Of a stretch of 64,000 nt of DNA, positions 1 through 64,000 are shown piece by piece (positions within the stretch are counted from its first letter, which is position 1; every line of letters starts with the position of its first letter). A program made the position numbers and the translations under genes. Origin of the DNA: Blochmannia endosymbiont of Camponotus (Colobopsis) obliquus (GTDB taxonomy: Bacteria; Pseudomonadota; Gammaproteobacteria; Enterobacterales; Enterobacteriaceae); assembly GCF_000973545.1 (NCBI RefSeq), contig NZ_CP010049.1:682001-746000 (forward strand). Direction: 5' to 3'. The notes beneath the pieces were generated by a model. That model had not been told where the DNA came from and ran no database searches. It was given only the letters and a program-made list of their open reading frames with translations.

Positions 1-93
1 ACTCGGATCTGCTATCACCATGGATAATGCACGACTTGCTACAACATGAACCTCATCAACAATTTTTCGTTTATCTTGAATTTTTAATACCAT
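1..93 (-). CDS. rplJ: 50S ribosomal protein L10, N-terminal part (runs off the window)
   Basis: Only the first 31 codons lie in the window; the gene continues beyond position 1. The reading MVLKIQDKRKIVDEV followed by a segment ending VASRALSMVIADPS matches the start of enterobacterial L10 (MALNLQDKQAIVAEV...ALSAVVAD). L10 forms the base of the L7/L12 stalk on the large subunit. I chose the ATG at 93 because a GGAG lies six bases upstream. An in-frame ATG at 105 is possible but not family-like. It follows rplA after about 200 bases, the normal L1-L10 arrangement. Confidence 0.9.
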   Translation of the reverse strand, partial: MVLKIQDKRKIVDEVHVVASRALSMVIADPS

Positions 94-292
94 ATCTCCA
101 CTCATTATAAATATTTAACGTTGATACAACACTCAAAACAGGAATATAAATTATTTTAAAACTTAGTCAAACAAATTAAGTTTGTATCAATTCATACATT
201 GATATACTACAATCATAACACAATATAAAATAATACTTACAATTACTTTTAAATCACAAATAAATTATGTACAGACAGACAAACAAATTAAA

Positions 293-991
293 TTATTTAA
301 CCAATAAACTATTTTGATCTATATCTATTCCTATACCCATGGTACTAGAAAGAGTAACTTTTTTAATAAATACTCCTTTAACCTGCAATGGCTTATTTTT
401 CTTCAACGCAGCTATAACAACCTCTAAATTACCTTTTAATTGCATAGGTAAAAAACTCATTTTCCCTATAGTCATATGAACAATGCCATATTTATCATTT
501 CGATAACTTATTTGTCCTAATTTAACATTTTTAATAGTATCCACTAAATTTTGTGATAAAGTACCAATTTTTGAACTCGGCATTAAACCACGTGGACCCA
601 AAATTGGAGCTAATTTACTCACTACATACATTGCATCAGGAGAAGCAACTACTACATCAAACTTCCGATCACCTAATCTAATCCTATCAGCTAAATCTTC
701 CATACCTACTTCATCCGCCCCAGCAGTTTTAGCATGTTGCATATTCATACCTTGAGTAAAAGCAGCAATTCGCATTTTACGTCCGGTACCATAAGGCAAA
801 AAAACAAACCCGCGAATACTTTGATCCGATCTTCGTGGATCAATACCCAAATTAATAGCTACATCAATACTTTCATTAAAATTAACAACTGATAATTTTT
901 GATGCAAACTAATAGCATTCATTATATCATATTGTTGCACATTATTAACTTTATTTCGCAACAATTGCATTCGTTTACTTAATTTAACCAT
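293..991 (-). CDS. rplA: 50S ribosomal protein L1
   Basis: Ribosomal protein L1 of the large-subunit L1 stalk, which in enterobacteria also represses its own operon mRNA. The reading is full length (about 232 residues) and carries the family landmarks QYDI, VNLGID-type, FTQG, VASPDAM, LGPRGLMP and YRNDKYGI. I start it at the ATG at 991 (MVKLSKRM), which aligns with E. coli MAKLTKRM and has a GAG nine bases upstream; the longer frame to 1003 adds four unconserved residues. The rplK stop ends one base before this start, so the two genes are almost certainly translated as a unit. Confidence 0.96.
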   Translation of the reverse strand: MVKLSKRMQLLRNKVNNVQQYDIMNAISLHQKLSVVNFNESIDVAINLGIDPRRSDQSIRGFVFLPYGTGRKMRIAAFTQGMNMQHAKTAGADEVGMEDLADRIRLGDRKFDVVVASPDAMYVVSKLAPILGPRGLMPSSKIGTLSQNLVDTIKNVKLGQISYRNDKYGIVHMTIGKMSFLPMQLKGNLEVVIAALKKNKPLQVKGVFIKKVTLSSTMGIGIDIDQNSLLVK

Positions 992-992
992 T

Positions 993-1421
993 TTAATTCT
1001 CAATTAATAACCCCATAGAACGAGCCGTGCCTGCAATAGATCGCGACATTGCGTCAATATCCGATCCTGTCATATCAGCCGATTTAAGTATCGCTATTTC
1101 ACGTATTTGGCTATTAGTAATTTTACCAACGTTACCTTCCTTGTGTGCGCCAGAACCTACTTTAATTCCCGCAAACTTCTTCAATAAAACAGATGCTGGA
1201 GGACTCTTAATAATAAAAGAAAAAGAACGATCATTAAAAACGGTAATGACAACTGGAATTAACAATCCTGATTCTAATTTTTCTGTTTTTAAATTGAAAA
1301 CTTTACAAAACTCCATAATATTAACACCATGTTGTCCTAAAGCAGGACCAATCGGAGGGCTAGGGTTTGCTGCTCCCGCTCCAATTTGCAATTTTATACA
1401 AGCCTGAACCTTTTTAACCAT
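993..1421 (-). CDS. rplK: 50S ribosomal protein L11
   Basis: Ribosomal protein L11 of the GTPase-associated centre, which binds 23S rRNA helices 43/44. The conserved N-terminal stretch with [20 protein letters not shown] and the C-terminal RNA-binding domain ([19 protein letters not shown]) are intact, and the size (about 142 residues) is normal. The ATG at 1421 gives the family start MVKKVQA; a GTG at 1430 would add three residues. It is followed directly by rplA. The 170-base gap upstream, before nusG, is long enough for a promoter, but none is clear. Confidence 0.96.
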
Positions 1422-1594
1422 AAAAACCACGCTCTAATTATCATAACTATCTTTCAAAAATTAAATATAATTTACAATAAACAAAAATTATATAACCAAA
1501 AAAAATCATATCTTTCCACATGACCTACCTAGCCATGCACCTATTTTTTTAACACACTTTGTTAAAATAAAAGCACAATTTAATTTACAAAAAA

Positions 1595-2140
1595 CTAACT
1601 TTTTTCAACTTGAACAAAATCTAATTCTACAGGAGTCGCTCTACCAAAAATTGAAACTGACACCTTTAAACGACTTTTTTCATAATCCACATCTTCCACT
1701 ACACCATGAAAATCAGCAAAAGGTCCATTATTAACACGTACTAATTCACCAGGTTCAAATAACGTTTTAGGTCTAGGTTTTTCTCCAATTTGTTGTAACT
1801 TATTCATAATAGAACTAACTTCTTTATCACCAATTGGTGAAGGTTTATCTGAAGTTCCTCCAATAAAACCCATAACACGAGGTATACCTCTTACAAAATG
1901 CCAATTAGATTCATTCATGATCATTTGTACTAAAACATAACCAGGAAAAAATTTACGTTCACTTTTTCGTCGTTGTCCACCACGAATTTCAACCACTTCC
2001 TCAGTTGGAACCATAACTTCACCAAAAACATCATTCATACCTCGTAATTTAATATGTTCTCGTAACGAATGAGCAACGCGACCTTCAAAACCGGAAAACA
2101 CTTGAACTACATACCAACGTTTTTTTAAAACTTCAGCCAT
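1595..2140 (-). CDS. nusG: Transcription termination/antitermination protein NusG
   Basis: NusG binds RNA polymerase and links it to Rho or to the leading ribosome through S10. The 181-residue reading has the NGN domain ([16 protein letters not shown] at the start, GYVLVQM and [13 protein letters not shown] in the middle). It ends with a KOW domain ([20 protein letters not shown]). The length equals that of E. coli NusG. It follows secE after only three bases, the universal secE-nusG pair. A rho gene is also present in this window at 30.4 kb, so Rho-dependent termination is probably retained. Confidence 0.97.
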
Positions 2141-2143
2141 ATA

Positions 2144-2518
2144 TCATAACCTCAAAGCTAAAGAAATTATTTGAACTAAAATACTATCTAATCCCCATAA
2201 AATTAACGACATTAATACAGTAACTACAGCTACTACTAATGTAGCCTGACAAGTTTCCCGTTTAGTAGGCCAAATTACCTGAAATAATTCAACTTTAGAA
2301 GAACGAATAAATAAAAGTAACATTTTACCTTTTTCCGTTTTTAATAACACAAATATAGCAAGCATTGCAACCAACAAAACATCTAATATCCTTATCAAAC
2401 AACTATAATAATTATAAAAATAATTACATACTCCAACTATTCCTAATAATAACAACGTACCTATCCATTTAATTATTTTCAAATTAAATATTTTTTTTAT
2501 ATTTTTTTCTCTACCCAT
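2144..2518 (-). CDS. secE: Preprotein translocase subunit SecE
   Basis: Membrane subunit of the SecYEG channel. At 124 residues it keeps the enterobacterial three-helix form: two hydrophobic segments at about residues 18-32 and 43-58, then the conserved amphipathic region (SKVELFQVIWPTKRE) and a third helix at about 92-110. The essential motif VxWPTRxE reads VIWPTKRE. It sits three bases upstream of nusG and about 110 bases downstream of tuf. Confidence 0.95.
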   Translation of the reverse strand: MGREKNIKKIFNLKIIKWIGTLLLLGIVGVCNYFYNYYSCLIRILDVLLVAMLAIFVLLKTEKGKMLLLFIRSSKVELFQVIWPTKRETCQATLVVAVVTVLMSLILWGLDSILVQIISLALRL

Positions 2519-2631
2519 AACGTTATTTACATATTACAACTCTTAAACAAACTAAATCTTTTTGAAAAAATATAACATGAGTTTCTTAATTAGAAATTGA
2601 ATTACACATACAATTAAATAAAATATGTTCG

Positions 2632-3816
2632 TTATAAAATAACTTTCGCAACTACACCGGCGCCAACAGTACGTCCACCTTCACGTATGGCAAATCGCAA
2701 TCCATCATCCATAGCAATTGGAGAAATTAAATTAACAACCATCTTAATATTATCTCCAGGCATAACCATCTCTACATCATCAGGTAACTCAATTGTTCCT
2801 GTAACATCTGTCGTACGAAAATAAAATTGTGGACGATAACCTTTAAAAAACGGAGTATGTCTACCACCCTCTTCCTTGTTTAAAATATATACTTCAGATT
2901 CAAATTGAGAATGTGGCTTAATCGAACCTGGTTTTGCTAATACCTGCCCACGTTCTACATCATCACGTTTAGTACCACGTAATAATACACCTATATTTTC
3001 ACCAGCACGACCTTCATCTAATAATTTACGAAACATCTCAACTCCAGTACATATAGTCCTTGTTGTTTCTCTAATACCTACAATCTCAATTTCTTCACCG
3101 ACCTTAATAACCCCGCTCTCTACCCTGCCAGTAACTACTGTGCCACGCCCAGAAATGGAAAATACATCTTCAATAGGCAAAAGAAACGGCCTATCGATTA
3201 ATCTTTGTGGTTCGGGTATATAATGATCAAGAGCCTGTGATAATTCTAAAATTTTCCCTTCCCACAACACTTCCCCTTCTAATGCTTTAAGTGCAGACCC
3301 GCGAATAATCGGAGTATCATCACCAGGAAAATCATATTGAGTTAAAAGCTCGCGCACTTCCATTTCAACTAACTCCAATAATTCATTATCATCCACCATA
3401 TCACATTTATTCATAAAAACAACAATATAAGGTACACCTACTTGTCGTGCTAATAAAATATGCTCTCGAGTTTGAGGCATAGGACCATCAGTAGCAGCAA
3501 CTACCAATATAGCACCATCCATTTGTGCTGCACCCGTAATCATATTTTTAACATAATCTGCATGTCCGGGACAATCAACATGAGCATAATGACGACTAGG
3601 AGTATCATACTCAACATGTGAAGTATTAATAGTAATACCACGCGCTTTTTCTTCTGGCGCGTTATCAATTTGTTCAAAAGCACGAGCACTGCCACCATAA
3701 GTTTTAGCTAAAACCGTTGTAATAGCTGCAGTTAATGTAGTTTTACCATGATCTACATGACCAATAGTACCAACATTAATGTGAAACTTTGTACGCTGAA
3801 ATTTTTCTTTAGACAC
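2632..3816 (-). CDS. tuf: Elongation factor Tu (single tuf copy at an operon junction)
   Basis: EF-Tu carries aminoacyl-tRNA to the ribosome. The 394 residues equal the E. coli length. G1 GHVDHGKT, G3 DCPGHADY, G4 NKCD and the domain II/III signatures are intact. The start is a GTG, as in E. coli tuf, with GAGG nine bases upstream; the leader contains a perfect TATAAT on the minus strand near 3,865. The gene lies between fusA (tufA-type upstream neighbour) and secE (tufB-type downstream neighbour), so it joins two operons that are separate in E. coli. Confidence 0.98.
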
Positions 3817-3903
3817 GAATATATTCCTCGATTTTCATAGTATTTCTTTTTTTTTAAATTTAGATATCTATTATAATGCTAAAACTATAATTACTTATAT
3901 TAT

Positions 3904-6006
3904 CTAACCTCTACGAGACTCGATAATTACTTTAGATATATTCTGCGGTGCCTCATGATATCTTAAAAACTCCATAGAATAAGAAGCACGACCTTGAGTT
4001 TGAGAACGTAATTTGGTAGCATAACCAAACATTTCAGACAACGGCACTTGAGCATAAATTATACTGCCCAAATTTACATTATCCATACCACTAATTATAC
4101 CACGACGTCTGTTTAAATCACCAATAACATCCCCCATATAAATATCAGGGGTTTCAACCTCAACTTTCATAATAGGTTCCAGTAAAACTGGATGTGCTTT
4201 TAAAAAACCTTCTTTAAATGCTATAGAACTAGCAATTTTAAATGCCATTTCTGAAGAATCAACTTCATGATAAGAACCATCAATTATAGCCACACGAACA
4301 TCCACTACTGGATAACCCGCCAGAATACCATTATTGATTTGTTCCTGAATACCCTTATTCACTGCAGGTATATATTCTTTAGGAACAGCACCTCCTACTA
4401 TTTCATTTAAAAATTCATAACCTTGCCCACCTGGCTCTATGGGCTCTATACGCAATAATACATGTCCAAATTGTCCACGACCACCAGATTGACGAATAAA
4501 TTTACCTTCCTGTATAACACTAGAACGAATAGTTTCACGATATGCTACTTGAGGTTTACCAACATTGGCATCTACATTAAATTCTCTACGCATACGTTCT
4601 ACTAAAATATCAAGATGTAACTCCCCCATGCCAGCAATAATAGTTTGACCAGATTCTTGATCAACCCATACACGAAAAGATGGATCTTCTTGAGTTAACC
4701 TATTTAATGATAAACCCATTTTTTCTTGATCACCCTTAGTTTTGGGTTCTATGGTAACAGAAATCACTGGTTCAGGAAAATCCATTTGTTCAAGAATAAT
4801 AGGTGCAGACGGATCACATAACGTATCACCTGTAGATACATCCTTTAAACCAATGACTGCAGCAATATCTCCAGAACTTACTACCTTAATTTCTTCACGC
4901 TTATTAGCATGCATTTGTACAATACGACCAAATCTTTCACACTTTGCTTTTAAAGGATTAAATACAACATCTCCAGTGTGGATTTTGCCGGAATACACAC
5001 GAAAAAAAGTTAAATTTCCAGCAAAAGGATCATTTGCAATTTTAAATGCCAGCGCTGAAAATGGCTCATCATCACTAGAACGCCTTTCTATATTAGTTAA
5101 ACGATCCTCCATAATTCCCTTAATAGATGAGACATCAATTGGAGATGGTAAATATTCAACAACAGCATCTAACATAGCTTGTATTCCTTTATTCTTAAAA
5201 GCAGATCCGCAAGTGACTAAAACTACTTCATTATTTAAAACACGATGACGCAAACCACGTTTTATTTCCGACTCTGTCAATACTTTTCCGGATAAATATT
5301 TATCCATTAAATCCTCAGACCCTTCAGCAGCAGATTCTAACAAAAATTGATGCCATTTCTCTGCTACATTACTTAAATGCGAAGGTATATCTTTATAAAA
5401 CACACTAACTCCCTGATCTTCTTCATTCCAAGTAATAACTTGCATCTTTACTAAATCAATCACCCCTGTAAATTTATCTTCCGCTCCAACTGCCAGCTGA
5501 ATAGGTACAGGATTAGCAGACAATCTACTTTTTAATTGATCTACAACACGCAAAAAATCAGCACCCATACGATCCATTTTATTTACAAAAGCAATACGTG
5601 GAACCTTATATTTATTTGCTTGACGCCACACAGTTTCAGATTGAGATTGCACCCCTCCAACAGCACAATAAACCATAACAACACCATCTAATATTCGCAT
5701 AGACCGCTCAACTTCTATAGTAAAATCTACATGTCCCGGAGTATCGATAATATTAATACGATGATCTTCAAACTGTTTGAACATACCAGTCCAAAAACAA
5801 GTGGTCGCGGCAGAAGTAATCGTAATACCCCTCTCTTGTTCTTGTGCCATCCAATCCATAGTGGCAGCTCCATTATGAACTTCTCCAATTTTATGATTCA
5901 CACCTGTATAAAATAAAATACGCTCAGTGGTAGTAGTCTTACCAGCATCTATATGTGCACTAATACCAATATTACGATAACGTATAATAGGTGTTTTTCT
6001 GTGCAT
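3904..6006 (-). CDS. fusA: Elongation factor G
   Basis: Translocation GTPase EF-G. The reading is full length (about 700 residues) with P-loop [13 protein letters not shown], switch [14 protein letters not shown] and the C-terminal domains IV/V ([24 protein letters not shown]). I start at the ATG at 6006 ([14 protein letters not shown]) because a GAGGG lies six bases before it; the frame can be extended to a TTG at 6012. It lies between rpsG and tuf in the classical str operon order. Confidence 0.98.
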
Positions 6007-6161
6007 ATGCAACCCTCACTACTTCAGTATACAATAATATATGTATTCAAAAAAATATAATTTACTCAACATACAAACAACCCAAAAATACACTTAGTAT
6101 TAAAAAAATAATCACTTTTTTAATACTTATACATCAGATAACTATTTAATCCAAATACAAA

Positions 6162-6635
6162 CTACCAACGATAGTGAGCGAATGCTTTATTAGCTTCTGC
6201 TATACGATGAACTTCTTCACGCTTCTTAACAGCACTACCTTTATTATCTACAGCATCATCAAGTTCATTGGCTAATCGTAAGACCATAGACTTATCTAAA
6301 CGTTTTCGCGCAGCATGTACAATCCAACGCATTGCTAAAGTATCGCGTCGAACAGGACGTACTTCTACTGGAACCTGATACGTCGAACCCCCAACTCTTC
6401 TAGACTTCACTTCTACTATTGGACGTACATTATCAATAGCTAATTCAAATACTTCTAAATGAACAACAGAAGGCCTTCTTGTCAAAAGGATATCAAGTGC
6501 TTGATAAACTATTTTCTCTGCTACCGATTTTTTCCCATGTAACATAATTATATTGATAAATTTTGCTAAAAGCTCAGAACCAAATTTTGAATCAGATAAG
6601 ATCTTACGCTGACCAACAATTCGACGACGAGACAT
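6162..6635 (-). CDS. rpsG: 30S ribosomal protein S7
   Basis: S7 organises the head of the small subunit near the E site and is the translational regulator of the str operon in E. coli. The start at 6635 gives [13 protein letters not shown] with a GGAG about eight bases upstream; the longer frame to 6653 reads through that ribosome binding site and is rejected. [17 protein letters not shown] and the C-terminal NKAFAHYRW are intact, at 157 residues. Confidence 0.97.
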
Positions 6636-6771
6636 AATAAAAACTCCATTCAATTATCTAATGATACACCCACCAACATACAAAATTAACATTTCATAAT
6701 ATCACATACTATGTACGAAATATACATGCCTGAACACATAATAAAGACATACATAAATTAAAATTGTTAAT

Positions 6772-7146
6772 TTAGCTTCTAGGTTTTTTTACACCATATT
6801 TGGATCGACCTTGTTTACGATCTTGTACTCCAGAGCAATCAAGTGCACCACGTACTATATGATAACGAACCCCAGGTAAATCTTTTACACGTCCTCCACG
6901 AATTAAAATTACAGAATGTTCCTGTAAATTATGTCCTTCCCCACCAATATAAGAAGTAACTTCAAAACCATTAGTTAAACGAACACGACAAACCTTACGT
7001 AAAGCAGAATTTGGTTTTTTAGGAGTAGTAGTATACACCCTAATACAAACGCCACGTTTTTGAGGACATGAAGTTAATGCCGGAACATTACTTTTGACAA
7101 CTTTTACCATCCGAGATTTACGAACAAGTTGATTAATAGTAGACAT
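6772..7146 (-). CDS. rpsL: 30S ribosomal protein S12
   Basis: S12 sits in the decoding centre. The 124 residues match the family end to end, including [16 protein letters not shown] and [12 protein letters not shown]. The streptomycin-determining lysines (TPKKPNS near residue 43 and VKDLPG near residue 88) are the wild-type residues. It is the first gene of the str operon; GGAG lies about 15 bases upstream of the ATG, unusually far. Upstream is a 1.3-kb gene desert where E. coli has tusBCD. Confidence 0.98.
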
Positions 7147-8456
7147 TTAATTTTAATTAATCTCCTAAATTATTGAATTTTAATAATAATAAAAACACAA
7201 TCTCATTCAATTTACCAACAAAATTAACGCACAAATACAAGAGTATACTTATCTCTAAGGGCGGAGGTTTTACTATGTTAAAGTAAAATCAACAAACCAT
7301 ACAATAACAATTATCTTTCATGAAGAATGACTTTTACTTAACTTTACTTAAAAATATCATCAAAAAGCTAAATTACATAACCTCTATTTTTATCAATGTA
7401 TAAAATACACCTAGTATAGTTCTTTTATCTGTATCACAGTCAAAAATAAAAACATTGAACTTACTTAAATTTTTTTCATAAACAACATAACGTCGTAAAC
7501 GTATTGGATTTTATTTACTGAATAAACAAAACACTTAAAGTATTATGCACGACCTTACTCAAATATTACATAATATAACGATGACAACTTAACAATATTT
7601 AAATAAAACGACAAACACTAAAAATTGTTATATCCATAAAACAGAACTAGTCAATAAACAATAACTAACAATAACTCATAACTATAATTCAAATTCTTAT
7701 AATAAAAAGGCAAAATACCAATCATTTTATTTATAAAATACGACATGCTATTTAAATAATAATATTAAAGACAGGTTCATAAAACAATATGTACACACAA
7801 CATAAATTTATTAATGACAGCTAACAATATCTACTGTTATTAACACAATCATTATACCGTATTTTTAAAAAAAATAAATTCAAAGCTTAATTTTTATATG
7901 AAACTAAAAGACAAATATACAACAAACTAAATCATTAAATAACAAAAAAAACACAACACGACAAGGATTATAATCTAGATTATAATCCACACAACAATAT
8001 CATTTTACATTTAAAAATAAACATTAATGTAAAAACATAAAAACTAAAATAACAACTACACTCCTAACATACCACTCACAACAATTGATACTATAACTAT
8101 TAATAAGACTAATTTAACAAATAAAGACCTCATAACTATCCAGAATATATATTACTAAATTAATTAACATCATACCTCAAATCATCTGATAATCACATAA
8201 ATATAATATAAGTCTTTAACAAAAAATATCAAGCTAACTTATATACAAAAAACTAAGATTATAAAAAAAATCAATATACGTATGATATCATGGAAAAATA
8301 AGCACCAATATAATAAAATAATCAAAAAAATAAAACATACATAAAATAAATATTTTGATATCTTTAATAAATAAATTTAACAATAATTAAATAACTAAAA
8401 GATTCAATATATAAAATCATATTGTCTTTATAAAAAATCAAAGCATTATAATGCAA
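7147..8456. other. Gene-free stretch upstream of rpsL
   Basis: About 1.3 kb with no credible gene on either strand. In E. coli this interval (rpsL to pabA) holds tusBCD, fkpA, slyX, slyD, crp, argD and others; I could not recognise remnants of any of them. It should contain the str operon promoter on the minus strand. Two local features stand out: a G-rich patch with a strong Shine-Dalgarno and a three-codon frame on the plus strand near 7,258-7,286, and a perfect 24-base palindrome at 7,965-7,988. Confidence 0.6.
7965..7988. repeat. Perfect 24-bp palindrome
   Basis: The half-site ggattataatct is followed immediately by its exact reverse complement, with no loop, so the duplex has a perfect two-fold axis. 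It lies in the gene-free stretch between pabA and rpsL. The absence of a loop and of a following T tract argues against a terminator; a dimeric protein binding site or a chance product of A+T richness are the alternatives. Confidence 0.7.
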
Positions 8457-9044
8457 CTATTTCAATAAATATAGGAAATTAGATAACATTTCACGTCCTT
8501 GTTCACTTAATAAACTCTCAGGATGAAATTGAACACTTTCTATTGCAAAAGTTCGATGACGAATAGCCATAATTTCATCATATTTACCATTAGATATACT
8601 CCAGGCAGATACTTCAAAACACAAAGGAAGACTACAACTTTCAATTACTAAAGAATGATAACGAACTACAGTAATAAATTGAGAAAGATTAGAAAATATA
8701 CCTTTACAATCATGAAAAATTATAGAACTTTTTCCGTGCATAACTTGTTTTGCATGCACTATTCTAGCACCAAACGATTGCGCTATAACTTGATGACCTA
8801 AACATATACCAAAAATTGGTAACTTATTAGCAAAATAAGAAACTGCAGCTAAAGAAATACCGGCATCTTCTGGCCTTCCTGGTCCTGGAGAAATAACCAA
8901 TCTTTGTGGAGATAACTGTTCAATATCTACTAAACTAAGACTATCATGCTGTATTACTTTTACTTGTGCACCAAGTTCACACAAATACTGATAAATATTC
9001 CACGTAAAAGAATCATAATTATCAATTATTAATACTCGTATCAC
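8457..9044 (-). CDS. pabA: Glutamine amidotransferase subunit of aminodeoxychorismate synthase (PabA)
   Basis: Supplies ammonia from glutamine to chorismate-using synthases; the PabA form serves folate synthesis, and some reduced genomes use one subunit for both PABA and anthranilate. It starts VLIIDNYDSFTWNIYQYL and has the class I amidotransferase triad: Cys in GICLGHQ, His and Glu in QFHPES. Gene order upstream of trpS matches E. coli pabA rather than trpG. I start at the GTG at 9044 because an ATG at 9128 would add 28 hydrophobic residues absent from the family. That extension reads like intergenic DNA. Confidence 0.88.
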   Translation of the reverse strand: MIRVLIIDNYDSFTWNIYQYLCELGAQVKVIQHDSLSLVDIEQLSPQRLVISPGPGRPEDAGISLAAVSYFANKLPIFGICLGHQVIAQSFGARIVHAKQVMHGKSSIIFHDCKGIFSNLSQFITVVRYHSLVIESCSLPLCFEVSAWSISNGKYDEIMAIRHRTFAIESVQFHPESLLSEQGREMLSNFLYLLK

Positions 9045-9290
9045 ATTTTTTATCACCACAACAAAACATAGACATAAAATAAAAAAATAAAAACAAAAAA
9101 TGTAAAAATAAAACAAAACATGCAACACTAAACTACACTAAAAACATTAACACGCAAAATAGCACAATTAACACCATCCTAGCATTCAAAAAACACACTA
9201 ATGAAAAATTTTACACAAAAATTGCATGTTTATATAATTATTACCATCACATAAATTACAATTCATTGCTCAACTAATAAACTAAAATAT

Positions 9291-10304
9291 TTAAATTTTC
9301 ATTAAAAATCCAATATTGTTATACACTCTATTTAAAGTTATACTAGCTTGATAACAAGCCTTATCAGCACCTTCTGATAATATCTGCAGCAAATAATCTT
9401 CTTCTTTACGAACAGTAAAATAACGTTTTTGCAACTTATTTAACTTAGATACCAATAAATCTATTAATGTATTTTTTAATTGACTATATTTTTTTCCTCT
9501 AAACGAAATTTCTAAATCTAAAATAGAAACATCACTAATTCCTGATAAAATAGTAAGTAAATTAGAAATTCCTGGTTTATTAAAAGGATCGTAACATATT
9601 AAAGGAGGATTATCGGAATCAGTAACAGCACTATTTATTTTATAAATTACTGATTGAATGTCTTCTAAAAGAAAAATGACATTCTTACGATTACTATCAG
9701 TTTTAGACATTTTTTTTTTCGGATTTAATAGAGACATGACACGAGAGCCAGCCTCAGGAATATAAAAATCTGGAACAACAAAAGTCTGATCATATAATGC
9801 ATTAAATCTATTAGCAATTTTACGACTTAATTCCAAATGTTGTCTTTGGTCTTCACCTATAGGCACTAAATTTGTTTGATATAAAAGAATATCAGAAGCC
9901 ATTAATATTGGATAATTTAATAAACCAATATTAATACCATTCATATTATTTGAATAATGAACTAATTTATCTTTAAATTGAGTCATGCGTTTCATTTCCC
10001 CAAAATAACTATAACAATTAAGTAACCAACAAAGCTGCGTATGCTGTGGGACATGAGACTGCATAAAAATTGTCACATTAACAGGATTAATACCACATGC
10101 TAAAAACAAAGCTAATATATCTAAAGACCTTGTACGTAACAATTTTACACTCTGCTGAACAGTAATAGCATGTAAATCAACTATACAATAAATACATTGA
10201 TAATCGTACTGCATCTTTACCCACTGACGCAATACACCAATATAATTTCCAAGCGTCAATTCCCCTGATGGCTGGATACCACTAAAAACAATCGGCTTAA
10301 TCAT
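9291..10304 (-). CDS. trpS: Tryptophanyl-tRNA synthetase
   Basis: Class I synthetase charging tRNA-Trp (the tRNA itself is at 40,944-41,016). The 337 residues begin [21 protein letters not shown], with the HIGH-like TLGN, and include [10 protein letters not shown] and the KMSKS motif as KMSKT. The codons just before that motif are an A10 run in the mRNA (positions 9,710-9,719), so polymerase slippage would hit the catalytic loop. In E. coli the order is damX-dam-rpe-gph-trpS; gph is missing here. Confidence 0.97.
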
Positions 10305-10753
10305 TCAATATACTTCACTAAGTAAATTAAAAATAAAAAATTATACTTTAATCAAAATAAAAACATATTCTCTTAACTAGTTAATTATATTAAAATAATA
10401 ATAAATTCTTTTCTAACACATTAACTTATTTTACACATTAAACTAAAAATATAAATTTTATTACGTTCATATATTTCATAATGCACACAAATAATCTTCT
10501 GATTATATTATTAAATTACAAAACTGATAATTTATCTACAACATTAAATGATAATAGTGTTAACAAATTATAAACTTAAATACTTTATCTCAAATAATTA
10601 TAACAATATCTTAAATTAATTTAGATTAAAGCAAAACCAACACAGACAAATAACATAACTGAAATGTTTTAACATAAAAACAATATACAAAAATACACCT
10701 AATGACGCTTTAATTAAATAAAATCTACAAAAAGAAAATTTACATAATTCAAA
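10305..10753. other. Gene-free stretch between rpe and trpS
   Basis: About 450 bases of A+T-rich DNA where enterobacteria carry gph (phosphoglycolate phosphatase). No open frame or recognisable gph remnant is visible on either strand. Confidence 0.6.
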
Positions 10754-11419
10754 CTAATTTTGTAATTTACAATACAAATCATTAATAGCTTGTTGATAAT
10801 CAAATTTAGAAAAAATTGCTGTACCCACAATAAACATATCAGCACCAGCTCGCGCAATTAAAGATATGTTGTTAGTATTAATACCTCCATCTACCGCTAA
10901 TCTAATGTTACATCCGCTTTTTTCTATTAAATTACGCACTTGACTTACTTTATTCAAAACAAACGGTAAAAAGGATTGCCCTGCAAAACCAGGATTAACA
11001 GACATTAACAAAATTAAATCAAGCTTATTAATTACATACTCTAAATAATACAAAGGCGTAGTAGGATTGAATACTAAACCCACTTTACAACCATTTTCTT
11101 TAATTAATTCTAATGAACGATCAATATGATTTGTAGTTTCAGGATGAATGCTAATACTGTTTGCTCCAGCAGAAACACAATCTAATATTAAACAATCCAC
11201 TGGCTTTGCCATCAAATGCACATCAATAAAAATATCAATTCCACTACTACGCAGTGACTTTAATACTATTGGACCTACACCTAAGCTAGGTACATAATGA
11301 TTATCCATCATATCAAAATGAATCATTTTAATACCAGAAGAAATCACTTTGTCAATTTCTGCTCCTAAACAAGCAAAATCAGCTGCTAAAATAGATGGAA
11401 CAATCAAAATTTTCTCCAT
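10754..11419 (-). CDS. rpe: Ribulose-phosphate 3-epimerase
   Basis: Interconverts ribulose 5-phosphate and xylulose 5-phosphate in the pentose phosphate pathway. The 221-residue TIM barrel begins ILIVPSILAADFACLGAEI. It carries the metal/catalytic residues in HFDMMDNHYVPS, DVHLMA, SIHPET and VNPGFAGQSF, and the phosphate-binding AVDGGIN and GTAIF. A GGAG precedes the ATG. It keeps its place between dam (lost) and gph (lost). Confidence 0.97.
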   Translation of the reverse strand: MEKILIVPSILAADFACLGAEIDKVISSGIKMIHFDMMDNHYVPSLGVGPIVLKSLRSSGIDIFIDVHLMAKPVDCLILDCVSAGANSISIHPETTNHIDRSLELIKENGCKVGLVFNPTTPLYYLEYVINKLDLILLMSVNPGFAGQSFLPFVLNKVSQVRNLIEKSGCNIRLAVDGGINTNNISLIARAGADMFIVGTAIFSKFDYQQAINDLYCKLQN

Positions 11420-12136
11420 TTACACTCCAAAAAAAATAAACTTCAATTAAAATAAAATCTTTATAATAACAATAAAATCATTACCTCCCAAAACTATAAA
11501 TAAGTAATAAAACCGTACTTAAAATATATAACGACTTGTTAAAAATATTATATACGTTAAATTCTAATCAAGATTAAATATAAACATTAACTGATTTAAA
11601 ACTATTGATACATATTGAACTAATTTTAAAAGTATAACCAAATGAAAAATTAATAATAAAAACCGATACTCATAACACAACGAACCAATTTTCATTTTTC
11701 AAAATGAATCAAAACATAATCTTTCACAATTCATAATATTATGAAACAAATTCTGTTTAAAACTCAAAAAAAATTTTAAACTAACAGGCCAACCATGTAC
11801 TACCAACCAACCTGATATCTCCATCATGCATCCCGCCATAACGAACACAACTACACACAAAATAAAAATCATTTCGTTAATCAAATAGTTAAAATTCACA
11901 ACATATTATCATGCACTATGTTAAATATAAAATAAAATTAAAAAAATTTTCCCACTGTAATTAACTTAATAAACTTTTATAAAAAAACAAAAACATATTA
12001 AAATATACCGTTTACAAAAACATCACTAAACATTACACAACATAAATAAATTCAATTTATACTTTATAAATTAAAATAATAAACTATTAATCTATCAAAA
12101 AAAGAAATTAAGTATATAATGTATATTAAAGAACAA
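11420..12136. other. Gene-free stretch between aroB and rpe
   Basis: About 720 bases where E. coli has damX and dam. A 66-codon minus-strand frame at 11,699-11,899 is the only open stretch; it is rich in hydrophobic residues and does not resemble Dam or DamX, so I treat it as chance. Loss of dam would imply no GATC methylation unless another copy exists elsewhere. Confidence 0.55.
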
Positions 12137-13198
12137 TTAAATTAAAATCGATGACTTTAACACATCACTACTAACATTATCATAAATTACAGCCTTACCA
12201 ATTTCGATTGGCAGTACCAAACGTAACTGACCTAATCTATTTTTTTTATCACGTAACATACATAAATAATAATCTTCTGGTGACATTTCCATAGGGCCAT
12301 AGATCGGTAAGTTAGCTCGTACAAATAACATTTTTACTCGTTCAGCATCAGATGCATTAAACAACCCAACTCGAAGAGCAAATCTAATAGCCATCATAAT
12401 ACCCGCAGAAACTGCTTCACCATGTAACCAACCTTTATAACACAAAAACACTTCAATAGCATGAGCATATGTGTGACCAAGATTAAGTAACATGCGTGAA
12501 CTATTCTCACACTCATCCATTTCTACTATATTACCCTTTAGCTCACAACAACGCTTTATACAATACATTAAACATTCCGATTTTAACAAAAAAAGATCTT
12601 TCAAATGATCTTCTAACCAAACAAAAAAATCTCGATCAAACAAAATCGCATACTTAATAACTTCTGCTAACCCAGAACTAAATTCTCTTCGCGGCAATGT
12701 ATTTAAACAATTAAAATCCACAACTACAGAATTAGGTTGATGATATCTACCAATCATATTTTTACCCAACGCATGATTAACCGCAGTCTTACCTCCTATT
12801 GACGCATCTACTTGAGATAATAACGTAGTAGGTATCTGTATAAAACGTACGCCACGATGATAAATAGACGCAACAAAACCAGTTAAATCTCCAATAACAC
12901 CTCCACCTAATGCAATAAGAACTAAATCTCGATCATATTTTTTTTGCAACAAAAAAGATATCACGCGTTCCGCGACTGTCAATGTCTTATATTCTTCTCC
13001 ATCTGGCAACACTAACTTATCAACCACAACTCCACTCTTACTCAAACCTATATATACTGTTTCTAAATACAACAACGAAACAACATCATTGGTGATGATA
13101 ACACCAGTATCACCAGATTTTAATGAACTATAAAGCTTCATATTTGACAACAAACCGCTACCAATAAAAATTAAATAATCTCTATGGCCTAAAGTCAC
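12137..13198 (-). CDS. aroB: 3-dehydroquinate synthase
   Basis: Second step of the shikimate pathway: DAHP to 3-dehydroquinate, NAD- and metal-dependent. The family motifs GGGVIGDLTGF, QIPTTLLSQVDASIGGKTAVN, SGLAEVIKY, LLNLGHTYAHAIE and WLHGEAV are all present, including the zinc ligands Glu, His, His. The annotated start is a GTG at 13198 aligning with residue 7 of E. coli AroB; no ATG lies just upstream in frame. aroK lies 73 bases upstream, as in the enterobacterial aroKB operon. Confidence 0.96.
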   Translation of the reverse strand: MTLGHRDYLIFIGSGLLSNMKLYSSLKSGDTGVIITNDVVSLLYLETVYIGLSKSGVVVDKLVLPDGEEYKTLTVAERVISFLLQKKYDRDLVLIALGGGVIGDLTGFVASIYHRGVRFIQIPTTLLSQVDASIGGKTAVNHALGKNMIGRYHQPNSVVVDFNCLNTLPRREFSSGLAEVIKYAILFDRDFFVWLEDHLKDLFLLKSECLMYCIKRCCELKGNIVEMDECENSSRMLLNLGHTYAHAIEVFLCYKGWLHGEAVSAGIMMAIRFALRVGLFNASDAERVKMLFVRANLPIYGPMEMSPEDYYLCMLRDKKNRLGQLRLVLPIEIGKAVIYDNVSSDVLKSSILI

Positions 13199-13271
13199 TT
13201 TAACCGTATCTACTAAACTGTCTATAAATTCACCTTTGCCAAGTTTTAATTTAAAACATCCTAAATTATTT

Positions 13272-13790
13272 TTACTGTAACATATTAATAATTTTACTCA
13301 CAATCATTTTAGCACTTTGTTCATCCGTCTGAACTATAAAATCTGCAATTTCTTCATATAAAGGAACACGCTCAATAGCTAAAGTTTTTAATATATCCAT
13401 CGATGGACCTCCTTGAATCTGTAATAAAGGACGCTTTTTATCTCGTTGAGTACGAATCAATTGTTTTTCAATTGTAGTTGAAAGATAAACCACTATACCC
13501 CTAGAAGAAAGACGATTACGAGTATCACGTGATTTTACCGAACCACCTCCAGTAGCTAAAACAATACCTTGTTTATCTGTTAACTCATTAATAATTCTTT
13601 CTTCTCGACAACGAAAACCTTCCTCACCTTCCACATCAAATACCCAACCTATATCAGCTCCTGTACGCCGCTCAATTTCTTGATCAGAATCAAAAAATTC
13701 CATATTTAACTGTTGAGCTAATTGACGTCCTATCGTACTTTTTCCTGCACCCATAGGACCAATTAAAAAAATATTACGTTTTTCTACCAT
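13272..13790 (-). CDS. aroK: Shikimate kinase I
   Basis: Phosphorylates shikimate at O3. The 172 residues have Walker [10 protein letters not shown], the shikimate-binding DSDQEIERR and [17 protein letters not shown], and the lid KKRPLL. The sequence is closer to AroK than to AroL by neighbourhood (directly upstream of aroB). With aroB it supports aromatic amino acid supply to the host. Confidence 0.96.
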
Positions 13791-14845
13791 ATCTTTAATA
13801 CAAAACTATTTAGTTAACCATAATAACCAAAAATCAACAAACTACAAAAAATGATAACTTAACAAAACAAACAAATACAAACCTTAACAAACTTAAAATA
13901 TCCTGATTTTCTAAACTAACATGTTAATTTTTTATAAGACATATTTTCAAAATAATCTATACATATACACTTAAATTACTACTTAAAATTTATTATTAAT
14001 TAAATTATTAGTATTTAATAACACAAAATAAAAAATAAAAAAATTAATACCCTCTAATATAACGATCATCTATTTTTTAGAACAATATGGGAAATAAATT
14101 AACATCTACTTATCAATAAGTAAATAAGTTACTCTGAATAATGAATAAAATCTATACAATAAAAAATATATAGACAAATAAAATTTTTTAACCTACAAAA
14201 TTACTTAGTAACCTAGCTTAAAGGATATCAATTTTTATAATACACGAAATCTAAATTAAAACTTCATCGAATACAAAAACCAACAAAAACAAAAAAAACA
14301 ATATATTTACATTACAAAATATAAATTGAGTTATATCGTATGTTTAACAATAGTTATTCTATTCACAAACACAACATTGAATAAATAAACCCCGATAATA
14401 TCTTCTTCATCGCCTAAAATACAATACACCTCACATTCTATCTATGGCATTATATCATTTTACATATAAACTAAAAATTAAAATTATTCCTTAAATCAAA
14501 TAAAATATTTAAAAACATCATAAAAATGTATACGCAAAATATGCAACACTTAATTTATTACAAAAAATAAACGGTTTTATAATCAATGCATTACAGTTAA
14601 AAAAACCATTTAAATATTAATTTTGTACACCCATAAATAAAGTATTGCAAAATGATCATAAAAAATACAGAACAATTACTAATTAATAAATTCACCAAAA
14701 TATATAACTTTCCCTTACATTATATTTAGATTACTTACTTGAAAAAAATGTGAAACATAAAAATTAAACAGACAATAAATTTTCAGCACACAACATTTCT
14801 AGCCCTATCATATATATATACTATAAAAATAGAAATAATCTGTAC
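13791..14845. other. Gene-free stretch between nudE and aroK
   Basis: About 1.05 kb. E. coli has the hof genes and mrcA here. No open frame or recognisable remnant was found on either strand; the DNA is very A+T-rich with few G residues on the plus strand. Confidence 0.6.
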
Positions 14846-15413
14846 CTACTTATTAAACCAAACATATAAAAACAATAAAGCACTAATACTTCGCGCTTCA
14901 CAAAAATCTGGCTCATCTAATAAACTTAACATACGATTAATTGGCCAATATACTAATTGTAACAACTCTGGCTCATCTCCTTGTAACAATTTAGGATATA
15001 ATTCTTTCGCTAATACAATATTAGTTGCACTAAAAAGATAAGATGGAGCTATAACCACGCGATTAAGTAAAATAAAAGCACGAGCACCAAAACCCACCTC
15101 CTCCATAAGTTCACGATTAGCAGCGTCTAAAATATTTTCTCCAATATTAATCAATCCCTTAGGGAAATCCTAATTCATAATTCTCAATACCAACGCCATA
15201 TTCACGAATCAACAACAACTGATTGTCAATTATAGGTATGACCATGACCGTTTCACACTTCGAAAAACATAACCTCTCATATTTCCGTTTATTACCATTA
15301 CTAAATTCTAATTCTACAGATTCAATAGTAAATAAACGAGATTTAGACACTATTTCTATTTTATGTATTAAAGGTTTTTGTAGTAAAATATCATTCACTA
15401 ATATATCATCCAT
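14846..15413 (-). pseudogene. nudE: ADP compounds hydrolase NudE, broken by a +1 frameshift at CCC-TAA
   Basis: Nudix hydrolase of ADP-ribose, NADH and ApnA in E. coli. The first part (15,413-15,159) reads LQKPLIHKIEIVSKSRLF to ENYELGFP and stops; the second part continues in the next frame as KGLINIGENILDAANREL and so on to the normal C-terminus. The complete Nudix box, G-x5-E-x7-REL-x-EEVGF, is formed only when the two parts are joined. The break is a single extra C in TTT CCC TAA G (stop at 15,159-15,161). A tRNA-Pro slipping one base forward from CCC to CCU would restore the frame exactly. It may be a recent pseudogene or a gene rescued by frameshifting. Confidence 0.8.
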
Positions 15414-16008
15414 ATCAAAATAACAAAGAAATAAAATATAAATTACCGCTCATTACCTACAATATTCTAACAAACAACCATATAGAAACACAAAACAATA
15501 AAATTTGCATAATTTATAATATAATGTTACATAAAAGCAAAAAAATAAAAAATACACTAACAGTAAAAATAACCAAAAACTAAAAAATTATTAATTTGGC
15601 AACAAATAAATATAAAAGACACAAATTTTATAATTAAAACTGCATCTTAACATAAAAATAATCAAACGTAGTAATAACAAATCTAGTATTAATTATCATA
15701 TCATAAACCAATCATTTTTTATCAATCACCTCCTAATATACCCATACCCATGCATTATAAAATGTTAATTTAATTGAAAAATAGCACAAAAAATAAATAA
15801 CCCATGTGAAATTTATAAAAATAAATTCTCAATAGAAGCATACACAAAAACAAAAAATACAACAAACCTGTTGACTACTAATTATAATTAATAGATAATG
15901 CACGAACATTATGGGAAAATCTATAAAATAACAATATATTTTTTAAGTGTTTAGTTTGTTTTATCCAAAATTGAACATGCTTTCTGTATACACTACACTA
16001 AACGAATT
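15414..16008. other. Intergenic stretch between nudE and nfuA
   Basis: About 600 bases without a gene, where E. coli has bioH, gntX and others. It contains the likely nfuA promoter at 15,871-15,899 and, on the minus strand at 15,726-15,735, an orphan TAGGAGGTGA that is a near-perfect Shine-Dalgarno but precedes only very short frames. Confidence 0.6.
15871..15899 (+). promoter_or_regulatory. Sigma-70-type promoter for nfuA
   Basis: TTGACT, then a 17-base spacer, then GATAAT: five of six consensus bases in each box and ideal spacing. It lies about 110 bases upstream of the nfuA ATG with no intervening frame. Confidence 0.55.
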
Positions 16009-16590
16009 ATGATTAATATTACTGATGCCGCTCAAAAACACTTCATTAAGCTATTATCCAAACAACAACCTAACACACAAATCCGCATATTTGTCTCTTA
16101 TCCAGAAACATACAAATCTGAATGTGAAATATCTTATTGCTTTCCTGAAAATATTCAAACATCTGATACTAAACTCGATTTCAAATATTTTTCCGTATAT
16201 ATAGACGAAACAAGTCTACCTTATTTGAAAGATGCTGAAATAAATTTAATTACCAAACAAACCGAATCTCAATTAACACTTAAAGCCCCAAACATTAATA
16301 AAAAAATTCAACAACCTGATCATAATGCACCACTTAGCGATAGAATTAAATACATTTTACAATATAAAATAAATCCAATTCTTGCAAGTCACGGAGGATA
16401 TGTAACGCTTGTAAATATAACGCAAGACATGTCTGCTATTATTCAATTCCATGGCGGTTGTAATGGCTGTTCAATGGTAGATTATACTTTAAAAGAAAAC
16501 ATTGAAAAAAAGCTTTTAAAGCATTTTCCTGAATTAAAAAAAATTTACGACCTTACCGACCATCAACACGGTATACATTCTTTCTATTAA
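16009..16590 (+). CDS. nfuA: Fe-S cluster carrier NfuA
   Basis: Carries and delivers [4Fe-4S] clusters to apo-enzymes. The 193 residues have the degenerate A-type N-terminal domain (MINITDAAQKHFIKLL) and the C-terminal Nfu domain with the cluster-binding CxxC in FHGGCNGCSMVDYTLKENIE. The likely clients in this window are few; IlvD is an Fe-S enzyme. It is one of the minority plus-strand genes and is convergent with asd. Confidence 0.96.
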   Translation: MINITDAAQKHFIKLLSKQQPNTQIRIFVSYPETYKSECEISYCFPENIQTSDTKLDFKYFSVYIDETSLPYLKDAEINLITKQTESQLTLKAPNINKKIQQPDHNAPLSDRIKYILQYKINPILASHGGYVTLVNITQDMSAIIQFHGGCNGCSMVDYTLKENIEKKLLKHFPELKKIYDLTDHQHGIHSFY

Positions 16591-16655
16591 AAAAACTATT
16601 AAAAGATTTAATTAAAAATAATAAAACACCAAAAATAATGCTTATATATTCCAAT

Positions 16656-16680
16656 TATATAAATTCATACAATTTATATA
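16656..16680. terminator. Hairpin between convergent nfuA and asd
   Basis: A perfect 10-bp stem tatataaatt / aatttatata with the 5-base loop catac. It sits 66 bases after the nfuA stop and 73 bases beyond the asd stop. It lacks a G+C-rich stem and a clean T tract, so it may be only a weak bidirectional terminator or mRNA 3' end stabiliser. Confidence 0.35.
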
Positions 16681-16752
16681 TTCATACAAATTTTTAATAA
16701 ATAACATGAAAATTTACAAATAAAAAAATTAACAAACAAAATCAACTAACTA

Positions 16753-17865
16753 TTAAATCAATTGACACAACACCCTACGCAACGGTTCCGCCGCACCCCA
16801 TAATAATTGATCACCAACCGTAAAAACAGAAAGATACTTCGAACCTATACTTAACTTACGTACTCTTCCTACTGGAATTGTTAACGTACCAGCAACAGCT
16901 ACGGGCGTCAATTGATGTATAGAACTATAATAATCATTAGGCACTAAAACAACCCACTCATTATGTCTCGAAATTAATAATTCTATCTCATTTAATGAAA
17001 CATCCTTTTTTAATTTCAAAGTACACGATTGACTATGACAACGTAATGAACCCACCCGTACACATATTCCATCTATTGGAATAATATTTTTATTGTTGTT
17101 ATTAAGTATTTTATTAGTTTCAGCCTGACCCTTCCACTCTTCTCTACTTTGACCATTTTTTAATCGCTTATCAATCCAAGGTATTAAATTGCCAACTAAA
17201 GGTACACCTAAATTATCTACCGTCAAAACATCTTTACTATTCAATAACTTAGTTACTTCTCGTTCAATATCTAAAATACTCATACTTGAATCTAATAAAT
17301 GACCACTTATTAAAGTATATAACTGACCCATCTGTATCAATAATTCATGCATACATTGTGCACCTGCGCCTGAAACAGCTTGATAAGTAGACACTGATAT
17401 CCACTCTACTAAATTAGAAGCAAACAAACCACCTAAAGCCATTAACATTAAACTTACAGTACAATTACCACCAACAAAAGCCTTCACACCCTTATTTATA
17501 CCCTCTTCTATCATATATTGATTAATTGGATCAAGAACAATAATAACATCACGTTGCATCCTTAATACAGATGAACTATCTATCCAATAACCACTCCATC
17601 CAATCTTTTTCAACTTTGGATACATAACCCTTGTGTAACTACTCCCTTGACAAGTTACAATAATATCTAAAACACTAAATTTCTCCGTATCCCAAGCATC
17701 CTGTATAATACTAGAAACACCGTTAACAATTGGAGCATCTTTACCACATTGAGAAGTAGAAAAAAACATAGGACAAATATTATCAAAATTACGTTCTTCA
17801 AACATACGTTGCATTAAAACAGAACCTACCATTCCTCTCCAACCTACAAAACCAACATTTTTCAT
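16753..17865 (-). CDS. asd: Aspartate-semialdehyde dehydrogenase
   Basis: Reduces aspartyl phosphate to aspartate semialdehyde, the branch point to lysine/DAP, threonine and methionine. The 370 residues begin [18 protein letters not shown] (NADP-binding) and carry the nucleophilic cysteine in [10 protein letters not shown], with SGAGAQ and the late active-site His region [10 protein letters not shown]. It works with dapF (25 kb) and metB (44 kb). Length is near that of E. coli Asd (367). Confidence 0.97.
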
Positions 17866-18077
17866 ATATTTTCCTTCATTATATTTAACAGTTTTCGTAC
17901 ATTAAATAACTATTTATATTCCATAAATATACTTTTGTTTACAAATTTACTATATATTACAAAAATAATATGAAACAATAAATTTAAAATACTAACCAGT
18001 TATATTTTATGAAATGATTTACAAAATAATTTAAACACAATATTTATTAAAATAAAAATTAAAGGGATAAAACAATA

Positions 18078-18671
18078 ATGAACGAAATGATATCAGCCAC
18101 AATTTTGCTATTTTTAATTATGGATCCTATTGGAAATTTACCAATTTTTATGTCAATTTTAAAACATTTAGAACCAAAAAGACGACAAATAATTGTAATT
18201 AGAGAAATGCTAATAGCTTTATTATTAATGTTAATTTTTCTATTTGTTGGAGAACATATTTTACTATTTCTCAATTTACACACAGAAACAGTCTCTATTG
18301 CAGGTGGCATTATTTTATTTCTCATTGCTATAAAAATGATTTTTCCTACACAAGAAAATAACAATACAGGATTACCATCAGAAGAAGAACCATTTTTAGT
18401 ACCATTAGCAATTCCTCTAGTTGCTGGTCCATCAATTTTAGCTACTTTATTACTACTATCACATCAATATCCCCATAAAATAAATTTACTCATTGTAGCA
18501 TTACTAATTGCATGGGGATTATCTATATTAATTTTAATGCTATCTAATGTCTTCTCTCAATTATTAGGTAACAAAGGCATTAATGCATTAGAACGTCTAA
18601 TGGGATTATTATTAGTAATGATCTCCACTCAAATGCTATTAGACGGCATAAAAGATTATCTTAACACATAA
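18078..18671 (+). CDS. yhgN: MarC-family inner membrane protein YhgN
   Basis: UPF0056/MarC family integral membrane protein of unknown transport role; in E. coli it lies next to asd, as here. The 197 residues carry about six hydrophobic segments and the family signatures LFLIMDPIGNLPIF near the N-terminus and PLAIPLVAGPS in the middle. It is divergent from asd by 212 bases. Its survival in a genome that has lost most membrane proteins of unknown function is notable. Confidence 0.92.
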   Translation: MNEMISATILLFLIMDPIGNLPIFMSILKHLEPKRRQIIVIREMLIALLLMLIFLFVGEHILLFLNLHTETVSIAGGIILFLIAIKMIFPTQENNNTGLPSEEEPFLVPLAIPLVAGPSILATLLLLSHQYPHKINLLIVALLIAWGLSILILMLSNVFSQLLGNKGINALERLMGLLLVMISTQMLLDGIKDYLNT

Positions 18672-18739
18672 AAAAATAACAAAAAATTACAAACTTTAAT
18701 CTAAAATTACACTATTAAATAATATGAACCTTTATCGTA

Positions 18740-19558
18740 TTATTCTATACATTCATTCATTAAATACATTGTTTTCAAATAATTAGAAACAGCATCTTCC
18801 TCATTACTACCAATCACCTCTAAAAATGGAAGACTATCTTTCAATCGTTGTTGGGCATTACGCATAATACAACCCTTTCCAGACATCTCAAGCATTTCAC
18901 GATCGTTCATTCCATCTCCAAAAGAAATACAATGTCGTAATTCATAACCTAATAAATTAGCTACTTCTCCTAAAGCATATCCTTTTGATACTCCTCCAGC
19001 CATAACTTCCAAACATACAGGCAAAGAAAAACTTACATTTATCAAACCTCCCCAACGTTTATTTAAATATTGCTCTAAATTTAATAAATATTGATAATTA
19101 TCACTAGTAAAATATACTTTACAAACACCTTTTGCAGATAACATTCCCTGTTGATAAAATTGAGCATTTAAAACAAATTTACCATTAAAAAAATCCCCTT
19201 GATTAAATACATTACGATTTATAAACCACTCATCATTACGAAAGATATTGGTAGTAATTTTTGGATCTCGATACACTATATCAAATAATTCTAAAGCTAT
19301 ATTTTCATTTAAATCATGAGCACAAATCAAACTCCCGTTCATATCATACACTCTAGCTCCATTAGAAGTAATCATATAAGCATGAATATCTAAATCATCA
19401 CATATTTGAACCACATTAATATAATGACGTCCAGTAGCAAAAATAAAATGTATTCCACGATTAATAAGTGACCGTAATATTTGTTTAGTAAAAACACTAA
19501 CTTGATGATTTGAGGATAACAAAGTACCGTCCAAATCTGAAGCTACAATACAAAACAT
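18740..19558 (-). CDS. yigL: HAD-superfamily (Cof-type) phosphatase YigL
   Basis: HAD phosphatase; E. coli YigL dephosphorylates pyridoxal 5'-phosphate and sugar phosphates. The four HAD motifs are visible: VASDLDGTLLSS (I), TSNGARVYD (II region), the Lys in GGVSKGYAL (III) and FGDGMNDREML (IV). The 272-residue sequence follows YigL throughout (FATGRHYINVVQICDDL, VTSNGAR, SFSLPVCLEVMAGG). The position before corA agrees with the enterobacterial order once pldA/rarD-type genes are removed. Confidence 0.92.
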   Translation of the reverse strand: MFCIVASDLDGTLLSSNHQVSVFTKQILRSLINRGIHFIFATGRHYINVVQICDDLDIHAYMITSNGARVYDMNGSLICAHDLNENIALELFDIVYRDPKITTNIFRNDEWFINRNVFNQGDFFNGKFVLNAQFYQQGMLSAKGVCKVYFTSDNYQYLLNLEQYLNKRWGGLINVSFSLPVCLEVMAGGVSKGYALGEVANLLGYELRHCISFGDGMNDREMLEMSGKGCIMRNAQQRLKDSLPFLEVIGSNEEDAVSNYLKTMYLMNECIE

Positions 19559-20248
19559 TAAATAATCAAACCTCTAAATTTTCAAACAATTATTTAATCC
19601 ATGCAAAATCAATTTAAACTAACTATTAATATTCAATATATTATCAATACAAACTTAAACTTAAAAAATAAAAAATTTTATACAACCGCTAAAATTATAA
19701 TATAGAAATACCACGTAAACAAAATAAAACATAATAAAACATTACAACACCAACCACTGCAAAAATATATTATATAATTTTACAACACCTGAATATAATT
19801 TCACTTACAAAATAATACTGTTACGTACAAAATATTAAATACTAAATAATTATAAAACTGTAACATATCTATCATTTAATAACTAAATTCAAAATTTTAC
19901 TTACATATCATATAAAATAATGTATCTATTATATAATTATCAAAATAAACAATACAAAATTGTATTAATATATATATAATCCTTTACTAATTCTTAAACA
20001 ATAATCATCAAAAAAAAATATATTTATCAAAATTACAACATTAACAATACAAACCATCTGATATTCAATTATTTAATTACACACTACTAATCACATTCAA
20101 AACAAAACACTATTTATAATAGTAATCGTGTCAATTAAAAAATTAATAGAAAATAAAACACTTATTTAAAATTTAAACTGAAAATAAAATTAAATAAATT
20201 ACACACTTATAATAATTCAATAATGTATCAATTAAATACTGAGTAAAT
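19559..20248. other. Gene-free stretch between yigL and corA
   Basis: About 690 bases replacing the E. coli pldB-rhtB-rhtC-recQ-pldA-rarD block. Nothing recognisable remains on either strand. Confidence 0.6.
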
Positions 20249-21199
20249 CTACAACCAATTTTTATGCTTAAAATAAAGATAAGGAAACAAACCTGTCAAA
20301 ACCATTAAAATAATAGCTCCCGGATAACCAAAAACCCATTTTAATTCAGGCATAAACTCAAAATTCATCCCATAACTAGAAGCTACTAATGTTGGTGGCA
20401 AAAAAACTACAGAAAAAATCCTTATAATTCGATTTTGTTCAATATTAATAAAACCCATTGTCGCTTGTATTAAAAAATTAATTTTTTGCAACAATACTTC
20501 ATTATAAGGCAACAAAAAATCTACATCCCTCAATATCTCACTGGCTTTATCTACCTGAGAAATAGATATTTTTGTTTTACGTACTAAAAAATTAATTGCC
20601 CGTTGAGTATCCAACAAACACCACCGCAATTTCCAACCTATTTTTTCTAAATGAGCTAATCTAGAAAAAATAGTATCATATTCTTTGACTTGTTGCCCAT
20701 TCATAATCAACATACCTAATTTTTCTAAATCACTATAAATACATTCTATACTGTTTGCTAAATGATCTAATTTCACTTCAAATAAATCTAATAATATTCC
20801 ATAAGCATTACCATCTGTTACAACTCCCACACTGTTTATATACATTTGATAAACATGAAAAATAGGAACATCCCGTTTGCGTAAAGTAAATAATTTACCA
20901 TTATAAATAACAAATACTACAAATACACTATCAGCGAGACAATTAACATCATTACACAAAAAGAAAGAACAAATATAAAACATATTATCATCTTTAAAAA
21001 ATTTATTATTACTAATAATCGTTTCTAATTTAAACAAATTAACCAAATTATTACCTAATTCTTTTCTTATTAAACAATATTCCTCTTCATTAGGTTCAAC
21101 CACATCTATCCAAACAGCTCTATTTAAAGCCGAAGGCTCGCCTACTACATCAATAACGCGAGTAAGTTGATTATTTTTTAACTTAAATACATTAAGCAT
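20249..21199 (-). CDS. corA: Magnesium/cobalt transport protein CorA
   Basis: Pentameric inner-membrane Mg2+ channel. The 316 residues begin MLNVFKLKNNQLTR and end with two membrane helices separated by the selectivity motif GMN (SSYGMNFEFMPELKW), then the basic tail YFKHKNWL. The ATG at 21199 aligns with the E. coli start; a longer frame to 21,292 adds 31 hydrophobic residues with no counterpart. Compared with the E. coli sequence as I recall it, TM1 lacks one SVV triplet (IFSVVFLPPT). Confidence 0.95.
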   Translation of the reverse strand: MLNVFKLKNNQLTRVIDVVGEPSALNRAVWIDVVEPNEEEYCLIRKELGNNLVNLFKLETIISNNKFFKDDNMFYICSFFLCNDVNCLADSVFVVFVIYNGKLFTLRKRDVPIFHVYQMYINSVGVVTDGNAYGILLDLFEVKLDHLANSIECIYSDLEKLGMLIMNGQQVKEYDTIFSRLAHLEKIGWKLRWCLLDTQRAINFLVRKTKISISQVDKASEILRDVDFLLPYNEVLLQKINFLIQATMGFINIEQNRIIRIFSVVFLPPTLVASSYGMNFEFMPELKWVFGYPGAIILMVLTGLFPYLYFKHKNWL

Positions 21200-22624
21200 A
21201 ACCACTGCTTCCCTAGCGATAATAACCAAGAAACACATTAGATAACTACAATCAAAAATGAAAATATCAAAATACAAAACTCGAACCAACACAAATACAA
21301 GTTATATATATAATATATCTAACACATCCATTCATAATAAATAAAATAATCAATACAATACTATATTCTCTAAATGATTAAATCTATCTAAATTATTAAA
21401 TACTTAAACAATACTAATACTTATAAAATAAATTCCTTTAAAATAAAATATATATATTTATGTCATAACCATAACAATACTCATTATAAATAAACTAAAA
21501 TACAATATTTCAGTATAATAAAATTATTATGATACTTACATGTATCATTATTATAAACCATCACCAAAACCCTATTTTTACTAATTTATAAATAAAATTT
21601 CAACTAAATATTATCATACAAGTCCATGATAACCAACTATCACATACTTTAATACCCATAATACTAATAAATTTAAAATAAAAATTTTAATATTTTAAAA
21701 CAAAGTTAATACAATATTTATAACTGATATCATCTTAAAAAATTTTTATAATTTAACAACAAAAAATCAAAAACCAACAGATTCAATACATTTTTTTAAC
21801 AACTCATAAACAAAACGTGATACTGTACATACAATATCCTAACCATACACACATAAACAACGTTTACATAACTAATTATTAATGTATATACATAATACAA
21901 ACAATACCAATATAAGCTAAGCTGCTTTCTTATTCTATCTTTTATTATTTCTAATAAAGACACGTTATCAGAAAAATACCTTGCTCTATTCCAACAATAA
22001 ATACTTGTAAGAATTTCCAATCCTTTAAAACACACAAAATTATCAAATTAACAGCAACACTTTCACTAGAAGAATAAGTGAATACTTAACATCCCCAATT
22101 ACTATAATTCTCTAACAAATAATGTAATACAAAAATCTGTAAAAGTTCAATACCATTCATGTCTTTATTAAAACACATCTTACATTGCTAATTAAACATC
22201 AACATTTCATTAAGATATTTAATTTTGCAAATTATTACCTTTTGCGTCTGATAATAACAACCATAAACCAGTACGTCTAAGAACAAAATCTTCTTTTAAT
22301 TAAAAAAGACAATTGTTTAATTATCTTCAAATAAATTATCAATCATTTTTATAAAATCCCATAATAAGACAATAACTTTATTTTTTTAATAACCTATATC
22401 TTAATAAAAATTTAATACTTTGCCATAATGTCAACTAACTAGAATTAGCTATATTATAAATAAATTTAAAATAAATTTTCCTATACCTCTAGAGAATACA
22501 TTAACAATTCTTACATAAATAACATTATTATGTTTATTAATAATCAAACAAAAACATACTAATATATTTTTAATGTTTTGATGATCACAACACCTAAATC
22601 CATCATATATATCTATATAATATT
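21200..22624. other. Decayed DNA downstream of the recognisable uvrD remnant
   Basis: By length the 3' part of uvrD should reach about 21.6 kb. I could not read it: many stops, and no helicase motifs V or VI. A 79-codon minus-strand frame at 21,796-22,035 does not align convincingly with UvrD. Confidence 0.5.
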
Positions 22625-23751
22625 TTACTTTGCAATCAAATCCTTTCTAACATACAAAACTGAACATTTTCGATATAAAATAACATAATAATATAATTCA
22701 CATCCCTTGTTTTTACCAAATTTTATACAATTAACTACAAAACATGCTTTATCTAATTCATCACAAACTCTATATAACAAAATACCCTTAACATGACACC
22801 CTTGACGTCCCATAATTTCTAACAAAACGGCACTGATTATGAATAAATAACACATTAGCTATTTTTAAAATATTATCAGTAAATCAATAATTTTGTTCTA
22901 AACGAATAACACTTATTAACAAAAAAAACATCAACAAATTTATTAACATTACTAACCTATGCTCCACGCCAACTATAACCTAATTGATCATCATCACCAA
23001 CAATCATAATACGATTTATTTTACCTAATGATAAACATAAATAGCATACTGTACTTTATCAATATCCTGACACTGATCTGCTAAATGTTAATAAAATGTT
23101 CTCAATAATAAAATAAAAAATTTAGCTGATTTTGACCATAAAATTACATTAAATAACATAATAATATATCAAAAATCTAACATACCAGAACGATCATGAA
23201 TATTTTGACACATTTTATAAATATTCGATAATATCATTTAAAATTTACTAATACAATTATCTATATGACAAAGAAGTAAACCCTCAATCTATTTGAAACT
23301 ATTATAATTTATCACTTCACTACATTGCGTTTTTTATCTAATCCAAAATGACAAATGAATTCTATTAATAAACGTTTTAAATTACTTTAATCTATAACTT
23401 GAAAATTTTGCGATAAATTTATATCCGAATAATATATTTGTAATAACTAATAAACTAAAACTATGCAATGTATTAACCTACATACCTTTTGATCATTACC
23501 CATTATATTCTCTATACAGCTCTTCATCTTACAAGATGCTTTATCAATAACAACAACTACCGTTAATTCAAAATTTAAGAAAGTAAATAATTATTAACAA
23601 TTCTTAACCAAACCAAACAACCTAATACATTAATTAATATCCGAATTTTACCACTACCAGCACCCACTGAAACCAATATTCTACTATCCTTTATAACAAC
23701 AACTTAATACTATTTTACATCGACAATATGCAATACATTTCAAATATCCAT
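22625..23751 (-). pseudogene. uvrD: DNA helicase II (uvrD) pseudogene
   Basis: Three islands are collinear with E. coli UvrD. The start at 23,751 reads MDI then codon-for-codon positions where CAG and GAA have become TAG and TAA, leading to the P-loop GAGSGKI at 23,644-23,664 (canonical GAGSGKT, so Thr is lost). Motif III region at 22,960-23,007 reads IMIVGDDDQLGYSWRGA followed by a stop. The 76-codon frame at 22,855-22,625 reads ELDKACFVVNCIKF and ILYRK, matching NELDEARFVVNRIK and AILYRSN. Position downstream of corA is as in E. coli. Multiple stops make it certainly non-functional. Confidence 0.9.
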
Positions 23752-23859
23752 TAATACCTTTATCTTATTCATTCTAATAAAATAATTTTTCCCAATAAAA
23801 ATTAACCTATTATTAATAAATAATGAATCACTCCTGAACCAAGAAATAATGCCGTCAAA

Positions 23860-24564
23860 AAAAATAATTTTGCACTTTCTACATGAAATATATAATTTTT
23901 ATTAAAAATATAATAATGTGATTACTATCATACTCATTAATCCAACAAGCTTGCATACCACTGTTTATTAGCTACATACCCATCTGTAATTAAATTATTA
24001 CCTACATGTAAAATATTTATTCCTACAGAATATACCCAACTTTTTGACGACATATACTACAAATCCTGATAAGATTTAGCACAACCATCAATGCCCACTC
24101 ATAAAATATAACTAAAATATTTATCTAAACCACATATAACTAAATGGACATTGATGTAATAACTACTAAAGGCCATTCATCACTTAATTTACTCAATATA
24201 ATATGATGGTCAATAAATACATAAAACTACTACAACAAGAAATAAATATTTCCATTGCACCATCAAAACCTGTATCAGTTTCATTATAACTACAACCAAT
24301 CATCTATATATATATAAAAACTGATTTAACTACTCTACAACGCCAATGAATCACAACATCATGATAAATATCCTATTCAAATTGAAGCAAAACATAACGT
24401 AACTTTTGATAAGCTTTCACTTCCCACCTACATCCACCAGAATAATCATTCTACAAAAATAAAAATAATTTAAGTTCAACCTGTGATATCACTAGACTAG
24501 TATCATAAAAAATATCATCGAAATCAAAAATTAACGCATATACAGGATGTAATACTCGATACAA
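23860..24564 (-). pseudogene. yigB: HAD phosphatase yigB pseudogene
   Basis: E. coli YigB is an FMN/5-amino-6-ribitylaminouracil phosphate phosphatase of the riboflavin pathway. The remnant reads YALIFDFDDIFYDTS near 24,510-24,550 (canonical ALTFDLDDTLYD, second catalytic Asp kept but Thr to Ile). It then reads EWPLVVITS near 24,150-24,180 followed by stops, and ILHVGNNLITDG at about 23,975-24,014 (canonical ILHVGDDLTTD, with a metal-binding Asp changed to Asn). Several in-frame stops. It lies directly upstream of the uvrD remnant as in E. coli. End points are estimates from the E. coli length. Confidence 0.85.
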
Positions 24565-25042
24565 CGCATCACTAAAATACTCTCCAACTATTGATAACAA
24601 ATAAAATAAAAAATCACACATATTACATCAAAATCTTAATAACATAAACTTACATGTATAAAAAATAAAAGTGTAATTGTATCATTACTAAAGACATTAA
24701 TCATGCTGTCATAATAAAAACTAAAATAATATTTTTCAATATAAACACTTTTATCATTATAATAATTTTATATCAACAATTATGATCATAACTTATTTTA
24801 CTAATAAATATATTTATATATAACTTACAATTTTATAAAACTTAATATATAAAATAAAAACAACTTTAAAATTATATCTCACTAACAATATATCCCTTAA
24901 TACTGAAATCATAATATAATACAATCATGAATACTAACTGTTACTTAAATAATAAAATACGCAAAAATGTTACAAAAATAAAATTCAATTTAACTATTTT
25001 CGATCATGCTACAATACATTATAACAACATACATATTTTTTT
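24565..25042. other. Gap where xerC would be
   Basis: About 480 bases between yigB remnant and dapF; enterobacteria have yigA and xerC here (xerC alone needs about 900 bases). No recombinase motif was seen, so xerC appears deleted rather than merely decayed. Confidence 0.55.
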
Positions 25043-25873
25043 TTAAAAATTAATATAACCATCATAAACATGAGTTGCCGGTCCAGACATATACAAATCA
25101 TGTCCAGATCCTTTCCAATCAACCCATAACGAACCACCTAGAAGCTCTACCTTAACTCTTTCAGATAATAACCCTTGTTTAACTCCCACAGCAACAGCTG
25201 CACATGCTGCACTACCACAAGAACGCGTTTCACCTACACCTCTTTCATATACTCTTAAACGAATATATGCACAATTAATAATTTGCATAAAACCAACATT
25301 AGCCTCTTCAGGAAAGCTAAAATGTTTTGATAATAACAAACCAAAACTTCCAACCTCAACAATATCAACATCTTTCACTATAATCACACAATGAGGGTTA
25401 CCAATAGATACAACACTACAACGAACTGATTTTTCTTTTTCCGCAATATACAAAACATAACTATTTGCTACCCGCAAAGATTTAAATGGAATTTGTTCAG
25501 GACGAAAATCTGGTTCACCCATATTAACTCTTATATAATCATCCTCAATAACAAATATTGTCATGCATTTTACTCTAGTGCTTACACGAATTATACGTTT
25601 ACAAGTTAATTTTTTCATCCTAACAAAATAAGCAAAACAACGAACTCCATTACCACACTGATTAACTTCTCGTCCATCAGCATTAAAAATACGATAATAA
25701 AAATCAACTTTTGGATTTTTAGATGATTCTACTATCAGTAACTGATCAAAACCTATCCCATAATATCTATTCGATAAATAACGCACACTTTCTGCTGTTA
25801 AAATAACATTTTGAGTTATTCCATCTATAACCACAAAATCATTACCTAACCCATGCATTTTAGAAAACTGCAT
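25043..25873 (-). CDS. dapF: Diaminopimelate epimerase
   Basis: Converts LL-DAP to meso-DAP for lysine and peptidoglycan. Both catalytic cysteines are present, in [11 protein letters not shown] and [14 protein letters not shown]. The start at 25873 ([17 protein letters not shown]) is fixed by an AGGAG six bases upstream; the frame extends five codons further without support. The size (276 residues) is normal. With asd and murI it indicates continued peptidoglycan precursor synthesis. Confidence 0.97.
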
Positions 25874-27362
25874 TTTAACTCCTAACAATCTATAAATATT
25901 ATAAATAAATATTTAATATTTATATATACATGTATATATTTTACATAAGTAATCTCCAAAAAAAATTAAAATCCAGTCATGAACATTTCTTACTATATAA
26001 AATTTTAACGACATACTTAACATATTTAATATATAATATATATATAATTAATAAAATAATTACTAAAAATAATTAAAATACTTAAATAAGATAACTAATA
26101 AAATTAAAATAAATATAAAACAATAAAATATAATATCTAATTTAATTTATATTAACTAATAATAATAATATATATTTTATACAATATATAATTAACAATA
26201 AAATATTAAAAGAACAAACTAAGTAAAACTCATTACATCACAAATATATTTTAAATTAAACATAAACCATTAAAAAATTATTATACTTAAATAAACATTT
26301 CAAATAAAATCTATACTAATAATATTAAATTAAACAATTACCCCTATGATTATTGAATAATTAATTATCATCACCAATAATATAACAATCAAACATTGCA
26401 TATCAAAAAAATAACAACTTAAAACATAAACAATTATTAAATATATAAAATGCTACTATATACCACACATGATATATTTAAAGTAAACAACCATTGTATA
26501 AATCTACAAGTATAATTTAAACAAAAGTCAACTATATAATTAAAATAACCAAAAAAAATCATATTTCAATACAATTTTGCTTAAAAATTTTTATAAACTT
26601 TTAAAATAAAACACCATATCATAAAATTTATACTTACTATAACATCTATTAAATAAATAATTTTTATTCAAAATAAATCACAAAAACAAAAATAAATTAT
26701 TCACAAATATAAATAAACGTATAAATTAACAATAAAATACACATTTTTACACAATGCAAACATAAATTATTTATCCCTAAAATAATATTTTTTGACACAA
26801 TATTATACTATTATTACAATACAACAATTATTTCTTTAAATAATTTAAATATTAAAATTAAATTATATTTCTTTAATGTACATAAATAACATTAAGTAAA
26901 AACATACCAAATAATTAAAAACTATATATTTTCATAACAACAACAAAACACATCTAAATATTATAATTAATATTAATCATTAAAACAATTTTAATCAAAT
27001 ATATGATCAATCACTAAAAATAACACAACATATACATATCAATATCCTATAATTCATTCCATATAATTAATTTATAAATTTAATTTTATTACAATCTTTT
27101 AATAAAAATATAAAATTTACCTAATTCATACTATATTTAATTCATATATTTTACTAAAATATTAAAATTACATTATAAAATTATCTAAATTAACTAAAAT
27201 AAAAAAACATAAAGATCCATTTACTAAATATAAATAAGACATAAACTATAATAATTACCTATAACTTTTTATTCTCAATTAACATAATAAATCACCATTT
27301 TTTTAACTTATAAAATATAATTATTACCATTAAAATTTTAAATAATCATATAAAACATAAGT
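25874..27362. other. Very A+T-rich gene desert between dapF and hemC
   Basis: About 1.49 kb where E. coli has cyaY and cyaA between dapF and hemC. I see no open frame or remnant; it is the least structured DNA in the window, dominated by A/T runs and ATA/TAT steps. Loss of cyaA would mean no cAMP signalling, consistent with no CRP gene in the pabA region. The leaders of divergently transcribed dapF and hemC must lie at its two ends. Confidence 0.6.
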
Positions 27363-28268
27363 ATGCATACAAAAACGTTGAAAATAGCTACACGTAGCAG
27401 TCCTTTAGCACTCTGTCAAACACATTACGTATGTAACGAATTACGACGATATCATCCTGATATACAAATAGAACTAATTCCAATAATCACAACGGGTGAT
27501 ACCATGTTAGACATCAAATTAGAAAAAATCGATAAAAAAGGATTATTTATCAAAGAACTTGAATATGCATTACTACATTATCATGCTGATATAGCAGTAC
27601 ACTCAATGAAAGATATGAGTATTCACTTTCCTAAAGGACTTGGACTAGCAGTAATATGCGAAAGAAATGATCCACGAGATGCTTTCGTTAGCCTTCGATA
27701 TTCTAATATTGACTCTCTCCCTAATGGAGCAATAGTAGGCACTTCAAGTTTACGACGTCAATGCCAACTACACGAACGTCGCCCAGATTTACAAATAAAT
27801 AATATAAGAGGTAACGTCAATACTAGATTAAAAAAATTAAATACAGGACAATATGATGCATTAATTTTAGCAACAGCAGGACTAAAACGCTTATCATTAG
27901 ATAATTATATTCGTATGTCCATTGACCCAGCAGATTCCTTACCCGCCATGGGACAAGGGGCATTAGGTATAGAATATCGATTAAAAGATAATGAAACTTT
28001 ATCATTACTCAAACCATTACATCACCAAAATACCGCGATTTGTATAGAAATAGAACGTGATATTAACAAAAGACTACAAAGTAATTGCCAATCATCAATT
28101 GCAAGCTATGCTGAAATTAAAAACAATAATCAATTATGGCTCAGAGCATTAATTAACTCAACACAACAAAATAAAATAATTCGTAGTGAAGGCATTTCAC
28201 TAATCAATGATGCAAAACAATTAAGTATAAAAGTAGCTGAAGATTTACTAATTCGTAGTAAATCATAA
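27363..28268 (+). CDS. hemC: Porphobilinogen deaminase (hydroxymethylbilane synthase)
   Basis: Polymerises four porphobilinogens for haem. The sequence has ATRSSPLALCQT, VHSMKDM with the catalytic Asp, GTSSLRRQ, NIRGNVNTRL and the dipyrromethane-cofactor cysteine in LQSNCQSSIASYAE. At 301 residues it is about a dozen shorter than E. coli HemC, lacking only the C-terminal tail. hemD follows after 48 bases. Confidence 0.96.
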   Translation: MHTKTLKIATRSSPLALCQTHYVCNELRRYHPDIQIELIPIITTGDTMLDIKLEKIDKKGLFIKELEYALLHYHADIAVHSMKDMSIHFPKGLGLAVICERNDPRDAFVSLRYSNIDSLPNGAIVGTSSLRRQCQLHERRPDLQINNIRGNVNTRLKKLNTGQYDALILATAGLKRLSLDNYIRMSIDPADSLPAMGQGALGIEYRLKDNETLSLLKPLHHQNTAICIEIERDINKRLQSNCQSSIASYAEIKNNNQLWLRALINSTQQNKIIRSEGISLINDAKQLSIKVAEDLLIRSKS

Positions 28269-28316
28269 ATTAAATCAAAACACTAATAAAACAACTAAAT
28301 TTATCAATAATAAAAA

Positions 28317-29063
28317 ATGAACATTTTAGTAACTAGACCATCTCCGGCAGGAGAAGAACTTGTTTTTCAATTAACCTCTCACGGCAAAAAAGCATGGCAT
28401 TTACCATTAATCACTTGTTATCCCAGTAAACATTTAATGTCATTAACAACTAAATTAAATCATCTTTCTGCAGGAGATTTGTTATTTACTATTTCACAAC
28501 ATGCAATTAATTATGCTAACTCATGGTTGAAAATTTCAGGAACAATTTGGCCATCAACACTAAACTATTACTCTATAGGCCGTAGTAGCGGATTACTAAT
28601 GAACAAACTCACTGGGTGTTTTATTAATTTTCCCAAAAAAAACGAAACTAGTGAAGAATTATTACAATTACCATCATTAAATCACATAAACGGCAAACGC
28701 ATATTAATTTTAAATAGCAAAAACGGAAGAAATATATTAGAAAAAACTCTAAAAAAAAAAGGAGGACAAGTAGATGTTTGCGAATGTTATTATAGAAATC
28801 CAATAAATTATAATGGAGAAGAACAAGCTCACCGTATAATTAAACTAGGTATCAACACACTGGTAATTACTAGTGGAGAAATGTTACAACAATTATATTA
28901 TCTACTTCCAAAAAAATATCATACATCCTGGTTATTAAAATGTAAATTAATAGTAGTTAGTAAACGTTTAGCGCTACAAGGCTATCAATTAGGATGGCAA
29001 GATATTCTTATAACAAAACAGGCTAACAACACCTCTTTATTAAAAACAATACTCAAAATATAA
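28317..29063 (+). CDS. hemD: Uroporphyrinogen-III synthase
   Basis: Cyclises hydroxymethylbilane to uroporphyrinogen III. HemD proteins diverge quickly; here the start MNILVTRPSPAGEELVFQL, the mid-segment GKRILILNSKNGRNILEKTL and the late TLVITSGEMLQQL fit the family, as do the length (248) and the position behind hemC. The coding region contains an A10 tract at 28,751-28,760 that does not break the frame but is prone to slippage. Confidence 0.9.
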   Translation: MNILVTRPSPAGEELVFQLTSHGKKAWHLPLITCYPSKHLMSLTTKLNHLSAGDLLFTISQHAINYANSWLKISGTIWPSTLNYYSIGRSSGLLMNKLTGCFINFPKKNETSEELLQLPSLNHINGKRILILNSKNGRNILEKTLKKKGGQVDVCECYYRNPINYNGEEQAHRIIKLGINTLVITSGEMLQQLYYLLPKKYHTSWLLKCKLIVVSKRLALQGYQLGWQDILITKQANNTSLLKTILKI

Positions 29064-29313
29064 AATATTATAAACGATAGTGCAATCAAAATTTTGTAAC
29101 AAAATTAATTTAAATATTAATTTGTAAATATCGCAAAATAAAACAAACAAAATATTGCTACATATTCATACAATTGATCATATACATTATCTTGATAAGC
29201 TGATAAAACATATTAATGATAAATATTTTTACTTAAATAACTCTTATTTACATCAATAAAACAACCATTTCTTAAATCCTTTTAAATAATCAATATAATT
29301 AACATACAAAAAT

Positions 29314-29386
29314 CGGCGAGAGAGGATTTGAACCCCCGACCAACTGGTCCCAAACCAGCTGCGCTACCAAACTGCGCTACTCGCCG
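29314..29386 (-). tRNA. proM: tRNA-Pro (anticodon TGG)
   Basis: Folds as a full cloverleaf: acceptor CGGCGAG/CTCGCCG, anticodon loop with TGG, TΨC arm GGGGGTTCAAATCC. It closely matches E. coli proM. CCA is not encoded. Last in the minus-strand cluster Arg-His-Leu-Pro, the argX-hisR-leuT-proM order of E. coli. Confidence 0.96.
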
Positions 29387-29473
29387 AAAATCACACCTAA
29401 ATCAAATTTATTACATTTTAGCATTTTCATAAATATTAACTAAAATCAATTATATTTTTAAAATAATAAACAA

Positions 29474-29565
29474 TGCGAAGAGAGGGAATTGAACCCTCAC
29501 GTTTATTTTATCAAAAACACTAACACCTGAAATTAGCGCGTCTACCAAACTTCCGCCATCTTCGC
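29474..29565 (-). tRNA. leuT: tRNA-Leu (anticodon CAG)
   Basis: A class II tRNA with long variable arm; acceptor GCGAAGA/TCTTCGC, anticodon CAG in ATTTCAGGTGT. The D arm has about two extra bases compared with E. coli leuT. CCA is not encoded. Confidence 0.94.
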
Positions 29566-29610
29566 TACATCAAATCTCAACAAAATAAAACATAATTCAA
29601 TATAATATTA

Positions 29611-29687
29611 TGGGGTGACTGATGGGAATCGAACCCACGACAGCTGGATCCACAATCCAGAGCTCTACCAACTGAGCTACAATCACC
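29611..29687 (-). tRNA. hisR: tRNA-His (anticodon GTG)
   Basis: Cloverleaf with anticodon GTG and the extra G at -1 pairing with discriminator C, the identity element for HisRS. The sequence after the acceptor reads CCA, so the CCA end is encoded here, unlike in its neighbours. Confidence 0.95.
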
Positions 29688-29779
29688 ATAGTATAATACT
29701 AAATATACAAAAAAATAAATACGCAACTTACTTCATTGTATAATAAAATTTATAATTAATCACGAAATAATTACTATTA

Positions 29780-29854
29780 CGCGCTCGACAGGATTCGAAC
29801 CTGAACTCTCTGCCTTCGGAAGACAACGCTCTATCCATTTTGAGCTACGAGCGC
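29780..29854 (-). tRNA. argX: tRNA-Arg (anticodon CCG)
   Basis: Acceptor GCGCTCG/CGAGCGC, anticodon loop TTCCGAA. First tRNA of the four-gene cluster. The anticodon stem has two G-U pairs that E. coli argX lacks, typical of A+T drift. Confidence 0.94.
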
Positions 29855-30424
29855 ATAAAAGCCTTCATATATAAAACACAAATAATAATCGTTACAAATA
29901 ATCCTTCACATCACATTTTAAACAATATAACAACTATGTGAATATAATCTTCTATCAATTGAATAAAAATAATAAACGGAAAAAAATTACCATATCTAAT
30001 ACATAACTTTAAAAAAATCAGAGTATACCATCCATATATTTTATACAATAAACATACATAATATATTTGTAACAATCTAATATAATAAAATTTATAAAAT
30101 ATAAAAAACAGATTTAATAACATTAATGTTTATATTTTATTAATTAAATATAATAATATCATTACACATAAAAATTATTACATTTTTACATATAATCACC
30201 CATATGTTAAATAATTAATAAATAAACTAAAACATAAACTGTATAAAATATACAACTTCTATATAATATACTAAATAAACAATTGAAAAATTACTTACAC
30301 TACAAAAATACACGAGATATCCAAATACAAACAAATATCATTCAAAAATAATATTCAAAATAACACGATTAATTAACAACAAAAATGGTTATATTATAAA
30401 TAACTTAATAATAAAACAACCATT
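29855..30424. other. Intergenic stretch between rho and the tRNA cluster
   Basis: About 570 bases with no credible gene. A 70-codon minus-strand frame (29,911-30,123) is F/I/Y/L-rich and unlike any family; I take it as chance. The region should hold the promoter of the tRNA cluster. Confidence 0.55.
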
Positions 30425-31684
30425 TTAAGAACGTCGCATCATATCAAAAAATTCATCATTGGTTCGAGTCATTGACAATTTACTCATCATAAATTCCATA
30501 GCATCTATCTCACCCATAGGGTGAATGATTTTACGTAAAATCCATATTTTTTGTAATTCATCTTGAGTAGTAAGTAATTCCTCTTTACGAGTGCCAGAAC
30601 GATTATAATCAATGGCTGGAAAAACACGCTTTTCAGCAATTCTTCTAGATAAATGTAATTCCATATTACCAGTACCTTTAAATTCCTCATAAATCACTTC
30701 ATCCATTTTTGAACCAGTATCGATTAAAGCAGTGGCAATAATGGTTAAACTACCTCCTTCTTCCATATTACGTGCAGCACCAAAAAATCTTTTTGGACGC
30801 TGTAACGCATTAGCATCTACACCGCCAGTCAAAACTTTTCCGGAAGCTGGAACAACTGTATTATAAGCACGCGCTAACCGAGTAATAGAATCTAATAAAA
30901 TGATAACATCTTTCTTATGTTCCACTAAACGTTTTGCTTTCTCAACAACCATTTCAGCAACCTGTATATGACGAGAAGCTGGTTCATCAAATGTAGACGC
31001 AATAACTTCTCCTTTAACTAATCTTTGCATTTCTGTCACTTCTTCAGGACGTTCATCAATTAATAAAACTATAAGTACACATTCTGAGTGGTTGTAGGCA
31101 ATACTTTGTGCAATATTCTGTAATAATATTGTTTTTCCCGCTTTTGGTGGCGCTACGATTAAACCACGTTGACCACGACCTATAGGTGAAGCCAAATCTA
31201 ATACTCTAGCAGTTAAATCTTCTGTAGAACCATTACCTCGTTCCATGCGTAAACGCGAATTAGCATGTAAGGGTGTCAAATTTTCAAATAAAATTTTATT
31301 ACGAGAACTTTCTGGTTTATCATAATTAACATCATTTACTTTAAGCAACGCAAAATAACGTTCACCTTCCTTAGGAGGTCTAATTTTACCTGAAATAGTA
31401 TCACCTGTCCTTAAATTAAAACGACGTATCTGACTAGGCGATACATAAATATCATCAGGACCAGCTAAATATGAACTATCACTAGAACGAAGAAAACCGA
31501 AACCATCTTGTAAAATTTCTAATACACCATCACCAAAAATATTTTCACCACTTTTAGAATGTTGCTTAAGAATAGCAAAAATAATGTCTTGTTTTCGCAT
31601 ACGAGCCAAATTTTCTAAGCCCATATTCTCTCCTAAAATAATCAACTCAGCAACCGAGATATTTTTTAATTCGGTAAGATTCAT
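30425..31684 (-). CDS. rho: Transcription termination factor Rho
   Basis: Hexameric RNA translocase. The 419 residues equal the E. coli length. Visible are the N-terminal helix bundle ([15 protein letters not shown]), the cold-shock RNA-binding fold (DGFGFLRS), Walker A (VAPPKAGKT), Walker B ([16 protein letters not shown]), the Q-loop region and the R-loop. Its retention matches the scarcity of intrinsic terminators in this DNA. Confidence 0.98.
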
Positions 31685-31976
31685 AATGACGAATTCTTCA
31701 ACTAGAAATGTTCTTTGGTATAACTTAAACTAAACACACAAATAACGATCAATTTGATATACAATATTCACAAAAACCACACAAAACTAATGTTTTTAAA
31801 AATGAAAACAAATAATATTGAATTATATATCAAAACTACAAAATATTTACGAATTCATCGTAACACAATTTTTAATTTACGTCTATAAATCTCCCACTAA
31901 GTATATTTATTTCCCTGTTATTAATTACTATTCAGTAATCAAAATAAACAAACAACTCAATCAATAAAACAATAAT

Positions 31977-32309
31977 CTACAAATAAGAACTCAAAAATTC
32001 TTTCAATTGTTTTTTAGATAACACACCAACTTTCGTAGCTAATACCTTACTTCCTTTAAATAATAACAAAGTCGGAATACTACGAATTTCATATTTTTTA
32101 GTAACTATAGGATTTTCATCAATATTAAGTTTAGCAACAATTACATTACAATTATTCTCACTTAACATCTCATCTAAAACTAATGAAAGCACTTTACAAG
32201 GATTGCACCACTCTGCCCAGAAATCAACTAATAATAAGCCATTACTTGTTAATTCTATTATTTTATCCTCAAACATATCATCATTCAAATTAATAATTTT
32301 ACTATTCAT
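31977..32309 (-). CDS. trxA: Thioredoxin 1 with an unusual WCNPC active site
   Basis: Disulfide reductase of the cytoplasm. The 110 residues follow E. coli TrxA (KIINLND, LVDFWAEWC, AKLNIDENP, IRSIPTLLLFKGS, LSKKQLKEFL). The active site is WCNPCK instead of the nearly universal WCGPCK; the Gly between the cysteines is AAT (Asn). Asp26 and cis-Pro76 equivalents are kept. Start chosen at ATG 32309 with GGAG eight bases upstream. It retains its place next to rho; rhlB is gone. Confidence 0.95.
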   Translation of the reverse strand: MNSKIINLNDDMFEDKIIELTSNGLLLVDFWAEWCNPCKVLSLVLDEMLSENNCNVIVAKLNIDENPIVTKKYEIRSIPTLLLFKGSKVLATKVGVLSKKQLKEFLSSYL

Positions 32310-32992
32310 ATCTAAACTCCACAACACAATTATTAATTGATAAAATATAACAAAAGTACATTACTATATATAAATTTATCAATCTTAAACTAAACCAATA
32401 AAAAACAAAACTTACAACCTTCCATACAAACAAACTTACTATTAATTTAAACATATTTACTAAATCAAACAATAACTACAATATAAAACTTACCTATTAT
32501 ATTTAGTTTAAATAAAAAATTAAATACAACCACACAAAATAAATATATATTTTAATATATTCAACCAAACACTTATCTATATGAGTCACACATAATACTA
32601 ATCCAATACGATATATCAAGACACAAACTAAATGACCCAACATTTTTAACAAAAATAAAATCTCAGTTTATCTTCACATAATATTACACACCATCACAAC
32701 ATATTATTCATCTAATGATGAAATACCATTACCATGTACTATATTACTTAATTTTATCTAATTTTATCAAAAATGCACTAATCAACAACGACATCTATTT
32801 AATAATACTACTAAATACACTAATTAAAATATCAAAAGATTAAAATACACAAAAAAATCAATTTTTTTCAGCAATTTCTATAACAGAATAATAACAAAAA
32901 CAACTTAACCAACACTATCAAAATGTAAAACAACACACAATATAAGATAATACAATATCATTGTATGATACTGTATCTAATAAAATAAGTTA
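32310..32992. other. Gene-free stretch between trxA and ilvC
   Basis: About 680 bases that in E. coli hold rhlB, gppA, rep and ppiC (several kb). Nothing recognisable is left. It contains the 3' end signals of ilvC. Confidence 0.55.
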
Positions 32993-34465
32993 TTATTTTG
33001 TAATATCTTTCATATTTGTCATATAAGAACGTAATTGAACACCAATTTTTTCAATAGGATGTTGACAAATGGCATAATTGACATCACGTAACTGAAGATT
33101 ATCTATCTCTTGTTCAATAATTGAACAACCCAAATCTCCTTTTTTTAAGCACGATACAAAATTTTCCTTTAATAAAGGCATCAAGGCATTAGTAAATAAA
33201 TAACTACCATATTCAGCTGTATCAGAAATAATTTTATTCATTTCATATAATCTTTTACGAGCAATAGTATTTGCAATTAATGGCAACTCATGTAACGATT
33301 CATAATAAGCTGATTTTGGATCAATACCAACCCTAACCATAGTTTCAAATGACAACTCTATACCAGACTTCAATAAAGCAATCATCAATATACCATGATC
33401 AAAATATACTTGATTAGCAAACTTTTCAACACAGCAAGATACATTTTCAAATGCAGTACAACCAATCTTCTCACGACAATTTAATAAATATTTATCACCA
33501 CATTCCCAATCTAACATTAATCTCTGAGAAAAGCTACCAGTAAGAATATCATCCATATGATTTTCAAACAAAGGTCGCATCAATTTTTTTAATTTATTTG
33601 ATAAAATATAAGCACGTAATTTAGCAGTATTAGATAACCTATCCATCATTAGTGTAAGACCGCCATGTTTTAAGGATTCAGCAATTACTTCCCAACCAAA
33701 TTGAACTAATCCTGCTGCATATAAAGAATTAATTCCATTAGCAATCATTAAATCAAATGACAACAACGATCCGACTTGCAATAAACCACATAAAATAGTT
33801 TGTTCTCCCATTAAATCTGACTTAACTTCTGCTATAAATGATGATTCTAACACTCCAGCACGATTACTACCCAATGATGCCGCCCATCCTTTAGCAAAAT
33901 CTAAACCTCTATTCTGTAAATCATTTTCTAAATGAACCGCAATTAACGTTGGAACACCAAAACCTCTTTTATATTCTTCACGAACTTCACTACCGGGAGA
34001 TTTAGGCGCTACCATAATAACAGTAATATCTGCACGAATTTTTTCACCTACCTCAACAATATTAAATCCATGTGAATAACCCAAAATACTATTATTCTTC
34101 ATTAATGGATGTATTAATTTAATAACTTGCGAATGTTCTTTATCTGGTGTCAAATTAATTACTAGATCTGCTTCTGGAATAATTTCTTTATAATTTCCAA
34201 ATCTAAATCCATGTGATTTTGCTGCATACCAAGAATGATTTCTTGTAATAATTGCCTCTTCACGCAAAACATAGACAATATCTAAACCAGAATCTCGCAT
34301 ATTTAAACCCTGATTTAAACCTTGAGCACCACAGCCAACAATGGCTATTTTCTTATTCATTAAAAAATTTATAGTACCATTAAATTCACCAGTATCCATA
34401 AAACGACATTTACCTAACTGTTCTATCTTTTGCATAAACGTTAATGTATTAAAATAATTATCCAT
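32993..34465 (-). CDS. ilvC: Ketol-acid reductoisomerase (class II)
   Basis: Isomerises and reduces acetolactate/acetohydroxybutyrate for valine and isoleucine. The 490 residues match the long enterobacterial type with duplicated C-terminal knotted domain. NADPH-binding [53 protein letters not shown] and the Mg-binding [10 protein letters not shown] are present. ATG at 34465 has a strong GGGAGAG upstream; four additional residues are possible. ilvY, its regulator in E. coli, is missing. Confidence 0.97.
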
Positions 34466-34849
34466 AAACTCTCCCACTTTATCTGTACCATATTAACTAA
34501 CAACCAAAATCCTATTTTATTTAAATAACATCACCACACTTAGATAATAAAACAAAAAACAAACAGACAATAAAACAAAACTACTATGATGCTTCAACTA
34601 AAAATCATAAAAACATCGTTTATATTTTTTTCTAATTCTGCAATCACTTACTTAAATAAAAATAAAATTATTTTCACTAAATTATCACATTTATACAAAA
34701 CATGCATTACACCACAACTCATACAATTTATTCATTTCATACAAAATATCTGATAACAACATAAATAAACAAATAAAATATTCACAACAATGTTCAAAAT
34801 AAGCATTCTAAGTATAATAAATTTATCCTCATGTTTGATCCTATATAAA
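34466..34849. other. Gap where ilvA and ilvY would be
   Basis: Only about 380 bases separate ilvD and ilvC; E. coli has ilvA (threonine deaminase) and ilvY here, about 2.5 kb. No trace of the ilvA PLP site or the IlvY helix-turn-helix was seen. Confidence 0.6.
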
Positions 34850-36706
34850 TCAACCATTTAATTTACATTTATCACGAACTGCACCTTTATCTGCACTGGT
34901 TACTAAATAAGCATAAGCCTTTAAAGCCAAAGAAATCTGACGATTACGACGCTTACAAGGAGTCCACGCCTGATTGCCACGCAATAATTCTGCCTGATAA
35001 CGTCTTTCTAATTCTTTAGATGATATATTTAATGTAATAGTACGATGTATAATATTAATACTGATAATATCACCATTACAAACCAACCCAATTAATCCTC
35101 CACTAGCAGCCTCAGGTGAAATATGACCTATAGATAAACCAGAACTACCACCAGAAAATCGTCCATCAGTAATCAAAGCACAACTTTTATCTAATCGCAT
35201 AGATTTAAGATATGAAGTTGGATAAAGCATCTCCTGCATACCTGGACCACCTTTTGGTCCTTCATAACGAATAACTACTACATCACCCTTAAATACTTTA
35301 CCAGCAAGAATATCCTGAACAGCATCTTCTTGACTGTCATAAACTTTTGCAGGACCACTAAATATCTGCAAAGCCTTAACAACTCCAGCTGTCTTTACTA
35401 TACAACCATCACGAGCAAGATTACCATATAATATTGCTAATCCACCATCTTGATTATATGCATATTCACCAGATCTAATACATCCATTACAACGATCTTG
35501 ATCTAACGTCAACCACCTACATTCTTGAGAAAATGCTTGAGTAGTCCGTAATCCAGCAGGTGCAGCAAAATACATCTTTGTAACAGAAGAATTATCATTC
35601 TGAGCCATAATATCATAATTTTTTAAAGTTTCTAATAAGGATAAACCAAGTATATTATAAACTTCACAATTTAATAACCCGATTCTATTCAATTCTCCTA
35701 AAACAGCTAATACACCACCAGCACGATGAAAATCTTCCATAAAAAACTTCTTTGTATTAGGAGCTACTTGACATAAATGTGGAACAATACGAGACAATCT
35801 ATCAATATCTAACATCGAAAAATCTATTCCACTCTCTTGTGCAGCTGCTAAAAGATGTAATACAGTATTAGTAGAACCACCCATAGCAATATCTAACATC
35901 ATTGCATTTTCAAATGCATCTTTACTAGCAATATTACGAGGTAAAATAGTGACATCATCATGTTCATAATAACGTTTCGCCAAATTAACAATAAGACTTC
36001 CAGCATTTAAAAATAATTGTTTACGATCAATATGAGTTGCCAATAATGAACCATTTCCCGGCTGAGCAAGACCTAATGCCTCAATTAAACAATTCATTGA
36101 ATTGGCAGTAAACATTCCAGAACAAGAACCACATGTAGGGCAAGCTGATTGCTCAATATATCCACTATCCAAATCTGTAATATTAGGATCAGCTGCATAA
36201 GTTATTGCATCAACCAAATTTATTTTCATGGATTTATTTAATAACTTTACATTACCAGATTCCATTGGACCACCTGATACAAAAACAGTTGGAATATTTA
36301 AACGCAACGCTGCCATCAACATGCCTGGAGTAATTTTATCACAATTAGAAATACAAACCATAGCATCTACACAATGTGCATTAATCATGTACTCTACTGA
36401 ATCGGCAATAAGATCTCTAGAAGGTAAAGAATATAACATGCCATCATGACCCATTGCAATACCATCATCTATCGCAATAGTATTAAATTCCTTTGCTACT
36501 CCACCACACAATTCGATACGCTCAACAACTAACTTACCAATATCTCGTAAATGAACATGTCCAGGCACAAATTGAGTAAAAGAATTAACTACGGCAATAA
36601 TCATTTTACCAAAATCATCATCAGTCATCCCCGTAGCTCGCCATAAAGCACGAGATCCTGACATATTACGACCATGAGTAGTCGTAAAAGAACGATATTT
36701 AACCAC
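34850..36706 (-). CDS. ilvD: Dihydroxy-acid dehydratase
   Basis: Fe-S enzyme of valine/isoleucine synthesis. The 618 residues carry [30 protein letters not shown] with the cluster cysteines, [12 protein letters not shown] and the C-terminal [15 protein letters not shown]. It is 62 bases downstream of ilvE in the ilvGMED order. NfuA (16 kb) may supply its cluster. Confidence 0.97.
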
Positions 36707-36768
36707 CTATTTCAACTCCATAATCATTAAATACTTAAAACAACGAAATAAAAAAATAATCTTTATTA

Positions 36769-37695
36769 TCATACCGTATCTAACCACCCCCACATATCCT
36801 CAGTATTTCCTGTAAATAAACCAAAAAATAACTGCTGCAATTTTTTAGTTATTGGGCCGCATCTACTATTACCACCTATTGGCAATCCATCTATACTACG
36901 AACAGGAATAATTTCAACAGCTGTACCAGCCATAAACACTTCATTAGATAAATACAAAGATTCACGAGATAACATTTGTTCTCGTACTTCTAAACCAATA
37001 GATTTAGCTAGCTTAATAATAGTATCTCTAGTAATACCTGGTAAAATGGAAGATATAACAGGCGGAGTAAATAAAATATCATCTTTGACTGCAAATATAT
37101 TTTCTCCAGGACCTTCAGCAAGGTAACCATGAATATCTAAAGCTATACCTTCCTGATATCCATTGCGACGAGCTTCTTCAGCAATTAACATTGACGATAG
37201 ATAATTTCCTCCTGCCTTAGCAATAAATGGAATAGTATTAGCAGGCACACGATTCCAAGAAGATATCATGACATCGATGCCGTGACTTAAAGATTTTATT
37301 CCAAAATATGAAGACCACGGAAAAACCGCAATTATAACATCTGTTTTAAAATTTACAGGCGGATGAATATCCATGCCAACATCACCTATCATGACTAATG
37401 GCCTAACATAACCACTAGTTAAATTATTTTTATATAAAATAGATCTATTCGCCTGCATCAAATCATTAATAGTCATATCTATAGGTATACGATAGATCTT
37501 AGCAGAATTAATTAAACGCTTCATATGATCTTGATGACGGAATAATACAGGACCTAAAGGAGAATCATAACAACGAATTCCTTCAAATACCGAAGAACCA
37601 TAGTGTAAAGAATGAGACATCACATGTACTTTTGCCTCTTCCCATAAAACCATCTCGCCATTAAACCAAATAAAATTAGTTTTATTCATCATCAT
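36769..37695 (-). CDS. ilvE: Branched-chain amino acid aminotransferase
   Basis: PLP transaminase for Val, Ile and Leu. The 308 residues have NGEMVLWEEAKVHVMSHSLHYG, the PLP lysine in IAKAGGNYLSS, and EGPGENIFAVKDD and LPGITRDTI. The start has three consecutive ATG codons (37,695-37,687), so the exact start is uncertain by two residues. Second last of the ilvGMED operon. Confidence 0.96.
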   Translation of the reverse strand: MMMNKTNFIWFNGEMVLWEEAKVHVMSHSLHYGSSVFEGIRCYDSPLGPVLFRHQDHMKRLINSAKIYRIPIDMTINDLMQANRSILYKNNLTSGYVRPLVMIGDVGMDIHPPVNFKTDVIIAVFPWSSYFGIKSLSHGIDVMISSWNRVPANTIPFIAKAGGNYLSSMLIAEEARRNGYQEGIALDIHGYLAEGPGENIFAVKDDILFTPPVISSILPGITRDTIIKLAKSIGLEVREQMLSRESLYLSNEVFMAGTAVEIIPVRSIDGLPIGGNSRCGPITKKLQQLFFGLFTGNTEDMWGWLDTV

Positions 37696-37773
37696 ATGTT
37701 GCTTAATTAATTAGTAAATTAACGAATGACTCGTTCTAAACTGATATAAAATTTAATATGATCATCAAATATT

Positions 37774-38019
37774 TTATCGAAAATCAATAAACACAACATC
37801 TACAATCTTTTTTAATTGAAAAAATAATAAACATACAGGACGATTACTAACTATAGTTAAACAAAGATTAATATTTGTATTCTTATTATTATTACTACCA
37901 TAATGTCGTATTACATTCAAAGAGCATAATTCAAAACCACGATGACGAACTATTCGCAAAATGCGTTCTACTATTTCTGGTCTAAACCGTGCTTCAATGA
38001 ATAAAGAATAATGCGTCAT
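37774..38019 (-). CDS. ilvM: Acetolactate synthase II small (regulatory) subunit
   Basis: ACT-domain subunit of isozyme II; required for stability and activity of IlvG. The 81 residues match IlvM (ARFRPEIVERILRIVRHRGFELCSLNV, then LLFFQLKKIVDV). It starts three bases after the ilvG stop, implying translational coupling. Isozyme II is valine-resistant in enterobacteria, which suits overproduction for the host. Confidence 0.93.
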   Translation of the reverse strand: MTHYSLFIEARFRPEIVERILRIVRHRGFELCSLNVIRHYGSNNNKNTNINLCLTIVSNRPVCLLFFQLKKIVDVVFIDFR

Positions 38020-38022
38020 ATA

Positions 38023-39666
38023 CTATTTCTCCAACATATTTTCATTGCCAGCACCAGGAGGAACTAATGGCCAAACATTTTCAAATTCATCAATCATGAC
38101 ATGTAATAAAAATGAACCATTAAAACCAAATAAACGATCAAGAGCATTGGCTACTTGATTCTTATAAGTAATACATAAACCTTGAATATCAAATGCACTT
38201 ACTAAAGTCAAAAAATCAGGATTATCTGTAAGAATAGTTTCACTATAACGTTCATTAAAAAATAATTCTTGCCATTGCCTAACCATACCTAATCGACGAT
38301 TATCTAATAAAATAATCTTTATAGGCAATTTTTTTCTTTTAATAGTTGTTAATTCTTGAACATTCATCATAAATGAACCATCACCAGAAATACATAATAC
38401 TATATCTTTTGGCCGAGCTATTTGAGCACCAATAGCTGCAGGTATTCCAAAACCCATGGTCCCTAAACCGCTAGAAGTAATAAAATTTTCTGGTTTATCA
38501 AAGCTCATATGTTGAGCAACCCACATCTGATGTTGACCTACATCAGTAGTGATGATAGTATTTTGAGGCGCATATCTACTAACATCACGCAACAACGCTG
38601 GAGCATACACTGATTCTTTAATTGATTCATATGACCAACAATACTTTTGTTTCAATTCTCGTACTTCTATACGCCAATGATCAATGAACAATGGTTGAAT
38701 TAACATAGGCAACACATGCTTAATATCACCTAATAAAACGATATTAGATTGACGTAATTTATTCAACTCTGATGAATCAATATCTAAATGAATAACTTTA
38801 GCTATTGGTGCAAAATCATTTAATCGTCCAGTAACTCTGTCATCAAATCTAGCACCTACAGCAATTAATAAATCACATTTTTGAACGGCTAAATTAGCTG
38901 CTTGATTACCATGCATACCTAACATACCTAAATAGCAAGTGTCCCTATAATCTGGAGCACCAAGGCCTTTTAACGTTACCACGGTTGGTATCCCTGTTAT
39001 TTTAATAAATTCACGTAATATCTGTACTGCACCAGACATACCAACACCGCCTCCGATATAAAGAACAGGTTTTTTAGATTTACTCATTAAAATACGTGCC
39101 TTTTCTACATTCTCGCTAGGTATATTGTGCACTTTATTACATACACTTACACTATAAGCAGGAAGATTGCTAACAGATAGTTGAATATCTTTAGGAATAT
39201 CAATCAATACAGGTCCAGGTCGTTCACTATTTGCAACGATAAATGCTTCTCTAAAAATATCTGGTAAAAGTTCTAACGATTCAACTAAATAACTATGCTT
39301 AGTACAAGCTAAAGATAAACCCAATATATCTATCTCCTGAAAAGCATCGGTGCCAATAAAAACAGAACCAACTTGACCAGTTATAGCTACCAAAGGCACT
39401 GAATCTAATAATGCATCTGCTAAACCAGTAATAAGATTAGTCGCTCCAGGACCAGATGTTGCTAAACAAACACCAATTTTACCAGAAGTTCTCGCATAAC
39501 CAATTGCTGCTAATACTGCTCCTTGTTCATGACGACACAATACATGCTCTATTTTAGCATCTAATAAAGCATCATATATTGGCATAATAGCGCCACCTGG
39601 ATAACCAAAAATTATGTCAACACCATGCTGTTGAATGGCTTTTACTATCCATTGAGCTCCATTCAT
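38023..39666 (-). CDS. ilvG: Acetolactate synthase II large subunit
   Basis: ThDP/FAD enzyme making acetolactate and acetohydroxybutyrate. The 547 residues start [15 protein letters not shown] (ATG 39666, GAGG about eleven bases upstream). They carry [14 protein letters not shown], the catalytic Glu in [21 protein letters not shown] and the ThDP motif [12 protein letters not shown]. The frame is intact, unlike the frameshifted ilvG of E. coli K-12. No leader peptide or attenuator was recognised upstream. Confidence 0.97.
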
Positions 39667-40943
39667 ATTTAAATAACCTCGCATCTACAATCTGTTATTT
39701 CATTTTATTATAACTCACACAATCACATAAAATATGAATAAAAATTACCAAAATTTTTAAATAATATCATTAAAAATTTTCGCAAAATAAACTCTGTATA
39801 TATTAACAAAATGCAAAAAAATGCATAACATCTACATACTACTAACATAATTTAAATAATTTTAACATACAACCTATGTAAATAATAAATTTAATCATAA
39901 ATCTCTATAAAACAAAAAAATTAAATTATATTTAATAACCTTTATTACTAAATAAAATAATTATACCACTAATATAAATAAAAAATAAACGTTAATTCGA
40001 ATCCTAAATTATAAAAAACACATAATATAACTAATATCCAAAAAAAATTACTGTACCCTATTAACGTACCAAATATATTAAATTAAGTAAATAAAATAAA
40101 TATTTAAAAATAACAAAATATATAATACTAAATTAATATTATTAATGACAATCGTTAATATAATATTCAACACGTAATGATTATTTTATGCAAATAATAA
40201 TAAATAATAGATATCATAAAATATTATATATAAAATAATTATTTAAATAATCAATAAAATAGATGGTATATAAAATAAAAAATAACTAAAAACTTATTAT
40301 CAACCATTAAGAATGTTAAACAAAATTATATTATAAAATAATTAATTTTCTTATCCGATATTACTTAACAGTAAAATTATATCAGTCTATACATCCTAAT
40401 TCCTAAAAATATCTAACTTTTTAAATATTTAATACATAAATTAAATTCAAATCATATTCTGTTTTATATGCCTCTAGTGATTATTATCCCTACATAAAAC
40501 ATAAATGCAAAATATTACAAATAATAATTCTACTAATTAAAATAATTTTTACTAAATAACAGATTTTAGTAATCAACAATAAAATTATTAAATCTACAAT
40601 ACATTAATTTAAACAAAACATTAATACCTTACACATATAATATCAATACACATCACATAATTTAATTATCATTTACAACTAATATTTAATTTATAAACAA
40701 TATGATAATATATTACACTCTTGAATATAATTAAAATTATTCAACAACATACACTTAAACAACTTCATACTTTTAATAAAATTAAATATATTTCAAAAAT
40801 TGTATAAAATGTTGTATTTAAACTTTAATACGTTATTATTTATAATCTAAATAATATACTTTTCAATAAATCAAGCAAAACATCTCATAACGTTAAGCAT
40901 ATTCTTTAGTTTTCCTTACGAACCATAAATTCCTGTATATTTG
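39667..40943. other. Gene-free stretch between tRNA-Trp and ilvG
   Basis: About 1.28 kb of very A+T-rich DNA. In E. coli trpT is followed by hdfR, maoP and then ilvL-ilvG. I see no gene, no rRNA remnant and no obvious ilv leader peptide. It should hold the ilvG promoter on the minus strand. Confidence 0.6.
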
Positions 40944-41016
40944 CAGGGGTGGAGAGTTTTGAACTCCCAACTTCCGGTTTTGGAGACCGGTGCTCTCCCA
41001 ATTGAACTACACCCCT
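40944..41016 (-). tRNA. trpT: tRNA-Trp (anticodon CCA)
   Basis: Acceptor AGGGGTG/CACCCCT, anticodon loop CTCCAAA, very close to E. coli trpT. It follows tRNA-Asp, the order found after the rrnC operon in E. coli (aspT-trpT). Confidence 0.96.
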
Positions 41017-41034
41017 AAACAAATAAAATCACAA

Positions 41035-41108
41035 CGGTGCGGACGGGACTTGAACCCGCGACCTCTGGCGTGACAAGCCAATATTCTCACCATCTGAACT
41101 ACCGCACC
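41035..41108 (-). tRNA. aspT: tRNA-Asp (anticodon GTC)
   Basis: Acceptor GGTGCGG/CCGCACC, anticodon GTC in TTGTCAC. CCA is not encoded. Only 16 bases separate it from tRNA-Ala and 18 from tRNA-Trp. Confidence 0.96.
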
Positions 41109-41124
41109 ACTATACAAAACTTAA

Positions 41125-41197
41125 TGGAGCTGAGCGGAATTGAACCGCTAACCTTCTGCGTGCAAAACAGATGCTCTACCAATTGAGCTACAGCCCC
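41125..41197 (-). tRNA. alaT: tRNA-Ala (anticodon TGC)
   Basis: Acceptor GGGGCTG/CAGCTCC, anticodon loop TTTGCAC, G3-U70-type position read as G-T in the acceptor. In enterobacteria this species sits in the 16S-23S spacer; here it stands alone 214 bases downstream of murI with no rRNA around it. Confidence 0.95.
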
Positions 41198-41411
41198 TTA
41201 CGCAATACCACTATTTATTTTATTTAATAAAAACAACACAAAATAACCACGAGTAAATTATTTTTTTATGCACTAAAACTATATCTAAAACAATAAATTC
41301 ATAAAGTACAATTACAGCAATTTAAACAACAAAAACAACAAAATAAAACGGTAAATGGTAAACTATTTAACAAGATAATACAAGGTTTAATTAACAAAAA
41401 AAATAAACATG

Positions 41412-42251
41412 CTACATAAAAATAACCTCTAAAGAACTAAAACCATAAGAATTAATGAAAGACATTGATTTTAACATTTCATCTGTCATAACAGAACAAT
41501 ACATTACATTTTTTTGTATTATTCCGCAATACTTAGTATCAATTATATCATGCATTAATTTTGCAACATAACTAGCGATATATCTTGATGAATCTATTAA
41601 TTGCGTGCCATTTGGAAATAATTCTTGCAATTCATCTTTTAAAAACAAAAAATGAGTACAACCCAAAATTACGGTGTCGGGTGGATTAAATAACTCTAAC
41701 CAAGGAATTAAAATACTACGTAAAAAAGATCTTGATACTATATCACCAAACTTCTTTCTTTCAGCTATTGTTACTAAACTAGAAGATCCTAAAAATAGAA
41801 AATTACAATCACGAGCATATTTATTAACTAATGCAAGAATATATTTATGTTTAACAGTAATACAAGTCCCCAATAATCCAATAATTTTATTACGAGTTAA
41901 TTGAACTGCTAATTTTACTGCAGGAAAAACACCAATAATTCTACATAAAAATACTTTACGTAACATCGATAATGCAACAATACTAGCAGTATTACAAGCA
42001 ACAATAATTAAATCTAAAACATGATGTTTCAGAATTGCACTAATAATAGCAATCATTCGATCGACAATAAATTGCTCTGATCGTTCTCCATAAGGAAACC
42101 CTTTATTATCGAAAAAATATAAATAACGTACATGAGGTAACATATTTCTAATTTCTAAATAAATAGATAATCCTCCAATACCTGAATCTATCACTAAAAT
42201 AACAGGTTGTTTAACAGAACAATTATACATTTTAATTTTTAAACACAACAA
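41412..42251 (-). CDS. murI: Glutamate racemase
   Basis: Makes D-glutamate for peptidoglycan. Both catalytic cysteines are present, in VACNTAS and LGCTHF, with the start-proximal VIDSGIGGLSIY and the YGERS motif. The 279-residue frame may begin at the ATG at 42251 or at 42230. In E. coli murI lies immediately upstream of an rRNA operon (rrnB); here the rRNA genes are replaced by three bare tRNAs. Confidence 0.94.
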   Translation of the reverse strand: MLCLKIKMYNCSVKQPVILVIDSGIGGLSIYLEIRNMLPHVRYLYFFDNKGFPYGERSEQFIVDRMIAIISAILKHHVLDLIIVACNTASIVALSMLRKVFLCRIIGVFPAVKLAVQLTRNKIIGLLGTCITVKHKYILALVNKYARDCNFLFLGSSSLVTIAERKKFGDIVSRSFLRSILIPWLELFNPPDTVILGCTHFLFLKDELQELFPNGTQLIDSSRYIASYVAKLMHDIIDTKYCGIIQKNVMYCSVMTDEMLKSMSFINSYGFSSLEVIFM

Positions 42252-42466
42252 TTATTATATAACACTTCAATTATAACAAATCACATAAACCTTAAAATAA
42301 TTATTTATACTAAAATAATTAACAAATTATAAGAATAAAACAAAAAAATTATTCAGCAGTATATAAATTAATTAAAATAATTTTAATAAAAAAACAAACA
42401 CTAACAAATTGCTATTTTATAATTTGAAATAACATGACAAATACATTATACATTATATTAGCATCT

Positions 42467-44152
<1,686 letters not shown>

Positions 44153-45304
44153 TTAACTAATTTTTTGAAATGCATACTCTAAATCATCAATCAAATCGCT
44201 ACTATCCTCTATACCTACAGATAAACGCAACAACATATTGTTAATGCCAGCATACTTTCGAGCCTCTAATGACATCCCAGCATGAGTCATAGTAGCAGGA
44301 TGAGAAATTAAACTTTCTATACCACCAAAAGATTCAGCTAAAGTAAAAAGCTTTAATGAAGATAAAAACTGACGTAATATTATCTCATTACCATCAATTT
44401 CAAAACTTAACATTGCACCAAACCCTTTTTGTTGTTTACAAGCAACCTGATAACCACAACTGTCAACTAATCCAGGATAATACAATTTTCGTACCTTAGA
44501 TTGATTCTTTAAAAAATTAAAAATATTTTGAGCACTATCCTGTTGTTGATAAATACGTGGAATCAACGTACGTATTCCTCGTAAAAGTTGATAACTATCA
44601 AAAGCTCCACAAGTTATACCTAAGGTATTACCCCACCACAATATTTTATCAAGAATACCAACATCTTTTGCAATTATTGCTCCTGCTACTAAATCAGAAT
44701 GACCATTCAAATATTTAGTGCATGAATGAACTACTAAATCAGCACCTAATAATAATGGCTGCTGTAATACTGGACTCATAATTGTATTATCTACAACACA
44801 TATAGATTGCATTTCATGAGCAATATTACAAATATTAGCAATATCTACCACACGTAATAAAGGATTGCTTGGAGTTTCAATAAAAATCAATTTGGGAGAA
44901 CAAGATAATGCTGTAACTACAGCTTGTTGATCAGTTTGATCAACAAATTGAACACGATAAGCTTTACGCTGACTTAAACTATCTAACAATCGATAAGTAC
45001 CTCCATAACAATCATGGGGCGCTATTACAAGATCTCCAGGAAGAAGAAAAGTAGTACACAGCAAATGAATTGCAGACATTCCACTGCTAGTTACTATCGC
45101 TCCAACACCACCCTCAAGAGCTGTTAAAGATTTTTGTACTACATCACGAGTAGGATTCTTCCGCCTTGAATAATCATATACTCTAGGTGTATTAAAATCA
45201 GCAAATTTATAAGTACTTGAAAGAGCAATTGGAGGTACAATGTATCCATATTGATCGTCATCACCTAATTCACTACGCGCTGCTATAGTTGCTTGTTTGA
45301 ACAT
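44153..45304 (-). CDS. metB: Cystathionine gamma-synthase
   Basis: PLP enzyme joining O-succinylhomoserine and cysteine. The 383 residues carry SRRKNPTRD, SSGMSAIHL, VDNTIMSPVLQQPL and the PLP lysine in HSCTKYLNGHSD, then GIEDSSDLIDDLEYAF at the C-terminus. It can also release 2-oxobutanoate by gamma-elimination when cysteine is scarce, which matters because ilvA is missing. Its usual regulator metJ is absent from its E. coli location. Confidence 0.95.
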   Translation of the reverse strand: MFKQATIAARSELGDDDQYGYIVPPIALSSTYKFADFNTPRVYDYSRRKNPTRDVVQKSLTALEGGVGAIVTSSGMSAIHLLCTTFLLPGDLVIAPHDCYGGTYRLLDSLSQRKAYRVQFVDQTDQQAVVTALSCSPKLIFIETPSNPLLRVVDIANICNIAHEMQSICVVDNTIMSPVLQQPLLLGADLVVHSCTKYLNGHSDLVAGAIIAKDVGILDKILWWGNTLGITCGAFDSYQLLRGIRTLIPRIYQQQDSAQNIFNFLKNQSKVRKLYYPGLVDSCGYQVACKQQKGFGAMLSFEIDGNEIILRQFLSSLKLFTLAESFGGIESLISHPATMTHAGMSLEARKYAGINNMLLRLSVGIEDSSDLIDDLEYAFQKIS

Positions 45305-45473
45305 GATTTGTATACCTATAAAGTACCTGAAACTTATATTATACCATGCAAAATAAATAACCCAATATCAATTATATAACGACACATCAGCAATAAACAC
45401 CAACCAATTCATTAGTTCAGAAATAAAGTATTTACTATTTTTTTAATAACGTTAAATTACTGACAAACGAATA

Positions 45474-45683
45474 TTATTTTATTAAAGCACCGAATTGTTT
45501 GTTAAAACGATTTACACGTCCACGATTATCTATAGCACGTTGTGTGCCTGTATAAAATGAATGACAAAAACCACAAACATCCAAATTAATATTATTATGT
45601 AGAGTAGTTTTTATTTCAATGACGCTGCCACACGAACAAAACGCTTTAATTTCTTTATATTTTGGATGAATATTTTTTTTCAT
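45474..45683 (-). CDS. rpmE: 50S ribosomal protein L31 (zinc type)
   Basis: The 69 residues start [12 protein letters not shown] and keep all four zinc-ligand cysteines (CSCG and CGFC), so this is the C+ form. [10 protein letters not shown] closes the protein. In E. coli rpmE is near metJ-metB, as here, with metJ deleted. Confidence 0.96.
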
Positions 45684-46194
45684 ATGTAATTATATCATAA
45701 AATTTAAAAAATTATTAAAAACAGAAATTTACCCATTACTCATTCCAGTAAAACAACTTATATTATAAAACTAATAACAACAATGCATATCAAAATACAG
45801 CACACTCTTGTCTTTTTACATTATATAACAAATAACAATTTTTTCAAAGTAATTAACTATTGCAATAAATGAAACTCAAAAAACTTAAAAAATAATAATA
45901 ATTGACTTTGCAACACTGTTATTCTGAATATATAAATCATGCTTCAAAATACTTCTTTATAAATTAAAATAATATAAAACATGTATTATAAAATTTACCT
46001 GAAAATAAAACATCTAAAATACTATCATAACACGATAATAATACCAAATTAAAATAAAAGAATCATTTTTTTTCCTTTACAAAAAAAATATAATACTTTA
46101 TATATAAAACAATGATATTCCATGTTATTCTCTAATTGCTTGTATTGCTCCTTAAATATTCAAACATCGAACAAAACAAAATAACAAAACTACA
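45684..46194. other. Gene-free stretch between rpmE and ftsN
   Basis: About 510 bases that in E. coli hold priA and cytR. Nothing recognisable. A TTGACT at 45,902-45,907 has no well-placed -10 box, so I do not call a promoter. Confidence 0.5.
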
Positions 46195-46474
46195 GTGATC
46201 AACAAAGACTACATAAATATAGATAGCAAAAAAAAAACAGAAAAAACATAAAAAATTAACATCAAATCATAATAGAATAAAATACACAAGACTAATAATT
46301 ATAACGCTACTTATCTTTTATGTGATCTTTATCTATTATATTTATTCCAACAAACTCCAGAAAAATGCTGTTATATCTAAAACCAAAATATCTGAGTATA
46401 ATCAAAAAATAAGTACAAACCTGCCCCCCAAACCAAAAGAAAAATGGCATTATATTAAAGAACTAAAACGATAA
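46195..46474 (+). pseudogene. ftsN: Truncated cell division protein FtsN, interrupted at an A10 tract (possibly functional by slippage)
   Basis: Reading from GTG at 46195 gives VINKDYINIDSKKK, like the E. coli start MAQRDYV...RRKK, up to an A10 tract at 46,228-46,237. Dropping one A continues in an open frame: a basic stretch, one membrane helix (RLIIITLLIFYVIFIYYIYS, about residues 32-51), a linker, then NLPPKPKEKWHYIKELKR and stop. The last segment matches E. coli LPPKPEERWRYIKELE, the essential FtsN region with key Trp, Tyr and Leu. The predicted product is 92 residues, ending right after this motif and lacking the repeat region and SPOR domain (E. coli FtsN is 319). Position between rpmE and fpr fits the cytR-ftsN-hslVU locus. 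No Shine-Dalgarno is obvious. Confidence 0.75.
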
Positions 46475-47038
46475 AAACTATATAAAATAAATGAACAAAT
46501 TAAAAAACGTCAAAAAATTACGAAATATACCAAAATAACTAAAGTACATATATATGATAAATAACGATAAACTGAACCGCGCCAATATTATCATATTCCT
46601 ATAACTGAGAATTACTGAACGTACCTGTACATAAACTTATAACGGTATACTTAAACATGTTCTGATTGTATGTAAAAATATCAACTTCACATCTAAACCA
46701 TATTCCAAATAGTTTATAAAATATAGACTCATGATATGTACATAAATAATACACCATAACCAGTATGTCTGGTTATACATAAAAATCCTTGACCTATCTA
46801 TATTCCAAAACAAAAAAATTTTAATAAACTAAATAAACAATAATTAATGAAACGTGTAATAAACAAAAACTTAATTAAACTTATTTTATAAACCTAAAAT
46901 GTAACGATATTAACCACTATATTATATTTATATACAATGTTGTAACACAAATTATCTTATCTATAAAAATAACAGAAAATTCAATGACAAAATAGTCACA
47001 GTAATATTTAAATTATAATAATATTTACAGGAAAAAAC
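46475..47038. other. Stretch between ftsN and fpr
   Basis: About 560 bases. The frame after the ftsN stop stays open for about 34 codons (46,475-46,563) and is lysine-rich, perhaps eroded FtsN linker. E. coli has hslV, hslU, menA, rraA and glp genes between ftsN and fpr; none is recognisable. Confidence 0.5.
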
Positions 47039-47788
47039 ATGACAACATGGACTACAGGAAAAATAATACAGATAACACATTGGACAAAGCATCTGTTTAC
47101 AATCATATTACATGCAGCAATAAACCCATTTATTCCAGGACAATTTGCTAAACTAAAATTAAAAACAACAAATAATAAACATATTCAAAGAGCCTACTCA
47201 TACGTCAATACACCAAATAATATCAATTTAGAATTTTACTTAGTATCTATTCCAAATGGCAAACTTAGTCCATTATTATACGTACTCCGTCCTGGAGATG
47301 AAATTTTGATTAGTAAAGAAGCATATGGTACTTTTATACTAGAAACAATTCCAAATTGTCACACCTTATGGATGTTAGCAACTGGTACTGGTATCGGGCC
47401 GTATCTCTCAATCCTTGAATATGGACAAGGATTACAACGTTTTACAAATATTGTATTAGTACATGCTGTACGTTTTGTCAAACATTTAAACTATTTACCA
47501 CACATGTTAAGATTGAAAAAAAAATACAAAAAAAAAATAAAAATACAAACAATTTTAAGCCAAGAAACTATGCCAAATTCGTTAACTGGACGTCTACCAT
47601 ATCTTATAAAAAATGGCCTACTAGAACAAGCTGTAGGATTAACATTAGCTGTTAACAATAGTCATGTTATGTTATGTGGTAACCCTCACATGGTTTATGA
47701 TGTTCAAGAACTATTAAAAAAAACAAGAGGTATGAAAAACAATATAAAAAACAAAATAGGACAAATAACAAAAGAAAAATATTGGTGA
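47039..47788 (+). CDS. fpr: Ferredoxin/flavodoxin-NADP+ reductase
   Basis: FAD enzyme moving electrons between NADPH and flavodoxin/ferredoxin. FAD-binding RAYSYVN, NADP-binding ATGTGIGPYLSIL, MLCGNPHMV and the C-terminal aromatic end KEKYW are present in 249 residues. An AGGA precedes the ATG. Two slippery tracts, A9 at 47,516-47,524 and A10 at 47,528-47,537, lie in frame without breaking it. Confidence 0.95.
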   Translation: MTTWTTGKIIQITHWTKHLFTIILHAAINPFIPGQFAKLKLKTTNNKHIQRAYSYVNTPNNINLEFYLVSIPNGKLSPLLYVLRPGDEILISKEAYGTFILETIPNCHTLWMLATGTGIGPYLSILEYGQGLQRFTNIVLVHAVRFVKHLNYLPHMLRLKKKYKKKIKIQTILSQETMPNSLTGRLPYLIKNGLLEQAVGLTLAVNNSHVMLCGNPHMVYDVQELLKKTRGMKNNIKNKIGQITKEKYW

Positions 47789-48085
47789 TCCCTGTTTGTA
47801 ACAAACAACAAAATAAAATATAATATACTAATATATATACTTTATTTTTCTGTTTTCTAAAAATAAAAATAAGACAAACATAAACCTTATAAATAACAAT
47901 AATAACTAACAAAATGTTACATAAATCCAAACGTACACAAATAAAAACATATTATACAAATTATTATTATTTCATTTAACAATGTTATTGTTCATTCAAT
48001 AATGTATACATTAGACATATAAAAATAAAATAAATTTCAAAATAAATTTCAAAAATATAACAGCACAAATAAATACGGAGAAAAC

Positions 48086-48856
48086 ATGCGTTATCCATTA
48101 ATAATAAGTAATTGGAAAGCAAACGGCAGTAAAACTATGATTATTGATTTTATTCATAAATTACAAAATAATTTAAACAATAATTACGCATGTAATATCA
48201 TTATCGCACCACCAATAATATATCTAGATGTAATTAAACAATACTTAATCAATAAAGATATCATATTAGGCGCTCAAAATGTAGATATTCACATATCCGG
48301 TTCGTTTACAGGAGAAATATCCGCCAATATGCTAAAAGATATGGGTGTTCTATATACAATAATAGGACATTACGAAAGACGCATCCATCACAAAGAAAAT
48401 AATGAAGATATTATAAAAAAATTTGATATTCTAAAAAAAAACCATATAACTCCTATATTATGTATAGGAGAAAACAAAGAAGAAAAAATACAAAATAAAA
48501 CTAAAACAGTGTGTATTCAACAAATTAATAATATAATAAACACCTTAGGCATAGAAATACTAAAAAATTCAGTAATAGCCTATGAACCTATCTGGGCCAT
48601 TGGATCCACTTCATCAGCCAATCCTAACGAAGTACAAACTCTACATAACTTTATACGTAGCTATATAGCTCAACAAAATATAGAAATAGCAGAAACAATA
48701 CATCTCTTATATGGCGGATCTGTAAATACAAACAACGCTTATGAATTATTAAGACAAAAAGACATCGACGGCTTACTAATCGGAAAAGCCTCTTTAGATC
48801 CGAAAAATCTTTCTGAAATTATTAAAATTACACAAAAAACAAAAACACGCAACTAA
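48086..48856 (+). CDS. tpiA: Triosephosphate isomerase with a changed active-site motif
   Basis: Interconverts DHAP and glyceraldehyde 3-phosphate. Catalytic Lys and Asn are in SNWKANGS, the catalytic His is in IIGHYERR and the catalytic Glu in AYEPIWAIG; phosphate-binding YGGSVN is intact. The normally invariant GHSERR has become GHYERR (codon TAC at about 48,372-48,374). GGAG lies eight bases before the ATG. Length 256 is normal. Confidence 0.96.
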   Translation: MRYPLIISNWKANGSKTMIIDFIHKLQNNLNNNYACNIIIAPPIIYLDVIKQYLINKDIILGAQNVDIHISGSFTGEISANMLKDMGVLYTIIGHYERRIHHKENNEDIIKKFDILKKNHITPILCIGENKEEKIQNKTKTVCIQQINNIINTLGIEILKNSVIAYEPIWAIGSTSSANPNEVQTLHNFIRSYIAQQNIEIAETIHLLYGGSVNTNNAYELLRQKDIDGLLIGKASLDPKNLSEIIKITQKTKTRN

Positions 48857-48928
48857 AATTTATTATATACTCAAACGCAATATAAAAATAATATCTATCA
48901 AGTAACAATTAATTCATGAATAATGCCA

Positions 48929-48952
48929 ATGTATATCGTAAACGATATACAT
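48929..48952. terminator. Hairpin between convergent tpiA and pfkA
   Basis: A perfect 10-bp stem, atgtatatcg / cgatatacat, around the four-base loop TAAA. It is 72 bases past the tpiA stop and 180 bases past the pfkA stop. It is the most stable inverted repeat between convergent genes in the window, though no long T tract follows on either strand. Confidence 0.45.
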
Positions 48953-49131
48953 AAAATTCTTTGAACAAACTTAATATACTTTAAATACTTATTAATTTAA
49001 TATATAATATTTTTTAATAAAAATATAGTTCTTTTTCATTAACGAAACTATATAATAAATTCATATTTAAAACAAAAATAATAATTTAAATTAAATCATT
49101 ATATAAAAATAATTTATTCAATAAACTAAAA

Positions 49132-50094
49132 TTAAAATAATTTTTTCGCTATATCTAAAATTTCTTTTTTAAATGGACGTTTCATATTTAAAATAGCTTC
49201 AATAATATCATGATGCACTAATCGATCATTCTGTAATCCAACACACCGTCCTGTATAACCTTGCAATAATAATTCAATAGAATAAGCACCCATGCGTGAT
49301 GCTAATATCCGATCATAAGATATAGGATCGCCGCCACGTTGAATATGACCTAATACCGTAGCCCGTGTTTCCCTACCTGTTTTTTTTTCAATATAATGAG
49401 CCAAATCAAAAACATTACAAATATGTTCAGTAATAACAACAATTGCATGTTTTTTCCCTTTAGCAATACCAGCTTTAATTTTACATACTAAATCTTTTGG
49501 ACTAAATTCTACTTCCGGTAACACAACAAATTCACAACCACCAGCTATAGCTGCAAACATAGTCAAATCACCACAATGACGTCCCATAACTTCAACAAGA
49601 GAAATGCGTTGATGAGAAGTTGAAGTATCACGCAAACGATCAATAGCTTCAGTAATTGTTTCTAATGCAGTAAAATACCCAATTGTATAATCAGTACCTA
49701 CAACATCATTATCTATAGTTCCTGGCAAACATATGCAAGGAAAACCAACTTCAGTCAATTTTTTAGCACCTATATAAGAACCATCACCACCAATTATCAC
49801 TAAAGCATGAATATCAAGTTTATTCATATTATTAATAACAACAGATAAAATGTAGTCTTTACAAAACTCCGGAAAGCGTGCCGAACCTAAAAATGTACCA
49901 CCACGATTAATTACATCAGACACACTATAACGATTTAATTTTATTATTCGATTTTGAAATAAACCCAAATAACCATCACATACACCATACATTTCTAGAC
50001 CTTCAGAAATACCTGTCCGAACAACGCCTCTAATAGCAGCATTCATACCAGGAGAATCACCACCGCTAGTTAATACACCAACTTTCTTAATCAT
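49132..50094 (-). CDS. pfkA: 6-phosphofructokinase I
   Basis: Committing step of glycolysis. The 320 residues equal E. coli Pfk[34 protein letters not shown], catalytic Asp in [14 protein letters not shown], and [13 protein letters not shown] start at the ATG at 50094 (AGGAG ten bases upstream); the frame to 50,175 adds 27 residues from the leader. With tpiA and gpsA it shows active sugar phosphate metabolism. Confidence 0.97.
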
Positions 50095-50843
50095 CAAATC
50101 ACTACTCCTGATACTTAAGTAATTGTCATAACTTATAAAAAAACAATAAATAAATATAATAATTCTATTAACCAATATATTTAAACAAACAATTATTTTC
50201 TATAACATATCTAATGACATATTATAAATTTATTAAATAAAAAAATAGATAATATATACACATATAAAAATGTATAATAACTATAGAAACTATACTACAC
50301 TCATAACAAAGAAAAAATAAATACACACTTTATTATATTCAAATAACATAATCATTTAACATCAAATAATTGCTTAATTGTAATCATAAATAACATAATC
50401 AATAAAAAATAAAAATTATTACTAAATAATAATATAAATAAAAACAAACTAAATATTTAAAACATATATATATAATCACATATATTATTTAAATAACATT
50501 CATTTAAAGTATATATAACACCAATATACATTTTATCAAATAAAGAACAAATGCTTTAAAAATGTTATCTCTGTAATATTTCATCATAAAATAATAAACA
50601 TTATCTAATCTATTAGCTTATATAAAATAATTAAATAATATAAAACAAAACAAAAAACTAAAACACTAATCAATAAAATACTGAACCACCATACAACAAC
50701 TATTTACATCAAATATCCCATTCATTAATGAAATGAAAATACCTAATACACTATTATTTGCAATCATAAAATATCAAAAATATACAACACAGATTATTTT
50801 TAAACATTTTACTTATTTAAATAATTCACCACTCATCATCTAT
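50095..50843. other. Gene-free stretch between cysE and pfkA
   Basis: About 750 bases of A+T-rich DNA. This is also a synteny break: in E. coli pfkA and cysE are far apart. No gene or remnant is visible, and no repeat that would mark the rearrangement. Confidence 0.55.
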
Positions 50844-51584
50844 CTACTTCACAATTCGCGCTACGATACCAGCAACTGTAACACACGATGGCACTGAATG
50901 TAATACCACAGAACCCGCACCAACTTTCGCCATATACCCTATTTCAATATTACCAAGAAGAATAGCACCCGCTCCGATAATCACTCCTTCTCCTATCTTA
51001 GGATGACGATCACCACTCCCTTTCTTACCGGTGCTTCCCAAAGTAACAGATTGCAATATAGAAACATTATTAGCTACTACTGCTGTTTCACCAATAACAA
51101 TACCCGTGGCATGATCTAGCATAACACCATATCCAATACGTGCAGCAGGATGAATATCCACTCCAAATAAAACAGAAATACGATTTTGAAAATAAACAGC
51201 TAAAGCATAACGATCTTGCAACCACAACCAATGACTAATACGATACGCTTGTAATGCATGAAATCCCTTAAAATATAAAAATGGAGTAGAATATTTATCA
51301 ATAACAGGATCACGTTGCAAACTAAAAAAAATATCCCGTACAGCATAGATAATAATTGTTGCATTCATATTATATGCTTCTTCTATAACATCACGTATAA
51401 CATTAGCAGAAACAGTTGTATTACCTAACTTCTCAGAAAGAATATAACTTAATGCATTTCCTATATGATTATGTTGTAATACAGTATCATGTAAAAATTT
51501 TGCTAAAACAGGTTCATTATAAGCTAATAATTGAGCTTCACCTTGAATTTTTTCCCAAATAAATTTCAATGACTCTACTGACAT
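50844..51584 (-). CDS. cysE: Serine acetyltransferase lacking its C-terminal tail
   Basis: Makes O-acetylserine, the entry to cysteine. The N-terminal helical domain and left-handed beta-helix are present (DIHPAARIGYGVMLDHATGIVIGE, SILQSVTLG, GDRHPKIGEGVIIGAGA, GAGSVVLHSVP), with catalytic His and Asp residues. The protein ends ...GIVARIVK, 246 residues, where E. coli continues for about 30 more residues to a terminal Ile that docks into CysK. The stop is a clear TAG. gpsA lies 65 bases upstream, the secB-gpsA-cysE order. Confidence 0.94.
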   Translation of the reverse strand: MSVESLKFIWEKIQGEAQLLAYNEPVLAKFLHDTVLQHNHIGNALSYILSEKLGNTTVSANVIRDVIEEAYNMNATIIIYAVRDIFFSLQRDPVIDKYSTPFLYFKGFHALQAYRISHWLWLQDRYALAVYFQNRISVLFGVDIHPAARIGYGVMLDHATGIVIGETAVVANNVSILQSVTLGSTGKKGSGDRHPKIGEGVIIGAGAILLGNIEIGYMAKVGAGSVVLHSVPSCVTVAGIVARIVK

Positions 51585-51649
51585 ACTTATTACCTTATCT
51601 TATTTAATAAAATTTAAAAAAATAAATCTAAATCTAATGTAATATTTTA

Positions 51650-52648
51650 TTATTTCATAGTTAATTTAACAAGATAAAAAGCTGCCTTATATACATCTCG
51701 ACCGCAATACAATACACGATATATTTGTTCCACAATTGGCATAATCACATTATATTGACGTGATAATGCACGCACCTCATAAGCATTATTAAAACCCTCT
51801 ACAACTTGACCAATTTTTTTCATAGCATTAGAAACTTCTACGCCGCGCCCTAATAAAATTCCGAACCTACGATTACGTGATTGATCATCCGTACAAGTCA
51901 AAACCAAATCACCAAGACCTGCCATTCCTGTAAATATATCTAATTCACTTCCCATAGCTACACCAAGACGAGACATTTCTGCTAAACCACAAGTAATTAA
52001 AGCAGCACGGGCATTAGCACCAAACCCAATTCCGTCAGATATACCAGATCCAATAGCAATAACATTTTTTATAGCACCAGCTAATTGAATTCCAATATAA
52101 TCAGAATGAACATAAACCATAAAATTTTTATTATTGCATTGCAATAAATTTCTCAAATCAGCAATAAAAACAGAATCACTAGCCACTAAAACTATAGCAG
52201 TAGGTAACCCCATTGCAATTTCCCTAGCAAAAGTAGGACCTGAAATTATTGCTAAAGGTATCTCTTGACCTAGTATTTCTCTTACTACATTTTGCAACAG
52301 CCTGCCAGTTCCAGCTTCCAATCCCTTGGTTGCTAAAATAATACGAGAGTTACATCGTAAATATGGTTTTAATTTTACCAAAACATCACTAAAAACACGA
52401 CTAGGTACTGCAATAATTATATCATGAGCAAAAGATAAAGCCACTTGTAATGATTTTTCTATTAACAACAACGCAGGAAAAGATATCTTAGGTAAAAGAT
52501 GATGACAACGCATCGTTTTTAATCTATAAATATGAAGAGGATCATGACCCCACAACAATACTTTATGGCCGTTCCGCGATAACATAATAGCTAAAGCTGT
52601 ACCATACGCTCCAGCGCCAATAACGACAACTGAAGCACTTGAAGACAT
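51650..52648 (-). CDS. gpsA: Glycerol-3-phosphate dehydrogenase [NAD(P)+]
   Basis: Makes sn-glycerol 3-phosphate for phospholipid. Nucleotide-binding [24 protein letters not shown], the catalytic Lys in [13 protein letters not shown], and [12 protein letters not shown] are intact in 332 residues. Its ATG overlaps the secB stop by one base (TAATG), a translational coupling junction. Confidence 0.97.
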
Positions 52649-53127
52649 TATAAAACTTCCTGAGATATCGTTGTCTTATTATTAGTATTATTATTTTTGT
52701 TTTGCAAATATTTCATAAACAATGCCTCAAAATTTACTGGAACTAAATGAAATTGTGGAAAACTACCTCTCATACATTGATTACTAATACATTCACGTGC
52801 ATAAGGAAATAAGATATCAGGACAATAAGATCCAAGACAATGTTCTAATTGAGCACTTTGCACACCTGAAATAGCAAAAATACCAGCTTGTTTAACTTCA
52901 CACAAAAAAGCCACATGTTGCCTGATTGTTGCAGTAACAATAACATGCAAAACCACTTCATATACATCTTTCAACAACTGACTAGATAAAGTATCTAAAT
53001 CTAACTTAATTTTTGGTTCCCATTTTTCCTGAAATATCTTAGGGACATGAGGTGCTTCGAAAGATACGTCTTTTACATATATTCTCTGAATGTCAAAAAC
53101 TACTTTAATATCTTCATTGCCTGACAT
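52648..53127 (-). CDS. secB: Protein-export chaperone SecB
   Basis: Tetrameric chaperone that holds unfolded preproteins and hands them to SecA. The 159 residues match SecB ([53 protein letters not shown]). The Asn/Thr-rich C-terminal tail is eroded compared with E. coli and lacks an obvious zinc-contact pattern. It heads secB-gpsA-cysE behind grxC. Confidence 0.95.
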
Positions 53128-53205
53128 TAAAAGCCTCTGCTATGCTAAAACTATACATGCTTAAAAATAAAAAAATTAAAATATACTATGAAAATTATTA
53201 ATAAT

Positions 53206-53457
53206 CTATTTCATTTTTAAGTACTTATCCAGTTCATTCTGCACGTCCAATTTACATAAATCATCCCACCCACCTATATGTTCTGTATTAAAAAAAATTT
53301 GAGGTACTGTATGTTGTCCGCAACGATCAATCATTTCCGCATGTACTATATCATTTTCAATAAAAATTTCCTTAAACGATAGACCTTTGCGGGACAATAA
53401 TGCTTTAGCTTTTTGACAAAAGGGACAAAATTTTTTAGTATAAATTTCAATATCCAT
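53206..53457 (-). CDS. grxC: Glutaredoxin 3
   Basis: Small thiol reductase. The 83 residues equal E. coli GrxC. Active site is CPFC (E. coli CPYC), with TVPQIF cis-Pro and GGWDDL glutathione-binding loop. The start at 53457 (MDIEIYTKKFC) matches the family; the frame to 53,502 adds 15 hydrophobic leader residues. Confidence 0.95.
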   Translation of the reverse strand: MDIEIYTKKFCPFCQKAKALLSRKGLSFKEIFIENDIVHAEMIDRCGQHTVPQIFFNTEHIGGWDDLCKLDVQNELDKYLKMK

Positions 53458-53504
53458 AATATAAACTCGAATAATTATCTCAAATAATAATATTAATAAC
53501 AAAA

Positions 53505-53966
53505 TTAACTATTTTCCTTAACCAAAGGTAAATTATTGTAAACCCAATTGTTAACACCACCATGGAGAAAATATACATGCTTAAATCCAATTTTATTTAA
53601 ACGCCTAACTAAATTATAAGACAATGAACCAGTACTACACACAACCACTAATAAATCATTTTTCTTTACAAGACCATAAAAAAAATCATTTTTACTGTCT
53701 GTTTTGACATCTAAATCTATATTTAATAAATTAACACTATGAATAATATGTCCTTTACGATAATCATCTTGATCACGTAAATCTATAATCGTTACATTTT
53801 TTTTATTAATCAATTGAACCAGTGTATTGCACGATATCTCAAACTGCCGAGTTAACCAACTTTGAATAAAAAAATAGAGCACAAATATAAATAACAACAG
53901 CCATACTGTAACAATTAAAAAATGATTAATACAAAAATTTTCAATTTCCTTAAAATATATCAACAA
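53505..53966 (-). CDS. yibN: Membrane-anchored rhodanese-like protein YibN
   Basis: A single N-terminal membrane helix (about residues 17-36) precedes a rhodanese domain with the loop cysteine in VVVCSTGSLS and the motifs IDLRDQDDYRKGHI and GGVNNW. In E. coli the gene is next to grxC and secB, as here. Substrate unknown; a sulfur-transfer or membrane-protein-biogenesis role has been proposed for the family. Confidence 0.9.
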   Translation of the reverse strand: MLIYFKEIENFCINHFLIVTVWLLLFIFVLYFFIQSWLTRQFEISCNTLVQLINKKNVTIIDLRDQDDYRKGHIIHSVNLLNIDLDVKTDSKNDFFYGLVKKNDLLVVVCSTGSLSYNLVRRLNKIGFKHVYFLHGGVNNWVYNNLPLVKENS

Positions 53967-54757
53967 TTTATCGTGCGACCATTTTTAATTTAAAAGATCA
54001 AAAAGCAAACAAGATCAAAAAAACCACATACTAATCAAATAAAAAAATTTTCACGTTGCAACATCAATAATTTTGATCTCCAAAACAAACTACATCCGTG
54101 ATAACATACAATTCTAATAAAATCAAACAAAAATATAACTTTAAATAAAATAACTAAAGAAACAACCTATAAAAATCAACACTTCCAACAAACTACCACT
54201 GAGCATACATTAAATACAATCAGTTTTAAATGAACAGTAACAATATATAAAAATTTAACAACTATTATATTAAAATCAAACAATAATATACAGAATTAAC
54301 TACTTAAATTAAAACAATATACTCCACGTATTTTGTGAAGCCACAAAAACCAAAACACTATTGTAAGGATAAAAAACAATTTTCTTTCAAATATTTAGAA
54401 TATATTTAAGTATTATCAATCAAAAAAAACAAAAAACAACAACTCCAAACTAAAACTATTAAATTAAGCTAAATGAAAAACTAATTAACATAAAAATATT
54501 AAAAACCCTTAAGAACTAAAAAGTTGAATCATAAAATCATCACAATCATTTAAAGCGTTGTATACCATGCAACACATAACTTTCTTCAATTATTTTACAC
54601 ATGTAAAATAATTCATAAAACATCTTAAAAATAGAAAACAAAATAAAATTTTACCTAACAATAATAAAAATGTTATGATCGATATAAATGAATTTTTATA
54701 AAAAAACACAAAAACAATATTTGACAAACAATATAAAATATAACTTTAAGGTAACAA
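53967..54757. other. Gene-free stretch between yibN and rfaD
   Basis: About 790 bases divergent to both neighbours. E. coli has gpmM, envC, tdh and kbl here. Nothing could be read. The rfaD leader ends with AAGGT before its ATG; a TTGACA at 54,721-54,726 is too close to the start to be a convincing -35. Confidence 0.55.
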
Positions 54758-55714
54758 ATGATTATTGTAACTGGCGGGGCTGGATTTATTGGTAGTAACC
54801 TTGTTAAAACGCTGAATAAAATGCAACATAAAAACATACTGATAGTAGATCATCTTAAAGATAACAAAAAATATATAAATTTAACCGATCTAGACTTCAT
54901 TGACTACATAGACAAAAAAGATTTCATTAAGAAAATTACTAATAACAATATAAACTACAACATTAACAACAACAAAGCATTTAATAACAATATTAAAGTC
55001 ATCTTTCATAAAGGCGCTTGCTCATCTACTATCACATACAACAGCATGTACGTAATGAAAAATAACTACCAATTCTCTAAAATACTATTGAATTTTTGCA
55101 TAAAATATAAAATTCCGTTTATATATGCTTCTTCTGCAGCTGTTTATGGCAAGACACCCAAAAAATTTCTTGAAGAACGCCAATATGAAAAGCCATGTAA
55201 TATATATGGATGTTCAAAGTTTTTTTTTGACCAATATGTACGATTCATTTCGCCTCAAGCAAAATCCCCAATTTGTGGGTTACGTTATTTCAACGTCTAT
55301 GGACCTCGTGAATCCCATAAAAATAATATGGCAAGCATAATTTATCAACTCGCAAAACAAATAAATAACAAACAAAATCCAAAATTATTTCTAGGAAGTG
55401 AAAATTTTAAAAGAGATTTTATCTATATAGATGATGTAATAAAAATAAATATTTGGGCTTGGAAAAACAACATTTCAGGAATTTTCAACTGCGGTACAGG
55501 CCAAGCACAATCATTTCAATCAATTGCCAATATCATATTAAATTTTTACAAACAAAATAATTTAAAATATATTCCTTTACCCAATATAATCAACAAACAT
55601 TACCAAACATTCACAAAAGCAGATATAACCAAAATACGACTTGCTGGATATAAACAACCATTCGAAAAGACTACTACAAACATAGTTAAATATCTTCATT
55701 ACTTAAATAACTAA
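54758..55714 (+). CDS. rfaD: ADP-L-glycero-D-manno-heptose 6-epimerase
   Basis: Last step in ADP-heptose supply for the LPS inner core (also hldD). SDR fold: VTGGAGFIGSNLV, SSAAVYG, catalytic Tyr/Lys in YGCSK, FNVYGPRE, ENFKRDF. Between about residues 66 and 88 the loop before FHKGACSS is swollen by some ten residues rich in Asn (NNNINYNINNNK). The protein is 318 residues against 310 in E. coli. First gene of the LPS cluster. Confidence 0.95.
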   Translation: MIIVTGGAGFIGSNLVKTLNKMQHKNILIVDHLKDNKKYINLTDLDFIDYIDKKDFIKKITNNNINYNINNNKAFNNNIKVIFHKGACSSTITYNSMYVMKNNYQFSKILLNFCIKYKIPFIYASSAAVYGKTPKKFLEERQYEKPCNIYGCSKFFFDQYVRFISPQAKSPICGLRYFNVYGPRESHKNNMASIIYQLAKQINNKQNPKLFLGSENFKRDFIYIDDVIKINIWAWKNNISGIFNCGTGQAQSFQSIANIILNFYKQNNLKYIPLPNIINKHYQTFTKADITKIRLAGYKQPFEKTTTNIVKYLHYLNN

Positions 55715-55753
55715 AAGTGCATAAGTTATTACAAAACAAAAAAGTCTATAATA

Positions 55754-56812
55754 ATGACTAATAAAATTTATAAAAAAATCTTGGTAATTGGACCATCATG
55801 GCTAGGTGATTCTGTTATGTCTCAAACCATGCTACACCTACTTACCAAACAACAAAAAAAAATAAAAATTGATATCCTCACATCGAAATGTTATATACCT
55901 TTATTCCATAACATGCCTGAAATAAATCAAACTATAATTAACCCTATAAAACACGGTACTATGGAATTAAAAAAAATTTACACATTCAGTAAAACACTAA
56001 GAAATAAAAAATACCAGCAAGCAATAATACTACCGAATTCATTTAAATCAGCATTAATTCCATTGTTTGCACAAATACCACAACGTACAGGATGGCGTGG
56101 AGAAATGCGTTATGGAATAATTAATGATCTTCGGATCCTCAACTGTAAAAATTTTCCACTTATGGTGCAAAGATATGCTGCTTTAGCTTTTAACAAAAAT
56201 ATAATAAAACATAGTAACAATTTACCAAAACCACTTCCTTGGCCCAGCTTGTCGATAAGCTCAAAAAAAATAAATCACATATTACAAAAATTCAAAATTT
56301 ATAGTAACAAACCCCTAATAGGTTTATGTCCAGGATCAGGATCAAATTCAACAAAATGTTGGCCACATTATCACTATGCCGTATTAGCATCCAAACTTAT
56401 GCATGATGGCTATCAAATAGCATTATTTGGTTCCATAAAAGATTACAAAATAGGGCAAAATATTAATAATTTAATTTTAAAAAAAATAAATAACTATCAC
56501 AATTTAATTGGATCTACTTCAATAGATCAAGTAATAGCATTACTTGCAGGCTGTCAAGCAATAATAAGTAATGACTCCGGATTAATGCATATAACTAATG
56601 CATTGAACCGACCGCTAATAGTATTATATGGCGGTCCAAGTGACCCTCATTTTACACCGCCTCTATCACATCGAGCATACGTCATAGAATCCAAAAATAA
56701 GCATTTACGAACAAAGAAACAAAACAACATAAATAATTATCATCAAAATCTTATTGACATAAAACCTGATCAAGTTTTAAATAAATTAAAAAAATTACTT
56801 ACAATCTCCTAA
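55754..56812 (+). CDS. rfaF: ADP-heptose:LPS heptosyltransferase II
   Basis: Adds the second heptose to the LPS inner core (waaF). GT9 family landmarks: GPSWLGDSVMSQTML at the start, RTGWRGEMRYG, GLCPGSGSNSTKCWPHYHYA, and SNDSGLMHITNAL with YGGPSDP. 352 residues, normal. 39 bases after rfaD and 14 before rfaC, so probably co-transcribed. Confidence 0.95.
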   Translation: MTNKIYKKILVIGPSWLGDSVMSQTMLHLLTKQQKKIKIDILTSKCYIPLFHNMPEINQTIINPIKHGTMELKKIYTFSKTLRNKKYQQAIILPNSFKSALIPLFAQIPQRTGWRGEMRYGIINDLRILNCKNFPLMVQRYAALAFNKNIIKHSNNLPKPLPWPSLSISSKKINHILQKFKIYSNKPLIGLCPGSGSNSTKCWPHYHYAVLASKLMHDGYQIALFGSIKDYKIGQNINNLILKKINNYHNLIGSTSIDQVIALLAGCQAIISNDSGLMHITNALNRPLIVLYGGPSDPHFTPPLSHRAYVIESKNKHLRTKKQNNINNYHQNLIDIKPDQVLNKLKKLLTIS

Positions 56813-56826
56813 AAAATAATACAACA

Positions 56827-57796
56827 ATGAAAATTTTAATTATAAAAACTTCATCTATGGGAGACATAATTCACACACTACCCGCATTAACTGATGCAAA
56901 AAAAATATTATCTAACACTAGTTTTGATTGGGTTATTGAAAAAAATTTTTCAGAAATACCAATGTGGCATTCAGGAACACGTCATATAATACCAAGTAAC
57001 ATAAAAGTACACGCAAAAAATTACTTAGACTGTGTTTACTGGAAAAAATATAATAATTTCATACATAAATTACAAAAAAACACCTATGATATAATTATTG
57101 ATGCACAAGGATTAATAAAAATTGCATTCTTAATAACTAATCTGGCTAAAGGAAAAAAACACGGAATGAATAGTTCAAGTATAAGAGAACCAATCGCCAG
57201 CATTTTTTACAATAAAAAACATCAAATACATAAAAATCAACATGCCATAGAAAGAACAAGACAATTATTTTCTAAAGCATTAAAATATCCACAACCATCT
57301 GAAACAGGATGTTACAATATCAAAAACTATTTCAAAAAAAAACAAAACACAGAACCCTATTTAATATTTTTACATTCTGCTAGTAAAAAAAAAAACTTGG
57401 CCAGAAATATATTGGAGAACATTAACTAGATTTGCAATTCATGAAGGATTTCATGTTAAATTTCCGTGGTGGAAAACAACTGAATACCTAAGAGCAAAAC
57501 GTTTAACACAAGGGCTTGCGCATGTCGAAATCCTACCAAAATTAACATTAACACAAATAGCGAAGCAAATTCTCGGAGCTACCGCAATAATATCAATAGA
57601 TACTGGCTTAAGTCATTTAAGTGCTGCATTACATACACCTAATTTGACACTTTATGGACCAACTAATCCTGCATTAATAGGTACTTATGGTAAAAACCAA
57701 AAAAAGATATACTCTAAAACACAATCTATGATCGATATAAAACCAATAGAAACATGGAATACATTTAAACAACTTTTAAACCAAATAAAACTTTGA
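56827..57796 (+). pseudogene. rfaC: ADP-heptose:LPS heptosyltransferase I, frameshifted at an A11 tract
   Basis: The first 186 codons match RfaC (MKILIIKTSSMGDIIHTLPAL, DAQGLIKIA, FLHSASKKK). At A11 (57,385-57,395) the frame is lost and stops at 57,429. Removing one A gives KKKTWPEIYWRTL and an open frame to the TGA at 57,794-57,796. That frame includes WxLPxL-type VEILPKLTLTQIAKQI, ISIDTGLSHLSAAL and YGPTNPALIGTYGKNQ, the full C-terminal half of GT9. Conservation of both halves implies selection, so rescue by slippage at poly(A) is plausible. Adds heptose I to Kdo. Confidence 0.85.
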
Positions 57797-57989
57797 TAAA
57801 ATAAAATTACAACATAATCTTTTAAAAAAAACAAAATATAACGAAATATATCTTAAAAAAGAAATACTTAAAGAATATTATGTTCTATGTCATAACAAAT
57901 GTAATACAAAAATATAATATAGTAAATGGATTCTACAAATATCAAATCCATTCATTCAATATAGACAAATTATCACTATACACACCACT

Positions 57990-59264
57990 ATGTTGCTATA
58001 TAATATACTTGTTTACCTAATACAACCTTTAATCTGGATACGATTGTTATGGCGTAGTAGACACATTCCAGCCTACCGTCATCACTTATCTGAACGTTAT
58101 GGATTCTATAAACAAAAAATTAACGCTGGAGGTATCATCTTACACTCTGTATCAATAGGAGAAACATTAGCAGCCATCCCATTAATTCATTCATTACAAA
58201 AACTACATCCATACATCCCTATCACCGTAACATCAATGACACCTACAGGAATAGAACAAACAAAACTAGCATTTGGAAATAAAGTATTTTATGGATACTT
58301 ACCATATGATTTGCCTGGAGCTATAAACAGATTTATAAATCATATAAATCCTATACTAGTTATTACTATAGAAACAGAACTATGGCCTAATCTTATTAAA
58401 TCCTTATATCGCAAAGGCATTCCATTTATAATAGCCAACGCTCGACTATCACTTCGCTCAGCGAAAAATTACCAAAAAATAAAAAATTTCATGGCACATA
58501 TAATGCAACACATAACTTTAATAGCTGCACAATATGAAGACGATGGAGCGAGATTTATAAGTCTAGGACTAAAAACAAACCAATTAGCAATAATTGGTAA
58601 TTTAAAATTCGAAATTTCTGTAAGCACACATATAACGAAACAAGCTAAAAAATTACGTAAACTCTGGAACAACCAACGTCCAATATGGATAGCCGCTAGC
58701 ACTCATTATGGAGAAGAAAAAATCCTTCTTAAAACACATCACAACTTATTACAAAGTTTCCCTAATTTATTAATGATTTTAGCACCAAGACATCCAGAAC
58801 GTTTTTCAATAGTTCAACAAATGATAAAAAAATCTGGATTTAATTATATATTACAAAGTAGCGGTAATATCCCATCTAGTACAACACAAATTGTTATTAA
58901 TGATACAATGGGAAAATTAATGTTATTATATGGAATAGTAGATGTAGCTTTTATTGGAGGTAGCCTAATAAAACATGGAGGACATAATCCGTTAGAAGCC
59001 GCAGCACATGGCATACCAATAATAATGGGTCCATATACTTTTAACTTTCAACAAATTTGCATAAAACTTAAACAAGAACAAGGATTAATCACTATTACCG
59101 ATAGTATATCATTAACATTAGAAATTTTTAAATTATTAAACAATAAACATCACAGATTATTTCACGGAAATCGTGCAAACAAATTTTTATACAAAAACCA
59201 GGGTGCCTTAAAAAGACTATTATGCTTAATAGAACCTTATCTAAATTTAAATAAAAACCAGTAA
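57990..59264 (+). CDS. waaA: 3-deoxy-D-manno-octulosonic acid transferase (Kdo transferase)
   Basis: Attaches Kdo to lipid IVA. One N-terminal membrane anchor (residues 1-20), ILHSVSIGETLAA, the catalytic Glu in ETELWPNL, SARSA-type NARLSLRSAKNY, AASTHYGEE, APRHPER and GGSLIKHGGHNPLEAAAHG. 424 residues against 425 in E. coli. The 193-base gap after rfaC may hold its own promoter. Confidence 0.95.
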   Translation: MLLYNILVYLIQPLIWIRLLWRSRHIPAYRHHLSERYGFYKQKINAGGIILHSVSIGETLAAIPLIHSLQKLHPYIPITVTSMTPTGIEQTKLAFGNKVFYGYLPYDLPGAINRFINHINPILVITIETELWPNLIKSLYRKGIPFIIANARLSLRSAKNYQKIKNFMAHIMQHITLIAAQYEDDGARFISLGLKTNQLAIIGNLKFEISVSTHITKQAKKLRKLWNNQRPIWIAASTHYGEEKILLKTHHNLLQSFPNLLMILAPRHPERFSIVQQMIKKSGFNYILQSSGNIPSSTTQIVINDTMGKLMLLYGIVDVAFIGGSLIKHGGHNPLEAAAHGIPIIMGPYTFNFQQICIKLKQEQGLITITDSISLTLEIFKLLNNKHHRLFHGNRANKFLYKNQGALKRLLCLIEPYLNLNKNQ

Positions 59265-59271
59265 AATTATT

Positions 59272-60036
59272 TTGAGAAAAAGTTTATCAATCGTAATTAT
59301 TACATATAATGTTGCCACTATGTTACCTGATTGTTTATCTTCAGTAAATTGGGCTGACGAAATAATAATATTAGATAATAATAGTCAAGATCAAACATGT
59401 TCTATAGCTAAACAAGCCGGGGCAAAAATATTTAAAACTAAAAAATGGTTAGGTTTTGGTAAACAACGACAAATGGCACAAACATATGCTAATGGGGATT
59501 ATATTTTTGCTTTAGATGCTGACGAGCGCATATCATACAAATTAAAACAGGAAATCATAGAAATATTACACAACCCAAAATTTAATACCGTATATAGTTG
59601 CATAAGATACAATTTTTTTATCAATAAATTTATGCATTATGGAGGATGGTATCCAGATAGAAAAATACGCTTATATCCAAAAAATTTTTCTTTTAATTCA
59701 ATGAATGTGCATGAAAAACTAAACAGCAAAAATGCCGAAATAAAAAAACTAAAAGGAAAATTAATACATATTGCCTGTCCTTATTTACCAACTTTTCAAT
59801 TCAAACAATTAAAATATGCAGAAACTTGGGCTATTGAACAATTTAAAAAAACAACACATTGTAATATAATAACTATCATTATTCATACTTTTAGTAGCTT
59901 CTTTAAGACATGGATTTTAAAAAAAAGTTTTTTAGATGGTAAATACGGTTGGCTACTCGCAATAATTAACGCACAATATACTTTTAATAAATATTCTATA
60001 CTTTGGTCACTTAAAAGGAAAAATAAAAATAATTAA
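59272..60036 (+). CDS. waaE: LPS core glycosyltransferase, WaaE/KdtX type (GT2)
   Basis: GT2-family transferase: LSIVIITYNVATMLPDCLSSV, DNNSQDQT, DXD-like ALDADERIS, and GGWYPDRKIRLYPKNFSF. WaaE of Klebsiella and Serratia adds glucose to heptose I; E. coli K-12 lacks it, and its presence after waaA is typical of other enterics. The start is a TTG at 59272, eight bases after the waaA stop; no ATG is available and no clear ribosome binding site, so translation is probably coupled to waaA. coaD, its usual next gene, is missing. Confidence 0.85.
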   Translation: MRKSLSIVIITYNVATMLPDCLSSVNWADEIIILDNNSQDQTCSIAKQAGAKIFKTKKWLGFGKQRQMAQTYANGDYIFALDADERISYKLKQEIIEILHNPKFNTVYSCIRYNFFINKFMHYGGWYPDRKIRLYPKNFSFNSMNVHEKLNSKNAEIKKLKGKLIHIACPYLPTFQFKQLKYAETWAIEQFKKTTHCNIITIIIHTFSSFFKTWILKKSFLDGKYGWLLAIINAQYTFNKYSILWSLKRKNKNN

Positions 60037-60558
60037 ATCTATTATATTCAACAACTTCCTTATTTATTAATTAATATTTAAAAAATTGCTCATTAAAAAC
60101 AAAAAAATACATGATTATAATAATTAAGAAAATTTATGACATTATTCAAAAAAATTATTTAATTTTAGAAAAATATTAAACTCATAATCTTATCTTAATC
60201 ATTAATAAAAATAACATAAGCATCTATATCAAAACACACAACAAAACAAACAAAAATTTAAATTAAACATACATAAATAATTATAAATCTTCAACAAAAA
60301 AATTACTTACAACAAAATTGATTGTACATAATACTTAAAATAAAAAACATAATATGTAAGTTAACCATAAAATACCAAACATTCATCCTTTTACCTTGAT
60401 CTTGAATAAAAAATTACTATAATGCATTCCCGTCAGTTTAAATTATTTTTTAACTAAATAAATAATGTAAAATAATTAAACAAATCAACCCACCAATTTT
60501 GTATAACACTCAATAATATATTCTTTATTTAAAAGAACAATATAATTTATAAAAAATA
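60037..60558. other. Gap where coaD would be
   Basis: About 520 bases between convergent waaE and mutM. Enterics carry coaD here; the signature YPGTFDPxTxGH was not found in any frame. Confidence 0.55.
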
Positions 60559-61368
60559 TTACGATTGGCATTTTAAACAAAAAAAGGTACCTCTCCCACC
60601 ATACATTTTATACTGTATATAATTACCGCATCTTAAACAAGGTTTACTTTTCCTTCCATATACTTGTATTTTTTTTATAAAATACCCCGGATAACCATTT
60701 GATTGTAAAAAATCACGAAAAGTTGTTCCTCCATATCTTATAGCACTAGACAACACTAACTTAATACTATTCGCTAATTTAATTGCTTCCTCTTCATCTA
60801 GCGATGACACCAAACGATAAGGTAAAATTCCTGCAATAAATAATGATTCATTAGCATAAATATTACCAATACCAGCTATTATTTTAGCATCCATTAACCA
60901 CAATTTTATTAATTTATGTCTATCTCTAGATTTATTAAATAGCCAATGACCATTAAATTCACTACTCAAAGGCTCTATACCTAAAGTAATTAACAAATTA
61001 GTAACATATATATCATTTTTCCAAATCCAAAACCCAAATCTTCGAGAATCTGTATAACGAATAATACATTTATTACTTATCAAAAAATCTAAATGATCAT
61101 GCTTTTCTGGATTTTGCCAAGTTTTTAATACCTTTAATCTACCAGTCATACCTAAATGACCAATAATCCAACCATAATTTAATTTAAACAACAAATACTT
61201 TGCCCTACGATATACATTAATTACATATTCATTTCTTAACATACAAATTTCATCAGACACTTGTACCCGTAAATACATTGTACGCACTAATATTTTATTA
61301 ATATAATGCCCTACTATCCATGGATAGATACCCTTGTATGTAATTTCTACTTCTGGTAATTCAGGCAA
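60559..61368 (-). CDS. mutM: Formamidopyrimidine-DNA glycosylase
   Basis: Removes 8-oxoguanine. The catalytic N-terminal Pro and Glu are present (MPELPEVEITYKGI), along with GHLGMTGRL, the H2TH region (GIGNIYANESLF) and the C-terminal zinc finger (CLRCG ... CLKC). 269 residues, normal. A surviving repair gene while uvrD is dead. Confidence 0.96.
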   Translation of the reverse strand: MPELPEVEITYKGIYPWIVGHYINKILVRTMYLRVQVSDEICMLRNEYVINVYRRAKYLLFKLNYGWIIGHLGMTGRLKVLKTWQNPEKHDHLDFLISNKCIIRYTDSRRFGFWIWKNDIYVTNLLITLGIEPLSSEFNGHWLFNKSRDRHKLIKLWLMDAKIIAGIGNIYANESLFIAGILPYRLVSSLDEEEAIKLANSIKLVLSSAIRYGGTTFRDFLQSNGYPGYFIKKIQVYGRKSKPCLRCGNYIQYKMYGGRGTFFCLKCQS

Positions 61369-61459
61369 TACCTATATCTTCCTTTGTTTTTATATACAAT
61401 ATGATTTGTCATTAACAAAATAATAAAAAAGAATTAAAATATATTTAAAACATTAAACA

Positions 61460-61630
61460 TTACTTCATCTTTTTTTCCCTATATAATACATATTTACGCA
61501 CAATAGGATCAAATTTTCTTAATTCTATTTTTTCAGATTTTTTACGTTTATTTTTACTACTAGTATAAAAATGTCCTGTACTAGCAGAGGAAAATAAATA
61601 AATATTTTCTCGCATTTTTCCCCTACTCAT
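61460..61630 (-). CDS. rpmG: 50S ribosomal protein L33
   Basis: The 56 residues read [31 protein letters not shown] and onward to YREKKMK. The ATG at 61630 has a strong GAGGAG eight bases upstream, and that sequence overlaps the region between rpmB stop and this start, so rpmB-rpmG are coupled. The frame to 61,645 would start inside the ribosome binding site. Confidence 0.95.
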
Positions 61631-61641
61631 ATATCCACTCC

Positions 61642-61890
61642 TCATTCATAATGTACCAACCGACTTGATGTGCTGTGTAATTTTCGTAAAAACACTTCAA
61701 TTCCTTTTTTATCTATCATGCGCATACCTTTAGCAGATACACGTAAAACTATAAAACGTTTTGCACTCATAACCCAAAAACGATGATAATGTAAATTGGG
61801 TAAAAAACAACGTTTAGTTGCATTCATTGCATGTGACCGTCTATTACCTTTCATTACATGCTTGCCAGTAATTTGACAAAATCTTGGCAT
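61642..61890 (-). CDS. rpmB: 50S ribosomal protein L28
   Basis: The 82 residues match L28 ([46 protein letters not shown]). Followed by rpmG after 11 bases, the universal rpmBG operon, and then mutM. Confidence 0.97.
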
Positions 61891-63394
61891 GTTAAACTAC
61901 TCCAAAAATATGTAATTTCAATAAAATATTATTAAAATAATGTAAAAAAAATCGAAATAACCATAATTAAAATACAACTAAAATTATAATGTTAAGTAAT
62001 AACAACATCGATATATATATATATACTATAAAATTATTTCTTTAAAAATGTAATCACTATATATAATTACCATAAATTTTACTTTTAAAAACTACAACAA
62101 AAAACATATAACATTAAAAGTAAAAAAGTTAACATATTAACAAATTTTATAATATGTTAAATTGTAACAATGAGCATGACAAAATTAAAAATAAAAACAT
62201 TACTTCAAAAAATAAACAAAAACACACTTACATCTATCAACATCTAAATTAATTTAACTTTTCATAAAAAAATATATATATATTACATAATAGTAAACTA
62301 ACAACAAAATTATTTCATCACCCTTATATAAACAAAAACCTCAAGACAGTATTCTATCATGTTATTCAGATAACTTATAATCCATTTTACTACCTTTATC
62401 AAAAAAATAACAATACATATACAAATAACAAAAACCAAATAATCTAATTTGAACAGACTAAACGCTATTAATTTCTTAAATCTTTTTATAAAAAATTTTT
62501 TATAAATAAATCACATAGTTCTTAACATCATTATCAACAACAACCAACTAGTATTGCAAAAGTAACAAGCAAAAATGACAAAACATGTCACCATGTGACT
62601 TATCATCACTTTAATACAACTTGAAAATATATTCAAAACAAAAGAAATATCATGACAACTTCTAAATACAAACAATTAAGATGTCCACTAATGATATACA
62701 AAACCATCAATACATAACTTAAACAATCATTATATTAGACATGTTATTACTATTCTAAAAAAAATTAAAATCATCTGTATACGATAATTATTATCTATAT
62801 TATACACCACATATCACAACACAATTAATCTTATCCAAGCATAATATAATGTTTACAGAAACGTAATTCTTGACAACAATAATAATCACTTAAAAAAAAA
62901 CAAACAAACCTTACAATAAAACTAATTAATCTACCTCCATCTGACAAAAATAAATGTTATTAATATACTGAAAATACACAAAAATACTATAACCAACAAA
63001 ATACATTATTAAATAATTCTTATAAAAAAAGCAATAATGAGTTATATGAACAATCATATATCAAAAAAAATAAAAAAATAATTACATAATAATCAATATA
63101 ATTAAATCCTCAACTTTGTAATAATAAACATCAAAAAATTAACTTACTGCAAACAAATTCATATTTTTTTACACAATTTAGATTTACAGTTCATAACATT
63201 AAAATACACAAATTAAACATGCAACCAAATAATTAAACGTTATATATCTATATAATAATACTTTACAACTGATCACAAACTTATTAATAATTATATATTT
63301 TTCAAAAAAAATAAAAATCATGTTAATATCAATAAAGAAATATTAATTACCTTAACAAACACTCAAAAAAAAACAAAACATCAACAATATTATC
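61891..63394. other. Gene desert between rpmB and dut
   Basis: About 1.5 kb where enterobacteria carry radC (minus) and dfp/coaBC (plus). I looked for the RadC HNHPSG motif and for CoaBC remnants and found neither. The rpmB and dut promoters must lie at the ends. Confidence 0.55.
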
Positions 63395-63853
63395 ATGAAA
63401 AAAAAAATAAATATAAAAATACTCGATAAACGCATAGGAGAACACTTCACATTCCCACATTATGCTACCACTGGATCTGCTGGTCTAGATTTGTGCGCAT
63501 GTCTGAACAAACCATTAATAATGTCCCCAAAAATAACTTATTTAATTTCAAGCGGATTAGCAATATATATCAACGATTCAAAATTAGCAGCAATGATTCT
63601 GCCAAGATCAGGATTAGGACATAAACACGGTATTGTATTAGGGAATACTATAGGATTAATTGATTCAGATTACCAAGGTCCTATAATGATATCCCTATGG
63701 AATAGAAATACGAAAAAATATACAATAAATCCCGGAGAAAGAATAGCTCAATTAATCTTTATCCCAATCAAACAAATAAAACTTAATTTAGTAACCAACT
63801 TTAAAAAAAATCAACGAGGTGAAGGAAAATTTGGTCACTCCGGAAAATTTTAA
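63395..63853 (+). CDS. dut: Deoxyuridine 5'-triphosphate nucleotidohydrolase
   Basis: Keeps dUTP out of DNA and makes dUMP for thymidylate. All five trimeric dUTPase motifs are present: [51 protein letters not shown] and [12 protein letters not shown]. 152 residues. The codons after ATG form an A10 tract (63,398-63,407), a slippage risk at the very start. In E. coli dfp lies just upstream; here it is lost. Confidence 0.96.
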
Positions 63854-64000
63854 ATAATTATTAGTATTCTGTGATATACACGATATTTATAAAATATTTA
63901 ACAAAAACAATACTACATAACATTTTTATATAATTTCTTAACCGTATCGTATATCAAATACGAGATTTTATTATATAATCTAACCAAGATAATAATTAAT
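63854..64000. other. Window end after dut
   Basis: About 150 bases of A+T-rich DNA with no frame; E. coli has slmA next. Confidence 0.5.

Follow-up and report, generated by a model that had tools for sequence, protein, structure and literature searches.

In Escherichia coli, FtsN triggers septal wall synthesis, and studies of the smallest sufficient part of the protein have so far used engineered fragments. The locus described here raises the same question for a natural gene. In Blochmannia obliquus, a broken ftsN without a SPOR domain sits in the order rpmE–ftsN–fpr, inside a window of 64,000 nucleotides (positions 682,001–746,000, forward strand, of NZ_CP010049.1, assembly GCF_000973545.1) from a genome of 773,940 bp. 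A preliminary description of this DNA held that removing one A from a run of ten (46,228–46,237; coordinates are those of the window) gives a 92-codon frame carrying a membrane helix and the essential motif of FtsN, and that reductive evolution had pared the protein to its activating core. Is this a working minimal activator, or a gene on its way out?

Table 1. Features of the ftsN locus in the B. obliquus window.
Feature	Position	Strand	Remark
rpmE	45474..45683	-	left neighbour; landmark
ftsN 5' segment	46195..46237	+	GTG start; cytoplasmic N-terminus with K-D-Y (codons 46204–46212); onset of basic stretch
A10 tract	46228..46237	+	in Lys-coding basic stretch; throws the ftsN start out of frame
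Stop of unshifted ftsN frame	46249..46251	+	after 18 codons; the frame from GTG 46195 reads VINKDYINIDSKKKTEKT
ftsN 3' segment, shifted frame	46238..46474	+	78 open codons: remaining basic stretch, membrane helix, spacer, essential helix; C-terminal end NLPPKPKEKWHYIKELKR, then stop
Predicted membrane helix	46292..46348	+	top 19-residue hydropathy window, residues 33–51, mean 2.42
Essential-domain segment	46421..46465	+	LPPKPKEKWHYIKEL, with W84, Y86 and L90 (E. coli W83, Y85 and L89)
fpr	47039..47788	+	right neighbour; landmark

Both the A10 tract and the 92-codon frame were confirmed, through a profile match and the gene order. The read-through product would have K-D-Y as residues 4–6, 11 lysines or arginines ahead of the membrane helix, and a stop two residues after the essential-domain segment, so that the three residues W83, Y85 and L89 are all conserved just before the end, as had been claimed. 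The conserved N-terminal K-D-Y had not been mentioned. From the sequence, restoration of the frame needs a transcript with one A fewer or two more, or a +1 step of the ribosome; an ordinary −1 frameshift would not restore it. The tract is one of five runs of at least ten A in the window. The only terminator-like site found in the ftsN–fpr spacer (0.1 expected) was a hairpin of nine pairs at 46755–46777, which reads TATAACCAGACATACTGGTTATG on the minus strand. A promoter scan at the locus gave 14 sites against 14.4 expected, and no inverted repeats were found there at the setting used.

The openness of the frame is by itself weak evidence, because simulated spacers can hold openings of 83 codons: 325 of 3000 first-order spacers had one somewhere in the six frames, but 4 of 20,000 in one fixed frame. 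The first figure would suit an opening that arose by chance in AT-rich spacer DNA, an explanation that we nevertheless give practically no weight, since it is refuted by homology to FtsN (profile E-value 6e-8), by the conserved place of the gene and by an intact orthologue in B. turneri. The read-through product matched the ftsN model TIGR02223 with an E-value of 6.4e-8 over profile positions 1–91 of 299 (32.5 bits, where the whole-protein cut-off is 107.65 bits) and the ftsN model NF008179 (319 positions) with an E-value of 1.7e-6, likewise under its whole-protein cut-off; both scores fall short because most of the protein, two thirds, is missing. No Pfam family matched the product at its cut-off. 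The neighbours were named rpmE and fpr by their families, and the order agrees with the neighbourhood of ftsN in E. coli. Homology and gene order together settle the identity: judged by its sequence, the obliquus gene is an ftsN orthologue by descent, and not a complete FtsN, since it has no SPOR domain. The genome contained a single TIGR02223 match and no match to the SPOR domain (PF05036) anywhere, and thus no full FtsN was found elsewhere in it; a second full copy was what the preliminary description had named as speaking against its reading.

We compared the locus across 14 Blochmannia genomes: B. obliquus (G000), B. turneri (G005; 749,321 bp) and 12 others (G001–G004 and G006–G013). All 14 contain rpmE. 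Next to this gene, B. turneri carries an ftsN frame of 94 codons, intact and unshifted, that starts at an ATG, begins with MINKDYVYIN, carries WKYIETL close to its end and has lost the LPPKP part. It is the only genome of the 14 besides obliquus to have ftsN, and the frameshift is absent there. In the 12 others no ftsN frame was seen beside rpmE, and a short-FtsN profile matched nowhere in their genomes (3 + 9 genomes, two runs). The comparison with related endosymbionts, which had been suggested as a check, thus supported the motif in the B. turneri copy and at the same time showed that ftsN can be dispensable in the genus. FtsA and FtsL were kept in 14 of 14. A weak SPOR-domain match was seen in B. 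turneri (G005:C1:575092-575241), in a 228-codon frame of another gene, and none in the 13 other Blochmannia.

In an RpoB tree, the first branch was B. obliquus, followed by B. turneri and after it by two Camponotus symbionts (support 98/91 and 97/95). This order agrees with the available text of PMC4389277, where B. obliquus is the earliest diverging Blochmannia lineage sequenced and coevolution of the genus with its hosts is said to span about 40 million years. The simplest history places a short FtsN in the common ancestor, with one loss along the Camponotus line, and the short form is probably ancestral in Blochmannia.

The reduction turned out to be wider than the preliminary description had claimed. 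TIGR02223 matched in 298 of 392 genomes of the family. Twenty-eight of the smaller matching genomes were re-examined, of which 17 were counted as having an FtsN without SPOR, 8 had FtsN with SPOR in frame, and 3 were dropped: G092 because of in-frame stops, and G108 and G131, in which W, Y and L are kept and stops occur within the matched stretch. A profile built on the short form matched 18 of 80 further genomes, giving four short FtsN (B. turneri, G102, G336 and G223), one decayed ftsN (G066) and 13 weak matches that were set aside, none of their frames having W-x-Y-x3-L or a neighbouring hslV. Another 43 genomes, 23 of them new to profiling, yielded no new short FtsN. The total is therefore 22 genomes, namely obliquus, B. 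turneri and 20 others of the family, mostly with small genomes, including Hartigia pinicola (G021) and Providencia siddallii (G232); the remaining ones would also be insect symbionts, to judge from genome size and kinship. We kept G161, maybe a recent truncation, as well as G060 (138 residues) and G071 (170 residues), both of which retain part of the linker. The decayed ftsN of G066 (L073), left out of the 22, has stops and has lost W-x-Y-x3-L, with its K-D-Y start still readable, and gives a picture of decay.

The short proteins are 79–170 residues long (at most 123 in 20 of the 22), and 11 of the 22 stop within six residues of L89. In some genomes hslV follows closely, for example 47 bases past the stop in G031, so the SPOR half is truly absent rather than frameshifted. 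No SPOR match was found in 14 of the 22 genomes; in the other 8 it lay in another gene. A search with a DNA pattern returned eight records: the two short FtsN of Hartigia pinicola and Providencia siddallii, three with SPOR-like ends and three apparently unrelated. The SPOR-like ends belong to two Enterovibrio metagenome-assembled genomes (L089, L090) and Idiomarina baltica (L092) and were judged by eye; these compact FtsN of 187–188 codons have the SPOR-like part soon after the essential helix, the opposite trimming, with the linker lost and SPOR kept. Searching contigs for named relatives with an Fpr pattern gave 139 hits, none confirmed. The short form is patchily distributed in two genera, g45 (present in G270 and G336, undetected in G057, G190 and G391) and g74 (present in G206 and G400, undetected in G086, G280 and G345), and repeated loss after truncation thus seems to have occurred.

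Within the 16 positions of the motif, only W83, Y85 and L89 are invariant (22/22). Variation occurs in the polyproline part and at R82, I86, K87 and E88; I86, P76 and P79 are each kept in 19 of the 22. For these counts the motif was located by the pattern W.Y...L; in an unanchored alignment of 19 short FtsN, W, Y and L were again alone in being invariant. Ascertainment is unlikely to explain this: the lowest leave-one-out score among the 22 is 44.7 bits, whereas the profile search reached down to about 12 bits, so that a protein without W, Y or L should still have come up. The spacing from membrane helix to W is 26–37 residues in all 22. Near the N-terminus, D-[YF] occurs in 18 of 22 ([KR]-D-[YF] in 17 and D-Y in one more) and is missing from four. 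By comparison, LPPKPEERW[RK]YIKELE was found in all 10 SPOR-bearing FtsN that could be read by script (of 16 loci given), so that reduced genomes seem to be where most of the variation arose, although the SPOR-bearing G068 already reads LPSKPEERW. In alanine scanning W83, Y85 and L89 were the most sensitive positions, and they are predicted to lie at the FtsL/FtsI interface (PMC10390529, available part), and changes at W83 and Y85 abolish function in E. coli (PMC9525312, available part). As far as the accessible text of PMC7613929 goes, the R/K-D-Y motif and basic stretches are the conserved FtsA-interacting part of FtsN, and D5N leaves the affinity for FtsA intact and stops the formation of FtsA double filaments.

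Nine pairs of short FtsN were compared for signs of selection. Over the whole frame dN was below dS in all nine, most clearly in G114–G295 (0.27/0.82) and G270–G336 (0.22/0.77); the other pairs were G051–G267 (0.33/0.97), G114–G223 (0.47/1.64), G295–G223 (0.57/1.28), G206–G400 (0.35/0.49), G129–G232 (0.42/0.61), G060–G193 (0.42/0.66) and G000–G005 (0.70/1.30); several of these pairs are far from strong constraint. In all nine, dN of the motif was lower than that of the whole frame. For obliquus and B. turneri, dN/dS had been proposed as a check, and it gave a divided answer: the whole frame shows dN below dS, whereas the 15-codon motif shows dN 0.57 above dS 0.39, with dS near saturation. This pair by itself is no proof of constraint. 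Scored against a profile from which it had been left out, the obliquus frame reached 62.8 bits, the 13th lowest of the 22 (range 44.7–80.5); the decayed G066 gene scored 17.9 bits.

FtsA was present in 22 of 22 genomes with short FtsN and 11 of 11 with other FtsN, compared with 32 of 47 without detected FtsN (80 genomes; Fisher p = 0.0016 for short versus none and 0.0002 for both versus none), a co-occurrence that shared ancestry and genome size also favour. An RpoB tree built for 30 genomes served to estimate the number of truncations; it covered 19 of the 22 genomes with short FtsN, 8 with SPOR and 3 lacking FtsN. The minimum number of separate SPOR-half losses was 12 on the best tree and 8–13 over 300 of 1000 bootstrap trees, with roots at inner nodes. 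A single truncation, in which the eight full-length rows are held together, was rejected on RpoB (AU test, p = 4.5e-7), as was a group of the four Blochmannia with G060, G021 and G193 (p = 8.4e-5); the tested groups were named after a first tree had been seen. Symbiont trees are prone to long-branch attraction, and the quick and the careful RpoB trees disagree on several rows, so we take the counts as lower bounds and say only that the SPOR half was lost in several independent events. Taken together, the sequences make the minimal FtsN look like a recurrent, selected state. Truncation seems to have happened repeatedly in evolution and to have spared exactly those three residues picked out by alanine scanning, mostly together with the FtsA hook.

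The explanation that we favour, and consider fairly likely as a whole, is that a true ftsN was cut to its working core, with loss of SPOR, a function tied to FtsA and, in obliquus, slippage at the A10 tract. The claim that FtsN was pared to a core held up, the core comprising a cytoplasmic hook, a membrane helix and the essential helix. The shrunken FtsN is probably real, because the copy in the sister B. turneri is unbroken and other small genomes are cut at about the same place. SPOR domain and linker would have been lost before the known Blochmannia lineages split, which is the simplest reading because the early-branching B. obliquus and B. turneri share the short form at the same genomic place. 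Recruitment of FtsN in E. coli depends first on FtsA, which acts via the cytoplasmic tail of FtsN, and later on the SPOR domain, which binds denuded glycan; activation of FtsWI falls to the E domain (PMC9525312). By analogy with that work, and given the conservation, K-D-Y and the basic stretch may tie the short protein to FtsA, the helix would span the membrane, and W-x-Y-x-x-x-L would dock on FtsQLB/FtsI and switch on FtsW–FtsI. Localisation would then run through FtsA and not through SPOR binding to denuded glycan. Limited to this route, such cells would divide on FtsA-recruited FtsN without SPOR feedback. In B. obliquus, slippage on the A10 tract might give a fraction of in-frame transcripts and hence a reduced level of product, a weaker step than the others.

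This last step has to be weighed against other accounts of the A10 tract. Rescue of the frame by poly(A) slippage is plausible on our analysis, and the available part of PMC3017870 refers to slippage rescue as demonstrated for genes of Blochmannia and Buchnera, and gives 30% full-length transcripts for frameshifted genes in earlier work. A recent pseudogene fits the obliquus copy nearly as well: the short FtsN would have worked until lately, the tract would have slipped in replication, and the gene would be leaving the genome as it did in the Camponotus symbionts. The absence of ftsN from 12 of the 14 Blochmannia genomes agrees with this, as does the unusually high number of pseudogenes, 15, given for B. 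obliquus (PMC4389277, available part); the position of the lesion does not favour slippage over decay, since a first lesion would in any case be expected in the longest A tract. On the other side, the 92 codons hold no second lesion and the profile score is mid-range. We regard decay as possible, though somewhat doubtful.

The count of ten could also be a consensus artefact or vary in the population, leaving the gene intact in many cells. An assembly records only the majority base, and long homopolymers are difficult for PCR-based short reads. We think this improbable, because the published genome represents the majority genotype at 558x Illumina coverage, with no position departing from the read majority (PMC4389277, available part); the frameshift is probably real, and an assembly slip unlikely. 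Translation from GTG 46322, the first common start in the right frame downstream of the tract, would yield a 50-residue protein without the cytoplasmic part. It would also remove about half of the membrane helix and the conserved K-D-Y, and we consider such a start highly improbable.

A broader route for reduced symbionts can be sketched, in which FtsN is cut to FtsA hook, membrane helix and W/Y/L helix, is then lost, and changes in FtsL take over; we rate it as speculative and rather unlikely. If it were true, SPOR-based septal feedback would be dispensable inside host cells, Blochmannia would show both stages, and the altered FtsL residues facing FtsN would be a natural activator bypass. In the 12 Camponotus Blochmannia without FtsN, the C-terminal tail of FtsL is changed, mostly to a QDN- or QNN-like form; it is E-N-I-like in B. 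obliquus and most of the short-FtsN genomes that were read. In E. coli numbering, G012 has R and G006 has S in place of E87, and both G002 and G012 have K in place of E88; E88K is known as an FtsN bypass in E. coli. All 17 short-FtsN genomes read, out of the 22, have E at position 87, as do 11 of 13 without FtsN, which are small numbers. K at 88 occurs also in G193 and G223, both with short FtsN, and speaks against a simple FtsL–FtsN link.

Shrunken ftsN, in Serratia symbiotica, and poly(A)-frameshifted genes, in Blochmannia, are each known already. Two of our genomes, G131 and G173, may be S. symbiotica SCc and STs. In searches to which subscription journals were mostly closed, FtsN together with Blochmannia retrieved only PMC5013485, FtsN with SPOR domain and insect endosymbionts retrieved nothing, and we found no report of ftsN in B. 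obliquus or B. turneri, of a recurrent cut at the same boundary, or of W/Y/L invariance across short forms. The gene is not named in the main text of PMC3017870 or PMC4389277. The accessible text of PMC5091035 calls ftsN degraded in a Pantoea symbiont, and that of a review states that the obligate intracellular bacteria covered encode no FtsN homologue (PMC10591338); short forms may have been missed in that survey.

The closest precedent is S. symbiotica SCc and STs, where ftsN is cut to a small part and the sufficiency of FtsN 1–119 is cited (PMC5013485, of 2016, available part). That case, too, concerns an insect symbiont and the same kind of reduction, and it comes with the argument that an N-terminal FtsN piece suffices in E. 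coli; it was described for one genus and among several dwindling genes. Here the lineage is another, the cut lies two residues past L89, a sister copy is intact, a frameshift is present and many genera are involved. With the poly(A)-frameshifted Blochmannia genes (PMC3017870 and PMC4389277, available parts) the obliquus copy shares a single indel in a long A tract, an otherwise open frame and slippage as the proposed rescue. Relative to E. coli FtsN (TIGR02223), it keeps the N-terminal R/K-D-Y and basic stretch, the single membrane helix and the W83-x-Y85-x3-L89 essential helix; it lacks the linker and SPOR, has 92 residues against the 319 positions of the full model (NF008179), and is out of frame at its poly(A) tract. 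The engineered FtsN-E fragments of E. coli likewise contain the essential helix without SPOR and support constriction when overproduced (PMC9525312 and PMC10390529, available parts), whereas the symbiont form is natural, membrane-anchored and retains the FtsA-binding tail. The collection of short FtsN is a ready set of candidate natural minimal activators.
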